This document shows positions 1 through 64,000 of a DNA stretch of 64,000 bases, piece after piece. Made by a program: the position numbers and the translations under genes. Each line of letters opens with the position of its first letter. Position 1 is the stretch's first letter. The stretch is from Pseudomonas sp. 31-12 (GTDB lineage Bacteria > Pseudomonadota > Gammaproteobacteria > Pseudomonadales > Pseudomonadaceae), in NCBI RefSeq assembly GCF_003151075.1, contig NZ_CP029482.1, forward strand, positions 5,580,001-5,644,000. Reading direction: 5' to 3'. Below the pieces are notes generated by a model. The model made no database searches and was not told the DNA's origin. It saw only the letters and a list, made by a program, of their open reading frames with translations.

Positions 1-2
1 AC

Positions 3-500
3 GACGGCTGGAACATGCCCAAAGTCGCGGTGCTCACGCCGTTGTTGATGGCAATTCCGTATGGCGTGCACCTGTGCCGCTTCAACGAAAAGTCGCCATT
101 CGGCATCAAGGACGAACGCTTGCGCGCCATCGTCGAGCGGCAGATGAAGGCCGGTGAAAGCAGCAACGCCGGGCTGCTGACCATGTCCGGGGTGAGTGTC
201 CGGGAACTGCATCGATTGGTGGCTGCGGTGAAAAAGCGCATGCCACAGATCACCACCCAGGCGCTGGTGTTGCACTCACGGGAAGACGACATCACCAGCC
301 GCTGGAACGCCGACTATGTGGAACGCAAACTCGGCGGCCCGGTGGTGAAAATTCTCCTCGACGACTGCTACCACATGATCACCGTCGACCTGCAATACCG
401 TCGCGTGGTGGAGCTGAGCGCAGACTTCATCCAGCACCGGTTCATGCAACAAGTCACCGCCCCGCAACCCATCCGCCAGGACTACCGGCAACTGGCCTGA
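3..500 (+). CDS. alpha/beta hydrolase (carboxylesterase-like), 5' truncated
   Basis: The reading frame is already open at the window edge (Asp-Gly-Trp-Asn precedes the first Met at base 15), so only the last ~165 residues are present. The C-terminal half of an alpha/beta hydrolase is visible. An LVLHSREDDIT segment supplies the acid residue, and a Cys-Tyr-His-Met segment ~30 residues later supplies the catalytic His. The nucleophile serine lies upstream of the window. Members of this family hydrolyse carboxylic esters or thioesters in the cytoplasm. The next gene starts 15 bases downstream, so the two are probably co-transcribed. The substrate cannot be told from the sequence. Confidence 0.75.
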   Translation, partial: DGWNMPKVAVLTPLLMAIPYGVHLCRFNEKSPFGIKDERLRAIVERQMKAGESSNAGLLTMSGVSVRELHRLVAAVKKRMPQITTQALVLHSREDDITSRWNADYVERKLGGPVVKILLDDCYHMITVDLQYRRVVELSADFIQHRFMQQVTAPQPIRQDYRQLA

Positions 501-514
501 CCCAAGGAAACGAT

Positions 515-1642
515 GTGATCACTGCCCTTGCCTTTTCAACCATCGAAGCCATCGACCGCAGTGCCTGGAATGACTGTTTCCCCGGTGAACTGGAGGACTG
601 GGATTATTACCGGGCCGTTGAACAGGCGGGCATTGCGGATTTCCAGTGGCGTTATCTGGCGCTGTACGAAGACGAGGTGTTGGTCGCAGCGGCGGTGGCG
701 TTCACCACCGCGTATTCGCTGGACACCACGGTTCAAGGTTCGGGCAAACGCGTCACCGAACAGTTGCGCCGCTGGTGGCCGGGGCTGTTGGACGTGCACC
801 TGTACGCCGTCGGTTCGCCGGTGGCCGAGCAATGCCATGTCGGGACCACACGCCAGATCGACCCCGCCCGGCGTCCGGCCTTGCTTGAGCAATTGTTAAT
901 CCTGGCGCGCAACGACGCCGATCAAGCCGGCATCGGTCTGCTGGCGGTCAAGGACGCGTCCCACCGGGATCCGCAGTGGTTGCAGGTGTGCCAGGCAGCC
1001 GGTCTGCAAAGCATGCCAGGCCTGCCCAGCGCCGAACTGCCGATCCGTTTTGGCTCGGTGGACGCGTACCTCGGCACGCTCGGCAAATCCACTCGCAAAG
1101 ACCTGCGCCGCACGTTGCGCGGGCATGGTCCGCGCATCGAATGGCGGCGCTCAGTCGAAGACCTGCTCCCGCGAATGATGGCGCTGTACGAAGCCACCCT
1201 TTCACGCAGCGACCTGACCTTCGAACGCCTGCCGCCGGCCTACTTCCGCCAGGTCCTCGAACACCTCGATGAGCGCGCCGCGTGCGTGCTCTATTGGGTC
1301 GGCGAAGAGCTGGTAGCGTTCAACCTGGTGTTGCTCGACGAGCAACGCCTGGTCGATAAATTCTTCGCCCACGACCTGGCGAAAACCCGCGATCACAACC
1401 TGTACGTGCGCAGCTGGCTGGCCAATGTCGACTACTGTATTGAACACGGCATCCCGATCTACGCGTGCGGTCAGGCCGGCTATGCCAGTAAGCTGCGCCT
1501 GGGTTGCTCGTTTAGCGGCAACACCGTGTTTTTCCGCCACCGCAACCGAGTGCTCGACGGTTTGTTGCGACTGGTGAAAATGTTCATTCGACCGGACCGT
1601 TCCGATTCCGCCATGGCTGCTGCGATAAGCGAAGCACAATGA
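515..1642 (+). CDS. GNAT/FemAB-like acyltransferase
   Basis: The 375-residue product has the twin-GNAT layout of the FemAB/BioF2-like group. The N-terminal half is variable. The C-terminal half (about 190-340) contains a Gly-Lys-Ser-Thr-Arg-Lys-Asp-Leu-Arg-Arg segment and a typical acetyltransferase-like core. The start is GTG at 515, with an AAGGAA ribosome site 5 bases upstream. The ATG at 513 is out of frame. The gene follows the esterase by 15 bases and its stop overlaps the ATG of the kinase gene (ATGA). That suggests an operon in which a two-component system is made together with an acyl-transfer/hydrolase pair. The acyl donor and acceptor are unknown. Confidence 0.65.
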   Translation: MITALAFSTIEAIDRSAWNDCFPGELEDWDYYRAVEQAGIADFQWRYLALYEDEVLVAAAVAFTTAYSLDTTVQGSGKRVTEQLRRWWPGLLDVHLYAVGSPVAEQCHVGTTRQIDPARRPALLEQLLILARNDADQAGIGLLAVKDASHRDPQWLQVCQAAGLQSMPGLPSAELPIRFGSVDAYLGTLGKSTRKDLRRTLRGHGPRIEWRRSVEDLLPRMMALYEATLSRSDLTFERLPPAYFRQVLEHLDERAACVLYWVGEELVAFNLVLLDEQRLVDKFFAHDLAKTRDHNLYVRSWLANVDYCIEHGIPIYACGQAGYASKLRLGCSFSGNTVFFRHRNRVLDGLLRLVKMFIRPDRSDSAMAAAISEAQ

Positions 1643-3411
1643 TCAAAGACCCACGCGCCACCGCCCGACCTTTCGCCCTCTCCGGCTGGAGCCTGCAGCG
1701 CAAACTGGTGCTGGCGTTCTGGCTGGTCAGCGTGATCCCGACCATGATCGCCGCGGAACTGGCGGCCACCACCCTGTCGCAGATTTTCGACAGCAACGTG
1801 CGGATCTGGCTGCAGGAATCGACCCAGATTGTCGAGGACGAGATCAGCGAAATCCTGCGGGATAACGCCCGAGCCGCGCAGTTGTTCCTGCGTTATACGC
1901 GCCCGCCCACGGATCGGTTGTCGAGCAAACACGACAAATTGACCACCGACATCGCCGACTCCATGGGCATCGACGTCGTGGCACTGGTGCGCGACAGCGA
2001 TCACAAAGTGGTGTTCAGCACCGCCGCCGATGACATCGTCCGGCAGATCAGCACCGAGCCCAAAGCGGTGTTGCAAACGCTGCACGTCGGCGGTGTCCCT
2101 ACCGGCACCGTTGTGTCGACCTTTGAGACCGATCAGGACGGCGTCGATTACAAACTGGTCATCGCCACCTACCTGGACAGCAGTTTCCTCACCAGCGTCG
2201 CCGACGTGCACTCCCTCGATCTGCGGCTGTACCTGGCCAAGGCCGATGACTTCTCGGAGATCTTCTCCACCCAGCGCTTCGAAGATCACCCGGCCGCCGT
2301 ACCGGAGAAAATCGAGCAGATTCTGCGCAACACCAAACAGCCGATCGAACAATTCACCAATCGCTACAGCGGCATTTACCGGCCGATCCTCAACGAAAGC
2401 GGCGAGCTGCAAGGCGTGATTTTCAGCGGACTGCTGCGCCACACCAGCCTGGTCGGGCTGGTGAACCAGAGCAACCTGTTCATCCTGATTTTCCTGCTCA
2501 GCTCGGCAGCGTCCCTGGCGGTCGGCTGGATTGTCTCGCAACGCCTGACCAAGCCCTTGCGCGGCTTGTCCAAAGGCGTGCAAGCGGTGATTGCCGGAGA
2601 TTATCGCCAGCGCCTGGCGGTCACGGGCGGCGATGAACTGGCGGAACTGAGCAGCACGTTCAACCACATGAGCGAACGCCTTGCCGAGTTGCAGCACCTG
2701 GAATCGCAGCTGCGTCGCCGCGACCGTTTGCATGCGTTGGGCGAAGTCGCCATGGGCCTGGCCCATGAAATCCGCAACCCGCTGGGCATCATCAAGACTG
2801 CCACACAACTGCTGCATCGGCGCGCCGATTTGCCCGAGACCGACAAGCGTCATCTGGAATACGTGGTCAGTGAAGTCAGCCGCATCAACGACCTGATCAC
2901 CGATTTCCTCGACTTCGCCAAGCCCAGCGCACCGATGCGTTCGACCCAGGCAGCGCGGCCGTTGGTGGATGAATTGATCGGCTTCTGCGCCCCGGAACTG
3001 GCCAGCCACAACATCGATGTACGGATCGACGATCAGGCCCCCGGCGCGACCCTTCACGCTGATGCGCGGCAACTCAAGCAGGCCGGCCTGAACCTGATCG
3101 TCAACGCCATCGACGCCATGCCCGACGGCGGGCGGCTCACGGTCGGCATCAGCAGCGACGAGCACTACACCGTGATCAGCGTCTGCGACACCGGCCAAGG
3201 CATCGAACCGGACATGCTCGAACGGATCTTCACGCCGTTCGTCACCACCAAAGCTTCAGGCACCGGGCTGGGTCTGGCCAAGGTCTTCTCGATCATGGAA
3301 AGTCATGACGGGCGCATCGAATGCGTCAGTGAAAAAGATGCCGGGACCACCTTCACGCTGTACATTCCGGCCAACGGTGAAGACTTCGAAGAGGGCAGCG
3401 ATGACACATAA
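1639..3411 (+). CDS. membrane sensor histidine kinase
   Basis: The 590-residue kinase has a first membrane helix at about 20-45, an extracytoplasmic sensor region of ~230 residues and a second helix at about 275-300. A HAMP linker follows, then a HisKA helix with phospho-accepting His near residue 376 (GLAHEIRNPLG). The ATPase domain shows N (LIVNAIDAMP), G1 (DTGQGI) and G2 (GTGLGLAKV) boxes. It would autophosphorylate and pass phosphate to the NtrC-type regulator encoded next, whose start lies inside this gene's last codons. The signal is unknown. The sensor region has no obvious metal- or haem-binding motif. Confidence 0.88.
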   Translation: MIKDPRATARPFALSGWSLQRKLVLAFWLVSVIPTMIAAELAATTLSQIFDSNVRIWLQESTQIVEDEISEILRDNARAAQLFLRYTRPPTDRLSSKHDKLTTDIADSMGIDVVALVRDSDHKVVFSTAADDIVRQISTEPKAVLQTLHVGGVPTGTVVSTFETDQDGVDYKLVIATYLDSSFLTSVADVHSLDLRLYLAKADDFSEIFSTQRFEDHPAAVPEKIEQILRNTKQPIEQFTNRYSGIYRPILNESGELQGVIFSGLLRHTSLVGLVNQSNLFILIFLLSSAASLAVGWIVSQRLTKPLRGLSKGVQAVIAGDYRQRLAVTGGDELAELSSTFNHMSERLAELQHLESQLRRRDRLHALGEVAMGLAHEIRNPLGIIKTATQLLHRRADLPETDKRHLEYVVSEVSRINDLITDFLDFAKPSAPMRSTQAARPLVDELIGFCAPELASHNIDVRIDDQAPGATLHADARQLKQAGLNLIVNAIDAMPDGGRLTVGISSDEHYTVISVCDTGQGIEPDMLERIFTPFVTTKASGTGLGLAKVFSIMESHDGRIECVSEKDAGTTFTLYIPANGEDFEEGSDDT

Positions 3412-4789
3412 CGTACTGGTGGTCGACGACGAGCCCAAACTCTGCGATTTGCTGGCATCGGCCCTGGGTCAGAACGGCATTCAGGTGTTCACCGCCGGCA
3501 ATGGCCTGCACGCGCTCAAGGTGCTGGAGTGCGAGGACATCGACCTGGTGATCAGCGACTGGCGCATGCCCGGCATGGACGGCCCGCAACTGCTGGCGGA
3601 AATCAAAACGCGCTTTCCGCAGCTACCCGTCATCGTGATGACCGCCTACAGCACCGTGAAAAACGCCGTGCAGTCGATGCGCAACGGCGCCTTCGACTAC
3701 ATCGCCAAGCCGTTCGACATCGACGAACTGGACATCACCGTCAGCAAGGCCCTGCAATTTCGCGACATCCTCAAAGACAACCAGCGCATGCGCGCCGAGC
3801 TTGATGAGCACCAGCAGATCGACAGCCTGATCGGCGACAGCCCGAGCTTCCGTCGGGTGCTGCACGCGATCGATTCCGTGCGCGAAAGCAACGCGACGAT
3901 TCTGCTGACCGGCGAAAGCGGCACCGGCAAGGAAATGGTCGCTCGGGCGATCCACAAACACGGCAACCGCGCGGACAAACCGTTTGTGGCGGTGAACTGT
4001 GCGGCGATCCCGGAAGGCCTGCTGGAAAGCGAAATGTTTGGTCACCGCAAAGGCGCGTTTACCGGCGCCGTGGCGGATCGCGTCGGGCGCTTCATGCAGG
4101 CCGACAAGGGCACGCTGTTCCTCGATGAAATCGGTGAAATGCCGCTGGCCCTGCAGGCGAAAATCCTCCGGGCCTTGCAGGAACGGGTGATCGAGCCGGT
4201 GGGCGATCCACGCGAGCGCAAGGTCGATGTGCGGGTGATTGCCGCGACCAACAAGAACCTGCTGGACGCGGTGGCCAACAAAGAATTTCGCGAGGACCTT
4301 TACTACCGCCTCAACGTGTTCCCGATTCCGCTGCCGGCCCTGCGCGAACGGGGGGAAGACATCGCGCCGCTGGCCCGGCACTTCGCACACACCCTCGGCG
4401 CCACAGCGGGCAAGCGCTTTACCGGATTCAGCCCGGAAGCCTTGCAGGCGATGGCCAATTATTCGTGGCCGGGGAATATTCGCGAGCTGCAGAACTGCGT
4501 GGAGCGCGCGACGATTGTGGCGTCGGGGGCGGTGATTGAAGAGGAAGATTTGCCGGCGTATTTGTTTGCTTCAAGTTCCGGTAGCAGTGGCGCCGTGATC
4601 ACTGAAGGCAGCGTGCCGGCGGATCTGGAAGCGGCGTTGGCCGAGGTCGAGAAGGCTTACATTCTGGCCGCCCTGGCGCAGAGCAATGGCGTGCAGGCTG
4701 CGGCGGCGCAATTGATCGGAATCTCCGAACGCAGCTTCTGGTATCGACTGAAGAAACTGGGCATCCACGTCGACAAAATCGTCAGGTAA
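3401..4789 (+). CDS. sigma-54-dependent NtrC-family response regulator
   Basis: This is a 462-residue activator of RpoN promoters. The receiver domain has the acidic pair near the N-terminus and phospho-acceptor Asp53 (ISDWRMPGMDG). The AAA+ domain has Walker A (GESGTGKE, about 170), the sigma-54 contact loop GAFTGA (about 218) and the Walker B region LFLDEIGEMP. The C-terminus is a Fis-type helix-turn-helix (ISERSFWYRLKKLG). The open frame extends upstream to 3305, but receiver homology begins at the ATG at 3401, so I start there. The overlap with the kinase gene marks a cognate pair. A REP pair follows the stop and separates the operon from the next gene. Confidence 0.92.
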   Translation: MTHNVLVVDDEPKLCDLLASALGQNGIQVFTAGNGLHALKVLECEDIDLVISDWRMPGMDGPQLLAEIKTRFPQLPVIVMTAYSTVKNAVQSMRNGAFDYIAKPFDIDELDITVSKALQFRDILKDNQRMRAELDEHQQIDSLIGDSPSFRRVLHAIDSVRESNATILLTGESGTGKEMVARAIHKHGNRADKPFVAVNCAAIPEGLLESEMFGHRKGAFTGAVADRVGRFMQADKGTLFLDEIGEMPLALQAKILRALQERVIEPVGDPRERKVDVRVIAATNKNLLDAVANKEFREDLYYRLNVFPIPLPALRERGEDIAPLARHFAHTLGATAGKRFTGFSPEALQAMANYSWPGNIRELQNCVERATIVASGAVIEEEDLPAYLFASSSGSSGAVITEGSVPADLEAALAEVEKAYILAALAQSNGVQAAAAQLIGISERSFWYRLKKLGIHVDKIVR

Positions 4790-4800
4790 CCGCCCCCCCC

Positions 4801-4933
4801 CTGTGGCGAGGGAGCTTGCTCCCGCTCGGCTGCGCAGCAGTCGTAAATCCAGCGAATGCAGTCTGCCTGGCTACAACGGTGCTGACATTGGGGCCGCTTC
4901 GCAGCCCAGCGGGAGCAAGCTCCCTCGCCACAG
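4801..4933. repeat. REP inverted pair, GTGGCGAGGG family
   Basis: Two REP copies face each other. The left one reads GTGGCGAGGGAGCTTGCTCC, and the right one is its complement ending CCCTCGCCACAG. About 85 bases of looser sequence separate them. This is the REPIN arrangement mobilised by RAYT transposases. It lies between convergent genes and may also act as a transcription or mRNA-decay barrier. Confidence 0.9.
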
Positions 4934-4948
4934 AAGCATTCCCGGCAA

Positions 4949-5614
4949 TTAGCTAACAGTCCCGCCTTTTGATTCGCTCATGATCTGCCGAATCGCCCCG
5001 ACAAAGGTCTCGACCGGCTGCCCGCCACTCACCGCATACTGCCCGTTAAACACCACCGTCGGCACCGAACTCACTCCGCGCGACAGCCACAACTGCTCTT
5101 CTTCGAGCACCTCTTTGGCAAACTCATCGGACGCCAGAATCGCCTCGGCCCGCTGTCGATTCAGCCCCACGCTTTCTGTAATCTGCGCCAACTGACCGTG
5201 ATCAGATGGATTGCCGCCATCGGTGAAATACGCCTTGAACAGCGCCTCTTTCAGATTGAACTGCAACCCTTCCAGGCCCGCCCAAAACAGCAACCGATGC
5301 GCATCAAAGGTGTTGTAGATGCGGCTGTTGCCATCGGTGCGAAACGCAAACCCGACCTCGGCGCCACGGGCGCGGATCATCTCGCGGTTCTTCTGCGATT
5401 GCTCTGGGGTCGAGCCGTACTTTTCGGTGATGTGTTCGGTGATGTTCTGCCCTTCCGGCCCCATCTTCGGGTTCAGTTCGAACGGCTGGAAACGGATCTC
5501 GGCCTGGACCTCATCACGCAGCACCTCCAGCGCCCGGGTCAGGCCATACAGGCCGACCACGCACCACGGACAGGACACATCGCTGACGAAATCGATTTTC
5601 AAAGGGGTACTCAT
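4949..5614 (-). CDS. DsbA-family (FrnE-like) thiol oxidoreductase
   Basis: The product is ~221 residues with a thioredoxin fold and an N-terminal Cys-Pro-Trp-Cys active site (SDVSCPWCVVG). The cis-Pro comes near the C-terminus (SSVPTVVFNG). There is no signal peptide, which fits the cytoplasmic FrnE/2-hydroxychromene-isomerase-like branch rather than periplasmic DsbA. These proteins catalyse disulfide exchange, and the physiological substrate is usually unknown. Two ATGs are adjacent. The second (5614) is spaced better from a GAGGTGA ribosome site than the first (5617). The gene stands alone between REP pairs. Confidence 0.85.
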   Translation of the reverse strand: MSTPLKIDFVSDVSCPWCVVGLYGLTRALEVLRDEVQAEIRFQPFELNPKMGPEGQNITEHITEKYGSTPEQSQKNREMIRARGAEVGFAFRTDGNSRIYNTFDAHRLLFWAGLEGLQFNLKEALFKAYFTDGGNPSDHGQLAQITESVGLNRQRAEAILASDEFAKEVLEEEQLWLSRGVSSVPTVVFNGQYAVSGGQPVETFVGAIRQIMSESKGGTVS

Positions 5615-5730
5615 CATTCACCTCGCAGGCTTGGGTCGCGCCGGAAAGTTTGAACGATACACCTGACAGGGCCGAGGTGGCAGCCATTCCCCTGATCCCT
5701 GTGGAACAGAGTTAGCAGCCATTCCACTAT

Positions 5731-5825
5731 CCCTGTGGGAGCGGGCTTGCCCGCGATAGCGGTGTATCAGAAAAGTAGATAGCGACTGATACGCCACCAT
5801 CGCGGGCAAGCCCGCTCCCACAGGG
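5731..5825. repeat. REP inverted pair, GTGGGAGCGGG family
   Basis: The left arm GTGGGAGCGGGCTTGCCCGC is mirrored by its complement ending GCTCCCACAGGG, with a ~40-base spacer. This is the second REP family in the window, distinct from the GTGGCGAGGG family. Confidence 0.9.
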
Positions 5826-5964
5826 TTTTGGGGTGTTTTGGGGAGTGTGTTTAGTTCTGTTTAAGGTTACTTCCTGAAAGCTACAGCGCCTTGCGCCGTC
5901 GCCTACAACAACGTCAGAATCCGCTGGCTTGTGCGCTTTGGAGGCCATCGGTAACTTGATTCGC

Positions 5965-6049
5965 ATCACTGATTCCCAGTGATCGGGTTTAGTAGCCCGG
6001 GCAGGTTCTAACGGCTGCACAAGTGTCATTCAGTCAGGTTTGTGCCTGC
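5965..6049 (+). other. structured region upstream of the DUF6124 leader
   Basis: Several perfect stems lie in a row. ATCACTG/CAGTGAT (5965-5983) has a 5-base loop. CGGG/CCCG (5984-5999) encloses the loop TTTAGTAG. GCAG/CTGC then encloses GCACAA/TTGTGC (about 6001-6049). The TTTAGTAG loop is identical to the loop of the hairpin at 6138-6153 and complementary to 6109-6115. It may be a decayed upstream copy of the leader motif or an extra domain of it. The rest of the stretch after the REP pair (5826-5964) shows nothing I can name. Confidence 0.4.
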
Positions 6050-6056
6050 ATTCGAT

Positions 6057-6153
6057 GGCGGCTGTGCGCTTGGCGCCCTCGGGCGCGCCGGTTTTGAATC
6101 CTCCCGGTCTACTAACTTGCGCACAGCTGCCTCCCTCTTCGTTTAGTAGCGAG
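6057..6153 (+). ncRNA. candidate structured 5' leader RNA of a DUF6124 gene (copy 1)
   Basis: A 12-bp stem joins GGCGGCTGTGCG (6057-6068) with CGCACAGCTGCC (6120-6131, one G-U). It encloses a hairpin GCGCC-CTCG-GGCGC (6073-6086) and a CCGG/CCGG stem (6088-6107). Unpaired CTACTAA (6109-6115) is complementary to the loop of a following hairpin (TTCG/CGAG, loop TTTAGTAG, 6138-6153). The same architecture with changed but still complementary bases occurs at 59361-59456 before the second DUF6124 gene. The last hairpin ends ~30 bases before the ATG, close enough to affect ribosome access. Function is inferred. Confidence 0.6.
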
Positions 6154-6183
6154 ATGAATGCGGCTCAACCTGAGGATTTACTT

Positions 6184-6543
6184 ATGTTCAAACTTACTCC
6201 GAACCCACCAGAAACCGACGACGTCTCCCCCTACGAAACCCCAGACTCCAAAAAACTCAACGAAGCCGCCGACCGCGCCCTCGATTTCTACCTCAAACCG
6301 GTCATCCCCAAAGACACCCCGCGCCGCCCCAGCACCATTTACACCATCGCCCCCGACATCGATCACGAAACCCTGCTGGCCAACGCCTGCGAATCCCTGG
6401 CCTCGGCGAGTGTGATGCTGAGTGATTTCGCCGGGTTGCTGGAAGGCCCGCAGCGCAACACCGTGCTGGGCATTCAGCAGTCCGTCATGCTGGGTGAACT
6501 GGCGGTGAACCGGATGCTGGATAACCTCGTTCCATCGACATAA
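6184..6543 (+). CDS. DUF6124 family small protein
   Basis: This 119-residue cytoplasmic protein is closely related to the one at 59493-59870. Both open with Met-Phe-Lys, then a PNPPxTDDVSPYE segment, then SKKLN-AADRALD. The C-terminal half is helical (NTVLGIQQSVMLGELAVNRMLD). The family (formerly grouped under DUF3077) is common in Pseudomonas and has no assigned function that I know. The frame is open upstream to 6040, but the conserved start and a GAGG ribosome site 9 bases upstream place the ATG at 6184. A structured leader precedes it. Confidence 0.85.
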   Translation: MFKLTPNPPETDDVSPYETPDSKKLNEAADRALDFYLKPVIPKDTPRRPSTIYTIAPDIDHETLLANACESLASASVMLSDFAGLLEGPQRNTVLGIQQSVMLGELAVNRMLDNLVPST

Positions 6544-6564
6544 CCAACTGAGGCAAGGGAGCCT

Positions 6565-6688
6565 TTGTGGTGAGGGGATTTATCCCCGTTGGGTGGCGAA
6601 GCCGCCCCCGCGTCCGTTCAGACAGACCGAGTTGTCTGGATTTACGACTGCTTCGCAGCCGAACGGGGATAAATCCCCTCGCCACAGG
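6565..6688. repeat. REP inverted pair, GTGGCGAGGG family
   Basis: The left copy (GTGGTGAGGGGATTTATCCC) and its right complement ending CCCCTCGCCACAGG enclose ~75 bases. One base of the conserved head differs in the left copy. Confidence 0.85.
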
Positions 6689-6768
6689 TTCCTGCTCGAC
6701 TGGAGATTGTCTTAAGTGAACAGCATTGCCTCACCACAGGATTTTGTTTCACAGGTTGGATTTGGGGA

Positions 6769-7788
6769 TTACAGGAGATTCGGGGTTGGCACCGGATCAA
6801 TCTGCGCCCAATGCGATCTGTCTTCACGGTGAGCCTGCAAATACGGCAACACCGCCGCCAGCAACGGCGCCTTGAACGCTTCCTGGAACCGATGCGCCAG
6901 TCCCGGAATCAGCTTCAACTGACTGCCACGGATATGCGCCGCCAGGTGCACGCCATGCATCACCGGCAACAACGGATCGGCCGTGCCGTGGACCACCAGC
7001 GTCGGTACGCGCAGTTGATTAAGCAGTGCCACGCGGCTGCGCTCGGCGAGGATCGCCATGATCTGGCGCTTCACACCTTCCGGGTTGAACGCCCGGTCAT
7101 AAGACAGCGCCGCCTGATGCAGCAACGCCTGCCGATCATCACTGACAGTCGGGCTGCCCAACGCCGCCAGTAAATCCGCCTGTTGCTCCAGCGCCACTTC
7201 GCGATTTGGCGCGCTCCGCCGCGACAACAACTGCACCAACGCCGCACTCGGCGCCGGCAAGCCTTCGGCCCCGGAACTGGTCATGATCAGGGTCAGGCTC
7301 TCGACCCGCTGCGGCGCCATCGCCGCCATGTGCTGGGCAATCATCCCGCCCATGCTCGCGCCCAACACGTGAAATTGCTCGACCTTCAGCGCATCCATCA
7401 GGCCAAAGGCATCGTCCGCCATGTCGGTCAGGGTGTACGGCGCCGCCACCGGCAAACCGAGTTTGTAGCGCAGCACTTCGAACGTCAGGTTGGCGTCGGC
7501 AGGCGCTTGGCGCCACTTGGAGAGGCCGACATCGCGATTGTCATAACGGATCACCCTGAAGCCCTGCTGACACAACGCGACCACCACCTCGTCCGGCCAG
7601 TGAATCAACTGCCCGCCCAGGCCCATCACCAGCAGCAACGCCGGGTCGGACGCACGGCCGATGCTCTGGTACGCCAGGCTCACCTGCGCCAGATCGGCCT
7701 GTTCAGTTGGAACGTTGACATCGCAACGAGACGCCGCCAAAGACGGCAGGCCAAACACCAGCAAGGCCAGAAAAATGAATGCACGCAT
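6769..7788 (-). CDS. secreted alpha/beta hydrolase
   Basis: The 339-residue protein starts with a hydrophobic signal peptide of ~18 residues ending LPSLAA. I therefore start at 7788 and not at the upstream in-frame start at 7896. The core shows the oxyanion region ([11 protein letters not shown]), the nucleophile elbow GASMGG, the acid loop HGTADPLLP and the catalytic His in GLAHRF. This is the pattern of periplasmic esterase/lipase-like hydrolases. The substrate is unknown. It is a single gene between REP pairs with no partner genes. Confidence 0.85.
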
Positions 7789-7910
7789 GAAAAACACCGA
7801 AACGCAGAACCCCAGTAGAGCGCGAGTCTGATGAAGTTTGATCAAGCGCGCTGCCACAGTTACGTGACAGTTTGATGAAGATTGCCGAGCGGTCATATCG
7901 AAGACCGAGT

Positions 7911-8013
7911 CGCCTGCTTCGCGAGCAAGCCCGCTCCCACAGGATTGATGCCGTACACAATGTCTGTGATCGACATAAATCCACTGTGGGAGCGGGCTTG
8001 CTCGCGAAGGCGC
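7911..8013. repeat. REP inverted pair, GTGGGAGCGGG family
   Basis: The arms CGCGAGCAAGCCCGCTCCCAC and GTGGGAGCGGGCTTGCTCGC point away from each other around a ~50-base spacer, between two same-strand genes. Confidence 0.88.
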
Positions 8014-8034
8014 CAGTGCAGGCGTCGCAGGACT

Positions 8035-10347
8035 TTAGGCCAACTGACTCCGCAACTGCCTTGCCGCCGCCACCATGTTCACCAGCGCCGCCTCAGTCTC
8101 CGGCCACGCCCGGGTCTTCAGCCCGCAATCCGGGTTCACCCACAACCGCTCCGCCGGAATGCGCTTCACCGCTTTGCTCATCAACTTGACCATCTCCGCC
8201 GTGTCCGGCACCCGTGGCGAGTGGATGTCATAAACCCCTGGCCCGATGTCGTTCGGGTAGTCGAACGCTTCAAAAGCTTCCAGCAATTCCATGTCCGAAC
8301 GCGAGGTTTCTATGGTGATCACGTCGGCGTCCATCGCCGCGATGGACTCGATCACGTCGTTGAATTCGCTGTAGCACATGTGGGTATGGATCTGGGTTTC
8401 ATCCCGCACGCCGGAGGCGCTCAAGCGGAAGGCTTCCACCGCCCAGTCCAGATATTCCTGCCATTGTGCCCGGCGCAGCGGCAAGCCTTCGCGGAATGCG
8501 GCTTCGTCGATCTGCACGATCTTGATGCCGGCGGCTTCCAGGTCGACCACTTCGTCACGCAGGGCCAACGCCAGCTGCTGCGCCTGGATTTTGCGCGAGA
8601 CGTCTTCGCGCGGGAACGACCACATCAGCATGGTCACGGGACCGGTGAGCATGCCTTTCATGACCTTGTCGGTCAGGCTTTGCGCGTAGGTGATCCAGTC
8701 GACCGTCATGGCGTTCGGACGGCTGAGATCGCCATAGATGATCGCCGGTTTGACGCAGCGCGAACCGTAGCTCTGCACCCAGCCGAAACGGGTGAACAAG
8801 TAGCCGTCCAGTTGCTCGGCGAAGTATTCGACCATGTCGTTGCGTTCGGCTTCACCGTGCACCAGCACGTCCAGGCCCAGGCGTTCCTGGACTTGCACGG
8901 CATGGCGGATTTCGCTGTGCATGGCGTCGGTGTAATCGTTGGCCGACAGCTTGCCTTGCTTGAACGCCTGGCGCGCCAGACGAATCGACCCGGTCTGCGG
9001 GAACGAGCCGATGGTGGTGGTCGGGAATGGCGGCAGTTTCAAGCGCGCCTGTTGCTGCGCGATGCGTTTGGCAAATGGCGAGTGGCGTTGGCTGTCTTTG
9101 TCACTGATAGCGTTTATCCGTGCCTGCACTTCGGCTTTGTGGATACGCGGAGACTCGGCACGGCTGACCTGAATCGCACGACTTTCGGCGAGGACAGCCT
9201 GCACCTTGGACGATTGCGGATCGTTGAGGGCATCGCGCAGCACGGCGATTTCACCGCACTTCTGCACGGCAAACGCCAGCCAGCTTTTTAGCTCCGGGTC
9301 GAGTTTGTCTTCACGCTCCAGGTCCACCGGGCTGTGCAGCAGCGAGCAGGAACTGCTGACCCACAGGTTGTCACCAAAGCGCTCTTGCGCCGGTTGCAGT
9401 TGCGCGAGGACTTGCTCCAGTTCGCAGCGCCAGACGTTGCGACCGTTGACCAGGCCTACCGAGAGAATCTTGTAGGTCGGCAGGCGATCCAACACCTGGC
9501 CGAGTTGATCCGGCGCGCGCACCGCGTCGATGTGCAGGCCTTGCACCGGCAGGCCGACCGCCAGGCCGAGGTTGTCTTCCAGACCGCTGAAGTAGGTCGC
9601 CACGAGTTTTTTCAGCGGCGAATATTGAAGGATGTGATAAGCGCGTTCGAAGGCGTTTTTCCAGGCTTGCGGCAGGTCGAGGGTCAGGATCGGTTCGTCG
9701 ATCTGCACCCATTCCACGCCTTGAGCGGCGAGGCGGCCGAGGATTTCGCCGTAGATCGGCAGCAGGCGTTCGAGCAGGTCGAGCTTGTCGAAGTCGTTGC
9801 CTTTGGCTTTGCCCAGCCACAGGTAAGTCAGCGGGCCGATGATCACCGGTTTGACGTTGTGGCCCAAGGCCTTGGCTTCGTCGACTTCGTCGAACAGCTG
9901 TTCCCAGCTCAGTTTGAATTGTTGGTCAGCGCTGAATTCCGGGACCAGGTAGTGGTAGTTGGTGTCGAACCACTTGGTCAGCTCCTGGGCGTATTGCGCT
10001 TTGCTGTGTTCACCGCCGCAGCAGGCAGTCGTGGCGCCACGGGCCATGGCGAACAGGGTGTCGAGGGTCGGCAGGCCGCGTGCATCCTTGGCGCTGTCGA
10101 AACGCTCAGGGATCACACCGAAGGTCAGGGAATGGGTCAGCACCTGGTCGTACCAGGCGAAGTCACCGACGGGCAGCAGGTCGATGCCGGCGTCTTTCTG
10201 CAACTGCCAGTGGGTGGCGCGCAACTGGCGGCCGACGCTTTTCAGCGCGTCCTGATCGAGGTCACCCTTCCAGTAGGATTCGAGGGCTTTTTTCAGTTCG
10301 CGGTCTGCGCCGATGCGTGGGAAACCAAGTGTGTGTGCCAGAGCCAT
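8035..10347 (-). CDS. metE: cobalamin-independent methionine synthase
   Basis: The 770-residue enzyme transfers the methyl group of 5-methyltetrahydropteroyl-tri-L-glutamate to homocysteine, the last step of methionine synthesis without B12. The start ([10 protein letters not shown]) is the family N-terminus. The zinc ligands are visible as His and Cys in [11 protein letters not shown] and Cys in NPDCGLKTR. Length matches the family. The upstream in-frame start at 10443 would run into the divergent promoter region, so 10347 is chosen; an AGGAAG ribosome site precedes it. It is transcribed divergently from metR, with a MetR-type palindrome between them. Confidence 0.97.
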
Positions 10348-10411
10348 GGTGAGTTTCTTCCTGTAAAAGAGGCTGTAAAACATGGCGCTATTGTCGACAG
10401 CCAACCCAACA

Positions 10412-10424
10412 TGAGACAAACTCA
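10412..10424. promoter_or_regulatory. probable MetR operator
   Basis: The palindrome TGAGACAAACTCA (TGAG-N5-CTCA) fits the LysR T-N11-A rule and differs by one symmetric base pair from the enterobacterial MetR consensus TGAA-N5-TTCA. It lies in the 119-base divergent region, 65 bases from metE and 43 from metR. That position suits activation of metE and autocontrol of metR. Confidence 0.6.
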
Positions 10425-10466
10425 ACCTTTTCGTGTTGATCACAAGTTTTCCTCATGGAGCCCCCG

Positions 10467-11384
10467 GTGCTTGAAATCCGTCACCTGAAGACCCTGCACG
10501 CCTTGCGCGAAGCCGACAGCCTGGTCGATGCCGCCGACCGCCTGCACCTGACCCAGTCGGCCCTGTCCCACCAGTTCAAGGAACTGGAGGAGCGCATGGG
10601 CATGCCGCTGTTCGTGCGCAAGACCAAACCGGTGCGTTTCACCAGCGCCGGTCTGCGCCTGCTGCAACTGGCTGACGCGACCCTGCCGCTGCTGCGCGGT
10701 GCCGAGCGTGATATCGCGCGCTTGGCCGGCGGCACGGCGGGCCGTTTGCACATGGCGATCGAGTGCCACAGCTGCTTCCAGTGGCTGATGCCCACCATCG
10801 ATCAGTTCCGTGACGCCTGGCCGGAAGTCGAGCTGGACCTGGCCTCGGGCTTCTCCTTCGCCCCGCTGCCGGCCCTGGCCCGTGGCGATCTGGACTTGGT
10901 GGTGACCTCGGATCCGCTGGAACTGGCGGGGATCACTTACGTGCCGTTGTTCACCTATGAAGCGATGCTCGCGGTGGCCAATCAGCACCGTCTGGCGAAC
11001 AAGGCCTACATCGTTCCGGAAGATTTGCTCACGGAAACGCTGATCACCTACCCGGTTGAACGCGATCGGCTGGACATTTTCACCCGCTTCCTCGAACCGG
11101 CCGACATCGAACCGGCCCAGGTCCGCACCTCAGAGTTGACCGTGATGATGATGCAACTGGTGGCCAGCGGACGCGGCGTGTGCGGCATGCCCCATTGGGC
11201 GCTGCATGAATACAGCTCACGGGGTTACGTGAAGGCCAAGCGGCTCGGCGAGAAAGGACTGTTTGCGACGCTGTATGCGGGGATCCGCGCGGACATGCTG
11301 GATGCGCCGTACATGCGCGATTTCTTGCTGACGGCCAAGGACACATCGTTCTCGACACTGGACGGGGTCAGCGCCGTCCGCTAG
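10467..11384 (+). CDS. metR: LysR-family regulator MetR
   Basis: The ~305-residue LysR regulator has an N-terminal winged helix-turn-helix (ADRLHLTQSALSHQFKELEE, about 20-40) and a substrate-binding domain. In MetR that domain senses homocysteine and activates metE. Divergence from metE supports the name. The frame allows an ATG at 10455, but no ribosome site precedes it. The GTG at 10467 has GGAG 6 bases upstream and gives the family-typical start M-L-E-I-R-H-L-K-T-L, so I prefer it. A REP pair follows the stop. Confidence 0.92.
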   Translation: MLEIRHLKTLHALREADSLVDAADRLHLTQSALSHQFKELEERMGMPLFVRKTKPVRFTSAGLRLLQLADATLPLLRGAERDIARLAGGTAGRLHMAIECHSCFQWLMPTIDQFRDAWPEVELDLASGFSFAPLPALARGDLDLVVTSDPLELAGITYVPLFTYEAMLAVANQHRLANKAYIVPEDLLTETLITYPVERDRLDIFTRFLEPADIEPAQVRTSELTVMMMQLVASGRGVCGMPHWALHEYSSRGYVKAKRLGEKGLFATLYAGIRADMLDAPYMRDFLLTAKDTSFSTLDGVSAVR

Positions 11385-11395
11385 CCGACACGGTC

Positions 11396-11520
11396 CCTGT
11401 GGCGAGGGGACTTGTCCCCGTTGGGCTGCGAAGCGGCCCTAAAACCTGCGAACAAGGTTTGCCTGAAAGAATGCCGGGGAGCGCTTCGCACTCCAACGGG
11501 GACAAGTCCCCTCGCCACAG
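11396..11520. repeat. REP inverted pair, GTGGCGAGGG family
   Basis: GTGGCGAGGGGACTTGTCCC on the left is matched by the complement ending CCCCTCGCCACAG on the right. It sits between convergent metR and the GNAT gene. Confidence 0.9.
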
Positions 11521-11526
11521 AAGCCG

Positions 11527-12048
11527 TTACTCCTCAGAGTCCGAGGAGAGTTCGCGCCACATGTGGATTTTGTCGAAGTAGTCTTCGCCGACGCGTACTG
11601 CCATGGGTTCGAGGCCGTACTGTACAAAGCCGCAGCGCTTGTACAGGTTGAACGCGGCCTCGTTGCCAGCGGTGACGGTCAGCTGGATCAATCGCAGGCC
11701 CTTATGGTTCTGCGCTTCGGCCAGCGCGGCCTGCACCAGTTGCTGACCCAACCCGCGCTGCCGGACCTTGCCGGACACGTACATGCCAAACAGCGTTGCC
11801 TTGTGTCGGGCCTTTTCCCGGGGTTCGAAGGCCAGGCCGACGATGCCCGCCAACTTGCCCTCCTCGAACGCCCCGAACAGCACATCCAGTTTGCTGGTCA
11901 GGCGCGATTCCCACCAACTCAACGGCATCGCCGCGCGCTCGCGCACACTTGAGGTGAAGGCCTGCGGATGCAGGTCGTAGGCTTCGAGCATCAGCGCCCG
12001 ATAGTCCAGGGCATGGCTGGCATCCAGTCGTTCAATCCACATGGTCAA
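11527..12048 (-). CDS. GNAT family N-acetyltransferase
   Basis: This is a 173-residue single-domain GNAT. Motif A is seen as MYVSGKVRQRGLGQQLV, carrying the acetyl-CoA pyrophosphate loop Arg-Gln-Arg-Gly-Leu-Gly. Motif B follows as LTVTAGNEAAFNLYKRCGF. The substrate is not predictable. Its start overlaps the end of the LysE gene upstream (ATGA), so the two are translationally coupled. This may link acetylation with export of an amino-acid-like compound. Confidence 0.88.
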   Translation of the reverse strand: MTMWIERLDASHALDYRALMLEAYDLHPQAFTSSVRERAAMPLSWWESRLTSKLDVLFGAFEEGKLAGIVGLAFEPREKARHKATLFGMYVSGKVRQRGLGQQLVQAALAEAQNHKGLRLIQLTVTAGNEAAFNLYKRCGFVQYGLEPMAVRVGEDYFDKIHMWRELSSDSEE

Positions 12049-12683
12049 GCCGTCCGACGTTGCTCAAGCATCAGCCGCACCGCCAGCGCTGACAGAACAA
12101 AGCCCATGAAATAGCGCTGCACCGACAACCAGGTCGGGTTGTTGACGAACCACGACGCGATGCCGGCTGCGAATATCGCGATCAGCAGATTGACGCAGAA
12201 GCTGACGCTGATCTGGGTCAGGCCGAGCACGATGCTTTGGGTGAACACCGAGCCATGCTCAGGGGTGATGAATTGCGGAAACACCGACAGGTAAAACACC
12301 GCAATCTTCGGGTTCAGGGCACTGGTCAAAAAACCCATGGTGATCAGTTTGCGCGACGAATCCGGCGGCAACTGCTGCGCTTCAAACGGTGAACGCGCGC
12401 CGGGTTTGACCGCTTGCCAGGCCAGCCACAGCAAGTACAGCGCGCCGGCCCATTTCAGCACTTCGTAGGCTAACGGCACGGCCAGGAACACCGCAGTCAA
12501 ACCGGCCGCGGCGGCGAACAGGTGCACGAAAAACCCCGCGACCACGCCGAGCAACGACGTCACGCCGGCCTTGCGCCCCTGGCAGATCGAGCGGGAGATC
12601 AGGTAGATCATGTTCGGCCCCGGCGTCAGCACCATCAGCAACGCGGCAGCGGCGAAAATCAGCAAGTCTTGAAGCGGGATCAT
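12045..12683 (-). CDS. LysE/RhtB family exporter
   Basis: The 212-residue inner membrane protein has about six hydrophobic helices. It carries the RhtB/LysE N-terminal signature (LMVLTPGPNMIYLISRS) and conserved SALNPKIAVFYLSVFPQF. The family exports amino acids such as homoserine, threonine, lysine or leucine. It overlaps the downstream GNAT gene by four bases. The substrate is not deducible. Confidence 0.9.
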   Translation of the reverse strand: MIPLQDLLIFAAAALLMVLTPGPNMIYLISRSICQGRKAGVTSLLGVVAGFFVHLFAAAAGLTAVFLAVPLAYEVLKWAGALYLLWLAWQAVKPGARSPFEAQQLPPDSSRKLITMGFLTSALNPKIAVFYLSVFPQFITPEHGSVFTQSIVLGLTQISVSFCVNLLIAIFAAGIASWFVNNPTWLSVQRYFMGFVLSALAVRLMLEQRRTA

Positions 12684-12708
12684 GGGGGCAATCCTGGTCC
12701 GTGGATGA

Positions 12709-13143
12709 TCAGACGGTGGCAGTCAGCGAAGCTCGATAAAACGGCAGGATCAGGTCCCGTGTCAATGGCGCCAGCGTGAGATGGCCGTCGGTGGCCGGGT
12801 CGATCCAGCGCACCTCTTCGATCTCCGCCGCAGGCGATACGTCTGAATCAATTGTCAGCAGAAAGAGTTCAGCCTGTACGACAAAACCCGGCTCATTGGC
12901 GGCCGGTGCCGAAAAAGGCCCCAAGTAGGTGGCGTGCGCAGGGTCGATGACCAGCCCGAGCTCTTCTTCCAGTTCACGGGCCAGGGCGTGAACCGGTTGC
13001 TCGTGGGCCTCGATCTTGCCGCCGGGCTGCATGAAGGCTTCGGTGCCGCGCTTGCGGACCAGCAGCGTGCGACCGTCGGGGCCGATCAGCAGGGCGGCGG
13101 CGATGTGGATGATGCGGGGGGACGTGGCGGTGGAAAGGGTCAT
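12709..13143 (-). CDS. NUDIX hydrolase
   Basis: The 144-residue protein carries a full Nudix box (GGKIEAHEQPVHALARELEE, then ELGL), matching G-x5-E-x7-REUxEExGU. These enzymes hydrolyse nucleoside diphosphates linked to another moiety, often as house-cleaning. The fold begins with IHIAAALLIGPDGRTLLVRK, typical of MutT-like members. It lies 25 bases upstream of the LysE gene in the same direction and may be in one operon with it. Confidence 0.9.
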   Translation of the reverse strand: MTLSTATSPRIIHIAAALLIGPDGRTLLVRKRGTEAFMQPGGKIEAHEQPVHALARELEEELGLVIDPAHATYLGPFSAPAANEPGFVVQAELFLLTIDSDVSPAAEIEEVRWIDPATDGHLTLAPLTRDLILPFYRASLTATV

Positions 13144-13234
13144 GGATCTGAAGAGGCCTTGGGTGAAAGGCGCAAAGGATCACATGGGTGCGGGCTCTGC
13201 GTCACCCCGAAAAATCCCGACCGGACGCTGAGCC

Positions 13235-13327
13235 CTTGTGGGAGCGAGCCTGCTCGCGATAGCGATCTTTCAGTCGACATCAATGGTGAAGTCAGTCCGT
13301 CATCGCGAGCAGGCTCGCTCCCACAGG
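13235..13327. repeat. REP inverted pair, GTGGGAGCGGG family
   Basis: The variant arms TGTGGGAGCGAGCCTGCTCG and CGAGCAGGCTCGCTCCCACA enclose ~45 bases. The central CGAGCCTGCTCG is the common 'GAGCCTGCTC' subtype, also seen at 24921. Confidence 0.9.
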
Positions 13328-13329
13328 GT

Positions 13330-14709
13330 TCAGGGCTGAGCCTGAACCACCAGTGGCGCTTCGAGAATTGCGGCTTCCACTTCCTCCGGCACTTTCACAA
13401 AAACACTGTATTTCGCCCCTTCCATCGCCTCGAACGCGATCAGCTTCTCCACCAGCGGCCCGCTCAGTACCTTGCCCGCATTGAGCAGCAGCATGCCGTT
13501 ATCGGCATTGAGGTTGCGCGCCAGAATCATCCCGGCCGCCAGGTCACGGGTGCTCATTACCTTGACCGTCGGATCGGCCAGCGACACATCGCTCAAGTAC
13601 GCAGCGCAAACCTTGATGAAGTCCTCGACCAGATCAGGATCGTATAGACGACCGGCATACTGGCGGATATAGACCAAGGCTTCATCGCTGTTCATCTGCC
13701 GTTCAAGGATCAGCCCGCGTTGCAACTCGATGAAATCCACCGCCAGTTTCAGCCACCGCGACCCGAGCGGAATCGCCTCGCCCTTGAGCCGGTCGGGGAA
13801 ACCGGTGCCATCCCAGCGTTCCTGATGGTGAAGAATCAGGCGCGCGGCGTCTTTCATCGGATCGAGGGTCATCAGCAGCGATTCGCTCTGCTTCGGATAA
13901 CCGCGATAGCGTTCCCGATCGCTGTGGTGCAGCAGATCCGCAGGCGCGGTCATCATGCTGTCGGTCCAGCTCAGCTTGCCGATGTTGTAGAGCGCCGCGG
14001 CCATGGTCAGGTCGCGGGCGCTGCCCTCGTCCAGGCCATGGCGTTTGCAGTACACCCGCACCAGTTCGATGATTTGCCGGTTCGTCTGCTTGGCCGGCGG
14101 CAAACGCAGGTTGGCCAACAGCGAAAACACCTCGGTGCCGGTGACATAGCTGTGTTTGAGCTCTTCGTAGGCCAGGTCGAGCATGTCGGCGGTCTGCTGC
14201 AGCTCCGCAGTGCGGGAAGCGACGTGTTTTTCCAGGGTCGCGTTGAGCAGCTTCAATTCTTCGTTGCGGTCCCACGTCTCCTGCACCAGGCGTAAGCGCT
14301 CGCGCTCGGAATGCTGGTAGGCGAGGGATTGGCGCAAGGTCAGCAGCAATTCCTCATCGTGCCAGGGTTTGCTGATGTAACGATCTATCTGCCCCTCGTT
14401 GATCGCTTTGACGATCATCGTCAGGTCGGCATAACCGGTCAGCAGAATACGCAGCGTGTGGGGATGGCGCTGGTGAATGTGCGCCAGCAGCGTGGCGCCG
14501 TCCATATTGGGCATGCGCGCATCGCTCATCACCAGTTCGACGGGCTGTTTCGCCATGATGTCCAGGGCCTGAGCCCCGCTGGTGGCCAGCAGTACTTCGT
14601 AGGGCTGGCCGCGCAAGAGCCGGCGCAGACTATTGAGAATCGACTCCTCATCGTCGACCAGCAGAATCGTGGGTTTCCAGGTGACAGTCGTGGGGAGTTG
14701 CTCTTCCAT
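13330..14709 (-). CDS. response regulator with degenerate HD-GYP domain
   Basis: The 459-residue protein has an N-terminal receiver domain (VDDEESILNSL; phospho-acceptor in MSDARMPNMDG). A coiled-coil linker follows at about 140-190, then an HD-GYP-like domain at about 200-370. The hallmark HD is replaced by Tyr241-Asn242 (ALYNIGKL), the usual His-Pro further on is Tyr-Pro, and DVFDAL is VDFIEL. The HH and DG-GxP segments (HHQERWDGTGFP) survive. It is therefore probably not a c-di-GMP phosphodiesterase but a binding or signalling relic. It diverges from the c-di-GMP operon that starts at 14.9 kb. Confidence 0.82.
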   Translation of the reverse strand: MEEQLPTTVTWKPTILLVDDEESILNSLRRLLRGQPYEVLLATSGAQALDIMAKQPVELVMSDARMPNMDGATLLAHIHQRHPHTLRILLTGYADLTMIVKAINEGQIDRYISKPWHDEELLLTLRQSLAYQHSERERLRLVQETWDRNEELKLLNATLEKHVASRTAELQQTADMLDLAYEELKHSYVTGTEVFSLLANLRLPPAKQTNRQIIELVRVYCKRHGLDEGSARDLTMAAALYNIGKLSWTDSMMTAPADLLHHSDRERYRGYPKQSESLLMTLDPMKDAARLILHHQERWDGTGFPDRLKGEAIPLGSRWLKLAVDFIELQRGLILERQMNSDEALVYIRQYAGRLYDPDLVEDFIKVCAAYLSDVSLADPTVKVMSTRDLAAGMILARNLNADNGMLLLNAGKVLSGPLVEKLIAFEAMEGAKYSVFVKVPEEVEAAILEAPLVVQAQP

Positions 14710-14926
14710 GGCATTACCTCAAGCGAAACGGGCGTTGTTGCGTCAGTCATCAGCCAGAACATTCCGTTTCTGGCCTTGCCTGAGCTACAGGCTAGATGAT
14801 TTCCAGCCAGGCCCCTGGAAATGATTCGTTTCAGTCGACGGGCGAAGTACCGCACGGGCGACTATGCTCTGTTCACTCGGATCCATTAAAGATGCTTCGC
14901 CACGTGATCAGGGAAAGGATGCCCCT

Positions 14927-14974
14927 ATGAGCACACCGCTCCACACTGCCATCGCTCCCGGCGTATGCCTATGA
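14927..14974 (+). CDS. possible 15-codon leader ORF
   Basis: ATG at 14927 has an AGGA ribosome site 7 bases upstream and opens a 15-residue frame (MSTPLHTAIAPGVCL). Its TGA overlaps the ATG at 14971 of the following REC-PAS-GGDEF-EAL gene. The large gene itself has no good ribosome site, so this mini-ORF could couple its translation. It could also be a frameshifted remnant of an originally longer N-terminus. Confidence 0.35.
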   Translation: MSTPLHTAIAPGVCL

Positions 14975-17268
14975 ATACGCTGCTCGCGCGCACCAACCGT
15001 CGGATTCTTATCGTCGACGACACCGCTTCCATTCATGCGGATTTCATCAAGATCCTCAGCCCGCCATCGAGCGAAGACGACGAGCTGATCAGCGCCGAAA
15101 AAGCCCTGTTCGGGATGCAAGCGACGGCCACACTGCAAAGTTTCATGCTCGATTCGGCCTTTCAGGGCCTTGAAGCACTGAACAAGGTCGAGCGAGCGTT
15201 GGCCAACGACCTGCCCTACGCGATGGCCTTTATCGACATGCGCATGCCGCCGGGCTGGGACGGTCTGGAAACCATCGAACGGCTGTGGCAGGTCGATCCC
15301 AAGCTGCAAGTGGCGTTGTGCACCGCCTATTCCGACTATTCCTGGGAAGACATCGATGAACGCCTCGAACTGGGCGATCGCCTGCTGATCCTGAAAAAAC
15401 CCTTCGATGCCATTGAAATCCGCCAGCTGGCCAGCGCATTGACCGCCAAATGGCAGATGACCGAAGACGCCGAGCTGAAGATGTCATTGCTGGAACAGGC
15501 CGTCGAAGAGCGCACCCGGGAGCTCTCTGACGCCAACATCATCGTGCAGAACAGCCCGACCATTCTCTATCGCCTGCGGGGCGAACCGTCATTCCCGCTG
15601 ATGTACATCTCCCACAACATCACCAAGTACGGTCACGTTGCGGCGAATCTGGTCGCCTCGGCCAACTGGGCCCGGGAGTTGATTCATCCCGACGACCAAT
15701 CGAAAGTCGACACGGCCATGGCCCGGGTGCTGGATCGCCACGCTTTAGGCGCTTCCATCGAGTTCCGGATGCGCACCGGCGACGGTGACTGGCGCTGGGT
15801 CGAAAACCGCTATATCCCGGTGCGTGACGACGAAGGACGTCTGCTGGAAGTCGAAGGGATCATTATCGACGTCACGGAACGCAAGGTCGCCGAGGAGAAA
15901 ATCGCCCTGCTGGCCCGCACCGACGGGCTGACGGGGCTGGCCAACCGTGCCACCTTGATCGAGCGCCTGCATCAGGCGTTCGCCGCCGCGCGTCGGGGTG
16001 CGACACCGTTCGCGATGTTCTATCTGGACCTCGATCACTTCAAACGGATCAACGATACCCTCGGCCACCCGGTGGGCGACCTGTTGCTGCAGGAAGTGGC
16101 CCGGCGCATCAAAGCCTGTGTGCGCGAAAACGACGTGGTCGCCCGCCTCGGCGGCGACGAGTTCGCCATTTTGCAACTGGACGTCAGCGACCCGACCCAG
16201 TCTGCGTCATTGGCCGGCAAGGTCCGCGATGCGCTGGTGCTCCCCTACTCCCTGGCCGGCAATGACGTGCGCGTCTCGGTCAGCATCGGCATCAGCAGCT
16301 ATTCGCCGCTCATCACCAGCGCCGACGGCCTGCTGAACCAGGCCGACATGGCGCTCTATCGCTCCAAGGAAAAGGGCCGCAACCAGTATCACTTCCACTC
16401 CGAGGAGATCAATCAGGAGGTGGTCGAGCGCATGACCATCGCCAACGATCTGAAAACCGCCATTGAACACGGAGAACTCGAACTCAATTACTGGCCGGAA
16501 GTTGACCTGAGCAGCGGCAAGATCCTCGGCATGGAAGCCCAGGTCAGCTGGAACCACCCCGAGCGCGGTTTGCTGGAAGCGCCGGCGTTCCTGCCGGCTG
16601 CGGAAAAAACCGGCGCCATCATCGCCCTCGGTCACTGGGTGCTGGATCGCGCCTGCCAGCAAATGCGCCAGTGGCGCGACGACGGCATGGCGCCGCCGGT
16701 GATTGCCATCAAGCTGTCCCTGGCCCAGCTCAAAAGCGGGCCCGAGCTGATCTATGACGTGCTGCGCACCACCGCGCGCTGGGAACTGTGTGCCTGGGAC
16801 CTGCGCTTCGATGTCACCGAAGCGACCCTGGCCCAGACCAAATGGACCCACAACGACGTGCTGCCGCGCCTGCGGGAGCTGGGAGTAAAGATCGCCATCG
16901 ACGACTTCGGCACTGAATACTCCTCGTTCGATTACCTCAAGACGTACCAGGTCAATCACCTGAAACTCGCCCAGGCCTTCATCGATACCGCGGCCCGCGA
17001 CCCGGAGAGCGCCAACACCTTGCGCGCAATCATCAACTTCGCTCGCGAGGTAGGGATCGGAATCATCGCCGAAGGTGTCGAAACCCAGGAACAGCGCAGT
17101 TCGCTGATGGCCACAGGCTCGCCAATGAACGCACAGGGTTACTTTTTCAGTAAGGCGGTCAGCAGCCAACAAGCCGCCCAGTTGCTCAAAGCCGGCAGCA
17201 TCGTGCCCGCAAGTGACGAACACGGACCGATCCTGGACAACCCGCACGCCACGGAGGACCAGGAATGA
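14971..17268 (+). CDS. REC-PAS-GGDEF-EAL protein, probable diguanylate cyclase
   Basis: This is a ~765-residue cytoplasmic protein. The receiver (about 8-145; Asp near 89 in IDMRMPPGWDG) is followed by a coiled coil, PAS/PAC (about 190-310), GGDEF (about 320-475) and EAL-like (about 490-745). The cyclase signature RLGGDEF (about 394) is intact. The EAL half looks degenerate: EAL is EAQ, the Asn of NxS is Lys (IKLSL), ELTE is FDVTE, and KID is KLA. It therefore probably makes c-di-GMP and does not degrade it. ATG at 14965 is an alternative start; 14971 overlaps the mini-ORF stop. The end overlaps the next gene (ATGA). Confidence 0.88.
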   Translation: MNTLLARTNRRILIVDDTASIHADFIKILSPPSSEDDELISAEKALFGMQATATLQSFMLDSAFQGLEALNKVERALANDLPYAMAFIDMRMPPGWDGLETIERLWQVDPKLQVALCTAYSDYSWEDIDERLELGDRLLILKKPFDAIEIRQLASALTAKWQMTEDAELKMSLLEQAVEERTRELSDANIIVQNSPTILYRLRGEPSFPLMYISHNITKYGHVAANLVASANWARELIHPDDQSKVDTAMARVLDRHALGASIEFRMRTGDGDWRWVENRYIPVRDDEGRLLEVEGIIIDVTERKVAEEKIALLARTDGLTGLANRATLIERLHQAFAAARRGATPFAMFYLDLDHFKRINDTLGHPVGDLLLQEVARRIKACVRENDVVARLGGDEFAILQLDVSDPTQSASLAGKVRDALVLPYSLAGNDVRVSVSIGISSYSPLITSADGLLNQADMALYRSKEKGRNQYHFHSEEINQEVVERMTIANDLKTAIEHGELELNYWPEVDLSSGKILGMEAQVSWNHPERGLLEAPAFLPAAEKTGAIIALGHWVLDRACQQMRQWRDDGMAPPVIAIKLSLAQLKSGPELIYDVLRTTARWELCAWDLRFDVTEATLAQTKWTHNDVLPRLRELGVKIAIDDFGTEYSSFDYLKTYQVNHLKLAQAFIDTAARDPESANTLRAIINFAREVGIGIIAEGVETQEQRSSLMATGSPMNAQGYFFSKAVSSQQAAQLLKAGSIVPASDEHGPILDNPHATEDQE

Positions 17269-19139
17269 AAACTCCGTTCGTCCAGACCAACCGGCGCATC
17301 CTGATCATCGACGACACGCCCTCGATCCATCGGGACTTTCGAAAGATCCTCGGCCCCGACACCGAGGACGAGCAGACCCTCGCCGGTACAGAAGAGGCAC
17401 TGTTCGGCGTGCAACAACAGGCTCGGCTCACCTTTGAACTCGATTCCGCCTATCAGGGCCAGGAAGCCCTCGAACTGGTCATGCGCGCCCTGGCGGAAGG
17501 ACGCCCCTACGCCATGGCGTTCACCGACATGCGCATGCCGCCGGGTTGGGACGGGCTGGAAACCATCGAACGACTCTGGAAGGTCGACCCACACCTGCAA
17601 ATCGCCTTGTGCACCGCCTATTCGGATTACAGCTGGGAAGACATGGCTGAACGGCTGGAGTTTGGCGACCAGTTGCTGGTGTTGAAAAAACCCTTCGACA
17701 GTCTGGAAATCCGCCAGATGGCCAGCGCCCTGACCTGGAAATGGCAGATGACGCAGGACGCGGCGACGAAAGTGCAAAGCCTGGAGCAGACCATCGAGGC
17801 GCGGGTCCACGAACTGCTCAAGGTGTCTCACCTGCTGCAATACGACGTCTTGACCGAGTTGCCCAACAGCACGTTGCTCGGTGATCGGCTGAACCAGTCC
17901 CTGGCGTTGTCCCGCCGCCATGACAAGCAACTGGCGGTGATGTTTCTGGGCCTTGATCGCTTCAAGCGCATCAACAATGCGCTGGGCCATCCGGCCGGTG
18001 ACGAGATGCTCAAACGGGTCGGGCATAACCTGGTGTCGACGGTGCGCGAATCCGACTCGGTGTTTCGCTACGGCTCTGATGAGTTCGTGGTGATCCTCGC
18101 TGATATCCGCCATCCTCAGCAGACCAAAGGCATCGCCGAAAAACTCTTGAACGCCATCGGCACAACCCAGCACATCGCCGGCCATGACCTGAGCGTGACC
18201 GCCAGCCTGGGCATCAGCATCTACCCCGATGACGGCTTCGATGCGATCGCATTGATCAAGAAAGCCGAGACCGCGATGCGCAATGTCAAGGAAAGCGGCC
18301 CCAACGACTTCCGCTTTTTCATTGAAGAAATGAACCAGCGCGCCCGGGACCAGCAGACCATCGAGTCGGGTATTCGCCTGGCCCTGGAGCGCGACGAATT
18401 TGTCCTGCATTACCAGCCCAAGCTCGACCTGGGCACCGGTGAGGTGGTGGGTGCAGAAGCCTTGATTCGCTGGCTGAAACCGGGGCATGGCTGGGTTTAC
18501 CCGTCGGACTTCATTGGTGTGGCCGAAGACAGTGGCCTGATCGTACCGTTGAGCAAATGGGTGCTGGCCCAAGCCTGTCGGCAAGCCTGCGCCTGGCAGG
18601 CGGCGGGGCTGCCGAGGCTGTGTATGTCGGTGAATGTGTCGGCCATCGATTTTCGCCAGCGCAGTTTTGTAGAGGGCATTGAACAGGTCCTCGCACAAAC
18701 CGGTCTGGATCCGTCATTGCTGGAACTGGAAATCACCGAAGGCGTGCTGATGCAGAACGTCGATGCCACCGTCACCGCCCTGAACCGAATCAAGGCAATG
18801 GGCGTGCGGCTGGCCATCGATGACTTTGGCACCGGGTATTCCAGCCTGAGTTACCTGCGACGTTTTCCCATCGATGTGCTGAAAATCGATCAGTCGTTCA
18901 TTCGCGGCCTGAGCTGTGACATCAACGACGCGGCCCTGGTCAGCGCCATCATCAGCCTGGGCAAGAGCCTCAAGCTGACCATCATCGCCGAAGGGGTGGA
19001 GACCCTCGAACAGTTGAATTTCCTCAAGGCCCATCAGTGCGAAGAAGGCCAGGGTTACTACTTCAGCAAAGCCGTGGCGCCGGATGACTTCGTACAGTAT
19101 CTGACGTCGGTGAAACCCCCTCCCCCTGCAGCCACATGA
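17265..19139 (+). CDS. REC-GGDEF-EAL protein, probable c-di-GMP phosphodiesterase
   Basis: The 624-residue protein lacks a PAS domain but has the same receiver type as its neighbour (DDTPSIHRDFRKIL; MRMPPGWDG). GGDEF is altered to Gly-Ser-Asp-Glu-Phe (about 270-274). The EAL domain is complete: E398-A-L (EALIRW), NVSAIDF, ELEITE, DDFGTGYSSL, KIDQSF, AEGVE and QGYYFS. It should cleave c-di-GMP to pGpG, with the cyclase half perhaps serving as a GTP sensor. It is the mirror image of the preceding protein and is translationally coupled to it. Confidence 0.9.
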   Translation: MKTPFVQTNRRILIIDDTPSIHRDFRKILGPDTEDEQTLAGTEEALFGVQQQARLTFELDSAYQGQEALELVMRALAEGRPYAMAFTDMRMPPGWDGLETIERLWKVDPHLQIALCTAYSDYSWEDMAERLEFGDQLLVLKKPFDSLEIRQMASALTWKWQMTQDAATKVQSLEQTIEARVHELLKVSHLLQYDVLTELPNSTLLGDRLNQSLALSRRHDKQLAVMFLGLDRFKRINNALGHPAGDEMLKRVGHNLVSTVRESDSVFRYGSDEFVVILADIRHPQQTKGIAEKLLNAIGTTQHIAGHDLSVTASLGISIYPDDGFDAIALIKKAETAMRNVKESGPNDFRFFIEEMNQRARDQQTIESGIRLALERDEFVLHYQPKLDLGTGEVVGAEALIRWLKPGHGWVYPSDFIGVAEDSGLIVPLSKWVLAQACRQACAWQAAGLPRLCMSVNVSAIDFRQRSFVEGIEQVLAQTGLDPSLLELEITEGVLMQNVDATVTALNRIKAMGVRLAIDDFGTGYSSLSYLRRFPIDVLKIDQSFIRGLSCDINDAALVSAIISLGKSLKLTIIAEGVETLEQLNFLKAHQCEEGQGYYFSKAVAPDDFVQYLTSVKPPPPAAT

Positions 19140-19183
19140 TCGATATGCAGCGACACACGGGCTATCAGCCAAGGAATTACAAG

Positions 19184-20143
19184 ATGTCGCCATTTATCTA
19201 CCGCTTGCTCTTGATGCCTCTGCTCGGGCTGTGCCTGACAGCCAGCGGCGCGCCACTGGACGAACCGTTAAAGCCGCTGCCGGCCGTGCCAAAGCAGGAC
19301 CCTCTGCGGGTTGAACTCGGGCGCCGGTTGTTCAATGAGCCACGTTTGTCGGTCAACGGCAGCCTGTCCTGTGCCAGTTGCCATCGCCTGGAAAGCGGTG
19401 GCGCCGATAACAAGGCGTTTTCCATCGGTTTCAACGGCCAGCCCGTGGTGGTCAACACCCCGAGCGTGTTCAACGCCAGCCTGAACTTCCGGCAATTCTG
19501 GAACGGCCGCGCGAACACGCTGGAAACCCAGATTCACGCCGTGGTGCAAAGCCCCAGTGAAATGGGCAGCAACTGGGAACACGTGGTGCAAACGCTGTCC
19601 GCCGACGCGACTTATCAAACCGCGTTCGGCGATGCCTACCCGGATGGTGTGACCATGATCAATGTGCAAAACGCCCTGGCCACCTATGAGCGAACGTTGA
19701 TCAGCTCCAACTCGCGTTTTGACCAATACCTGCTGGGCGACACCGACATCCTCACCCGCGAGGAGAAGTACGGTTACCAACGTTTCAAGGAATACGGCTG
19801 CATCACCTGCCATCAGGGGATCAACATCGGCGGCAACATGTTCCAGAAGTTCGGGGTGATGGGCGATTACTTCGAAACTCGAGGCAACCGTACCGAAACC
19901 GACCTGGGCCGGTACCTGGTGACCAAGGACGAAGAGGACCGCAACGTGTTCAAGGTCCCGAGCCTGCGTAACGTCGCCGTGACTGCGCCGTACTTTCACG
20001 ACGGTTCGGCGAAAACCCTCGAAGAGGCAGTCGACGTGATGTTCAAGTTCCAGCTGGGGCGCATCCCCTCCCCTGAAGACAGGGTGCTGATCATCAAATT
20101 CCTCAAGACCCTGACCGGTGAATGGGAGGGCAAGCCGTTATGA
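19184..20143 (+). CDS. diheme cytochrome c peroxidase (CcpA/MauG family)
   Basis: The ~319-residue periplasmic protein has a signal peptide (hydrophobic stretch LLLMPLLGLCLTASGA) and two covalent haem sites, Cys-Ala-Ser-Cys-His and Cys-Ile-Thr-Cys-His. The C-terminal segment VPSLRNVAVTAPYFHDGS is typical of bacterial diheme peroxidases, which reduce H2O2 with electrons from cytochrome c. I start at 19184, where AAGGAA precedes the ATG and the signal peptide begins. An ATG at 19136 overlapping the upstream stop would add 16 residues. It is embedded in a signalling operon and overlaps the following kinase gene (ATGA). Confidence 0.88.
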   Translation: MSPFIYRLLLMPLLGLCLTASGAPLDEPLKPLPAVPKQDPLRVELGRRLFNEPRLSVNGSLSCASCHRLESGGADNKAFSIGFNGQPVVVNTPSVFNASLNFRQFWNGRANTLETQIHAVVQSPSEMGSNWEHVVQTLSADATYQTAFGDAYPDGVTMINVQNALATYERTLISSNSRFDQYLLGDTDILTREEKYGYQRFKEYGCITCHQGINIGGNMFQKFGVMGDYFETRGNRTETDLGRYLVTKDEEDRNVFKVPSLRNVAVTAPYFHDGSAKTLEEAVDVMFKFQLGRIPSPEDRVLIIKFLKTLTGEWEGKPL

Positions 20144-21951
20144 AAATGTCCCGCCGCCGCAGCCTGACACTCCTTGGTATCGTCGCCCTGATGCTGGCCT
20201 CGATACTGTTGTTTCTGTACCTCAAATCCAGCTCGGACCAGACGTCGACCTACACCGAATCCCGGGATCTGATTTCCCGGATGAAACAGCTGAACGCTCA
20301 ATGGGAGACGGAAATCCTCAAGGCAAGGATTGCCATCAACCACAATTACGATCCGCTGGTCACGCCACTGACCCAAATGACGCTGCTGTGGGAACGGTTC
20401 GACACGATGGAGTCGAATCACGGCCGCAACGCCTCGCCTGTCTGGCTTGCCAGCCATGATGCGTACCTGAGCGCCTTCGAGGAAAAGATCCGGTTGGTGG
20501 AGCAGTTCAAATCCCACAATGCCGTGCTGCGCAACTCACTGGCGTTTCTGCCAACCGCCGAAGACGACATCCAGGAACCCCTCGCCCAGTTGCAGGACGG
20601 CGACAAACTGCAACTGCAAAACATCGCCAACGACACCTATGACCTGGTCCTCAGCACCATGGAGTTCGCCATGGTCACCTCTGACAACAAGGCTGCCGAA
20701 ATCCTGGTGGGGTTGAGCAAACTGAAAGTGAACAAACTGCGTCTGCCGGAGGAATTCCACAGTCCGCTGGAGGTTCTCAACAATCACATCGAACTGATTC
20801 TGCGTGAACAGCCGGTGGTCAACCGCTTGCTGGAAAACATCGAGGCCATCCCCGTGGCCGAACGACTGGACGGCATCACCGACCTGCTGAACAACGATCA
20901 GCAGCGTACCGACGCGGTCAACCAGCGTTATCACTTCTACATGCTGGTGTTTTCGGTGCTGTTGGTGTTGTTGCTGGTGTACCTGGCGATTCACCTGATG
21001 CGCAGTTTCACGGTGATCAATCGCGTCAACAAAGCCCTGAAATCCGCCAATGACGACCTCGAAAAACGGGTCGAAGAGCGCACCCGCGAACTCAAGGATA
21101 CCCAGAGCGAACTGCTGGACACCGCGCGCCAGGCCGGCATGGCGGAAATCGCCACCAATGTGCTGCACAACGTCGGCAACGTGCTCAACAGTGTGAACAT
21201 CTCTGCCGACCTGGTCAGCCGCAAACTGCGTAGCAGCAAGGCTCAGGGGCTGGGCAAGGCGATGCAGTTGATCAACGAACACCAAGGCAACCTGGGCGCC
21301 TTCCTCACCCAGGACGAGAAAGGCCAGTTGCTGCCCGGCTACCTCAATCAACTGGTCGACGCCATTGCGATTGAACAACAGAGCATGTCCGAGGAACTGG
21401 CCCAACTGACCAAAAGTGTCGACCACATCAAGGACATTGTCGCCACCCAGCAGTCCTACGCCGGCGCCAACAGCCTGATGGAACCGCTGCACATCAGCGA
21501 ACTGCTGGAGGACGCCTTGCGGATGAACTCCGGCGCCCTGACCCGGCATCACGTCACGGTGGTCAAGGAGTACAACGAGGTTCCGCAGGTCATGGGCGAC
21601 AAGCACCGGTTGCTGTTGATCCTGATCAACCTCATCAGTAATGCCAAATACGCCATGTCCGACCTCAGCAATCGGCCACGACAAATGACCCTGGGGGTGA
21701 AAATCGTCGAAGACTCCACCCTGCAAATCAGCGTCAAGGATGATGGTGAGGGCATTGCGCCGGAGAACATGACGCGCATCTTTGCCCACGGTTTTACCAC
21801 CCGCAAGGAAGGTCACGGCTTTGGTCTGCACAGCTGCGCACTGGCGGCGATCGAGATGAACGGCCATCTCAGCGCCCACAGCGACGGACCTGGCAAGGGC
21901 GCACAATTCACCCTGCAGATCCCGTTGAATACCGTTCAGGAGGAAGCATGA
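20140..21951 (+). CDS. membrane sensor histidine kinase
   Basis: The ~603-residue kinase has a first membrane helix at about 8-28, a periplasmic helical sensor of ~230 residues and a second helix at about 268-292. A coiled coil leads to an unusual DHp segment, VLHNVGNVLNSVN, with His near 343 in place of the common HExxNP. The ATPase domain has NLISNAKYAM, DDGEGI and GHGFGLHSCA. It overlaps the peroxidase gene upstream and the receiver-kinase gene downstream by four bases each. It is therefore probably the input kinase for the receivers in this operon. The periplasmic domain could read the peroxidase or its redox state. Confidence 0.87.
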   Translation: MKMSRRRSLTLLGIVALMLASILLFLYLKSSSDQTSTYTESRDLISRMKQLNAQWETEILKARIAINHNYDPLVTPLTQMTLLWERFDTMESNHGRNASPVWLASHDAYLSAFEEKIRLVEQFKSHNAVLRNSLAFLPTAEDDIQEPLAQLQDGDKLQLQNIANDTYDLVLSTMEFAMVTSDNKAAEILVGLSKLKVNKLRLPEEFHSPLEVLNNHIELILREQPVVNRLLENIEAIPVAERLDGITDLLNNDQQRTDAVNQRYHFYMLVFSVLLVLLLVYLAIHLMRSFTVINRVNKALKSANDDLEKRVEERTRELKDTQSELLDTARQAGMAEIATNVLHNVGNVLNSVNISADLVSRKLRSSKAQGLGKAMQLINEHQGNLGAFLTQDEKGQLLPGYLNQLVDAIAIEQQSMSEELAQLTKSVDHIKDIVATQQSYAGANSLMEPLHISELLEDALRMNSGALTRHHVTVVKEYNEVPQVMGDKHRLLLILINLISNAKYAMSDLSNRPRQMTLGVKIVEDSTLQISVKDDGEGIAPENMTRIFAHGFTTRKEGHGFGLHSCALAAIEMNGHLSAHSDGPGKGAQFTLQIPLNTVQEEA

Positions 21952-23354
21952 GTGAGCTTTCGAACCGGCGCATTCTGCTGATCGACGACACGCCGTCCAT
22001 TCACGATGACTTTCGCAAGATCCTCACCCCGGTTTCGGTGCAGCACGTCGAACTGGACGAAATGGAAGCCACGCTTTTTGGCAGTGAAGTCAAAGCCACC
22101 ACTGCCCTGTTCGAACTGGATTCGGCGTATGGCGGCCAGGAAGGCCTGGGCAAACTGACTCTGGCCTTGCAGGAAAACCGCCCCTACGCCCTCGCGTTCG
22201 TCGACATGCGCATGCCTGAAGGCTGGGATGGCGCGCAGACGATCGAGCATCTGTGGCAGGAAGACCCGCGCCTGCAAGTGGTGGTGTGTACCGCGTATTC
22301 CGACTATTCCTGGGACGAACTGCTGGACCGTCTCCACGCCCACGATCGCTTGCTGATCCTGAAAAAACCGTTCGACAACATCGAAGTCCAGCAGATGGCC
22401 AGCACTCTTCTGACCAAATGGGAAATGACCGAACGCGCGTTTGTGCAGATGAGCCACCTGGAGCATCTGGTGGACCAGCGCACCACCGAATTCAAACAGG
22501 CCAGCGTGGCGTTGCAGCGCGAAATCGACGAGCGCAAACAGCTTGAATCGCAACTGGTGCAATCGGAAAAACTCGCTTCCCTGGGGCAATTGGCGGCCGG
22601 TGTCGCCCATGAGATCAACAACCCCATCGGCTTCATTTCCTCCAACCTCGGCAGCCTCGACGGCTACTTCAAGCAACTGCAGGAAATGCTCGACGCCTAT
22701 CGCGAGGCCGAAGAGGCGATTGCGTCGAGTGAGGTGATCGAGCGGCTTGGGCAGTTACGTGAGCGGATCGAACTGGAGTTTCTGCGCGACGACATTCCGT
22801 TGCTGATCAAGGAATCCAAGGAGGGCATCAACCGCGTCGGGCAGATCGTCAAGGACCTGAAGGACTTCTCCCGCGTGGACTCGAACCTGGAATGGCAGTG
22901 GACCAATCTGCAACAAGGCATCGAATCGACCCTGAACATCGTCGCCAATGAACTCAAGTACAAGGCCGATGTGGTGAAGGTGTATCAGCTGCTGCCCGAC
23001 ATCGAATGCCTGCCGTCGCAAATCAATCAGGTGATCATGAACCTGATCGTCAACGCATCCCAGGCGATGGGCCCACAACGGGGCACCATCACCCTGAGCA
23101 CCGGGGTTGAGGGTGAACGGGTGTGGATTGAAGTGGCAGACACCGGGTCCGGCATTGCGCCGGACAGCCTGCAGAAAATCTTCGACCCGTTCTTCACCAC
23201 CAAACCGGTGGGCCAGGGCACAGGGCTTGGGTTGTCCCTGTCCTATGGCATTGTGAAGAAGCATCGGGGGGATATTTCGGTGCGCAGTGAGGTGGGCGTG
23301 GGCACTACGTTCCGGGTCGAGTTGCCGGTGCACCAGACACACTCCGCCGCCTGA
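21948..23354 (+). CDS. receiver-histidine kinase hybrid
   Basis: The 468-residue soluble protein has a receiver of the same unusual type as the two c-di-GMP proteins ([41 protein letters not shown]). A coiled coil follows, then HisKA with His near 221 ([12 protein letters not shown]), and an ATPase domain with [16 protein letters not shown] and [11 protein letters not shown]. It can accept phosphate and signal onward, so the operon probably forms a phosphorelay. It is the last gene, and a REP pair follows. Confidence 0.9.
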
Positions 23355-23365
23355 ACACCTATCAA

Positions 23366-23458
23366 CTGTGGGAGCGGGCTTGCCCGCGATGACGGAGTCA
23401 CATCCAACATACATGCTGGCTGACCCAACGCTATCGCGGGCAAGCCCGCTCCCACAGG
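23366..23458. repeat. REP inverted pair, GTGGGAGCGGG family
   Basis: Arms GTGGGAGCGGGCTTGCCCGC and GCGGGCAAGCCCGCTCCCAC enclose ~50 bases between convergent genes. Confidence 0.9.
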
Positions 23459-23477
23459 TTGCTCAACAGTCCAGAGG

Positions 23478-24803
23478 TCAGGTGGCCTCCTGGAAATCCA
23501 TCTCCGGTGGCTGGCGGCGGAATCCACCGGTCAGCACCGCCAGATACACCACGCCAATCGCCAGCCAGCTCAGGCCCAGATAAATCGCCAGGTGATCGAG
23601 GCTGACCATCAGCCACAAATCGGCCGCCAGGCCAATGAACGGGAACAGCAGGAACAACACGAACTCACGCAGGCCTTTGTTCTCGCCGCCGATCCAGTAA
23701 TGAAAGATCACCGACAAATTCACCAGGCTGAACGCCAGGAACGCGCCGAAGTTGATGAACGAGGTTGAGGTGGTGACGTCCAGTTTCAACGCCAGCAACG
23801 CGACCACAGCGCACAACAGGATGCTGTTGACCGGTGTGCCAAAGCGCTCATGCAGGCTGCCGAAAAACGATTTTGGCAGCACGCCGTCGCGCCCCATCGC
23901 GAATAACAGACGCGAGCCGCTGGCCTGAGCCGACAGGCCCGAGGCGAACTGGCCGACGATCAAGCCGATCAGGAAGATCGTCACAAACAGGTCGCCACCG
24001 ATGTTGCGGGCGATTTCATAGGCTGCCGAGTCAACGCTGTCGAACTGGAACGAGGGATGGGCGATCTGCACGAAGTACGAGACGCTGACGAAGATCAGCC
24101 CGCCGATCAGGGTAATCAGCATGATCGCCCGCGGGATGGTGCGGCGTGGGTCGCGGGTTTCTTCAGTCAGGGTGCTGACCGCGTCGAAACCGAGGAACGA
24201 GTAACAGGCGATGGCCGCGCCGCTCATGATCAGCGGCATCTGCATGTCACCGTTGAAGAACGGCTTGATCGACCACAATGGCGTGCTCGCATCGCCGCCG
24301 ACGTAATGGATGCACAATGCGACGAAGGCGATCAGCACAAGGAACTGCACGAGCATCAGCATGGCGTTGATGCCGTTGGCCAATTTCAGACCGACGATGT
24401 TGATCGCGCTGGTAATGCCGATGAAGGCCAGCACCCAGATCCACTGCGGCACAGCCGGGAATGCGGAGTTGAGGTAGGCGGCGCCGATCAGCCAGATCGC
24501 CATCGGCAGGAACAGGTAGTCGAGCAGCACTGCCCAGCCGGCGATGAAGCCGAGTTTCGGGCTGATCGCCTTGCGTACATAGCTGTAGGCGGAGCCGGCG
24601 ACGGGGAACGCCGAGGCCATTCGTCCGTAGCTCATGGCGGTGAAAAACATCGCCACCAGCGCCGCCAGATACGCGGCCGGAACCATGCCGGCGGTGGATT
24701 GAGCGAGGATGCCAAAGGTGCCGAGCACGATGATCGGCGTCATGTAGGCGATGCCGAACAGCACCACCGAACCCAATGACAGGGTGCGTTGCAAACGAGC
24801 CAT
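23478..24803 (-). CDS. APC family amino acid/amine permease
   Basis: The 441-residue inner membrane protein has about 12 hydrophobic helices. It shows the APC signatures near the N-terminus (GSVVLFGIAYMTPIIVLGTF, with helix 1 unwound) and GFDAVSTLTEETRDPRRTIP after helix 5. Similarity to putrescine- or amino-acid-importing permeases is general, and the substrate is not certain. The carbon-nitrogen hydrolase gene lies 240 bases upstream in the same direction beyond a REP pair. Together they suggest uptake and hydrolysis of an amide or amine. Confidence 0.88.
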   Translation of the reverse strand: MARLQRTLSLGSVVLFGIAYMTPIIVLGTFGILAQSTAGMVPAAYLAALVAMFFTAMSYGRMASAFPVAGSAYSYVRKAISPKLGFIAGWAVLLDYLFLPMAIWLIGAAYLNSAFPAVPQWIWVLAFIGITSAINIVGLKLANGINAMLMLVQFLVLIAFVALCIHYVGGDASTPLWSIKPFFNGDMQMPLIMSGAAIACYSFLGFDAVSTLTEETRDPRRTIPRAIMLITLIGGLIFVSVSYFVQIAHPSFQFDSVDSAAYEIARNIGGDLFVTIFLIGLIVGQFASGLSAQASGSRLLFAMGRDGVLPKSFFGSLHERFGTPVNSILLCAVVALLALKLDVTTSTSFINFGAFLAFSLVNLSVIFHYWIGGENKGLREFVLFLLFPFIGLAADLWLMVSLDHLAIYLGLSWLAIGVVYLAVLTGGFRRQPPEMDFQEAT

Positions 24804-24920
24804 GAGCGACTACTCCGAATTTATTAGATTTATGGCAGAGCCGAGTTCGGCGTTAAATTTCGGGTGTTTCGTTGTTGTTTTTGGTTCATGGGCAAACAGA
24901 TGTGTTGCCTGCAAGGCCGT

Positions 24921-25017
24921 CATCGCGAGCAGGCTCGCTCCCACAGTTGGTTTCTGTCGTTCACACATTTAGTGTCCGCTGAAGATCCCCTGTGGGAGCG
25001 AGCCTGCTCGCGATGGC
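24921..25017. repeat. REP inverted pair, GTGGGAGCGGG family
   Basis: Outward-facing arms, CGCGAGCAGGCTCGCTCCCA and GTGGGAGCGAGCCTGCTCGC, with ~50 bases between, lie between two same-strand genes. Confidence 0.9.
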
Positions 25018-25044
25018 GTCAGCCCGGACGACACAGAATCCGGA

Positions 25045-25866
25045 TCAACGCGAAGGAATCAGCAACTCCCGCACGCCAGAAGCCTGCTCGACGATTTCCC
25101 CCGGCAACTTCAAACGCTGATCATCCAGATACCGATAGTCCTTGCGTGCCGCCTCCAGCCGGCTGAAATCCAGTTCAACCGCAAACTGCCCTTCATCGCG
25201 CCCGGCCTCGAACAACAAGGTGCCCAGCGGATCCACCAGTGCACTGCCACCGGCAAACACCAACCCGTCATCGCTCTCTTCCACGCGGTTGACCATCAGC
25301 GCAAACGCTTGGTTTTCCTGGGCGCGGGCCATGATCGCGGTGCGGTGAGTCGGGCCGTAGGGGTCCATGTTGCCGTTGGTGACGATCAGCAATTCGGCGC
25401 CCAGTTGCGCCAGGGCGCGGGCGGTTTCCGGGAACTCGATGTCGTAGCAAATCAGCAGACCGACCCGCACGCCGTTCCACTCGCAGGTGGCGTAACGGTC
25501 GCCCGCTTCGAACACCCCGCGATCCGACGCCCACAGGTGCGTCTTGCGGTATTTCAGGGCGATGCCATCCGGAGTAATCAGCAGCGTGGTGTTGTAGAAG
25601 CGGCCGTTGTCGTTCTCGGCCATGCCGATCACCACGGCGATGTTGCGTTCGCGGGCAGCCGCCACGATGGCGCTGACGGTGGGTCCGTCCAGCGGTTCGG
25701 CGGTCTGGGCCACGGTGGCGGCGGACGGAAAGCCCATCAGGTGGGTTTCCGGGAAGACGATCAGCTGCGTGTCAGCCTTGCAGGCAGCGATGGCCGCCAG
25801 GGCGCGTTCAAGGTTGTACGCTGTGCCGTTGTCACGGCCCGCCAACTGGGCGAGTTCGACTTTCAT
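25045..25866 (-). CDS. carbon-nitrogen hydrolase (nitrilase superfamily)
   Basis: The 273-residue protein has the full catalytic triad of the superfamily: Glu in IVFPETHL, Lys in LKYRKTHLW and Cys in LLICYDIEFPE. Nitrilase-superfamily amidases hydrolyse amides through a cysteine thioester. The length and lack of extra domains fit aliphatic or omega-amidases and N-carbamoyl hydrolases, and I cannot choose among them. A permease gene lies downstream. A divergent LuxR-type regulator lies 125 bases upstream and may control it. Confidence 0.9.
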   Translation of the reverse strand: MKVELAQLAGRDNGTAYNLERALAAIAACKADTQLIVFPETHLMGFPSAATVAQTAEPLDGPTVSAIVAAARERNIAVVIGMAENDNGRFYNTTLLITPDGIALKYRKTHLWASDRGVFEAGDRYATCEWNGVRVGLLICYDIEFPETARALAQLGAELLIVTNGNMDPYGPTHRTAIMARAQENQAFALMVNRVEESDDGLVFAGGSALVDPLGTLLFEAGRDEGQFAVELDFSRLEAARKDYRYLDDQRLKLPGEIVEQASGVRELLIPSR

Positions 25867-25990
25867 GAGTAGTCCTTGTTATGGGCCGGGCGGCAGAAAG
25901 ATTGCCCGGTCTGTGTCTGTGCGCCAGTATGCGCAGCAAGCCACCGGCCGGGGAATCACGCCGCTGGGGTAACCCGATAGGGGTAGAGGC

Positions 25991-26791
25991 ATGACACTTT
26001 CATTAGACGATATCGCTTGGCACCGCTCGGTCGGGCAACTGATCGACGCCCTGGACAAGCCCAATTTCTGGACGCAGCTGGTGCGCCTGCTGGACCAGTA
26101 CGTGACCTTCGACAGCTGGGTGGCGCTGCTTTTCAGCGCGGACCAGCACCCGCAAGTGTTCGCCGAATGCCCGGGCGAGGGCGGCAGCCCCGACCAGTTG
26201 TTCCAGGATTATCTGCGTGGGCTCTATTTGCTAGACCCGTTCTACATCGCCTGCCGCGAGCAATCGCGCACCGGCCTGTATCGCCTGTCGGAAGTGGCGC
26301 CGGAGCATTTCGAGCTGACCGAGTATTACCAACGCTACTTTCGTCTGAATGTGGTGGCCGATGAAATTCAGTTCAATTGCCAGCTCGAAGGCGATCGCAC
26401 GCTGTGCCTGTCGCTGGGCAGCAAGCAGCGTTTCAGCGGCCAGCAGATTGCCTTGCTGTCGCTGATCCAGCCGTGGGTGCTCGGCCTGTTGCGCCAGCGC
26501 CTGCCCTACGAAATCAACGAAGTCGTGGCGCTTGCACCGGCACCGGTCCAGGGCGATTGGCGGGTGCAGCTGGAGGCGTCGGTGCAGCAACTCAAGGGCG
26601 CGCAATTGACCGCCCGGGAGCTGGATGTCGGGCGCTTGATGCTCAGCGGTTGCTCCAGTAAAGAAATCGCCCGTAAGCTGGAAATCTCTGCTGAAACCGT
26701 GAAAGTCCATAAGAAACACATGTACAGCAAACTGGGGATCAAATCCCAGTCGGAGCTGTTTTCGATATTTCTCCAGGCGCAAAATGCCTGA
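25991..26791 (+). CDS. LuxR-type transcriptional regulator
   Basis: The 266-residue protein has a C-terminal LuxR/FixJ helix-turn-helix (LTARELDVGRLMLSGCSSKE, then IARKLEISAETVKVHKKHMY). Its N-terminal domain has no receiver or obvious autoinducer-binding motif. The N-terminus has several Trp and Tyr residues and may bind a small molecule. It is divergent from the amidase gene, so control of that gene and the permease is plausible. A REP pair follows. Confidence 0.85.
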   Translation: MTLSLDDIAWHRSVGQLIDALDKPNFWTQLVRLLDQYVTFDSWVALLFSADQHPQVFAECPGEGGSPDQLFQDYLRGLYLLDPFYIACREQSRTGLYRLSEVAPEHFELTEYYQRYFRLNVVADEIQFNCQLEGDRTLCLSLGSKQRFSGQQIALLSLIQPWVLGLLRQRLPYEINEVVALAPAPVQGDWRVQLEASVQQLKGAQLTARELDVGRLMLSGCSSKEIARKLEISAETVKVHKKHMYSKLGIKSQSELFSIFLQAQNA

Positions 26792-26814
26792 CTGCTGTTG
26801 CAGCGCCGCAGACT

Positions 26815-26949
26815 TCTGTGGCGAGGGAGCTTGCTCCCGCTGGACCGCGAAGCGGTCCCCATACAGGCACCGCGTTCAGTCAGACAGAGCCCGTCAGCCG
26901 GTTTTGCGACTGCTGCGCAGCCGAGCGGGAGCAAGCTCCCTCGCCACAA
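26815..26949. repeat. REP inverted pair, GTGGCGAGGG family
   Basis: GTGGCGAGGGAGCTTGCTCC and its complement enclose ~90 bases, between two plus-strand genes. Confidence 0.9.
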
Positions 26950-27002
26950 AAGCCAAATGCAGCATTGCCAAAACATAACCGAGTCCGAACCAAGGAACCC
27001 GT

Positions 27003-28622
27003 ATGAGCCTGTCACTCCTGAGCCGCTACGCCTTCTTTGCCGCTTGCGTGATCTTCACCCTCGCCAGCCTGCCCTTCCTCGAACACGACTGGCTCTGGCC
27101 GATCACCGCGGTAACCGGCGTCTTGAGCCTCGTGGGCCTGTTCGATCTGCTGCAAAGCCCTCACGCGGTGCGGCGCAACTACCCGATCCTGGGCAATATC
27201 CGTTATCTGGTGGAGGGCATTCGCCCGGAGATCCGCCAGTACCTGCTCGAATCCGACAGCGACGCCCTGCCCTTCTCCCGGGCCCAGCGTTCGCTGGTCT
27301 ATTCGCGGGCCAAGAATGAAAGCGCCGACAAACCCTTCGGCACCCTGATCGATGTGTACCAGTCGGGTTTCGAATTCATCGGCCACTCGATGCGCCCGGC
27401 GCCGTTGAGCGACCCGAGCAGTTTCCGGGTCATCGTCGGCGGCCCGCAGTGCACCCAGCCGTACTCGGCCTCGGTGTTCAACATCTCGGCCATGAGCTTC
27501 GGCTCGCTCAGCGCCAACGCCATTCGCGCGTTGAACCAGGGCGCCAAACTCGGCAACTTCGCCCACGACACCGGCGAAGGCAGCATCAGCGCGTACCACC
27601 GGGAAAACGGCGGCGACCTGACCTGGGAACTGGGCAGCGGCTACTTCGGTTGCCGCACCGCAGACGGACGCTTCGATCCGGAACGCTTCGCCGCACAAGC
27701 GCAAACGCCACAAGTGCGGATGATCGAAATCAAGATGTCGCAAGGCGCCAAACCTGGTCACGGCGGCATCCTGCCCAAGCACAAGGTCACCAAGGAGATC
27801 GCTGAAACCCGCGGCATCCTGATGGGTGAAGACTGCATCTCGCCGTCGCGACACAGCGCGTTTTCCACGCCGATCGAACTGATGCATTTCATCCAGCAAC
27901 TGCGCGAGCTGTCCGGCGGCAAACCGGTGGGTTTCAAGTTCTGCCTCGGTCATCCGTGGGAATTCATGGGCATCGCCAAGGCCATGCTGGAGACCGGCAT
28001 TCTCCCCGACTTCATCGTGGTCGACGGCAAGGAAGGCGGGACCGGCGCCGCCCCTGTGGAATTCACCGACCACATCGGCGTGCCAATGCGCGAAGGCCTG
28101 CTGTTCGTGCACAACACGTTGGTCGGCCTGAACCTGCGCGACAAAATCAAACTCGGCGCCAGCGGCAAGATCGTCAGTGCCTTCGACATCGCCAGCGTCC
28201 TGGCCATCGGCGCCGACTGGGCCAACTCGGCACGCGGCTTCATGTTCGCCATCGGCTGCATCCAGTCGCAAAGCTGCCACACCAATAAATGCCCGACCGG
28301 CGTCGCCACTCAAGACACCCTGCGCCAGCGTGCGCTGGTGGTCCCGGACAAGGCCCAGCGCGTCTTCAACTTCCACCGCAACACGCTCAAGGCGCTGGCG
28401 GAAATGCTCGCGGCGGCCGGCCTTGATCATCCATCACAGCTGTCGGCCAAGCATCTGGTGCGGCGTATGTCAGCGACCGAAATCAAGTTGTTCTCGCAGT
28501 TGCATGTGTTCCTGAAACCGGGGGAATTGCTCACCGGTGAGGTGAACGGCGAGTTTTACTCGCGGATGTGGCAGATGGCGCGGGCGGACAGTTTTGAGCC
28601 TAATGAGGTGGTTGCCGCGTAA
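27003..28622 (+). CDS. FMN-binding glutamate synthase-like protein
   Basis: The 539-residue protein has two N-terminal hydrophobic segments (about 5-50), followed by a GltB-type FMN-binding barrel. Visible signatures are SAMSFGSLSANAIRALNQGA, ISPSRHSAFSTPIE, a GGTGAAPVEFTDHIG loop and a Cys-rich SQSCHTNKCPTGVATQD segment. It lacks the glutaminase and C-terminal domains of full glutamate synthase, like the stand-alone 'archaeal-type' GltB homologues of bacteria. Its physiological reaction is not established. It ends at a strong hairpin shared with the convergent GtrA gene. Confidence 0.87.
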   Translation: MSLSLLSRYAFFAACVIFTLASLPFLEHDWLWPITAVTGVLSLVGLFDLLQSPHAVRRNYPILGNIRYLVEGIRPEIRQYLLESDSDALPFSRAQRSLVYSRAKNESADKPFGTLIDVYQSGFEFIGHSMRPAPLSDPSSFRVIVGGPQCTQPYSASVFNISAMSFGSLSANAIRALNQGAKLGNFAHDTGEGSISAYHRENGGDLTWELGSGYFGCRTADGRFDPERFAAQAQTPQVRMIEIKMSQGAKPGHGGILPKHKVTKEIAETRGILMGEDCISPSRHSAFSTPIELMHFIQQLRELSGGKPVGFKFCLGHPWEFMGIAKAMLETGILPDFIVVDGKEGGTGAAPVEFTDHIGVPMREGLLFVHNTLVGLNLRDKIKLGASGKIVSAFDIASVLAIGADWANSARGFMFAIGCIQSQSCHTNKCPTGVATQDTLRQRALVVPDKAQRVFNFHRNTLKALAEMLAAAGLDHPSQLSAKHLVRRMSATEIKLFSQLHVFLKPGELLTGEVNGEFYSRMWQMARADSFEPNEVVAA

Positions 28623-28635
28623 AAATTGTCCTGCA

Positions 28636-28662
28636 TGCCAGCCTTATGGGAAGGCTGGCATC
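28636..28662. terminator. bidirectional hairpin terminator
   Basis: A perfect 11-bp stem ATGCCAGCCTT / AAGGCTGGCAT with a 5-base loop lies between the convergent glutamate-synthase-like and GtrA genes. The T-runs are weak on both sides, so termination is likely but not certain. Confidence 0.65.
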
Positions 28663-28672
28663 AGCGACACTT

Positions 28673-29047
28673 TCACGCTTCGCGCTCTCCATACAGGACA
28701 AATCCCGAAAAGAAGAGCCCGCAGATCATACTCAACAACGAGAACGACCCTACGGTCACCAGCCCGTGGATTTTCCATACATCGGCGTAATGCCCGACCA
28801 CAAAACTCATGACCCCCACAAAGAACACATACAACAGATAACGAAGGACCGATGCCCCGGCCTCAAACGTGTAAAGCGCATGCACATAGAATGAGAAGGT
28901 CGCGGCCACACAAAACGCAGCAAAATTACTGGCGGCCTGACTCAGCTCGGCGGCGACGGTGAGTACGTAAAAGATCTGCCAGTGAATCAGCGTATTGGCC
29001 ACGCCAACGACCGCATAGGTGGAGAATGCTTTCCATAAGGCTTTCAT
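28673..29047 (-). CDS. GtrA family membrane protein
   Basis: The 124-residue protein has four hydrophobic helices and the GtrA pattern (an N-terminal FSTYAVVGVANTLIHWQIFY helix and a Phe-Ala-Ala-Phe-Cys-Val-Ala-Ala-Thr-Phe-Ser-Phe segment). GtrA proteins are thought to flip undecaprenyl-phosphate-linked sugars. It lies 118 bases downstream of a glucosyltransferase gene on the same strand. No GtrB-type transferase is in the window, so the donor lipid would have to come from elsewhere. Confidence 0.85.
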   Translation of the reverse strand: MKALWKAFSTYAVVGVANTLIHWQIFYVLTVAAELSQAASNFAAFCVAATFSFYVHALYTFEAGASVLRYLLYVFFVGVMSFVVGHYADVWKIHGLVTVGSFSLLSMICGLFFSGFVLYGEREA

Positions 29048-29165
29048 GTCCGTTCCTTGAACTGTTCCCGTTTCAGGTGCGGTTCAAACCTAAAGTCGGA
29101 GACCGTTGCGCGTCTACTGTAAGAACTAACAGGTAGCGCGGCATTCCAGACCAACGGTCATGGGT

Positions 29166-30671
29166 TCACCACTGCAGCGAGGGGACGCGGACGGGTTCTT
29201 TGATAACGATAAAGCCGTAATCCCCCAGCAGATAAATGCGATAGAACAGGCTGTCCACCAGCGGTGGATAACCCTGGTATCCCACTCGCGTGGCGTTGCG
29301 CCGTTCCTTTTCCCTGACCACATTGGTAATGCCTGCCTTGGGCAGGTTTTCCGCGAGCATGTAAAAGTCGGTGTTCAGCAGGTAATGCAAAACCGGCATC
29401 TGCTTGAACGACCCGGCTGCGCTCACCAGCCAGTGATCCGAATACGTCACCGACATATAAATACGCTTGGCGTCGCGCAATGCCGGGCGCGAAGCGATGT
29501 CGGCACTCAAGGCATACAGCGCATTCGTCGCGAAGGTTTTTTGTAACGTCAGCACACGTCCATAAGCAAAGGACAGCGAGAGCATCGCCAACAGCGGAAC
29601 CAGCAACAGCAACGGCAGTTTTCCATGCACCGACGCCAACGCCCGATGGCTCAGGTAGAACAGCAGCACCAGCACCACAGCAAAACCCATCAAGGTGCGG
29701 GCGCCTTCATTGAAGTCGCGGAAAAACAACGAGGCCCCCGGCACCAGCACCATCAGGACAGGCAAGAGCAAAAGACACAGCAGGCCGATGGTAGTTTTTT
29801 CCAGGCCTGTGTCCGCACGCTCCACCACACGCTGCCCCACGCACACGGCACCGGCGACGGCGCACAGCAAAAGCGCGGCGAACACCCAGGCAAAGCCGCC
29901 ATGGAACAGCAGCACGATTTTTTCCAGCACTCGGCCCGCATTGATTTCAACTTGCAGCAGCGGCGTCGCTGCCCAATTCAACAACGAGGTACGGCTCTGA
30001 TTCATGAAGGAATAGGCGGTGGCGTAATAGATCAACCCGGCCAGACCTATTTGAACGACTTTGCAGCCGATCAAGCGCCACCACGCGGGCCATGCCAATT
30101 TGTCGCTCGCCCCCCGCAGCAACTCCAGGCAACAGAGCCCGAGAAACACATTGAAGCTGACCTGATAAAGCCCGATGGCCAAGGCAATCAGCGCGGCGGG
30201 TATCAGCAGTTGCTGGACGCGCGAGGGGCTTTGAAACGTGATCGCGTAGATCACCGCCACCAGGCTCAGGGCCATGGTCGGTCCGTCGTATTGGTACGAC
30301 AGGTTTTGCAGGAAAAACGGGTTGTACCAAAGCGGCAGCAGCACCAGGCAATGGGCAAACGTCGGTTCGGGGAAGTAGTGAAATGTCAGCCGGGTCAGGG
30401 CCCAACTCATTGCCAGCGTGGCGATCAACAGCGGCAACGGGAAGATATTCGGCGCGGCACCGCTGAAAGTCAGCAGGTTGTAGAACCATTGCGCGAACAG
30501 CCGGCCCTCCTGCGCCCAGCCGGTACCGGCGGCCAGGGCACGCCAGTTGTCATCGATGTAGGGGAAATCCGCGAGGAGCAGCGGCAGGACGTAAATCAGC
30601 GTCGCAAAAAGAAATATCAACCCGACCTGACGGCCTGTGAGCTCTTTGTCGAGCCATTCGCTGATCTTCAT
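29166..30671 (-). CDS. multi-pass glucosyltransferase (Gtr type II-like)
   Basis: The 501-residue protein has about ten to eleven hydrophobic helices and a GT-C-type acidic motif early on (FPYIDDNWRALAAG, about 35-48). This architecture is that of O-antigen glucosyltransferases that use polyprenyl-phosphate-glucose at the periplasmic face. The GtrA gene downstream supports that role. The two genes probably form a short surface-polysaccharide modification operon. Acceptor and linkage are unknown. Confidence 0.78.
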   Translation of the reverse strand: MKISEWLDKELTGRQVGLIFLFATLIYVLPLLLADFPYIDDNWRALAAGTGWAQEGRLFAQWFYNLLTFSGAAPNIFPLPLLIATLAMSWALTRLTFHYFPEPTFAHCLVLLPLWYNPFFLQNLSYQYDGPTMALSLVAVIYAITFQSPSRVQQLLIPAALIALAIGLYQVSFNVFLGLCCLELLRGASDKLAWPAWWRLIGCKVVQIGLAGLIYYATAYSFMNQSRTSLLNWAATPLLQVEINAGRVLEKIVLLFHGGFAWVFAALLLCAVAGAVCVGQRVVERADTGLEKTTIGLLCLLLLPVLMVLVPGASLFFRDFNEGARTLMGFAVVLVLLFYLSHRALASVHGKLPLLLLVPLLAMLSLSFAYGRVLTLQKTFATNALYALSADIASRPALRDAKRIYMSVTYSDHWLVSAAGSFKQMPVLHYLLNTDFYMLAENLPKAGITNVVREKERRNATRVGYQGYPPLVDSLFYRIYLLGDYGFIVIKEPVRVPSLQW

Positions 30672-30840
30672 GCCGGCGCCTCATGGGAATTCCGCCTTCA
30701 ATCGATAAGGCTTTGAACCCGACGGTAGCCAGAGATCACGGACCTGCGCGGCTTTTAGACAGGCGGTGGTCACCTCGGCGATGCACAGAGACATTCCGTA
30801 ATACCCGCACTTTGCAAATGGCGGCGAATCCCTGCACCCT

Positions 30841-30864
30841 GCGCGCCGCCAATGTGCGGCGCGC
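30841..30864. other. strong GC hairpin upstream of the OpgC gene
   Basis: A perfect 9-bp stem GCGCGCCGC / GCGGCGCGC with loop CAATGT sits 57 bases before the OpgC-like start, inside the 249-base divergent region. No T-run follows. It may be a leader hairpin or protein site. Nothing else recognisable was seen in the region. Confidence 0.4.
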
Positions 30865-30920
30865 AACCTGTTGTGGCGCCGGCCGCTCCTATTTCAAAAC
30901 CCGTTCAAGAGCCCCCAGCC

Positions 30921-32045
30921 ATGACGACTGAACGCGATCACCGGATCGATTTTTTCCGGGGCCTGGCGCTGATCTTCATTTTCTGGGATCACGTGCCCCA
31001 CAACCCTTTAGGTCAAATCACCCTGCGAAACGTCGGTTTCAGCGACGCCGCGGAAGTCTTCGTTTTTCTCGCCGGTTACGCGGCGGTCCTGGCCTACGGC
31101 AAGATCCTTGCGCGCGACGGTTACTTGATTGCCTGCGTGAAAATCCTGCGCCGCGCCTGGGTGCTGTATGTGGTGCATATTTTTCTGCTGGCGATGCTGA
31201 TGGGCATCGTGTTCTTCGCCAACAGCCACGTGGAGACCCGCGACCTGGTCGAGGAAATGGGCATGCACCACTTCATCAGCAACCCGCAGCAAGCCTTGAT
31301 CGATGAGTTGCTGTTGCGCTTCAAACCGAACCTGATGGACCCGCTGCCGCTCTACATCGTACTGCTGGCAGGTTTGCCGCTGGTGCTGCCGATATTCGTG
31401 CGCAAACCATGGGTGGTGGTGGCGATGTCGTTTGCGGTGTACCTGACGGTGCCGTTGTTCGGCTGGAATCTGGCCGCCATCAAGGACGGCGTGTGGTACT
31501 TCAATCCCGTCGCCTGGCAACTGTTGTTCGTACTCGGCGGTGCCGCTGCGATTCACGCGCAGCGCCCACGCTTGCCCGACAGGCGCTCATTGCTGCGCCA
31601 GCCATTGTTTGTGAGTGCGGCGTTATACGCAGGCGTTGCCGGTGTACTGACCGTATTGTGGCGATGGCCGCAACTGCATGATGCGGTGGTACCGACCAGC
31701 CTGAGCAACCTGTTGTACCCGATCAGCAAGACCGACCTGTCGCCGGTCCGACTCCTGCACTTTCTGGCGCTGGCGTACGTCACGGCGAAACTGTTGCCGG
31801 ACACTGGCTGGACGCAGAACTGGCTGGCGCAGCAATGCAGTCGCATGGGGCGTTATTCGCTGGAAGTGTTCTGCCTCGGGGTGTTGTTGGCGCCGTTGGC
31901 GGACATGGTCAACGCCCTGACCGACGATGCGTTTGCCATGCAAATCTTCACGGCGTTGGTGGGGGCGGGGTTGATGGGGTTGTTGGGGGTCTGGCTGGAT
32001 TTCAATAAACGCCTGACCCGGTCGGCTCACGTCGCCGCCGCGTGA
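30921..32045 (+). CDS. OpgC domain-containing membrane protein
   Basis: The 374-residue protein begins ERDHRIDFFRGLALIFIFWD, the OpgC N-terminal signature, and has about ten hydrophobic helices. OpgC proteins belong to the acyltransferase-3-like group and succinylate osmoregulated periplasmic glucans. The frame is open to 30852, but the signature and family start place the ATG at 30921. A glycan-modifying role fits the divergent glucosyltransferase and GtrA genes. A lone REP copy follows the stop. Confidence 0.88.
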   Translation: MTTERDHRIDFFRGLALIFIFWDHVPHNPLGQITLRNVGFSDAAEVFVFLAGYAAVLAYGKILARDGYLIACVKILRRAWVLYVVHIFLLAMLMGIVFFANSHVETRDLVEEMGMHHFISNPQQALIDELLLRFKPNLMDPLPLYIVLLAGLPLVLPIFVRKPWVVVAMSFAVYLTVPLFGWNLAAIKDGVWYFNPVAWQLLFVLGGAAAIHAQRPRLPDRRSLLRQPLFVSAALYAGVAGVLTVLWRWPQLHDAVVPTSLSNLLYPISKTDLSPVRLLHFLALAYVTAKLLPDTGWTQNWLAQQCSRMGRYSLEVFCLGVLLAPLADMVNALTDDAFAMQIFTALVGAGLMGLLGVWLDFNKRLTRSAHVAAA

Positions 32046-32062
32046 TATCGGCAAAGTAACCA

Positions 32063-32105
32063 TTGTGGCGAGGGAGCTTGCTCCCGCTGGACTGAGCAGC
32101 AGTCG
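32063..32105 (+). repeat. solitary REP copy (pair disrupted)
   Basis: GTGGCGAGGGAGCTTGCTCC is present, followed by the usual spacer-like sequence (CTGAGCAGCAGTCG). The inverted partner found in every other copy of this family here is missing. The next genes are the low-GC cassette, so the pair may have been broken when that cassette was inserted. Confidence 0.75.
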
Positions 32106-32181
32106 CCCACCAGTCGGCCCCGCTCCCGCCGCATGACCGTCTACACAAAACCGGTTACACCAGATCGAAAGTCCGACAGGC

Positions 32182-32901
32182 TTACAGCGGCAGGTTCTGC
32201 CCCGACGTAAATCGCTCGATTCTTACCTCCCCAGCGTGTTCCCTGTAGACATAGGCATATGCATCAGGAAGAGAGGCAAGGACTTGAGCGACACCTCCTT
32301 CCCAAAAGATTGCAGCGCCGTTGTCGCAGGCAATAGCCCTTACACCGGACGAGCGCACGAGTTCCTGCAGGGGGGCATGCCGCTGCTCTTTATCGAGGTG
32401 AGGACAGAAAGCACCGGGCAGAAAACCCAATGCTTCCAGCCGCGTCAGACTCCAGCTTGAGCCCGAATCAGCGGAGAATCGGTCCGAGTCACTCAGTCCT
32501 GCTTCATACCAGCAAATGGCTCCAGCGCTTAGCCCCGAAAGGATGGTGCCATTCGCTCCCGCTAGGCGCAGAGCCGTATCGATCCCAAAATCTCGCCATA
32601 TGGCGAGCATCTTTTGTGTATTCCCTCCCCCGACATAGACGAGATCGGAGTACAGGATTTTCTGCAGGACGTCTTGTTGCGTAAAGTCAGAACGCGTAGC
32701 CAGCAGGAAATCAACTTTGCAGCCCAGGCGCTCGCCATAGACGTGATGAAAAGTTTTGCAGTATCCCTCTGCATCGCCACTTGCCGTAGGGATGAAAAGG
32801 GCTTTGGGGCTGCTCTTTCCTGTTTGGTTACAGATAAACGAATCCAGATCCAGAGTTTCCAATTCAGAAATCTCACCGCCACCAATCGTTACGATTTTCA
32901 C
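32182..32901 (-). CDS. S51 (peptidase E-like) peptidase of the MccB-like cassette
   Basis: The ~239-residue class I glutamine-amidotransferase-like fold has the S51 nucleophile elbow SGLSAGAICW (Ser ~125), the VGGGNT oxyanion loop and a catalytic His (FCPHLDKE, ~168). Peptidase E cleaves after N-terminal Asp, while other S51 members are cyanophycinases. A TTG at 32907 is in frame, but GTG at 32901 lies a better distance from GAGG and yields the typical start M-K-I-V-T-I-G-G-G. It begins 12 bases after the ThiF-like gene. Low GC suggests transfer. A role in immunity or processing is inferred. Confidence 0.82.
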   Translation of the reverse strand: MKIVTIGGGEISELETLDLDSFICNQTGKSSPKALFIPTASGDAEGYCKTFHHVYGERLGCKVDFLLATRSDFTQQDVLQKILYSDLVYVGGGNTQKMLAIWRDFGIDTALRLAGANGTILSGLSAGAICWYEAGLSDSDRFSADSGSSWSLTRLEALGFLPGAFCPHLDKEQRHAPLQELVRSSGVRAIACDNGAAIFWEGGVAQVLASLPDAYAYVYREHAGEVRIERFTSGQNLPL

Positions 32902-32912
32902 GTTCAAGCACC

Positions 32913-33908
32913 TCAGTTCAAGAATGCACCGCAGCGCTCAAATGGAACCCATGACAGGCTGAGCCCACTGTTATCCCTACGCCAAGATGTGCTTTCAGGA
33001 AACCCAAGCGCGTGAATTGCAGAGGATGCAACGACACCCGCTATCTCTACATTCATTGGCCCAAAGCTGGGCCCAATAAAGTCAGGAGTTCTTGCCCACT
33101 TAACTGCTGGGAATTCATCATCTGCCTGAGATTCTGAGTTACCGAAAATTTTAACCAGAGCCTTATTCTGAAAATACCCACAAGAAATTGTCAGAAAACC
33201 ATTTCTCTGCGACAACTCTTGAAGTTTTACTTGTGCGACCCCCAACGGTTCATCAGCCGACAGTACAACCAAATCCACTCCTTGCGTTAGCTCTTCAAGG
33301 TGTTTGTCATTAACCTGTTCCATCAGCGCGCGGCAACTTCTCAAAGAATATCTTCGCTCAAGAACGACTTTAAGCACTTCGACTTTTGACCGACCAATAT
33401 CATTCCTTTCCCACAAAAACTGACGGTTAAGATTACTTGCCTCAATTGTGTCCGGGTCCACAAGGATCAGCTCCTCAATCCCTGCTCCGGCAAGCTGCAT
33501 AGCAACGAGGGAGCCAATTCCGCCACACCCGATGACTAAAACCCGGGCATTCTGAATACGATCAAACGCATTGATCAGCTCTTGGCAATTGCGGGATATG
33601 CAGCAAAAATAAGACGCGGTCCTGCTAGTTCTCTCGTCTCGTAGTAGCCTGCGTGTTGCAATGACTTGATCCTCTTCACCGAAAAGAATCGAGTTAGAAG
33701 AAACCAGAGCTTCAAACAAATTATTCTGAGAAGCAGGGTTTGGTAATTGTACAATTCCTGCCGGCCCGGCGATGTAGGCACCCCTTGCGCCATCAAGCCC
33801 TTCAACAACAGCTGGGCGCATTAAGCCAACAACTTTGTTTTGCGCGTAGACGATAGAGTCAGATACCCGCTCTTCTCCAGCGGTTAGAGATTCAAATAGA
33901 GAGTCCAT
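32913..33908 (-). CDS. MccB-like ThiF/E1 adenylating enzyme
   Basis: The 331-residue protein has an N-terminal region of ~110 residues matching in size the peptide-binding domain of MccB. An E1-like adenylation domain follows: the nucleotide loop VLVIGCGGIG (Gly127-Gly132), the acidic ILVDPDTIEASNLNRQ, the IGRSKVEVLK stretch, and VVLSADEP. A late GPSFGPMNVEIAGVVASSAI segment parallels MccB. The C-terminal zinc cysteines of MccB are absent. MccB activates a C-terminal Asn of a short peptide and links it to AMP. A peptide ORF ending in Asn lies 65 bases upstream, which supports this reading over ThiF, MoeB or UBA roles. Confidence 0.75.
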   Translation of the reverse strand: MDSLFESLTAGEERVSDSIVYAQNKVVGLMRPAVVEGLDGARGAYIAGPAGIVQLPNPASQNNLFEALVSSNSILFGEEDQVIATRRLLRDERTSRTASYFCCISRNCQELINAFDRIQNARVLVIGCGGIGSLVAMQLAGAGIEELILVDPDTIEASNLNRQFLWERNDIGRSKVEVLKVVLERRYSLRSCRALMEQVNDKHLEELTQGVDLVVLSADEPLGVAQVKLQELSQRNGFLTISCGYFQNKALVKIFGNSESQADDEFPAVKWARTPDFIGPSFGPMNVEIAGVVASSAIHALGFPESTSWRRDNSGLSLSWVPFERCGAFLN

Positions 33909-33936
33909 TCCAAATTCCCAGTGTTGCGGAGGGACA

Positions 33937-33959
33937 GACCAGCGATGTTACTGCTGATC
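33937..33959 (-). other. hairpin between peptide ORF and MccB-like gene
   Basis: On the minus strand GATCAGC and GCTGGTC form a 7-bp stem (one G-U) around a 9-base loop, with no T-run. It lies in the 65-base gap after the peptide stop. The E. coli mcc operon also has an intergenic structure that keeps precursor mRNA abundant, so a similar role is possible. Confidence 0.35.
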
Positions 33960-33973
33960 TTGTGTGGTGCAGA

Positions 33974-34207
33974 TTAGTTGCAAGCCAGAGGGTGTGGCCT
34001 CATGAAAAGCTTGCACGCCCTTGTAGCAACTATCAACTCGACTGGCTGCACTATTAGGGAAGAAGTTGAAGGAGTGGGCTTAGTAATCAAAAACTGCGCA
34101 TGTTCCTTTGCGAGATTCATGTCTACAATCACAGGCTTTTCTGTCATCGCGGCTGCGTGAGCGGAAAGAAGGAGGGTTGCCGCGAACGTTACCGATTTAA
34201 CATGCAT
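33974..34207 (-). CDS. small peptide ending in Asn, candidate microcin C-like precursor
   Basis: The 77-codon frame has AGGAG 9 bases before its ATG. The first ~20 residues look like a Sec signal (MHVKSVTFAATLLLSAHAAA). The rest is polar and ends ACKLFMRPHPLACN. All known MccB substrates end in Asn and several begin Met-Arg, such as the 7-residue E. coli MccA. A nested 9-codon frame MRPHPLACN fits that too, though it has no clear ribosome site. No relative is recognised. It could instead be an ordinary small secreted protein. The opposite-strand frame lacks these signals. Confidence 0.55.
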   Translation of the reverse strand: MHVKSVTFAATLLLSAHAAAMTEKPVIVDMNLAKEHAQFLITKPTPSTSSLIVQPVELIVATRACKLFMRPHPLACN

Positions 34208-34454
34208 ATTTTCTATCTCCTGATAGCGCGTAGTGTGTCAATGACACGTCCTTTGCGAGGCTGCCTTGCCTCGCCGTCGATGCTACGAATTCTCATTTTC
34301 ATTTGCAAACGATCAAGAGTTACGAGCCATGACCGGGCACTCCCAAAAGATTCACGAGTCTGCTCGCTACCGCAAAGCATTTTCGTTTTCTGAGAATTGC
34401 TTCCCACGCAAATCCGGCATTGGGGAACAAGTGGGGAGCAGACACCAGCCAATA
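34208..34454. other. upstream region of the peptide/MccB-like cassette
   Basis: The 247-base low-GC region has no convincing gene. On the minus strand a TTGACA (34236-34241) stands 17 bases from AGATAG, but that -10 would overlap the ribosome site. Two Fur-like hexamers GAAAAT-GAGAAT occur (34289-34300 on the complement), a weak hint of iron control. A segment reading GGGGAACAAGTGGGGAGCAG near 34422-34441 could be a relic of a mobile element border. Confidence 0.3.
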
Positions 34455-34484
34455 AAAAGCCCCGGCCAATGGACCGGGGCTTTT
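34455..34484. terminator. bidirectional rho-independent terminator
   Basis: AAAAGCCCCGG and CCGGGGCTTTT form an 11-bp stem around an 8-base loop, with A- and T-runs on both sides. It ends the minus-strand permease gene and insulates the cassette. Confidence 0.9.
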
Positions 34485-34503
34485 GCGTTTCAGGCGTTAC
34501 GAC

Positions 34504-35925
34504 TTACGAAGCCGAACTCACCGCCCCTTGCGACACGTTGGTCGGTTGCAGCTTGAACACGTAGAACAACACCGTCAGCAGCACCAGGAACGCAGGTCCC
34601 ACGTAAAGCGCCACGCGGGTTTCCGGGAAGTAGGCCATCAGGCCGACCACCAGCACCAGGAATGCCAGCGCCAGGTACGAGCTGACCGGGTACAGCCACA
34701 TCTTGTACTTCAGGCCGGCACGTTCGCTGGCACTCAAGCCTTGGCGGAACTTGAGCTGGGCCAGCAGGATCATCACCCAGGTCCAGATCGCGCCGAAGGT
34801 GGCAATCGCCGTCACCCAGACGAAGACTTTTTCCGGGACCATGTAGTTGAGCAGCACACCCAGCAACAGCACGAAGATCGACAACAGCAGCGCCCGACGT
34901 GGCACGCCGTTGTTCGAGGTCGTGGCAAAACCGGCCGGGGCCTGGCCATTCTGCGCCAGGCTGTAGAGCATGCGCCCGGTGCTGAAGATGCCGCCGTTGC
35001 AGGATGACAACGCGGCGGTGATCACCACGAAGTTGATGATGCCGGCGGCGGTCTTGATCCCCAGGCGTTCGAACGTCATCACGAACGGACTGCCTTGGGT
35101 GCCGATTTCGTTCCACGGGTAGATCGACAGGATCACAAACAACGCGCCGACGTAGAACAGCAGAATCCGCCAGAACACCGAGCCGATCGCATTGGGAATG
35201 GTCTTCTGCGGGTTCTTCGCTTCACCGGCGGTCAGGCCGATCATCTCGACGCCGAGGTAGGCGAACATCACCATTTGCAGGGACATCAGCACGCCTTGCA
35301 CGCCGTTGGGCATGAAGCCGCCGTGAGCCCAGAGATTGGAGATCCCCAGCGCCACGCCGTCGTTGCCGAAACCGAACGCGATCACGCCGATGCCGCCGAT
35401 CACCATCGCGATGATGGTGACGATCTTGATCAGGGCGAACCAGAACTCGAATTCACCGAAGGCTTTTACGGCAATCAGGTTGATCGAACCCATGCTGATC
35501 AGCGCGGCGAGTGCCCAGATCCAGCGCGGCACATCGGGGAACCAGACGCCCATGTACACCGCCACCGCGGTGATTTCCGCGACACAGGTCACCAGCCACA
35601 GGAACCAGTAATTCCAGCCAGTCAGGAAGCCCGCCAGGGGGCCGAGGTAGTCTTGGGCATAACGGCTGAAGGAGCCGGCGACCGGGTTGTGCACAGCCAT
35701 TTCGCCGAGGGCGCGCATGATCACCAGGATCGCCAGACCGCCGATGATGTAGGACAGCATGATGGCAGGACCGGCCATCTCGATGGCCTTGGCCGAACCA
35801 AGGAACAGGCCGACGCCGATACAGGCACCGAGCGCCATCAAGCGAATATGCCGTTCGCCGAGTTCGCGTTTAAGCGGGCCGCCCTGAGCGGTCTCGCCGT
35901 GAGGCAGGTGATTGCCGACTGGCAT
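34504..35925 (-). CDS. AAT-family amino acid permease (ProY/AnsP-like)
   Basis: The 473-residue protein has 12 hydrophobic helices and the AAT signature near the N-terminus: LKRELGERHIRLMALGACIG, then VGLFLGSAKAI. It also has a typical MRALGEMAVHNPVAGSFSRY segment. This subfamily imports proline, GABA, asparagine, aromatic or other amino acids by proton symport. The exact substrate is uncertain. The frame runs upstream to 36045, but 35925 has a GAGG site and the conserved start. An NtrC-like palindrome ~285 bases upstream hints at nitrogen control. Confidence 0.88.
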   Translation of the reverse strand: MPVGNHLPHGETAQGGPLKRELGERHIRLMALGACIGVGLFLGSAKAIEMAGPAIMLSYIIGGLAILVIMRALGEMAVHNPVAGSFSRYAQDYLGPLAGFLTGWNYWFLWLVTCVAEITAVAVYMGVWFPDVPRWIWALAALISMGSINLIAVKAFGEFEFWFALIKIVTIIAMVIGGIGVIAFGFGNDGVALGISNLWAHGGFMPNGVQGVLMSLQMVMFAYLGVEMIGLTAGEAKNPQKTIPNAIGSVFWRILLFYVGALFVILSIYPWNEIGTQGSPFVMTFERLGIKTAAGIINFVVITAALSSCNGGIFSTGRMLYSLAQNGQAPAGFATTSNNGVPRRALLLSIFVLLLGVLLNYMVPEKVFVWVTAIATFGAIWTWVMILLAQLKFRQGLSASERAGLKYKMWLYPVSSYLALAFLVLVVGLMAYFPETRVALYVGPAFLVLLTVLFYVFKLQPTNVSQGAVSSAS

Positions 35926-36208
35926 AGGGGTACAACCTCGTCTTGTTATTGGATATGACCACCGAGTAACAAAGCGCTGACCGGTAAGCCATTGCTTCTG
36001 AGAAACCGGACCTGCTTCGTGAGCAAACCCGTCTTGCAGGACCACACCTGCAAGATCAGCGGGGCGTGCAGTATAAAAAGCTTCGTAAAGGGTTTTTCAC
36101 TCTATAAACCCCAACATTCAGGCAGAACTCTCGGGAAAAGCCCGGTTTGCGGAGGGGCATTACCTGGCTTTTGTAGGATTATTCACCAGCTGAAGCGCCG
36201 CCGAGTAT

Positions 36209-36225
36209 TGCACAGCATTGGTGCA
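36209..36225. promoter_or_regulatory. NtrC-like enhancer palindrome
   Basis: TGCACAGCATTGGTGCA differs at one position from TGCACC-N5-GGTGCA, the NtrC binding consensus. It sits upstream of the amino acid permease at a distance normal for an enhancer. I could not find a clear sigma-54 -24/-12 promoter between it and the gene, so the call is tentative. The rest of 35926-36316 shows no gene. Confidence 0.35.
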
Positions 36226-36316
36226 TCGTCATGCCCCTGCCCTGACCTTATTTACTGTTCGATGGCTCTAATCCAAGCTTTTCAGGCGCACTCACGCGTC
36301 CTTAGGCAAAAGAGCT

Positions 36317-36453
36317 GTTGTGGCGAGGGGGCTTGCCCCCGTTCGGCGGCGCAGCAGTCATAAATCCATTGCACTCGGTACACCTGATATACCGCGATTG
36401 CTGGTTTTGGGGCGGCTGCGCCACCCAACGGGGGCAAGCCCCCTCGCCACAAA
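36317..36453. repeat. REP inverted pair flanking the RAYT gene (left)
   Basis: GTGGCGAGGGGGCTTGCCCC and its complement enclose ~95 bases. The copy shares its GGGGGCTTGCCCCC core with the pair right of the transposase gene, and that core is less common elsewhere in the window. Confidence 0.9.
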
Positions 36454-36582
36454 TGCCACAAAGCCACAAAGGCTTTGCCAGTCACTTCGCTGGATCCTGC
36501 ACAGGAATCAGAAATTTCACTCAACAGTCTCAGCGTCGACACAGATCACTGCCCACTAGCCTGAAAGCGTCACTTAATCATC

Positions 36583-37059
36583 ATGCAAGGAAGCAATGGA
36601 TTGCCAACTCAACCAAACTCCCATCGCCTGCGTTTTGGCCGACATTCCGAAACCGGTCGTGCCTATCTCATCACCGCAGTCGTTCATGACCGCCAACCCC
36701 TGTTTTCTGATTGGCGAGTGGGTCGGTTGCTTGTCGCAGAGCTGCGACGAGCACACGATGCAGGGCTAGTGGACTCAATGGCTTGGGTTGTAATGCCTGA
36801 TCACTTTCATTGGCTTATGCAACTGAAAGAAAACGATCTGGGTGGTGTCGTCGGTTCCATCAAGTCACGTTGTACTCAGACATTGAACAAAATGACTGGG
36901 AGGCAGGGGCCTCTATGGCAAACCGGCTATCACGACCGTGCAATCCGTGACGGGGAAGAACTTCTTCCGTTCGCTCGTTACATTATTGCCAACCCATTGC
37001 GCGCAGGGTTGGTAGAAAAAATCGGTGATTACCCGCTCTGGGATGCCAACTGGCTATAA
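36583..37059 (+). CDS. rayT: REP-associated tyrosine transposase (RAYT)
   Basis: This is a 158-residue Y1 (IS200/IS605-like) single-strand nuclease. The metal-binding pair appears as MPDHFHWLMQ, and the catalytic Tyr lies in FARYIIANPLRAGLV. Such domesticated enzymes bind and cleave REP hairpins and drive REPIN spread. REP pairs of one subtype flank it at ~130 and ~30 bases. ATG at 36583 is given, but TTG at 36601 has AAGGAAG 7 bases upstream and may be the true start (M-P-T-Q-P-N). Confidence 0.92.
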   Translation: MQGSNGLPTQPNSHRLRFGRHSETGRAYLITAVVHDRQPLFSDWRVGRLLVAELRRAHDAGLVDSMAWVVMPDHFHWLMQLKENDLGGVVGSIKSRCTQTLNKMTGRQGPLWQTGYHDRAIRDGEELLPFARYIIANPLRAGLVEKIGDYPLWDANWL

Positions 37060-37090
37060 ATCCGAACACCCTCTTCCTGAAGAACGAGTC

Positions 37091-37232
37091 CCCTGTGGCG
37101 AGGGGGCTTGCCCCCGTTGTACTGCGCAGCAGTCCTGAAAGACTTCCTGTCCCCCCATTCATCAGGCATACCGCATGCATCGCTCCAGCGGCTGCTACGC
37201 AGCCGAACGGGGGCAAGCCCCCTCGCCACAAA
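37091..37232. repeat. REP inverted pair flanking the RAYT gene (right)
   Basis: GTGGCGAGGGGGCTTGCCCC and its complement are separated by ~100 bases. Together with the left pair it brackets the transposase. The remaining ~140 bases before the next gene contain nothing recognised. Confidence 0.9.
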
Positions 37233-37373
37233 AGCCCCATTGCCACAAGTCTCCTGGCCACAACAGCACCCCAGCCAAAAAAGGCAATGCGTTCTCGAAT
37301 TTGTGTATCCACAATTTTTTCACCATCGCCAACCACCGACTAAGCTTCAGACAAGTCCGATCAATCTGCGTGA

Positions 37374-40300
37374 ATGGATCAATCGACTATGGGCGCTTTA
37401 TGGCAAACCGATTCGAGTAAAACTGTGGTTCCGACTGAACGTGTGGATGAAGCGCCTTTACCTGAAAAACCCCCTCGCAGTCGAGTGACGCACGGATGGG
37501 GGGCGTTCTGGTTGTTGCTGGTGATTATCCTGATTGTCCTGGGGCTTGCCGCTGCCAAGGAAATGCGCACCTCGAAGTTTCAATCCCGCGAGGCCAGCAA
37601 ATTCGCCGCCTCCCTGAGTTATGAAATGAAACCCGGCCCCAGCGACGCGATTCGCTATCCGGGCGCAGGCCCGTTCGACTTACGTCTGGGCTACAGCTCG
37701 CTGGACGAGTTTCTGCCGCGGTTGCTCAAGCGTGACTACGTCATTGCGTCACAAACCCGTTTTTCCCAAAAGCTGATGGACTACACCGACAACGGCTTTT
37801 TCGTGCCCTACGCGGAGAAAATCCAGGCAGGACTATCGATTACTGATTGCCGTGCGGCACCGCTGTACCAGTACAAATACCCACAACAGCTGTATTCAAG
37901 CTTTGAGTCGATTCCGCCAGTGGTAGTCAGCAGCCTGCTGTTTATCGAAAACCGCTTTTTGCTCGACCCCAAGCAACCCTTGGCCAACCCCGCCGTGGAC
38001 TGGCCGCGTTTCGGCATGGCGATCTGGTCCCAGGTTGCCAAGCTGATTCACCTGCCGGGCCAGTCGGCGGGCGGCAGTACGCTGGCGACGCAACTTGAAA
38101 AGTATCGGCACTCGCCCGATGGCCTGACGGCGTCGGGCCCGGAAAAGATCCGGCAGATGATTTCCGCCACCGTGCGGGCTTATCAGGCGGGCCCGGAAAC
38201 CTTGCAGGCCCGGCAAAACGTGGTTCGCGACTACCTCAACAGCGTGCCGCTGTCGGCAGTACCGGGCCACGGTGAAGTGCATGGCATGGCCGAAGGGTTG
38301 CGCGTCTGGTACGGCGCCGATTTCAACAAGGCCAACGAACGGCTGGCCAGCACCGACACGGACCCCAAGAGCATGGCCGAAAAAGGCCTGGCCCTGCGTG
38401 AAATGCTCTCGCTGATGATCGCCCAGCGCCGCCCGTCTTACTACCTGACCAAGGGTCACGATGAACTGGCGGAACTCACCGACAGCCACATTCGCCTGCT
38501 GGCAGCCAATGGCGTGATCGATGCGCCCTTCGCCGCAGCCGCCCTGGCCAGCCAGGTGACCTACCGCGACTGGCAGACCCAGCCGACCATTCAGCCAATT
38601 GAAACCAACAAAGGCATCAGCGTGGCGCGCAGCCGTCTGGGCGGGTTGCTCAACCGTCCGCTGTACGACCTCGACCGCCTCGACCTGTCGGCCACCAGCA
38701 CCCTGCAAGGCGATTTGCAGACCCAGGCCACCGAATACCTCAAGCATCTGGCCGACCCAGTGTTTGCGACACAAATCGGCCTGATGGGCGAACGCTTGCT
38801 CACCCCCACCAGCACCACCCAGGTGCGCTACAGCTTCACGTTGTTTGAGCTGACACCGGACGGCGCACGCGTGCGGGTACAGACCGACAGCACCGACCAG
38901 CCGTTCGACATCAATGAAGGCAGCAAGCTGGAACTGGGCTCGACCGCGAAAATGCGCGTGCTCACCACCTACCTGCAAATCATGGCCGAGCTGCACGATA
39001 AATACGCCACGATGACCATCCCGGAACTGAAGAAAGTCGACATCCCGGATCAGGATCGCCTGAGCCGCTGGGCCGTTGATTACCTGATCCAGAACAAGGA
39101 CCGCAATCTGTCAGCCATGCTCGGCGCCGCGCTGGATCGTAAATACTCGGCCAGCCCCGGCGAAGCTTTTTTCACCGGCGGCGGGTTGCACACCTTCGTC
39201 AACTTCCGCAAGGAAGACAACGGCCGCATTCCGACCTTGCGCGATGCGTTGCGTGAGTCGATCAACCTGCCCTTCATTCGGCTGATGCGTGACGTGGTGC
39301 GCTACACCACGTATTCCGGCCCCAACAACAGCGCCGAATTGCTCAAGGATGATCGCGACCCACGGCGTCAGGAATACCTGGCCAGTTTCGCCGACCGCGA
39401 AGGCACCTCGTTCCTGTTGAAGTTCTGGAAAAAATACAAAAACAAGGACACCCAGGCGCGGCTCGACACCTTCCTCGACAGCATGCGCCCAACGCCTATT
39501 CGTATGGCCGCCGTGCACCGTTATCTGCTGCCGCAGGCCAGTCAGGAAAGCTTCAACGCCTTTGTGCGCGCGCACCTCAAAGGCGCGAAGCTCACCGAAA
39601 AACTCACCGACGAACGCCTGCAACGGCTCTACGAGAACTACAGCCCCGGCGCCTACGACCTGCCCGATCAGGGCTTCATCGCCAAGGTTCACCCGCTGGA
39701 CCTGTGGCTCATGGGCTACCTGCTGAACAACCCGGATGCCAAGTGGAGCCAGATCGTCAAAGCCAGCCAGTTCGAGCGTCAGGAGGTCTACAGCTGGCTA
39801 TTCAAGAGTCGTCACAAGGGCGCCCGCGACAGCCGTATCCGCACCATGCTGGAGATCGAAGCCTTCCTCGACATTCATCAGCGCTGGCAGAAAGTCGGTT
39901 ACCCGTTCGATCACCTGGTGCCGTCGCTGGCCACCGCCATCGGCAGTTCCGGCGACCGTCCGGCAGCCTTGGGCGAGTTGATCGGCACCATCCTCAACGA
40001 CGGTGTGCGCATGCCCACATTGCGCATTGACACCCTGCATTTCGCGGCCAATACGCCATACGAAACCAAACTGATCAATGACCCGGTCGCCGGCAAACGG
40101 GTGATGCCGTCCGAAGTCGCCACGGCCATGCGCGAGGCCTTGTCGCAAGTGGTGGATGCCGGTACGGCCAAACGTGTTTCCGGCAGTTTCATCACACCCG
40201 ATGGCGAACCCTTGGCCATGGGCGGCAAGACCGGAACCGGCGATAACCGCATCGAAGCCATCGGGTCCGGTGGGCGGATCCTGAGTTCGAAGTCGATCAA

Positions 40301-40505
40301 CCGCACGGCGACCTTTGTGTTCTTCATCGGCGACAACCACTTCGGCACCTTGACTGCGTTTGTACCGGGGCGCACGGCCGAAGCCTTTAAATTCACCTCG
40401 GCATTGCCGGTGCAAGTGCTTAAAGGCATGGCGCCGATTCTGACACCGTACCTGCAACCGGGAGGTCACACCGGATGCCTGCCGGTTGAGGTCGCACGGC
40501 GCTGA
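37374..40505 (+). CDS. bifunctional penicillin-binding protein (GT51 plus transpeptidase-like)
   Basis: The 1043-residue protein is longer than usual PBP1 proteins. One membrane helix lies at about 42-62. The glycosyltransferase region has VVSSLLFIENRFLLDP (catalytic Glu, diverged from the usual EDxxFxxH) and GGSTLATQLEKY. The transpeptidase region shows GSTAK (Ser near 523), SIN in RESINLPF and KTGTGD near the C-terminus. The periplasmic product should polymerise and crosslink peptidoglycan. Divergent motif 1 and the length suggest a specialised member. ATG at 37389 is an alternative start; neither has a strong ribosome site. Confidence 0.82.
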   Translation: MDQSTMGALWQTDSSKTVVPTERVDEAPLPEKPPRSRVTHGWGAFWLLLVIILIVLGLAAAKEMRTSKFQSREASKFAASLSYEMKPGPSDAIRYPGAGPFDLRLGYSSLDEFLPRLLKRDYVIASQTRFSQKLMDYTDNGFFVPYAEKIQAGLSITDCRAAPLYQYKYPQQLYSSFESIPPVVVSSLLFIENRFLLDPKQPLANPAVDWPRFGMAIWSQVAKLIHLPGQSAGGSTLATQLEKYRHSPDGLTASGPEKIRQMISATVRAYQAGPETLQARQNVVRDYLNSVPLSAVPGHGEVHGMAEGLRVWYGADFNKANERLASTDTDPKSMAEKGLALREMLSLMIAQRRPSYYLTKGHDELAELTDSHIRLLAANGVIDAPFAAAALASQVTYRDWQTQPTIQPIETNKGISVARSRLGGLLNRPLYDLDRLDLSATSTLQGDLQTQATEYLKHLADPVFATQIGLMGERLLTPTSTTQVRYSFTLFELTPDGARVRVQTDSTDQPFDINEGSKLELGSTAKMRVLTTYLQIMAELHDKYATMTIPELKKVDIPDQDRLSRWAVDYLIQNKDRNLSAMLGAALDRKYSASPGEAFFTGGGLHTFVNFRKEDNGRIPTLRDALRESINLPFIRLMRDVVRYTTYSGPNNSAELLKDDRDPRRQEYLASFADREGTSFLLKFWKKYKNKDTQARLDTFLDSMRPTPIRMAAVHRYLLPQASQESFNAFVRAHLKGAKLTEKLTDERLQRLYENYSPGAYDLPDQGFIAKVHPLDLWLMGYLLNNPDAKWSQIVKASQFERQEVYSWLFKSRHKGARDSRIRTMLEIEAFLDIHQRWQKVGYPFDHLVPSLATAIGSSGDRPAALGELIGTILNDGVRMPTLRIDTLHFAANTPYETKLINDPVAGKRVMPSEVATAMREALSQVVDAGTAKRVSGSFITPDGEPLAMGGKTGTGDNRIEAIGSGGRILSSKSINRTATFVFFIGDNHFGTLTAFVPGRTAEAFKFTSALPVQVLKGMAPILTPYLQPGGHTGCLPVEVARR

Positions 40506-40656
40506 TCGCGGGTGGTAATTAATTATTTTCGGCATGGATAATTCAAATGCTTTCGGCACTGTCCACAGGAACCTGACAGCAATAATTCAGACTTTTACTT
40601 TGAGCGATGAAAGATAGGCTGTTGTCTTCTATCACTGCTCAAGGCTTATAAAAACA

Positions 40657-43600
40657 ATGTCAGATTTACAAGGACGTAAAGCTGTTCACCTGTCGGTGAC
40701 AGACGACAATAAGGGCCGTCACTACGATTTCATCAACAGTCGAATTCACCCAACGTTCAAGGACGCCTCATTGCGAAGGGCGCGGGAGTTGGGCCTCACG
40801 GAAGTGATGTCCGGACAATGGTTAAAGACGGCTAACACATACGATCACACGCTATTACAAGAAGCCAACCTCGAACTCTGGTCCGCTCAGAACAAGGTGG
40901 ATCGGTTTATTGAAGCGTTACAAAACGTTGATGACTTTGCCGAACCCTTACTCACCGATGCATTGAAGAAACAGTACGGCGTCGATGTCGATGTAAGAAC
41001 AACGTACTTACATCTTTATTTACCCAAAGAGCGCCCCTGGTATGCCATCGACATTTCCGGCGGCGTCGTCACCCGAACCGTCTCACTGCTGAACGCCGCC
41101 CTACACAACTTCGCACGGACCGAAACCTGTGAGGCGGATTCCGACTTCATCAGTCAGCCCGATGAGCGCGGTCACTTCGACGTTTTGCCGGTCAAACGCA
41201 AAATGTCCATCGCCGAGTTCCAGACCCTGTGTCGCAAGCTGGACATCGGCGCGCGTTATGCCCGTTATCTTGAAGACCGCTTGCTGCCTCGCGATGCCGT
41301 CGCGAAGCGTTTTTTGCAACTCAAAATCATCGAGAGCGAGAAAGCGGCCTTCAAGGCAGCCGTTCAATTAGCGCTGATGACCGGCGACATTGATGCCCAG
41401 GCGAGCGATCTGATCCTGAAGATGCTCGATGGCCAGCGCAACCTCACCCGCAAAGGCCGGGTGATGCATTTCGCTGAATTGTCCGTTCTGGATAGCCGAC
41501 TGGCCGGGATCGTGTTGATTACGCCGCAGCTGTATCGCGAGCACAAGGGCGAGCGAGAGCGTGAAGCCGTACCGATATTCGCGTATGTCCCGCAAGACCC
41601 TGAACATCCGCTGAAAGAGTATCCGTCCACTGTTGCCTTCATGAATGAACTGACTCGCCAGCTGCGTGACAACAAGATCATCTCGTCCGCTGGCATGACT
41701 TATCGCCAATACTTCAGCCGGTTCGTCGATCAGTCAGAACGAGGGCATTTTTTCGGCGGGCTGCAACAGCGACTGTTCGAGGTGAAATGGCATCAGAAAG
41801 ATCCGCTGGATCCAGGACCCAGCTGGCGAGAAGTCCCGGTCGACCCACCCAGTCTTCGTTTCAGCGCCACACCGATCCGCGGCGAATTCTGGGAATACCG
41901 CTTTGAGCAGAAGCTGAACAAGATCCTCGATGACGCCCGACACATTGCCGTGTCCACCGCCGACACCGATCGCGATGCCCGATGGGCCTGGTGGGAGAAC
42001 TTCAAGAAAATAGTCTCGGACATCTTCAACGTCGCCCTGATGGTCATCACACCGTTCGTGCCGGGGTTGGGGGAATTGATGATGGCCTACACCGCCTATC
42101 AGATCGCCAGCGATGTCATCGAAGGCATCGTCGACATGACGTTGGGGCTGTGGACAGAAGCCGCTGAGCATATCGTCGGCGTGGTGACGGATGCTATTCA
42201 ATTGGCGGCGTTTGCTGCCGGCGTGAAGATTGGCGAGATCGCTCGCTTGAAACTTTCACCGTTGTTCGAAGGCATGAAACCGGTGGAGCTGCCCAATGGC
42301 CAGCAACGCTTGTGGCATCCCGACCTCAAGCCCTACGAGCACCCGAACGTCGAGTTGCCAGCCGATTCCAGGCCTGACGAATCGGGTTTGCATACTCATG
42401 AAGGTCAGCAGATTCTGCCGCTGGAGAAAAAACATTACGCCGTGCAAAAAGACCCGAAAACGGGCAACTATCGTGTCAAACACCCCCATCGTGGCGAGGC
42501 CTATTTACCCGAGGTGAAACACAACGGTTTCGGCGCCTGGACACATGAAGCGGAAAGCCCGCGAGACTGGGACCACCCGACACTGATGCGGCGTCTCGGT
42601 TACCGCGTCGACGGTTTCAATGATGCGCAGCTGGAGCAAATTCGCATTGCCAGCGGCACCGAAGCGGCTGCATTACGCCAAATGTACGTCGAAAACACCG
42701 CCCCGCCCCCGTTGCTTGCCGACGGCCTTGATCGCGCAGACATTCAGCAGCAAACCGAGCAGACGATTCATGACATCCGCTCCGGACGGCCTATCGATCC
42801 CGCTTCTTACTGGTTCGAACCGCTGGCGACTTACCTTGAAGGCTGGCCCTCGGACAAAGCCCTGAGAGTCTACGAAAACGCCGACCTGAGGGGCCGCTTT
42901 CGCACCTACGGAAATGCCTGGGCGAGCGACGAACAGACGCTCGCCACCAGTCTGTCCCGTCTCATGCAGGGTGACCTGCCAAAGCAGCTCACCGAGTTTC
43001 TGAGCGAAGACGAACTTCAAGCGCTGCTCGGCCCGGGTGTCGCCCGGGAAGAACAGCTTCAGGCGCTGCGCAATCAATTGGCTGACGAGGCAGACCGCCT
43101 CAGACCCGATATCTTCAATCAGCGCTATCAAGCCGCACAAGCGAGCGCCAACCCGCAGGTTCAACAGCTGCGCGAGGTGGCTCCAGCGTTGCCGACCCGC
43201 GCGGCAACCGTACTGCTCAACAGTGCCAACGGCGCTGAGCTCGAACGCATGACACAGGACAAACGCCTGCCGCTGAACCTGAAAAACCAGGCACGTGAAG
43301 CGGCCTTCGAAACCCGGGCCAACCATGCCTATGAAGGTTTCACCGATGATGCGCGCTGGATACCAGAGACCGAGCGATTGGTGCTGAACGCGCTCAGGAT
43401 TCACACCGACGCGTTCGGCGATTTGCGTATCGACGTTCGTCAGGGCACCGACATCGGGCCCATACGGTGCAGCGTGGGAGCAGAAGACGCTTCGGTCATC
43501 CGGGTTTTGATCAAGGATGACGGGGCACGGTACGAAGTGTGGAACGCCGACAACCACAAATTGCACGAAGCCGACGACTTCTACGAATCGGTGCTCAACG

Positions 43601-45732
43601 CGCTGCCGGCCGGCAAACGCCTGCAACTGGGATATCGCCCCGGCCAGGGAGCCTCGTTCAGGCAATGGGTGCTGGTCAAAACCGAAGCCCCCGCCGAGCG
43701 CCGGATCGCGTTGGCGCAGCCGCCGATTCGCCCGATCGGCGACCCGGACACCCTGCTGCTGTTGCGCGGTCCGGGCTTTTCCATACAAAGGGCTACCCTG
43801 GCGGAACGGGTGCAGGGAACTTACCCACACTTGAGCGAGCGGGAGGTCAGCATTTTTGTTCGATCGCTAGGCGAAGAAGCTCAGGCGCGCAAGACCCTCG
43901 ATCGACTTGACCGCGAACTCTATGAACTTCAAGTGAAGCTCAATAAATGGCGGAATCAGCAACCGGATGCCTGGGGTCCGGATCGTAACGGATTCGTGAA
44001 TGGTGGCGGGTTGCACATTTGCGAGCGGCTCATCGAGTGCTTTCAAAGAAAGTCGAGGGCCTTTGGCGAGCGCAATGACACGCTGGAAGGCGGGTATGTG
44101 CTGGACCTGTCGATGGAATTCAACACGATTGACCTTGAGTTGTGGTGGAGCAAACTGCCGAATCTGAAGTACTACCTCGACCAGGTCAGCACGCTAAATC
44201 TGGACCGTACTGCCTTTTCCACAACCTCCACGGGGCTGCTGGAAGACTTCACCGGACTTCGGCAACTGAGCGCCAGGGGCTGTGAGCTGAAGGAGCTGCC
44301 GGTAACGATTGGCAAAATGCATTTTCTTCGCACGCTGCGCTTGATGAACAACCAGCTCCGCTTGACCCGGTCGGCCGTCGAGCAATTGCGGCATTTGACC
44401 CATATGGAAACGCTCAGGCTCGATGACAACCCACAGTTGGATTTGCTGCCGAACGTCGAACGCATGCCGAAACTGAAGATTTTGAGTTTGAGCAACACCG
44501 GCGCAACCGCCTGGCCTGAAGGCCTGTTCGCAAGGCGCCGCCCGCGCGGGTTTTATCTGGACCTGATGCAAAACCCGTTACGCGACATCCCCTTGGTGGT
44601 TCCCGGTTCGGAAGCCGCGCGCCTCGTGGCCCGTACGCGATTGTTTCCGACAGACCTTTCGGACGCCAATCTGATTGTTTACAAAGACTACCGAAGATCA
44701 GTGGGCATCAGCCCTGATCGCCCTTATTCGGCCATTGCAGAGCATGCGATCAATCAGTGGCCCATGTCCGACGATTCCCAATGGTGGAGCGACAAGGCCG
44801 CCGGCGTGGGCATCTTCAGGGTAGAAGCCTGGCACGACCTGGTGACAGAACCACACTCCCAAGGGTTCTTCAGCTTGATCCAGAAGCAGACAGAGTCTGC
44901 CGACTACCGCGCCGGTGGCGATCGGCGCAAGCAGCTGAGTGATCGCGTATGGCGAATGATCGAGGCCATCGACCTGGACACGGCACTGCGCAAAGAGTTG
45001 TTTGAAATGGCAACCGCACCGACCACGTGCGCTGACGCCGGTGCTCAGGTCTTCAACAACATGGGCATCAAAGTCTTGGTCAGCGAGGCGTATGCCCAGT
45101 CGACTTCGGCCGCGATCCTGGAAAGCAGATTGGTGGCCCTGGCAAAAGGCGCCGCGCGTCTCGAACGGGTGGATGACATCGCCCGGGCGGATTTCGCCAG
45201 CCGAAAAGGTCATCCCGATGAAGTCGAAGTGTTCCTCGCTTACGAGACCGGCCTAGCCCAGCGACTCGGTTTACCCTGGCAATCAGAGACCATGCTCTAT
45301 CGACCCATTGCCGGCGTGAGTGCCAAAACACTCGATACAGCCTTCGATACCGTGATGTCGATGGAAGCCGGTGACGGTTTGATCAATCACATGATCGAGC
45401 AGTCGTTCTGGGAAAAATACCTGCATGACACGTATCCCGCGGAGTTCAGGCGCAATGCCCGGACGTATGAAATCAGAACCGATCAATTGGATGAATTGCG
45501 CGAGGCCCAGCGTTCCTGGGCGAACGCCAAAGGACGGGTGATTGCGCAAAGACAGGCGATCAAGAAGCGACTGCTGGACCTTGCCAATCAACTGAACGTC
45601 CAGGAAAACCGTGTGCTCACCGATAAAGAAATGACCGACGAGGTCTACGACGGATTGCTGAACGACATCGGCTACGAGGAAAAACAACTGAGCAGGCGGT
45701 TGACCCGACAGGCGCTGCTCAACGCCGGGTAA
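40657..45732 (+). CDS. giant toxin-like protein with LRR and NEL E3 ubiquitin-ligase domain
   Basis: The 1691-residue protein has a dermonecrotic-toxin-like N-terminal region (DUF6543 type). Hydrophobic helices follow at about 455-530 (FNVALMVITPFVPGLGELMM and following), resembling toxin translocation segments. Leucine-rich repeats lie at about 1150-1300 (LRTLRLMNNQL, METLRLDDNPQL, LKILSLSNTG). The C-terminal NEL-type domain has the catalytic Cys-x-Asp (Cys1458-Ala-Asp in APTTCADAGAQVFNN). NEL enzymes of IpaH/SspH effectors ubiquitinate eukaryotic host proteins. No secretion signal or type III genes were seen nearby. It stands alone with its own terminator. Confidence 0.82.
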   Translation: MSDLQGRKAVHLSVTDDNKGRHYDFINSRIHPTFKDASLRRARELGLTEVMSGQWLKTANTYDHTLLQEANLELWSAQNKVDRFIEALQNVDDFAEPLLTDALKKQYGVDVDVRTTYLHLYLPKERPWYAIDISGGVVTRTVSLLNAALHNFARTETCEADSDFISQPDERGHFDVLPVKRKMSIAEFQTLCRKLDIGARYARYLEDRLLPRDAVAKRFLQLKIIESEKAAFKAAVQLALMTGDIDAQASDLILKMLDGQRNLTRKGRVMHFAELSVLDSRLAGIVLITPQLYREHKGEREREAVPIFAYVPQDPEHPLKEYPSTVAFMNELTRQLRDNKIISSAGMTYRQYFSRFVDQSERGHFFGGLQQRLFEVKWHQKDPLDPGPSWREVPVDPPSLRFSATPIRGEFWEYRFEQKLNKILDDARHIAVSTADTDRDARWAWWENFKKIVSDIFNVALMVITPFVPGLGELMMAYTAYQIASDVIEGIVDMTLGLWTEAAEHIVGVVTDAIQLAAFAAGVKIGEIARLKLSPLFEGMKPVELPNGQQRLWHPDLKPYEHPNVELPADSRPDESGLHTHEGQQILPLEKKHYAVQKDPKTGNYRVKHPHRGEAYLPEVKHNGFGAWTHEAESPRDWDHPTLMRRLGYRVDGFNDAQLEQIRIASGTEAAALRQMYVENTAPPPLLADGLDRADIQQQTEQTIHDIRSGRPIDPASYWFEPLATYLEGWPSDKALRVYENADLRGRFRTYGNAWASDEQTLATSLSRLMQGDLPKQLTEFLSEDELQALLGPGVAREEQLQALRNQLADEADRLRPDIFNQRYQAAQASANPQVQQLREVAPALPTRAATVLLNSANGAELERMTQDKRLPLNLKNQAREAAFETRANHAYEGFTDDARWIPETERLVLNALRIHTDAFGDLRIDVRQGTDIGPIRCSVGAEDASVIRVLIKDDGARYEVWNADNHKLHEADDFYESVLNALPAGKRLQLGYRPGQGASFRQWVLVKTEAPAERRIALAQPPIRPIGDPDTLLLLRGPGFSIQRATLAERVQGTYPHLSEREVSIFVRSLGEEAQARKTLDRLDRELYELQVKLNKWRNQQPDAWGPDRNGFVNGGGLHICERLIECFQRKSRAFGERNDTLEGGYVLDLSMEFNTIDLELWWSKLPNLKYYLDQVSTLNLDRTAFSTTSTGLLEDFTGLRQLSARGCELKELPVTIGKMHFLRTLRLMNNQLRLTRSAVEQLRHLTHMETLRLDDNPQLDLLPNVERMPKLKILSLSNTGATAWPEGLFARRRPRGFYLDLMQNPLRDIPLVVPGSEAARLVARTRLFPTDLSDANLIVYKDYRRSVGISPDRPYSAIAEHAINQWPMSDDSQWWSDKAAGVGIFRVEAWHDLVTEPHSQGFFSLIQKQTESADYRAGGDRRKQLSDRVWRMIEAIDLDTALRKELFEMATAPTTCADAGAQVFNNMGIKVLVSEAYAQSTSAAILESRLVALAKGAARLERVDDIARADFASRKGHPDEVEVFLAYETGLAQRLGLPWQSETMLYRPIAGVSAKTLDTAFDTVMSMEAGDGLINHMIEQSFWEKYLHDTYPAEFRRNARTYEIRTDQLDELREAQRSWANAKGRVIAQRQAIKKRLLDLANQLNVQENRVLTDKEMTDEVYDGLLNDIGYEEKQLSRRLTRQALLNAG

Positions 45733-45741
45733 CAGCCAGTA

Positions 45742-45769
45742 CCCTGAAGGCAAACAAACGCCTTCAGGG
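45742..45769. terminator. bidirectional hairpin terminator
   Basis: CCCTGAAGGC and GCCTTCAGGG form a perfect 10-bp stem around AAACAAAC, between the convergent toxin-like gene and the fimbrial operon. No T-run is present, so efficiency is uncertain. Confidence 0.7.
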
Positions 45770-45781
45770 CATGCTACGCGC

Positions 45782-47038
45782 TTATTCGATTTCCGAATCC
45801 CAAACCACGGTGAAGTTCGCGGAATATTTGGAGGCCTCGCCCGGCTTCAACATATAGTTCACGTAATAAGGTGCAATCTCGAAATGCAGGATGCCCGGCG
45901 CACGATCCACGTAAAAACCAGGTTTGAATTGTTGTGCATTCACGTGCCCGACATGCAACGGACGACGCTTGACCGGTTGCCCGTTGGTGTCCGTCAGACC
46001 GTTCGGCAAGCTGACGCTGAGTTGCACCACCGCCGCGCGCTTCGAAACGGGGTCACGAATCATGCAATCGAACAATCCCGGAATGTCACACTCCAGATGC
46101 ATCTTGAAGCGAGTCGATGACGAGATGTTGAATGTCTGATCACGAAACAACCGGGTCGGTTTACGCCCCTGAGCCAGCCAGGCTTGCCAGCCACCCTGCG
46201 GGGCCAGTTCCACACGATCGCCACCGGGAGGGATTTCCACCTTCAAGGTGTGCTCGACATTCAAAGCGAAGTTGAGCGTGATCAGGTTATCGTCCGGCAA
46301 CATCACATCACCCATGTCGAAGTCGCCACCGGGCCCGACGCGATAACTCATGGTCCCCGTATAAAGCCCGGACGACATTTTCAACGGGTTCGGCGTACGA
46401 AGCTCGTAAGCAAAATCTACATAGTTATAAGTCATTGCCGGTATTGGATATCGGGTCGATTTGACACAAACGCCTTCAACAGGCGTTTTCCAGAAAAAGG
46501 TATAGCTCCAGGGGTCGTAGGAGCCGACACCACTGTATTCGCAGGGGGGCGGTGAGTAGACCCAACTTGAGCCCCATAAGGTCTGATGCCCTTCGAGCCA
46601 GTTCGAGGCACCTGTCAGGCTGATGGTCGTCTCACTGAGCTTATATTGAGACCCCATACCGGCAATGCGTACCTCGACCTGCTCCAACTCCCCCGTAGCT
46701 TCATTCTTCACGGACAGGGACCGCCACTGAGCCGGGACTCTGAACATTGAATTATTACGTGGCTCGGCATCAGGCAGCATGGGCCTGACTGACTCGAATT
46801 TCAGTGGTAGCCGAATGCTGAACATGTTCTGGTTCTTGCACTCGGAAGGATACGACGCGCAATAACCACTGCTTGGCGTTTGGTTGATGAATTTGTTGTC
46901 TGCAGGCTTCGATGGATCAGGCCGAAATAGCGCCGTAATGTCCATTGACGTCGACATCGCCGGCTCAATGCTCCATCCGAATGCCACAATGGCCCAAGCC
47001 AACCGACTCGGAATTTTTTCAGTGCTCAGGATGTTCAT
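45782..47038 (-). CDS. fimbrial tip adhesin/minor subunit (alpha-type fimbria)
   Basis: The ~418-residue exported protein is the last gene of the fimbrial operon, where CfaE-like tip adhesins are encoded. An N-terminal hydrophobic signal is present. The central part is Cys- and Tyr-rich and the C-terminus pilin-like (GFYVDRAPGILHFEI, ending TVVWDSEIE). That C-terminal module recurs in the 88-residue protein at 48335. TTG at 47050 would overlap the CS1 stop (TTGA); ATG at 47038 after GAGAGG is preferred. The receptor is unknown. Confidence 0.72.
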   Translation of the reverse strand: MNILSTEKIPSRLAWAIVAFGWSIEPAMSTSMDITALFRPDPSKPADNKFINQTPSSGYCASYPSECKNQNMFSIRLPLKFESVRPMLPDAEPRNNSMFRVPAQWRSLSVKNEATGELEQVEVRIAGMGSQYKLSETTISLTGASNWLEGHQTLWGSSWVYSPPPCEYSGVGSYDPWSYTFFWKTPVEGVCVKSTRYPIPAMTYNYVDFAYELRTPNPLKMSSGLYTGTMSYRVGPGGDFDMGDVMLPDDNLITLNFALNVEHTLKVEIPPGGDRVELAPQGGWQAWLAQGRKPTRLFRDQTFNISSSTRFKMHLECDIPGLFDCMIRDPVSKRAAVVQLSVSLPNGLTDTNGQPVKRRPLHVGHVNAQQFKPGFYVDRAPGILHFEIAPYYVNYMLKPGEASKYSANFTVVWDSEIE

Positions 47039-47046
47039 CGCCTCTC

Positions 47047-47547
47047 TCAAGCCCCCGGAAGAATCGCATTGAAGATCATGTTGACGCTGCCAAAGTAACT
47101 GCCAGGCTTGTAAACCCCATCGGCAGGCGGCATCGGGACGATTTCGAGCAACACGCGTTTTCCGGGTGCTGCCTCGGTCAGCGAAACCACTTCGCTGTTT
47201 TCGTGCTCGCTTAACAGCTTGCCGTTGAACAGCACTCGCAAGGCAATGTCATGGGCGTCGGTGCCGTTGGACAGATAGGGACGACCGTCAAGTCGCGCCT
47301 CGATCGAGCCCGCTTCGTTTTTCACGTCGAAATATTTGCGCAAGCCACCCAATGTCGACGACCTCAGATTCCACGGCAGTTGCTGCTCACGGTGGATCCA
47401 GCCCGCGTCTGATGGAATGACATAAAACGCCTGGGTCGGAATCGTCACGAACACTTCGAAGGTGTGCACTTCCCTGGCGGCGAAGGCACCAGCGCTCGAC
47501 CCCATCACCACGGCCGACAAAAAAACCTGGATCAGCTTCTTGCTCAT
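47047..47547 (-). CDS. CS1-type fimbrial subunit
   Basis: The 166-residue protein has a signal peptide ending AGAFAA and the CS1/CFA-I pilin pattern of EVHTFEVFVTIPTQAFYVIP, a PWNLRSSTL segment and a C-terminal PGSYFGSVNMIF strand. CS1 pilins polymerise through donor-strand exchange after delivery by the periplasmic chaperone. It is encoded 3 bases after the chaperone gene and its stop meets the adhesin start. A second, diverged pilin lies at the operon head (51265-51750). Confidence 0.85.
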   Translation of the reverse strand: MSKKLIQVFLSAVVMGSSAGAFAAREVHTFEVFVTIPTQAFYVIPSDAGWIHREQQLPWNLRSSTLGGLRKYFDVKNEAGSIEARLDGRPYLSNGTDAHDIALRVLFNGKLLSEHENSEVVSLTEAAPGKRVLLEIVPMPPADGVYKPGSYFGSVNMIFNAILPGA

Positions 47548-47550
47548 GGG

Positions 47551-48291
47551 TTATCCCTTCACGTCCAGTTTTTTGCTGCTTTCACCTTCAATCAGGGTAA
47601 AGCGATATTCGCGACCGGCCTGCTTGTCGAACTGAAACGTGCGGCCGGCCAGAATGTGATGCTTGGTCGTCGGCTGGCAGTCCTGCTCGTTCTTGGCCGA
47701 GCAATCCTTGAACTCGTCGATCACCACCACGGTGTTGCCGTTGTTGCGGATCCGGTAGTTGCCGGCCTCGTTCTCGATTGCGCTGTCGAAACGCGTTTCT
47801 TTGGGCCGCACGAAAAACACCGCGCCGTAACCTGCCAGCACGGTGACCCCGGCGGACAAGGACTTTTTGTAGTCTTCGCGCTCTTCGCTGGAGACGGCGA
47901 ATTCATCTTCCTTCTCCGGTACGACCGGCACGAAACGCACCCTGAAATACCGCTCTCTGTCGCGTTTGCCCATGTACAGCAACCGTGTGCCCTGCATGCC
48001 ATTGGCCGGCACAATCAGCCGCGCCGGACTGGCCATCAAGCCATCCCGGGCATTGCCGTCGGCCTGGGTCTTGAGCGGAACTTCGCGTGAGGTGCCATCG
48101 GCGTCATACAGGATTTCAAGGATGTTGACCTTGACGAAGGCCGTGCTGTCGCCGCCATTGAACACGCGTTTCAAATACGTACTTTTGTCACCGTCCAGAT
48201 AGTCGTAAACGGTCCCGATATTGATGCTCGGTGCGGCGTGAGCCAGTTGCGCGAAAAGATAAAAACCAAACAGTGCCAACAGGTGTTTCAT
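47551..48291 (-). CDS. fimbrial periplasmic chaperone (CfaA-like)
   Basis: The 246-residue protein has a signal peptide ending QLAHAA and a two-domain immunoglobulin-like layout. The strand segment LIVPANGMQGTRLLYMGKRD, with the conserved Arg, and the following FRVRFVPV are typical of fimbrial chaperones. It belongs to the alpha-fimbrial branch rather than classical PapD. It lies between the small 88-residue gene and the CS1 subunit, consistent with capture of subunits and delivery to the usher. Confidence 0.83.
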   Translation of the reverse strand: MKHLLALFGFYLFAQLAHAAPSINIGTVYDYLDGDKSTYLKRVFNGGDSTAFVKVNILEILYDADGTSREVPLKTQADGNARDGLMASPARLIVPANGMQGTRLLYMGKRDRERYFRVRFVPVVPEKEDEFAVSSEEREDYKKSLSAGVTVLAGYGAVFFVRPKETRFDSAIENEAGNYRIRNNGNTVVVIDEFKDCSAKNEQDCQPTTKHHILAGRTFQFDKQAGREYRFTLIEGESSKKLDVKG

Positions 48292-48334
48292 CGTACTGAA
48301 CCTCGTTGAATTGAATGCTGCAAAGGGCGGCCTG

Positions 48335-48601
48335 CTAGATGTCTGAATCCCAGATCACCGTCACATTCCCGGAGTACTGCCGTAGTCGCTCGGGCCGTAT
48401 CATTTCCGCGACTTCGTCGGGAGGAATCTCGAAGTGCAGCGTTCCCGGTCTTCGCTCTACATAAAAAGCCGCTCGGGTCAGGGTGAAAGTGGCGGTGATC
48501 TGCTTAACCACCGCTCCCGCCTGCAACGGCGTGACAACCAGGCAGGCCGCGATGAAAAACGTGCTTGCCGAGCGCCATGGCGCAGTCAATAAACGCGTCA
48601 T
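48335..48601 (-). CDS. small exported fragment of a fimbrial tip/pilin domain
   Basis: The 88-residue protein has a hydrophobic signal (FFIAACLVVTPLQAGA) followed by ~50 residues closely matching the C-terminus of the 422-codon adhesin. Both share FYV-x-R-x-P-G-x-LHFEI and TV-x-WDS near the end. It starts 32 bases after the usher stop and may be a minor subunit reduced to the last pilin strands, or the remnant of a duplicated gene. ATG at 48601 is chosen because the signal peptide follows; the frame extends to 48661. Confidence 0.65.
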   Translation of the reverse strand: MTRLLTAPWRSASTFFIAACLVVTPLQAGAVVKQITATFTLTRAAFYVERRPGTLHFEIPPDEVAEMIRPERLRQYSGNVTVIWDSDI

Positions 48602-48632
48602 TTTGCGGACTCCAGAGATTGAGTAACCCACA

Positions 48633-51155
48633 TCAACCGGCGCTCTGCGCGGCATCACCAACGTCCGCCAACGTGTCTGGAGTGCAACGCAAATCCCCGA
48701 TCATCAACACATTGTTTTCAGTACGCCCCTGGCTCGGGTCCAGCCGGAACTGGCACAGCAACTGGTTGCCGTAGCGCACTTCCAGGGTCGGTGCGCCGGC
48801 GTTCATTTCCATGGAGAAGAACCCGTCCACCTCGCTCACCCCGCGACTGGCGTGGTTGATGATGTGATGGCCCTTGAGCGGATTGCCCTGGGGGTCGATC
48901 AGGCGACCGAGTACGGTGAGGGTTTGCATCACGCGAATCTGCCGATAACCCACGCCGCCCTTGTTCAGGTGGTAGCTGGAACGGGCAGGTTGAATGGTTG
49001 CGGCGGGGACGTCGGTGCCCTCGAAATCGAAACTCACCGAGCTGCTTTTGTACGCCGTGATCGGCACAAAATTGCGCCCGGGTTTGAGCACCGCGCTGCC
49101 GCCGCTCAAGTCGTCGGCACGCAAGGCGATACCGTCGATGTCCGATTCGACATCGATGATCATGCCCGCGCCGTTGCGGTGGAATTGACTGGTCATGACC
49201 ATTTTTTGCCCGCCGACGGCCACCGTGCTGTCCAGGTTCAAACCGCCAGTGAGATCGTTGTTGAACGACGAACGCTGGATAAACCCGTCACCGTTGACCC
49301 GATCCGATTGCATCGTCGCCATCGCGTTCAGACCGATGCCGTAGGTGTCGGTGATGGCCGTGGCCGAGACGCTTTGCAGCAGGTGATCCTGCAAGGTTTT
49401 GCGGTAGGTGAGCGAGGCATTGTTATCGCGCCCACCGTCACGGGCGGTGCGCGTGCCGATGCTGCCGGAGATCTGCTCACCGGGGCCGCCCAGCGCGATG
49501 TTCACGCTCAGGTCGAGGCCGCGATTGCGATCATTGCCCGAGCTGAAACTGCCCGGACGGTCGAACAGCGACAGGCGCCAGTTGGCGTCGCTGCCGAACA
49601 GTCGAGTGCGTTGGGTCCATCCCAGATCCAGGCCGACGCCTTCGGTATTGCCCTCACTGTGAGACACCCGGGCATTGACCGAACTCTTACTGGTGAGTCG
49701 ATGATTCAACGATAAGGACGAGTTGCTGGTCTGGCCGATAAATACGTTGCGCTGCCGCACGCGCGTGCCATCGGGCAGGGTGTCGTAGAGCCGGGTGGTG
49801 TCGAGCCAGCTGCGGTTATGGCTGGCGACGAGGCTGCCGCTGCCGTAGGAATAAAGGCCCTGCACATCGAGGCCGGTGCCGTAGTCTTCGGTTTTGTAGA
49901 CGTTGGCGAAGAGGCTGGCGTTGTTGACAATCGCCCAGTCAACCGACGTGCCGTATTGCAGAGAGTCGCGCACCTGCCGCCCCGTCAGGCCGAGAATCAC
50001 TCGTGGATGCAACAGGAAGTTGAACGCCGCGCCGGCGGTCATGTCGCCGTCAGCCTGCTCTTCCCAGTTGCTGAGCAATTTGGACTCGCGGCCGGCGAAC
50101 AGGTTGTAGCGCCAGCGCTCGTCATGATTGCGCCAATTGTTCGGTTTGTAGACCAGCTCCAGCGTGCTGGAAGTGATTTGGCCGTCTTCGATCAGGCGCA
50201 CTTCCACTTCATAAATGCCGCCGGGCAGCGGACGCGTATCGAGGTTCTGCAAACCGGCTGGAACGGCCTGAGTGTTGATCAGCAAACCGTCGCGGTAAAT
50301 CTCCACGGAACCCTGGCGATTGGCCGTGACGTAGATCGGATAAACCGCCGGTTTCGGATTGTTGATGGCCAGGCTGTCGGAGCTGCCATACATGACGCCC
50401 AGCGCGTTATCAGGGCTGGCGCCAAACGCACGCGGCTGACGGGTCAGGCCTTCGGAGTTGGGCGTGAAATAGCCCAGGCGCACAAAGTTGCCTTGCAATT
50501 CACGCTGGGTAAAAAGCTCATGCACGGCGTGATAGGTCTGATTGTCCATACCGCCGAGGCGCGACAGTTGCAAATTGACCGCCTGGGTCCAGTTGCCCAG
50601 GCTGCTACTGGCTTCCAGACCGTAACGGCCACCGAGGTCCTGGTTCTGGCCACCATTGAGGTTCAACTGGTTGCGCACGATCAAGCCCGTGCTGCCACCT
50701 TCGGGCAGGCTGTAATACTGCTGCGCCTGATCGTCCCGCTCGGCGTTCTCCGTGAGGATCGACACCAGCGAGTTTTCGAGGCTGTAGTGCACAGCCAACA
50801 GTTGTTCGGGGCAGTTGGCCTGGCAGCCGCCCAGCGCCACGCCTTGTTTCAGATGGTTGGCCCAGATGTCACGCTCGCTGGGCTTGATGGTGCTGTCGCT
50901 GACATCATTGAAGTCAACTAAGGTGATTAGATCGTCGCGGGTTAATACGACCATCGCCTCGCCGAGAAACTGTTGATCAAGTTCCACCCGCACCGCCAAT
51001 GGCACATCAAAGAAATGCTCTTCGAAGTCGGTCGGCAAACCCTTGGCTTGCGCAAGCAAACTTCGAGGTGTGTGGCCGTTTTCCGTGGGCGCGGCCAGGG
51101 CGGTTGCACAAAAACATAGGGCAAGCGCCGTCGCGATGGGCGTCATCGGGAACAT
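48633..51155 (-). CDS. outer membrane usher (alpha-fimbrial, TcfC/CfaC-like)
   Basis: The ~840-residue protein has a signal peptide (ALALCFCATALAAP) and a large central beta-barrel region. The plug-like segment VYPIYVTANRQGSVEIYRDG is the usher signature, and the C-terminal domains carry Cys residues. The usher recruits chaperone-subunit complexes and secretes the fibre. Size and sequence fit the CFA/I-type branch rather than FimD. The frame runs to 51215, but 51155 begins the signal peptide. It is the second gene of the operon. Confidence 0.88.
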   Translation of the reverse strand: MFPMTPIATALALCFCATALAAPTENGHTPRSLLAQAKGLPTDFEEHFFDVPLAVRVELDQQFLGEAMVVLTRDDLITLVDFNDVSDSTIKPSERDIWANHLKQGVALGGCQANCPEQLLAVHYSLENSLVSILTENAERDDQAQQYYSLPEGGSTGLIVRNQLNLNGGQNQDLGGRYGLEASSSLGNWTQAVNLQLSRLGGMDNQTYHAVHELFTQRELQGNFVRLGYFTPNSEGLTRQPRAFGASPDNALGVMYGSSDSLAINNPKPAVYPIYVTANRQGSVEIYRDGLLINTQAVPAGLQNLDTRPLPGGIYEVEVRLIEDGQITSSTLELVYKPNNWRNHDERWRYNLFAGRESKLLSNWEEQADGDMTAGAAFNFLLHPRVILGLTGRQVRDSLQYGTSVDWAIVNNASLFANVYKTEDYGTGLDVQGLYSYGSGSLVASHNRSWLDTTRLYDTLPDGTRVRQRNVFIGQTSNSSLSLNHRLTSKSSVNARVSHSEGNTEGVGLDLGWTQRTRLFGSDANWRLSLFDRPGSFSSGNDRNRGLDLSVNIALGGPGEQISGSIGTRTARDGGRDNNASLTYRKTLQDHLLQSVSATAITDTYGIGLNAMATMQSDRVNGDGFIQRSSFNNDLTGGLNLDSTVAVGGQKMVMTSQFHRNGAGMIIDVESDIDGIALRADDLSGGSAVLKPGRNFVPITAYKSSSVSFDFEGTDVPAATIQPARSSYHLNKGGVGYRQIRVMQTLTVLGRLIDPQGNPLKGHHIINHASRGVSEVDGFFSMEMNAGAPTLEVRYGNQLLCQFRLDPSQGRTENNVLMIGDLRCTPDTLADVGDAAQSAG

Positions 51156-51264
51156 GAACGGGATACTCTGAAAGTAAGTGCGTTGAAACCCGATCGACAG
51201 GCAGTGATTACCCATCGACCGGTAAGTGCTAACGAATAAGGCCGAGCCTTAAGTCATGGCTGAC

Positions 51265-51750
51265 TTAGATGCGCGGAACGGCATCGAAGATCACGACTGG
51301 ATTGGCCGTGTAAAGACCTGTCTGACCGTTAGCAGGCGGGCCGGCAGTAATCACCAGATCAGCCCGCATACCCCCGTTGGATGCAGCATCGCTGACCACT
51401 TCTTTGGAAGAAGCGGTCAAGGTTACGCCGTTGAAGGTGTAGTACAGCGGAATGTTGTTGATGCCGTTGAACAGCGGTTGCGGACCACCTTCCATATACG
51501 CATGGACCGAACCGAGAGTGTGGCGGATATCGTAAGTCGCACGCAGCGGGCTCAAGGTCTCAGATACCACGTTCCAGGCCATTTTTTCATCTTTACCGAA
51601 GTTGGGATCCACCGGTTGGGCGTGAAAATCATAGGTGGGGATATTAGCGCTGATGTTGATGGACGAACGCGTTTGTTCCGCAGCGAACGCCATCGAAGCG
51701 CTGAGGGCCAGGAGGGTCATCGGAACGGCGATTGCAAGCTTCTTGAACAT
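51265..51750 (-). CDS. fimbrial major subunit, CS1/Cbl-like pilin
   Basis: The 161-residue protein is the first gene of the fimbrial operon, the usual place of the major pilin. The signal peptide ends ASMAFAA. The mature part starts EQTRSSINISANIPTYDFHA and ends TANPVVIFDAVP, a pattern of CS1/CblA-type pilins. It differs clearly from the second pilin at 47047. The frame extends to 51906 but lacks sense there; ATG at 51750 opens the signal peptide. Downstream genes supply usher, chaperone and tip. Confidence 0.83.
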   Translation of the reverse strand: MFKKLAIAVPMTLLALSASMAFAAEQTRSSINISANIPTYDFHAQPVDPNFGKDEKMAWNVVSETLSPLRATYDIRHTLGSVHAYMEGGPQPLFNGINNIPLYYTFNGVTLTASSKEVVSDAASNGGMRADLVITAGPPANGQTGLYTANPVVIFDAVPRI

Positions 51751-52200
51751 TATTAAGTACCTGTCAATTTCAAGGGATTGGGCCGAGGAAAGTCTTGTAA
51801 CGCGAATACCACTCAATACGAAGATGGCGATTTCGCTTAACTTTCGACGCCGGAGAATGATCGACCAATCCCTTGAGAAAGTAAGTACGTAACTTCCGAA
51901 GAACATGTAGTAACAACGGCCTCCGAACAGCAGGAAAATAGTTAAAAAAACACCAATTGAATTGTTTTACCCTCAGAGAAATACTACACACAGATTTAAC
52001 TGAAAAAGCACACAGACAATAACTAATTAAACTTCCGTAAGACCGGTACTACTTATCACGATAACGAAGTAATTATCAACTGGCGAACTTCCATGATTAG
52101 TTTAATTACTCTAAAAGAGCAACCAATGCCTCATTCCCGATCGCTGAGTGCGTCTGTTCTCCCAGCGGCGATCGAAGCCGACCGCTGGTCAAGAAAGCTT
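51751..52200. promoter_or_regulatory. AT-rich regulatory region of the fimbrial operon
   Basis: This ~450-base stretch is far richer in A and T than neighbouring genes (for example around 51930-52110) and has no convincing ORF. AT-rich promoter DNA before fimbrial operons is typically bound by MvaT/H-NS-like silencers and phase-control proteins. No invertible-element repeats were seen. Exact promoters cannot be placed. Confidence 0.45.
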
Positions 52201-52210
52201 GCACAAGGCT

Positions 52211-52237
52211 AAAGATATATCTTAAGTTGTATCTAAA
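52211..52237. promoter_or_regulatory. probable operator of the PadR/YqjI-like regulator
   Basis: The perfect palindrome AAGATATATCTT (52212-52223) is followed by a related half-site TTGTATCTAAA, together forming an imperfect 27-base inverted repeat centred on CTTAAG. TATC-type inverted repeats are bound by YqjI. The site lies 23-49 bases before the regulator start, so autorepression is expected. Confidence 0.6.
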
Positions 52238-52259
52238 CACGACGAGAGAAGACGCAAAA

Positions 52260-52838
52260 ATGAGAGACCATCATTCCCATCGAGACCACGGCGACAGCCG
52301 CGACGGTTTCGAAAAACGTCCTGGCCCCGGTCGCGAACGCGGCGGTCGTGGCCCGCGCGTATTTGCCCCTGGCGACCTGAAACTGCTGCTACTGGCGTTG
52401 ATCGCCGAACAGCCTTGCCACGGTTATGACCTGATCCGCCAGATCGAAAGCATGTTCGACGGCGCCTACAGCCCCAGCCCCGGCGTGATCTACCCGACCC
52501 TGACCTTTCTCGAAGAAAGCGAAATGATCCTGGGCGATGCCGAGGGCGGCAAAAAGCGCTACAGCATCACCGACGCCGGACGTCTGTCGTTGACGGACCA
52601 GGCCATTGCGCTGGACGGCGTGCGGATGCGCATCGAGGTCAGCAAGCGCTCATTGCGCGGCCATGATCGTCCCGCCGAGATCCACGAGGCGGTGCATAAC
52701 TTGCGTCACGCCTTGCAGATGCACCACGGCCGCTGGAGCCCGGAAGAAATCCTGCGGGTGCGCGACCTGCTCAACAACACCGCCAAAGCCATCGTCGACG
52801 GCCCCGCCATTCCACCCGTTCAGGAGCAAGCCGAATGA
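52260..52838 (+). CDS. PadR-family regulator, YqjI-like
   Basis: The 192-residue regulator starts with a His-, Arg- and Gly-rich tail of ~35 residues (HHSHRDHGDSRDG) that could bind metal. A PadR winged helix follows (LKLLLLALIAEQPCHGYDLI; SPSPGVIYPTLTFLEE; GGKKRYSITDAGR). E. coli YqjI has the same layout, senses nickel and represses the adjacent yqjH. Here the next gene is a YqjH-like reductase overlapping by four bases, so the same circuit is likely. The frame starts at 52227 but the conserved start is 52260. Confidence 0.86.
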   Translation: MRDHHSHRDHGDSRDGFEKRPGPGRERGGRGPRVFAPGDLKLLLLALIAEQPCHGYDLIRQIESMFDGAYSPSPGVIYPTLTFLEESEMILGDAEGGKKRYSITDAGRLSLTDQAIALDGVRMRIEVSKRSLRGHDRPAEIHEAVHNLRHALQMHHGRWSPEEILRVRDLLNNTAKAIVDGPAIPPVQEQAE

Positions 52839-53617
52839 CTGAAGTTGTGCACACCATTCACCGCGTCATGCATGAAATCAAACGCCGTCGCCTGCAAGTG
52901 CTGCGCGTGGTCGACCTGACGCCGCGGATGCGCCGGATCACCCTGGGCGGCCCGGAGCTGGCCGGTTTCGTCAGCCTGGGCACGGACGACCACGTCAAAC
53001 TGCTGTTCCCACAGAACGCGGCGGAACACGCGGCGCTGGAAACTCTGGTGCTCGGCGCAGGCAAAGACAACGGCCCCATGCCGGCGATGCGCGATTACAC
53101 GCCCCGTCGTTATGACCTCGACACGCTGGAACTGGACATCGACTTTGTGTTGCACGGTGACGGCCCTGCCGCGACATGGGCCGAGCAGGCCCAACCCGGC
53201 CAGTTCCTGCACATCGGCGGGCCACGCGGCTCGATGATCGTGCCGGACATGTTCGACAGCTACCTGCTGATCGGAGACGAAACCGCCCTGCCCGCCATCG
53301 CCCGCCGCCTCGAAGGTTTGCCGGCCAATCGGCGTGCGCTGGTGATTGTGGAAGTGGAAAACGGCGCAGAGCAGCAACGCCTGGAAAGCGCCGCGCAGGT
53401 CAATGTGATCTGGGTGTTGCGTGACGGTGGCAAAGACAATTTGCTGACCACCGTGAAGCAGCTGCAAGTGCCCGGCGGCAATCTGTATGCGTGGGTGGCG
53501 ACCGAGACCAAGGTGTCACGGCAGATTCGTCGGGTGCTGCTTGATGAGCATGGTCTGAATGAGCAATTCGTCAAAGCCGTGGGTTACTGGCGGGCGGATG
53601 GCAGCGACGAAGAGTGA
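52835..53617 (+). CDS. siderophore-interacting protein, YqjH-like ferric-chelate reductase
   Basis: The 260-residue flavoprotein has an FAD-binding region (MRDYTPRRYDLDTLELDIDF, with RxYT-type motif) and a C-terminal NAD(P)H-like domain (DSYLLIGDETALPAIARRLE). Such proteins reduce iron-siderophore complexes in the cytoplasm to release iron. The start overlaps the PadR stop (ATGA), so it is co-translated with its probable repressor. A REP cluster follows. Confidence 0.88.
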   Translation: MTEVVHTIHRVMHEIKRRRLQVLRVVDLTPRMRRITLGGPELAGFVSLGTDDHVKLLFPQNAAEHAALETLVLGAGKDNGPMPAMRDYTPRRYDLDTLELDIDFVLHGDGPAATWAEQAQPGQFLHIGGPRGSMIVPDMFDSYLLIGDETALPAIARRLEGLPANRRALVIVEVENGAEQQRLESAAQVNVIWVLRDGGKDNLLTTVKQLQVPGGNLYAWVATETKVSRQIRRVLLDEHGLNEQFVKAVGYWRADGSDEE

Positions 53618-53660
53618 CTGCGGCTTTTATGCCTGCCAGTTTTCCTGTGGTTAAGAGGCT

Positions 53661-53809
53661 CCTGTGGTGAGGGCTTTTGTGGCGAGGGGACTTGTCCCCG
53701 TTGGAGTGCGAAGCGCTCCCCAAAATCTTCGACAACTGCCGAGATTTTGGGGCTGCTGCGCAACCCAACGGGGACAAGTCCCCTCGCCACAGAAGTCCCC
53801 TCGCCACAA
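53661..53809. repeat. REP cluster, GTGGCGAGGG family (extra partial copies)
   Basis: A full inverted pair (arms GTGGCGAGGGGACTTGTCCC and complement) is flanked by partial copies: GTGGTGAGGG before it and AGTCCCCTCGCCACA after. This looks like a truncated tandem duplication. Confidence 0.85.
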
Positions 53810-53816
53810 TGGGTGT

Positions 53817-54473
53817 TCACTTTTGGCCCGGGCGCCACCGATCCAGCCCGATTAATACGAGTGAAATGAGGATAAACCCAACCAACAATCCCCCCGCATT
53901 CAAAAACACCTGTGGATAACCCAGCGTGCCGACGTCAATGAACGGATAGGGATAAACCGCCAATTCATGCCCACGCAGCAATGAATAGGCGAAATACACC
54001 AGCGGATAGATCACCCACAACCCGATATGCCGCAGGCGCAAGGTGCCTTTGGGCACGCACCACCACCAGTACGCCAGAAACAGCAGCGGCATGACGTCGT
54101 GCATCAACTCATCGGCCAGCAACTGCCAGCCTTCGGGATGCCACAAGTGGCGCAACAACAGGCTGTACGCCAGGCCGACGACCACGATGCTCACGGCAAT
54201 CGCGCTGCTGACCCACGGCTGCAAGAACCAGCGTCGCGCCGCCGACTCACGGGACGTCCATTCACAGGTCAACACGGTCGCCACCAGCGTATTGGTCAGC
54301 ACGGTGAAGTAGCTGAAAAAGCTCAGCAGCCCACCGATCAAGCTCGCTTCCAGTGCCCAGCGTGAGTACAGAATCAGGTACAGCTGAATGGCCAGCCCCG
54401 CCCAACCCAGCACCGCCGCCACCGCCACAAAACGACGCCTCGCGGCAGAACCTGGTGTCGACAGGTTGACCAT
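53817..54473 (-). CDS. Pr6Pr family membrane protein
   Basis: The 218-residue inner membrane protein has six hydrophobic helices. It shows the family features of a FFSYFTVLTNTLVA segment in helix two, LADELMHDVMPLLFLAYWWW, and a late YPYPFIDVGTLGYPQVFLN. Function is not established. The frame extends to 54539, but the ATG at 54473 is more likely because the upstream part overlaps the next gene and is not hydrophobic. It is encoded 2 bases after the VF530-type gene. Confidence 0.83.
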   Translation of the reverse strand: MVNLSTPGSAARRRFVAVAAVLGWAGLAIQLYLILYSRWALEASLIGGLLSFFSYFTVLTNTLVATVLTCEWTSRESAARRWFLQPWVSSAIAVSIVVVGLAYSLLLRHLWHPEGWQLLADELMHDVMPLLFLAYWWWCVPKGTLRLRHIGLWVIYPLVYFAYSLLRGHELAVYPYPFIDVGTLGYPQVFLNAGGLLVGFILISLVLIGLDRWRPGQK

Positions 54474-54475
54474 GT

Positions 54476-54706
54476 TCAGAGCGGGCGCTTGGTGCGCATC
54501 AGCTTCACGTACAAGCGTTCGACCTTCTCCCGCGCCCATGGGGTTTTACGCAGGAAGGTCAGGCTCGACTTGATGCTCGGGTCACTTTTAAAGCAGCGGA
54601 TATCAATACGCTCGGCCAGCCCCGACCATTCGTAATGTTCAACCAGGGCGTTGAGGATTTGCTCCAGCGTCACGCCGTGCAGCGGGTTGTTGTTCTGTTC
54701 GGTCAT
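54476..54706 (-). CDS. VF530 family DNA-binding protein
   Basis: This is a 76-residue basic protein. The VF530 (DUF2132) pattern is seen in [20 protein letters not shown], then [20 protein letters not shown] and KVERLYVKL. The family has a helical DNA-binding fold and an unknown role. The frame is open to 54856, but the compact domain begins at ATG 54706. It is in one operon with the Pr6Pr gene. Confidence 0.85.
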
Positions 54707-54989
54707 GCCGGGCCTTCGAGCGATGTCAGGAGGGGAAGCCGCGCACCTTAGCCGAGGGGATGGCCGGGTGGAAGCGCTCTGTGCGCTCTCTGGTAAATGT
54801 AGGTGACCTTGAACAGATCGCTGCCTGGCACTGTTACCAAACAGGAAATAATTCATGTCACGAAAAGCGCTTTCTCTATTTGTAACAGGACATTATCCTT
54901 GCGCCCGTCAAGCTGAAACGCTTCATCTGCCCGCGACATAGTGCCGCTTTCCGTTCACCCCCCAGAAAAAGATCAAGAATTCCTTCTCT

Positions 54990-56372
54990 ATGCCTGATTT
55001 CCCAACTCCGCGAGACAGCGCTGTCTGCACCGCTATTGCCAGCCGAAAAGCCCTGAACCTGATCGGTGGGTTCACCGCCCTGGGCCTTGCAACCTGCACC
55101 CAGGCCGCTCCCGCCTTCGATAGCGAATCGCCCTGGATGCTCGGCGACTGGAACGGCACGCGCACCGAACTTTCGGAAAAAGGCTACGACTTCAAAGTCG
55201 ATTACACCGGCGAAATGGGCAGCAATCTGCACGGCGGCTACGACCACGATCGCACCGCGCGCTACAGCGACCAGTTTGGGTTCGGCACACATCTGGATTT
55301 GCAGAAAATCCTCGGCTGGGACGACGCCGAATTTCAGTTGACGATCACCGAGCGCAGCGGCAACAACATCAGCAACGACCGGATCAACGACCCGCGTGTG
55401 GGCGGTTTCACTTCCGCCCAGGAAGTCTGGGGCCGTGGGCAAACCTGGCGCCTGACGCAGATGTGGTATCAGCAGAAATTCTTCGACCAGAAGCTCGACA
55501 TCAAGGTCGGCCGCTTTGGCGAAGGCGAGGACTTCAACAGCTTCCCGTGCGACTTCCAGAACCTGGCGTTCTGCGGTTCCCAGGTCGGCAACTGGGTCGG
55601 CGGCATCTGGTACAACTGGCCGGTCAGCCAGTGGGCGATGCGCGTGAAATATCACCTGACGCCAGAGCTGTATGCGCAAATCGGCGCGTATGAGCAGAAC
55701 CCGTCGAACCTCGATCGCGGCAACGGCTTCAAGCTCAGCGGCAGCGGCACTCAGGGCGCGATTTTACCGGTGGAGCTGGTGTGGTCACCGAAGCTCAACG
55801 GCCTGCCGGGTGAATACCGCGCCGGTTACTACTACAGCAACGCCAAGGCCACCGATGCCTACAAGGACAGCAATGGTCAGCCCGCCGCCCTGAGCGGTGA
55901 GGCTTACCGCAGCGCGTCGAGCAAGCACGGCGTGTGGCTGGGCGTGCAGCAGCAAATCACCAGCCGTGCCAGCGACAATTCTCGCGGTTTGAGCGTGTTC
56001 GCCAACGGCACGATGCACGACAAGAAGACCAACGCCATCGACAACTATGTCCAGGCCGGCGTCGTCTACAAAGGCCTGTTCGATGCACGCGCCAAGGACG
56101 ACATCGGCTTTGCCCTCGCCCGGGTCCACGTCAACCCGGCCTATCGCAAGAACGCCGAGGCGACCAACCAGGCTCGCGCCGTCTTCGATTACGACGATCC
56201 CTCGTTCCTGCCACCCCAGGACACCGAATACAGCGCTGAACTCTATTACGGCGTGCACGTCACGAACTGGCTGACCGTGCGCCCGAACCTGCAATACATC
56301 CGCCACCCCGGTGGCGTGGACAAGGTCGATGACGCGTTGATTGGCGGAATAAAAATCCAGTCATCCTTCTAA
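54990..56372 (+). CDS. oprB: carbohydrate porin OprB
   Basis: The 460-residue outer membrane protein has a signal region ending ATCTQAAPAF. OprB features include SPWMLGDWNGTRTELSEKG, a QKILGWDDAEFQLTITERSG strand and the C-terminal aromatic residue (GGIKIQSSF). OprB porins admit glucose and related sugars. The PQQ glucose dehydrogenase gene follows in the same direction beyond a REP pair, a pairing also known in P. aeruginosa. The two supply direct periplasmic glucose oxidation. Confidence 0.92.
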   Translation: MPDFPTPRDSAVCTAIASRKALNLIGGFTALGLATCTQAAPAFDSESPWMLGDWNGTRTELSEKGYDFKVDYTGEMGSNLHGGYDHDRTARYSDQFGFGTHLDLQKILGWDDAEFQLTITERSGNNISNDRINDPRVGGFTSAQEVWGRGQTWRLTQMWYQQKFFDQKLDIKVGRFGEGEDFNSFPCDFQNLAFCGSQVGNWVGGIWYNWPVSQWAMRVKYHLTPELYAQIGAYEQNPSNLDRGNGFKLSGSGTQGAILPVELVWSPKLNGLPGEYRAGYYYSNAKATDAYKDSNGQPAALSGEAYRSASSKHGVWLGVQQQITSRASDNSRGLSVFANGTMHDKKTNAIDNYVQAGVVYKGLFDARAKDDIGFALARVHVNPAYRKNAEATNQARAVFDYDDPSFLPPQDTEYSAELYYGVHVTNWLTVRPNLQYIRHPGGVDKVDDALIGGIKIQSSF

Positions 56373-56387
56373 CCCACACCACAAAAC

Positions 56388-56481
56388 CCTGTGGGAGCTG
56401 GCTTGCCAGCGATGGCGGTATGTCAGTCAACATCTGCGCCGGCTGACACACCGCTATCGCTGGCAAGCCAGCTCCCACAGG
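56388..56481. repeat. REP inverted pair, GTGGGAGCGGG family (variant)
   Basis: GTGGGAGCTGGCTTGCCAGC and its complement enclose ~50 bases between oprB and gcd. The stem carries compensating changes (CTGGC/GCCAG) relative to the CGGGC/GCCCG type. Confidence 0.88.
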
Positions 56482-56585
56482 TATCGCGTCAACCGAACCA
56501 TTTTTATATGAACCATGCCCGCACAGGATCGTCATCTACAGTGAACTTGCGCGGGACTACTTAAAACGTCACGGAGAACCACACT

Positions 56586-58997
56586 ATGAGCACTGATGGT
56601 GCTTTGAGTCGAAGCCGTCTGTTGCCGACCCTGCTCGGCATTCTGCTTCTGCTAATGGGCCTGGCCATGCTGGCCGGCGGGATCAAGCTGAGCATGCTCG
56701 GCGGCTCGCTGTATTACCTGCTGGCCGGTATCGGCCTGACGCTGACCGGCGTGCTGCTGATCCTGGCCCGCTGCGCTGCGCTGGGCCTTTATGCATTGGT
56801 GCTGTTTGCCAGTACCGTGTGGGCCTTGTGGGAAGTCGGCCTCGATTGGTGGCAACTGGTGCCGCGTCTGGCGATGCTGTTTGCGCTGGGCCTCGTCATG
56901 TTGCTGCCGTGGTTCCGCCGTCCGCTGCTGATCACCGGCCCTGCGCCGATGGGCACTGGCGCGTTGAGCGTGGCCGTGGTGCTCGCTGGCGTTACCGCGC
57001 TGGCCAGCCAGTTCACCAACCCGGGTGAAATCAAAGGCGAACTGGACCGCGACAGCGTGCCGGGCATGACCAACACCGCCCCGGCCATGCCCGACGGTGA
57101 CTGGAATTCCTACGGCCGTAGCGCCCACGGTGATCGTTACTCGCCACTGGCGCAGATCACCCCGCAGAACGCGAACAAACTGGTTCCCGCCTGGACCTAC
57201 CGCACAGGCGACCTGCCTGGGCCGAACGACCCGGGCGAAACCACGGCCGAAAACACCCCGCTGAAAGTCAACGGCATGCTCTACGTCTGCACGCCGCACA
57301 GCCAGGTGATCGCCCTTGACCCGGACACCGGCAAGGAAATCTGGCGGTTCGATCCGAAGCTCTCGACGCAAAACGCGGCGAACTTCAAGGGTTGGGCGCA
57401 CATGACCTGCCGTGGCGTGACCTATCACGATGACGCCGCTTACGCGTCCGAGCAAAGCCCGACCGGCACCGCCAGTCCTGCGCCGGTCAGCACGGTCTGC
57501 CCGCGCCGGATCTTCCTGCCGACCGCCGACACCCGTCTGATCGCCCTCGACGCCGACACCGGCAAGATGTGCGAAGACTTCGGCAACAAAGGCCAGGTCG
57601 ACTTGACCGCCAACATCGGCGGCTTCAACGCCGGCGGTTACTACTCCACCTCGCCTCCAGCGGTCACTAAAGACCTGGTGGTGATTGGCGGCCACGTCAC
57701 CGACAACGTTTCCACCGACGAACCCAGCGGCGTGATCCGCGCGTTCGACGTGCACACCGGCAAACTGGTGTGGAACTGGGACAGCGGCAACCCGGACGAC
57801 ACCACGCCGATTGCCGAAGGCCAGGTCTACACCCGCAACTCGCCGAACATGTGGTCCATGTTCGCCGTCGACGAAAAACTCGGCATGCTCTACCTGCCGA
57901 TGGGCAACCAGACCCCGGACCAGTTCGGTGGCGATCGCACACCTGAATCGGAGCTGCACGCCGCCGGCCTGACCGCCCTCGACATCGCAACCGGCCAGGT
58001 CCGCTGGCACATGCAGTTCACCCACCATGACCTGTGGGACATGGACGTCGGTGGCCAGCCAACCCTGATGGACCTGAAAACCGCTGACGGCGTGAAGCCA
58101 GCGGTGCTCGCGTCCACCAAGCAAGGCAGCATCTACGTGCTGGACCGCAGCACCGGCAAGCCGATCGTGCCGATCAACGAAGTGCCGGTGCCACAAGGCG
58201 CTGTCGAAGGTGATCACACCTCGCCGACCCAACCAAAGTCCGACCTCAACCTGATGCCGCCGCCGCTGCAAGAGCGCGACATGTGGGGCGTGACCCCGTT
58301 CGACCAACTGATCTGCCGGATCGACTTCAAATCCATGCGCTACGACGGCCCGTTCACGCCGCCATCGCTGCAGGGTTCGATCGTTTACCCCGGCAACTTC
58401 GGTGTGTTCGACTGGGGCGGCATCTCGGTTGACCCGGTGCGTCAGATCGCTTTCATGAACCCGGACTACATGGCGTTCAAATCGAAAATGATCCCGGCCG
58501 CCGAAATCGCCGCCCAAGGCCCGCGCAAAAGCGAAACCGAAGGCGTGCAGCCGAACAAAGGCGCGCCATACGGCGTCGTCCTCGAACCCTTGCTCTCGCC
58601 TGTGGGCCTGCCATGCCAGGCACCTGCCTGGGGTTACGTGACAGCGGTCGACCTGACCACCAGCAAAATCATCTGGAAACACAAAAACGGCACCGTGCGC
58701 GACAGCTCACCAGTGCCGATCCCGCTGAGCATGGGCGTGCCTAGCCTGGGCGGTACCTTCGTCACAGCTGGCGGCGTTGGCTTCCTGAGCGGCACCCTCG
58801 ACCAGTACCTGCGCGCCTACGACGTGAAAAACGGCAAGCAGTTGTGGGAAGGTCGCCTGCCAGCAGGTGCACAAACCACACCGATGACTTACACCGGCAA
58901 GGACGGCAAGCAATACGTGCTCGTCGTGGCTGGCGGTCATGGGTCGCTGGGCACCAAGCAGGGTGACTATGTGATTGCGTACAAACTGTCCGAGTAA
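56586..58997 (+). CDS. gcd: membrane-bound PQQ-dependent glucose dehydrogenase
   Basis: The 803-residue protein has five hydrophobic helices (about 10-150), then a PQQ beta-propeller in the periplasm. The propeller starts at about residue 175 (WNSYGRSAHGDRYSPLAQIT). Later segments include GWAHMTCRGVTYHD, WHMQFTHHDLWDMDVGGQPT and the C-terminal PMTYTGKDGKQYVLVVAGGH. It oxidises glucose to gluconolactone and passes electrons to ubiquinone. Length matches the glucose/quinate/shikimate dehydrogenase family. A GGAGAA site precedes the ATG and a terminator follows the stop. Confidence 0.95.
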   Translation: MSTDGALSRSRLLPTLLGILLLLMGLAMLAGGIKLSMLGGSLYYLLAGIGLTLTGVLLILARCAALGLYALVLFASTVWALWEVGLDWWQLVPRLAMLFALGLVMLLPWFRRPLLITGPAPMGTGALSVAVVLAGVTALASQFTNPGEIKGELDRDSVPGMTNTAPAMPDGDWNSYGRSAHGDRYSPLAQITPQNANKLVPAWTYRTGDLPGPNDPGETTAENTPLKVNGMLYVCTPHSQVIALDPDTGKEIWRFDPKLSTQNAANFKGWAHMTCRGVTYHDDAAYASEQSPTGTASPAPVSTVCPRRIFLPTADTRLIALDADTGKMCEDFGNKGQVDLTANIGGFNAGGYYSTSPPAVTKDLVVIGGHVTDNVSTDEPSGVIRAFDVHTGKLVWNWDSGNPDDTTPIAEGQVYTRNSPNMWSMFAVDEKLGMLYLPMGNQTPDQFGGDRTPESELHAAGLTALDIATGQVRWHMQFTHHDLWDMDVGGQPTLMDLKTADGVKPAVLASTKQGSIYVLDRSTGKPIVPINEVPVPQGAVEGDHTSPTQPKSDLNLMPPPLQERDMWGVTPFDQLICRIDFKSMRYDGPFTPPSLQGSIVYPGNFGVFDWGGISVDPVRQIAFMNPDYMAFKSKMIPAAEIAAQGPRKSETEGVQPNKGAPYGVVLEPLLSPVGLPCQAPAWGYVTAVDLTTSKIIWKHKNGTVRDSSPVPIPLSMGVPSLGGTFVTAGGVGFLSGTLDQYLRAYDVKNGKQLWEGRLPAGAQTTPMTYTGKDGKQYVLVVAGGHGSLGTKQGDYVIAYKLSE

Positions 58998-59018
58998 GGT
59001 TTAGCGGCGGTTGAAGAA

Positions 59019-59048
59019 GGCGACTCCTGCGAGGGGGTCGCCTTTTTT
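59019..59048 (+). terminator. rho-independent terminator of gcd
   Basis: GGCGAC pairs with GTCGCC, followed directly by six T residues, 22 bases after the gcd stop. Confidence 0.88.
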
Positions 59049-59078
59049 GTCGGAATTTTCCGCCACACCGCCTATCAC

Positions 59079-59172
59079 TTGTGGGAGCGGGCTTGCCCGC
59101 GATGGCGGTGTATCAGTCAGCACATGCGTTGAATGTTAAACAGCCATCGCGGGCAAGCCCGCTCCCACATTG
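59079..59172. repeat. REP inverted pair, GTGGGAGCGGG family
   Basis: GTGGGAGCGGGCTTGCCCGC and its complement enclose ~45 bases. The 188 bases after it up to the DUF6124 leader show no other feature. Confidence 0.9.
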
Positions 59173-59360
59173 GGTCGCGTCAGGCCTGAATTTATTTGCC
59201 AACGTCCTACAGCCGTTGCTGTTTTGGCGGAGGATTCCGACAAGTTCTATCGGTTGTCGTGTCAGAAGCCGGAGGGATAGGCTTTTGTGGTCGCTGCAAA
59301 TTCAGCGGCCGGGTTTGGTCGCCCAGGTTTAGAATGACGCACTTTTCGTGATTGCTTCAT

Positions 59361-59456
59361 GGCGAGCTGTGCGTGGGAGGGCTTCGGCCCTGCCGGGTTC
59401 CATTCCCTGGTCGACCAACCTGCGTACGGTTCGCCACCCAACTGCTTGGTCGCAGT
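59361..59456 (+). ncRNA. candidate structured 5' leader RNA of a DUF6124 gene (copy 2)
   Basis: A 13-bp stem pairs GGCGAGCTGTGCG (59361-59373) with CGTACGGTTCGCC (59423-59435, three G-U). It encloses AGGGC-TTCG-GCCCT (59378-59391) and CCGGG/CCTGG (59393-59410). Unpaired CGACCAA (59412-59418) is complementary to the loop of the following hairpin ACTGC/GCAGT (loop TTGGTC, 59441-59456). Compared with copy 1 (CTACTAA and TTAGTAG), two base pairs changed on both sides and pairing is kept. A GGAG site and ATG follow within ~40 bases. Confidence 0.65.
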
Positions 59457-59492
59457 CGTGGCGAACTCCCTGTCCCCGAATGGAGCTTCACC

Positions 59493-59870
59493 ATGTTCAA
59501 AGAAACCCCGAATCCGCCACAAACCGACGACGTTTCCCCCTACGAATCCCTCGATTCCAAAAAACTCAACGACGCCGCCGAACGCGCGCTGGATCACTAC
59601 CTCAATCCCGCCGCCCTCAAATCCCCCGCTACCCGCAAACCCAGCACGATGTTTTTGATTGCGCCGGATATCAAAGACGAAGACCTGCTGGCCCATACCT
59701 GCGAATCGTTGGCCCAGGCCAGTGTGATGGCGAGTGATTTCGCGGCCTATCTGGAAGGACCGCACCGGCACAAGGCGATGGCCATTCAACAGATCGTCAT
59801 GCTGGCCGAGCTGGCAGCAAACCGGATGCTCGATAACGTCGCTATACCAAAACCTGCGCCGCACAGCTGA
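59493..59870 (+). CDS. DUF6124 family small protein
   Basis: The 125-residue paralogue of the protein at 6184 shares the N-terminus (Met-Phe-Lys, PNPPQTDDVSPYESLDSKKL), the NDAAERALDHYLNP helix and a C-terminal helix MLAELAANRMLDN. Function is unknown. The frame is open to 59352, but that part is the structured leader; GGAG 7 bases before ATG 59493 and the conserved N-terminus decide the start. A tandem REP array follows. Confidence 0.85.
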   Translation: MFKETPNPPQTDDVSPYESLDSKKLNDAAERALDHYLNPAALKSPATRKPSTMFLIAPDIKDEDLLAHTCESLAQASVMASDFAAYLEGPHRHKAMAIQQIVMLAELAANRMLDNVAIPKPAPHS

Positions 59871-59889
59871 TCCCCAGTGGAAGCAAATC

Positions 59890-60212
59890 CCCTGTGGGAG
59901 TGAACCTGCTCCGGGCGGCGCTCCGACGATTGCTGTCCGACATCCGGCATTGATGTTGGCTGACACTCCGCCATCGCTGGCAGGCCAGCTCCCACAATTG
60001 GATTGGGTACTTCAGCAAGAGATTGGTCGGCTGTCAGGCCGCCTTCGCGGGCAAGCCAGCTCCCACAATTGAATTGGGTACATCAGCAAGATGTTGGTCG
60101 GCTGTCAGGTCGCCATCGCTGGCAGGCCAGCTCCCACAATTAAATTTTGTACATCAGTAAGAGATTGGTCGGCTGTCAGGCCGCCATCGCGAGCAGGCTC
60201 ACTCCTACAAGG
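59890..60212. repeat. tandem array of REP units, 71-base period
   Basis: After a half-decayed REP (GTGGGAGTGAACCTGCTCC), REP right-hand copies recur in the same direction. The segment AGCTCCCACAATT is found at 59987, 60058 and 60129, and a variant follows about one period later, ending CACTCCTACAA. Each is joined by a spacer reading TTGGTCGGCTGTCAGG. Direct repetition at exactly 71 bases differs from the inverted pairs elsewhere and points to unit-by-unit tandem expansion. Confidence 0.85.
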
Positions 60213-60269
60213 GCCCGGCGTACATCCGCTTCTAACCACTCAACAGGCCGAGCGTTAGCTCGCCTGCAG

Positions 60270-60540
60270 CTCTTGATCTTGATCCACCCGCCCCTTTCGG
60301 GAGGCTGAGTGGAGGTGTTCATCCGGGGAGTGGCGCGCAGCGCCGTTCGACGCAGTCGAACACGCTGCATGTAGGTCGTCGCGAAGCAGACCGGAGGGCA
60401 GTGTCCCCGGATGGATACCGGAGCGAAGGTACGCCGAGCCTTAGCGAGGGGCCGGACGCTTGGGGCGAGCGTTTTTTTGCTTACTTTTTTTAGGCGCTTG
60501 TAAAAAAAGTGAGTCGCCGTAAGGGCGAAACCGCCAGCCG
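60270..60540. other. multi-stem noncoding element with terminator
   Basis: ATCCGGGGA (60321-60329) pairs with TCCCCGGAT (60404-60412) and encloses two adjacent perfect hairpins with GCA loops: GGCGC/GCGCC at 60332-60344 and GTTCGAC/GTCGAAC at 60345-60361. A GGTC/GACC arm (60374-60392) completes a cloverleaf-like set. ACGCT/AGCGT plus seven T (60456-60478) forms a terminator. An AT-rich 13-bp stem follows at 60480-60513. No ORF is convincing. I believe similar sequence recurs in other fluorescent pseudomonads, but I cannot verify this here. The following 200 bases hold nothing named. Confidence 0.5.
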
Positions 60541-60715
60541 CCATTACCGCAGAAACGGATATGTACACAACCACCAAGAACATGGTCGGCCCAAAGGCCG
60601 CCAAGTCAAAAGCACCTGTCCAAACCCTGAACACACACCCAGAAATATCCCGCCCCATTGAAACCACCCCCCACCTGCCCCATCTAAGACCCATACCCCA
60701 TTGCGCAGGTGCCCC

Positions 60716-63133
60716 ATGAGCGACCAGCAAGAATTCCCCGAAGACCCGAGCGAATACGCCGACCCAGAGAACGCCGAACACCATTCCACCGGCAAAGGCC
60801 TCGCCCTGCCCGGCCAGAACCTGCCGGACAAGGTCTACATCATCCCGATCCACAACCGCCCGTTCTTCCCGGCCCAAGTGCTGCCGGTCATCGTCAATGA
60901 AGAACCGTGGGCCGAAACCCTCGACCTGGTCAGCAAATCCGATCACCACTCCCTGGCCCTGTTCTACATGGACACGCCCCAGGAAGATCCGCGCCATTTT
61001 GACACCTCGGCCCTGCCACTGTACGGCACGCTGGTCAAGGTGCACCACGCCAGTCGCGAAAACGGCAAACTACAATTCGTCGCCCAAGGGCTGACCCGCG
61101 TGCGCATTCGCACCTGGCTCAAACACCATCGCCCGCCATACCTGGTGGAAGTCGAATACCCGCACCAGCCCACCGAGCCGACCGACGAGGTCAAGGCCTA
61201 CGGCATGGCGCTGATCAACGCGATCAAGGAACTGCTGCCGCTCAACCCGCTGTACAGCGAAGAGCTGAAAAACTATCTCAACCGCTTCAGCCCCAACGAT
61301 CCGTCGCCGCTGACCGACTTCGCCGCTGCCCTGACCTCGGCCACCGGCAACGAGCTGCAAGAAGTGCTCGACTGCGTGCCCATGCTCAAGCGCATGGAAA
61401 AAGTCCTGCCGATGCTGCGCAAGGAAGTCGAAGTCGCGCGGTTGCAGAAAGAGATTTCCGCCGAAGTTAACCGCAAGATCGGCGAGCATCAGCGCGAGTT
61501 CTTCCTCAAGGAACAACTCAAGGTCATCCAGCAAGAGCTGGGGCTGACCAAAGACGACCGCAGCGCCGACATCGAGCAGTTCGAGCAGCGCCTGGAAGGC
61601 AAAGTCCTGCCGGCCCAAGCGCAAAAACGCGTCGAAGAGGAAATGAACAAGCTGTCGATCCTCGAGACCGGTTCGCCGGAGTACGCGGTCACCCGCAACT
61701 ACCTCGACTGGGCGACCTCGGTGCCGTGGGGCGTGTACGGCGAGGACAAACTCGACCTCAAGCACGCGCGCAAGGTGCTCGACAAACACCACGCCGGCCT
61801 CGACGACATCAAGGACCGCATCCTCGAATTCCTCGCGGTCGGTGCCTACAAAGGTGAGATCAGCGGCTCCATCGTGCTGCTGGTCGGCCCGCCGGGCGTG
61901 GGTAAAACCAGCGTCGGCAAATCCATTGCCGAATCCCTCGGTCGGCCGTTTTACCGCTTCAGCCTCGGCGGCATGCGCGACGAAGCCGAGATCAAGGGCC
62001 ACCGCCGCACCTACATTGGCGCACAGCCGGGCAAACTCGTCCAAGCGTTGAAAGACGTCGAAGTGATGAACCCGGTGATCATGCTCGACGAGATCGACAA
62101 GATGGGCCAAAGCTACCAGGGCGACCCGGCCTCGGCGCTGCTGGAAACCCTCGACCCGGAACAGAACGTCGAATTCCTCGACCACTACCTGGACCTGCGT
62201 CTGGACCTGTCGAAAGTGCTGTTCGTCTGCACCGCCAACACCCTGGATTCGATTCCCGGCCCCTTGCTGGACCGGATGGAAGTGATTCGCCTGTCGGGTT
62301 ACATCACCGAAGAAAAAATCGCCATCGCCAAGCGTCACCTGTGGCCCAAGCAACTTGAGAAGGCAGGCGTGTCCAAAGGCAGCCTGAGCATCAGCGACAG
62401 CGCCTTGAAAGCCTTGATCGATGGTTACGCCCGCGAAGCCGGGGTGCGCCACTTGGAAAAAGAACTGGGAAAACTGGTGCGCAAAGCCGTGGTGAAGTTG
62501 ATCGACGAGCCGAAAGCGGTGATCAAAATCGGTCCGAAAGACCTCGAAGCCTCGCTCGGCCATCCAGTGTTCCGCAACGAGCAAGTGCTGTCCGGCACCG
62601 GCGTCATCACCGGCCTGGCCTGGACCAGCATGGGCGGCGCCACTTTGCCGATCGAAGCCACGCGCATCCACACCTTGAACCGAGGCTTCAAACTCACAGG
62701 GCAATTGGGCGATGTGATGAAAGAGTCGGCGGAAATCGCCTACAGCTACGTCAGTTCAAACCTGAAATCGTTTGGCGGCGATCCGAAGTTCTTCGACGAA
62801 GCCTTCGTCCACCTGCACGTCCCGGAAGGCGCCACTCCGAAAGACGGCCCGAGCGCCGGCGTGACCATGGCCAGCGCCCTGCTCTCGCTCGCCCGCAACC
62901 AGGCGCCGAAAAGAGGCATCGCCATGACCGGCGAACTGACCCTGACCGGACATGTCCTGCCGATTGGCGGGGTGCGTGAAAAAGTGATCGCGGCGCGGCG
63001 GCAGAAGATCTTTGAGTTGATCCTGCCGGAGCCGAACCGAGGGAGCTTTGATGAACTGCCGGACTATCTGAAGGAAGGGATTACCGTGCACTTTGCCAAG
63101 CGGTTTGCGGATGTGGCGAAGATTCTGTTCTGA
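60716..63133 (+). CDS. asrA: ATP-dependent Lon-type protease (AsrA-like)
   Basis: The 805-residue protease has the Lon N-domain (VYIIPIHNRPFFPAQVLPVI), an AAA+ module with Walker A GPPGVGKTS and Walker B VIMLDEIDK, and a C-terminal protease domain. Its catalytic Ser lies in KDGPSAGVTMAS and its Lys in GGVREKVIAA. The following gene is a chagasin-like inhibitor, as next to P. aeruginosa AsrA (PA0779), the second Lon-like protease linked to aminoglycoside stress. This favours asrA over canonical lon. ATG 60716 follows AGGTG; the frame extends 15 bases upstream. Confidence 0.9.
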   Translation: MSDQQEFPEDPSEYADPENAEHHSTGKGLALPGQNLPDKVYIIPIHNRPFFPAQVLPVIVNEEPWAETLDLVSKSDHHSLALFYMDTPQEDPRHFDTSALPLYGTLVKVHHASRENGKLQFVAQGLTRVRIRTWLKHHRPPYLVEVEYPHQPTEPTDEVKAYGMALINAIKELLPLNPLYSEELKNYLNRFSPNDPSPLTDFAAALTSATGNELQEVLDCVPMLKRMEKVLPMLRKEVEVARLQKEISAEVNRKIGEHQREFFLKEQLKVIQQELGLTKDDRSADIEQFEQRLEGKVLPAQAQKRVEEEMNKLSILETGSPEYAVTRNYLDWATSVPWGVYGEDKLDLKHARKVLDKHHAGLDDIKDRILEFLAVGAYKGEISGSIVLLVGPPGVGKTSVGKSIAESLGRPFYRFSLGGMRDEAEIKGHRRTYIGAQPGKLVQALKDVEVMNPVIMLDEIDKMGQSYQGDPASALLETLDPEQNVEFLDHYLDLRLDLSKVLFVCTANTLDSIPGPLLDRMEVIRLSGYITEEKIAIAKRHLWPKQLEKAGVSKGSLSISDSALKALIDGYAREAGVRHLEKELGKLVRKAVVKLIDEPKAVIKIGPKDLEASLGHPVFRNEQVLSGTGVITGLAWTSMGGATLPIEATRIHTLNRGFKLTGQLGDVMKESAEIAYSYVSSNLKSFGGDPKFFDEAFVHLHVPEGATPKDGPSAGVTMASALLSLARNQAPKRGIAMTGELTLTGHVLPIGGVREKVIAARRQKIFELILPEPNRGSFDELPDYLKEGITVHFAKRFADVAKILF

Positions 63134-63150
63134 CGGTCACCTAGCGCCCT

Positions 63151-63254
63151 TCTACCGCTATCGCTAGCAGGCTAGCTCCCACAAGGATGGGTGGTGTTCA
63201 CAAATTTTGTGTTCACTGCAACCACTGTGGGAGCTAGCCTGCTAGCGATGGCGT
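63151..63254. repeat. REP inverted pair, GTGGGAGCGGG family (TAG variant)
   Basis: Arms CGCTAGCAGGCTAGCTCCCA and GTGGGAGCTAGCCTGCTAGC carry a stem change (CTAGC/GCTAG) retained on both arms, with ~50 bases between. Confidence 0.88.
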
Positions 63255-63347
63255 CATTACTGACACCCCCATTTCTGAACCCGTCACACTTTGTCTCATC
63301 TTCAGTTATGCTCGCCGTTCGTCGTGAACGCCGGAGCCACTGACCTT

Positions 63348-63740
63348 ATGTCCCCCACCCGCCTGTTTGTCCCCCTCGCCCTCTCCTTGCTGGCCGCCTG
63401 CGCCACGCAACCGAAACAGAACGTGACCGTGGAAAAACAAGGCGAATGCCCGCTGCAAATGCGCAACGGACAGATCCTGATCCTGACTCTGCCGAGCAAC
63501 CCGACCACGGGTTATCGCTGGGCGATCCAGGATTCGGCCGGCGGTGTGCTGCATGCGCTCAGTCCTGAGGTGTACAGCAACCCGGAAGATGCCGGGATCG
63601 TCGGCAGCGCCGGGATTTCGACTTGGCGCTTTCAGGCGTTCACTGCCGGTACGGGCCGTTTGCGTCTGACCTATTCACAGCCTTGGGCACCGGAAGTGCC
63701 GGCCGTGAAAACCTTCGACTGCCCGATCGCGGTTAACTGA
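63348..63740 (+). CDS. icp: chagasin-like (I42) cysteine protease inhibitor lipoprotein
   Basis: The 130-residue protein has a lipobox (LLAAC, Cys ~18) after a short signal. Chagasin motifs are an NPTTGYRW loop, a segment ending GTGRLRLTYSQPW (RPW-type loop) and a Cys pair. I42 inhibitors block papain-type cysteine proteases by inserting three loops in the active cleft. The lipid anchor places it in the envelope. Neighbouring asrA supports the P. aeruginosa-like order. The frame extends to 63291; 63348 begins the signal. Confidence 0.85.
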   Translation: MSPTRLFVPLALSLLAACATQPKQNVTVEKQGECPLQMRNGQILILTLPSNPTTGYRWAIQDSAGGVLHALSPEVYSNPEDAGIVGSAGISTWRFQAFTAGTGRLRLTYSQPWAPEVPAVKTFDCPIAVN

Positions 63741-63742
63741 TC

Positions 63743-64000
63743 GTGGGCTGGCTGATTCTGGCGCTGATGGGCGCGGTGACTTTTCTGTACGGCCTGAGCG
63801 TGCACGCCGCGCTGCTGTGCCTGCTGGTCAAGCCGTTGCCGGTGTTGGCCTTGCTCGGTTGGTTGCATGACGCACCACCCAGCGAATACCGGCGCTGGAT
63901 CAGCCTTGGATTGATTTTCTCCCTGCTCGGCGATGTGTTGCTGGCGTGGCCGGGGGATTTGTTTGTGTTTGGTCTCGGGGCTTTTTTGGTCGCCCACCTG
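63743..64000 (+). CDS. YhhN family membrane protein, 3' truncated by window
   Basis: Only the first 86 codons are present. Hydrophobic helices and the family pattern are visible: LCLLVKPLPVLALLGWL, YRRWISLGLIFSLLGDVLL, then a GLGAFLVAHL end. YhhN/TMEM86 proteins are linked to lysoplasmalogen hydrolysis in animals; the bacterial role is unclear. GTG at 63743 starts 2 bases after the inhibitor stop, and ATG 63767 is an alternative. Confidence 0.8.
   Translation, partial: MGWLILALMGAVTFLYGLSVHAALLCLLVKPLPVLALLGWLHDAPPSEYRRWISLGLIFSLLGDVLLAWPGDLFVFGLGAFLVAHL

Follow-up and report, generated by a model that had tools for sequence, protein, structure and literature searches.

A candidate microcin C-like cassette with a signal-bearing, Asn-ending precursor, an MccB-like enzyme and an S51 peptidase in Pseudomonas sp. 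31-12

The window analyzed was a stretch of 64,000 nucleotides from Pseudomonas sp. 31-12 (contig NZ_CP029482.1, positions 5,580,001 to 5,644,000). A first-pass annotation had described three minus-strand genes in a low-GC block, encoding a small peptide ending in Asn, a ThiF/E1 enzyme with an MccB-type layout and a peptidase. All three genes were recovered in the ORF list (Table 1), and the composition was as described, with a G+C content of 0.479 in 33001-34000, the lowest of the kilobase bins of the window (remaining 63 bins, 0.514-0.647). A Shine-Dalgarno-like AGGAGATAG precedes the precursor ATG, and the S51 gene starts at TTG, with a GTG 6 bases further in. No promoter-like site was found upstream of the precursor start in a promoter scan of 32000-34520, and nothing was matched by Rfam in 31900-34700.

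Table 1. Positions of the cassette features in the window
Feature	Coordinates	Strand	Remarks
Precursor gene, mccA-like	33974..34207	-	77 aa, C-terminus ...LACN, Cys-x10-Cys-Asn; ORF list, partner ORF in 20/21 loci
Signal-sequence-like segment, precursor codons 1-21	34145..34207	-	Basic start, hydrophobic core, AHAAA
Conserved C-terminal core, precursor codons 64-77	33977..34018	-	Two Cys and terminal Asn
Possible RNA hairpin, gap between precursor and mccB-like gene	33936..33960	-	Pairing in 3 close sequences
MccB-like ThiF-fold nucleotidyltransferase gene	32913..33908	-	331 aa
S51 peptidase gene, MccG-like	32182..32907	-	241 aa; Ser127/His170/Asp195 by alignment
Segment missing in relative L097	32019..34445	.	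L097 flanking DNA 94-95% identical

To compare the flanks, 29 related genomes were searched with the OpgC-like flanking protein, and 11 matched at 1e-100, including the own genome. In L097 the two genes that flank the segment adjoin each other directly. A permease beside the OpgC-like gene, with no cassette, was found in L099, L100, L102 and L103, and neither permease nor cassette was present within the 1.5 kb compared in L098, L101 and L104-L106. Since the segment is missing from L097 and the flank comparisons agree, the cassette is an insertion in the lineage of the window. Elsewhere in the window, an ORF at 36583-37059, among repeat-like elements, presumably resembles a REP-associated transposase.

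For the enzyme, Pfam reported ThiF (4.7e-34, residues 115-302), and MccB was the best solved relative in both sequence and fold searches, with 346 columns aligned to MccB 3h9j by Foldseek over model residues 26-330. The MccB-type layout, an N-terminal peptide-binding region and an adenylation domain, was present as an almost full-length match, at 20-25% identity to E. coli MccB in the fold alignments. R162, K175 and D219 were invariant in 21/21 family rows and aligned with R157, K170 and D214 of E. coli MccB, residues whose roles were taken, in E. coli numbering, from a comparison of EnfB and MccB (PMC12250964). The best solved relative and the retained catalytic residues bear out the first-pass reading of the enzyme, and the protein was also separate from MoeB/ThiF enzymes, with which clustering had been named as a counter-indication. 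The curated NCBIfam cut-offs were missed (ThiF, 87.8 bits against 275; MoeB, 68.3 against 377), and in a tree computed without the control rows TcdA_own and ThiF_G187, the family and eight housekeeping rows formed separate groups (support 100/100 and 100/99). The family stood on a long branch (3.17) opposite MccB and housekeeping enzymes alike; the three reference rows for MccB did not cluster with one another, so the tree does not demonstrate a special kinship with MccB. The relationship of the family to known MccB enzymes is a distant one. In PADLOC, the enzyme matched only the E1 part of E1-E2 profiles among the best 25 of 33 matches (e.g., 328-436 of 588), and the S51 protein and the precursor peptide had no match; an E1-E2 defence protein, which needs both parts in one protein, was rejected as a candidate.

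Relatives of the enzyme were collected in several samples. Among 298 genus genomes, matching at 1e-15 gave six near full-length relatives and two partial hits in addition to the own genome; with an alignment as query, eight genomes besides the own were matched at 1e-40 among 398 of the genus. A seven-row alignment searched against genome_contigs (84,980 species) gave at least 30 loci, 17 of the family (L029-L045) and 13 with a ThiF domain; this pattern-based scan gives a lower bound, and the 13 were left out of the counts. With the window enzyme alone as query, no confirmed relative was obtained in genome_contigs or viral_contigs. In the phylum sample, the 1e-25 threshold was reached by 14/398 genomes, of which the own was matched along the entire enzyme and the other 13 were confined to the ThiF part. 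All 23 loci found in viral_contigs with a 21-row alignment were partial matches; a ThiF-like protein on contig L107, the best viral match, was 34% identical over window-enzyme residues 76-255. Plasmids held no DNA match to 32019-34445, and protein matches to the enzyme in 413 plasmid records were all below 60% identity, none covering 80%. The working set was 21 non-redundant loci (the window, L029-L045, L013, L014 and L015), with L012/L039, L016/L044, L017/L045, L041/L059 and L032/L060 each counted once (L041 being record NZ_VWXI01000003.1). The 20 loci other than the window are mostly from Pseudomonas, and also from Methylophaga, Variovorax, Cupriavidus and Xylophilus. The neighbourhood mapping proposed at first pass was run on this set: gene order and an intact Asn-ending ORF just upstream of the enzyme gene were the same in 20/21 loci, which indicates that the unit is more than a chance arrangement. 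In L036 the precursor is a broken remnant: it begins signal-like and then runs into an in-frame stop.

Pfam returned nothing for the precursor peptide. The Asn end described earlier stood, with 77 residues ending in ...LACN and a partner ORF in the relatives, and two features had been missed, a Sec-type signal sequence and two cysteines. Precursors were picked by their Asn end and, in one round, by a Cys within 2 residues of the Asn, so both of these features are partly built in; the signal-like start and the second Cys lie outside the picking criteria. By a crude, self-written rule (not SignalP), a Sec-type signal-like start was present in 19/20 precursors, L013 failing, compared with 37/899 background ORFs in the 60-100 aa range (p 6e-24). 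An Asn end was seen in 22/899 of the same background. In 19/20 precursors another Cys preceded the terminal Cys-(x)-Asn, and the ending C-x(7-16)-C-x(0-1)-N was seen in 17/20 against 1/899; L035 was one residue outside the spacing rule, the cysteines of L038 were 40 apart, and L042 had a single Cys. Precursor lengths were 61-98 aa as mechanical ORFs, the start being probably too early in some; published precursors are given as 7-8 or 17-56 aa (PMC6495379). Between the window and L029 or L030, codons 1-21 carried 7 or 8 synonymous and 0 nonsynonymous changes, and codons 22-63 carried 8 or 7 synonymous and 28 nonsynonymous changes (Fisher p = 2e-4 for L029, 4e-5 for L030). This substitution pattern indicates a precursor under selection.

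The gap between precursor and enzyme gene folded as a hairpin with z <= -2 in 17/20 loci, where the gaps of L014, L035, L037 and L042 are off by a few bases because the hand-set enzyme start is not a start codon. The three above -2 were the window (-0.62), L030 (-0.89) and L038 (-0.97). All 8 pairs held in the window, L029 and L030, with one double and three single compatible changes; the shuffle control on these three sequences gave 155/500, which was not significant, and slid controls were lower. In L045 the gap is 239 nt (precursor end ~5765 to enzyme start 6001) and its fold very stable (z -8.3). Microcin C of E. coli is described with a terminator at the corresponding place (PMC6495379).

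The third position of the cassette was occupied by an MccH-type HIT hydrolase in 15 loci, an S51 peptidase in three (the window, L029 and L030), an enzyme-fused GNAT domain in one (L043), and none of these in two (L038 and L042). The HIT proteins in the 15 loci carry the MccH motif ExxxxxHxHxKxx (six aligned). S51 identity in the window, where HIT is absent, was supported by Pfam (Peptidase_S51, 3.2e-42) and by a fold match; Ser127, His170 and Asp195 are the triad predicted by alignment, and the third residue is Glu in 1/7 rows (L070). The S51 relatives examined were stand-alone genes. In the tree, six HIT rows and the S51 trio branched together with support of 85/95, short of the firm forks; this would fit a replacement of HIT by S51 without proving the direction. 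The GNAT fusion is encoded at 5923-7497 of L043 (Variovorax sp. IB41). In the two Pseudomonas loci with none of these enzymes (L038, 6016-9305; L042, 5962-9087), the precursor-enzyme pair is followed by an ORF of 147 aa, which starts with a signal-like stretch and in L038 is frameshifted, and by a flavocytochrome c sulfide dehydrogenase-like gene; L038 also has a cytochrome c-like ORF. No known immunity gene adjoins in these two loci, and the flavoprotein region is a possible periplasmic redox partner.

All three of the exchangeable enzymes have published counterparts that detoxify processed microcin C. MccH breaks its N-P bond and acts on undecorated adenylates (PMC7157772), the S51 peptidase MccG cleaves a carboxamide bond and prefers cytidylates (PMC9239234), and in MccE a GNAT domain carries out acetylation of the processed compound (PMC7157772, PMC9239234). 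By analogy with these, the payload is probably an isoaspartyl-nucleotide. A swap of MccG for MccH is not trivially explained, because of the different preferences of the two for cytidylates and undecorated adenylates. The first-pass annotation was right to place an S51 peptidase here and overlooked the MccH-type HIT gene in the same slot of most relatives; its suggestion that S51 replaces the known immunity genes as something new had to be dropped, and S51 as a novel form of immunity was rejected, as S51 self-immunity to microcin C was published as MccG in 2022 (PMC9239234).

MccC, MccE and MccF had been reported missing, and none was found in the cassette from the ORFs, Pfam, the locus comparison and the exporter scan. 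In all 21 loci, the interval from the precursor through the third gene contains no transporter gene. The scan used five exporter queries on 647 ORFs of the window, 20 relatives and 7 control loci, out to 6 kb, and was weak, as 6/7 control loci were recovered and the MFS of control L019 was missed. It returned three weak ABC-ATPase matches, in L037 and L039 upstream of the precursor and in L045 more than 6 kb away; the best models for the L037 ABC gene and its permease were GlnQ and GlnP (amino-acid import), below the cut-offs of those models. ORFs with 4 or more predicted membrane segments occurred within ~4 kb in 9/21 loci, in unrelated places. The membrane neighbours of the window are an amino acid permease, which is ancestral flank, and the OpgC-like protein, both belonging to the flanks; a further ORF with 4 or more predicted membrane segments lies at 29166-30671. 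For comparison, an MFS or ABC gene lies no more than 2 genes away in ThiF-type plasmid regions of E. coli, H. pylori, L. plantarum, L. gasseri, P. ananatis and Priestia; a further record, from Nonomuraea, is unannotated. An exporter gene belongs to the minimal mcc set (PMC9239234, PMC6495379), and since the search turned up none within the cassette, we set it apart from canonical mcc clusters. The Sec-type signal sequence of the precursor would explain the absence; an exporter elsewhere in the genome is possible.

Against known systems, the cassette resembled mccABCDEF of E. coli (reference locus L061) in the almost full-length MccB fold with aligned catalytic residues, the Asn-ending precursor directly upstream, the hairpin between the first two genes and the self-immunity gene. 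It differs in its precursor, which has 77 aa, a signal sequence and two Cys where E. coli has the heptapeptide MRTGNAN, and in its immunity gene, S51 taking the place of MccE/MccF; an MFS exporter and MccD/MccE-like decoration genes are absent from the cassette. The mcc loci of Nocardia vaccinii and Mycobacteroides abscessus likewise cluster an S51 protein with a Ser-His-Asp triad with mccB, but in N. vaccinii MccB has an extra carboxymethyltransferase domain, mccC, mccD, mccE1 and mccS are present, and the precursor has 21 aa (PMC9239234). Hyalangium minutum shares the long precursors and, with the 15 HIT loci, an MccH-motif HIT protein downstream of mccB, but its cluster encodes transporters of the ABC/HlyD/C39 type, and its precursors, 36 and 46 aa long, lack Cys (PMC7157772). 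'Putative mcc-like clusters' of Pseudomonas are named in the same paper. The next full-length fold match after MccB was the pantocin A enzyme PaaA (PDB 5ff5), which was weaker by sequence and fold and has a different chemistry. PaaA links two Glu side chains.

The reading we prefer, with confidence a little above even, is that the cassette was acquired as a three-gene unit for a microcin C-like peptidyl-nucleotide, exported through Sec by the signal of its own precursor, with S51 immunity. After horizontal acquisition, an N-P bond would be formed in the cytoplasm by the MccB-like enzyme, attaching a nucleotide, possibly AMP, to the Asn at the precursor C-terminus. Sec would then export this modified precursor post-translationally, its signal sequence replacing an MccC exporter, and in the periplasm the two C-terminal cysteines may close a small disulfide loop beside the nucleotide. 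Released product would enter competitors, where proteolysis would free an isoaspartyl-nucleotide that blocks aspartyl-tRNA synthetase. Payload freed in the producer would be cleaved by the S51 peptidase in the role of MccG, and in relatives likewise dealt with by MccH or the GNAT domain. An antibiotic, defence or signalling role may be served. One point against this proposal is that a modified peptide about 40-60 residues long lacks an evident path across the outer membrane. The wider claim, that the family constitutes a branch of Sec-secreted peptidyl-nucleotides, Asn-nucleotidylated, pump-free, disulfide-looped and protected interchangeably by HIT, S51 or GNAT, is evenly balanced in our judgement.

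The same chemistry with another use of the precursor N-terminus, as a leader that the enzyme recognizes or that a cytoplasmic protease cleaves off, with the transporter encoded elsewhere in the genome and no Sec route, is a less likely but serious competitor. Codons 1-21 are identical in protein between the window, L029 and L030 despite the 7 or 8 synonymous changes, which would be tighter than a plain signal sequence needs, and long precursors with no signal do exist, as the two H. minutum MccA sequences given in PMC7157772 show none by eye. On the other hand, the 20 distant precursors share a physical signal pattern and not a sequence motif (the 19/20 against 37/899 above), the cysteine pairs fit an oxidising compartment, and an exporter gene was found in none of the 21 cassettes. 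Activation of the C-terminus by the ThiF-type enzyme with capture by Cys or an amide, yielding a thiolactone or macrocycle that acts as a signal or toxin and retains no nucleotide, appears improbable, and less so for the precedents among ThiF-like RiPP enzymes, of which GrcB makes a thiolactone and EnfB a macrocyclic imide (PMC12250964), and for the recurrence of two Cys near the precursor C-terminus. The family is distant from MccB and has no tie to it in the tree; for the latter reason we weigh our preferred reading slightly less and the macrocycle slightly more. Terminal Asn in 20/21 loci, even as a search filter, stands against a 22/899 background, and a microcin C-type detoxifying enzyme in 19/21 loci fits a peptidyl-nucleotide better.

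An intracellular toxin-antitoxin or abortive infection system, in which some trigger would release the payload inside the cell, with HIT, S51 or GNAT serving as antitoxin, was considered very unlikely. The toxic part would indeed act in the cytoplasm beside an adjoining detoxifying gene, and the distribution is scattered, with a near full-length match in 7/298 genus genomes including the own, in addition to the insertion; but a secretion-type signal is ill-suited to a retained toxin, and in PADLOC the best 25 of 33 enzyme matches were confined to the E1 part of E1-E2 proteins, with S51 and peptide unmatched. That a housekeeping MoeB/ThiF-type gene lies by chance beside an upstream ORF and an unrelated peptidase has almost no credibility: the Pfam ThiF domain is in its favor, and it is contradicted by the missed NCBIfam cut-offs, the separate tree groups and a precursor that is under selection and recurs in 20/21 loci.

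Published accounts hold that microcin C-like antibiotics require a dedicated exporter (PMC9239234, PMC6495379). Immunity by S51 is known; the Sec-signal, two-cysteine, exporter-less layout was not seen in the literature searched, which excluded supplementary tables (e.g., PMC6495379 Table S1) and most subscription papers, so prior notice is possible. If the preferred reading is true, the recognition of such compounds in genomes would change with the existence of a general-secretion branch that has cysteines close to the warhead, and the absent pump and long precursor would help explain how they could be missed. It would also offer a simple system for asking how a peptide modified at its last residue still gets exported, and the three unrelated detoxifying enzymes exchanged on one core make a natural test of payload identity. 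Two other ThiF-like genes in the genus of the window (L018 and L019) lie beside MFS-like genes and apparently belong to different peptide-modifying clusters.
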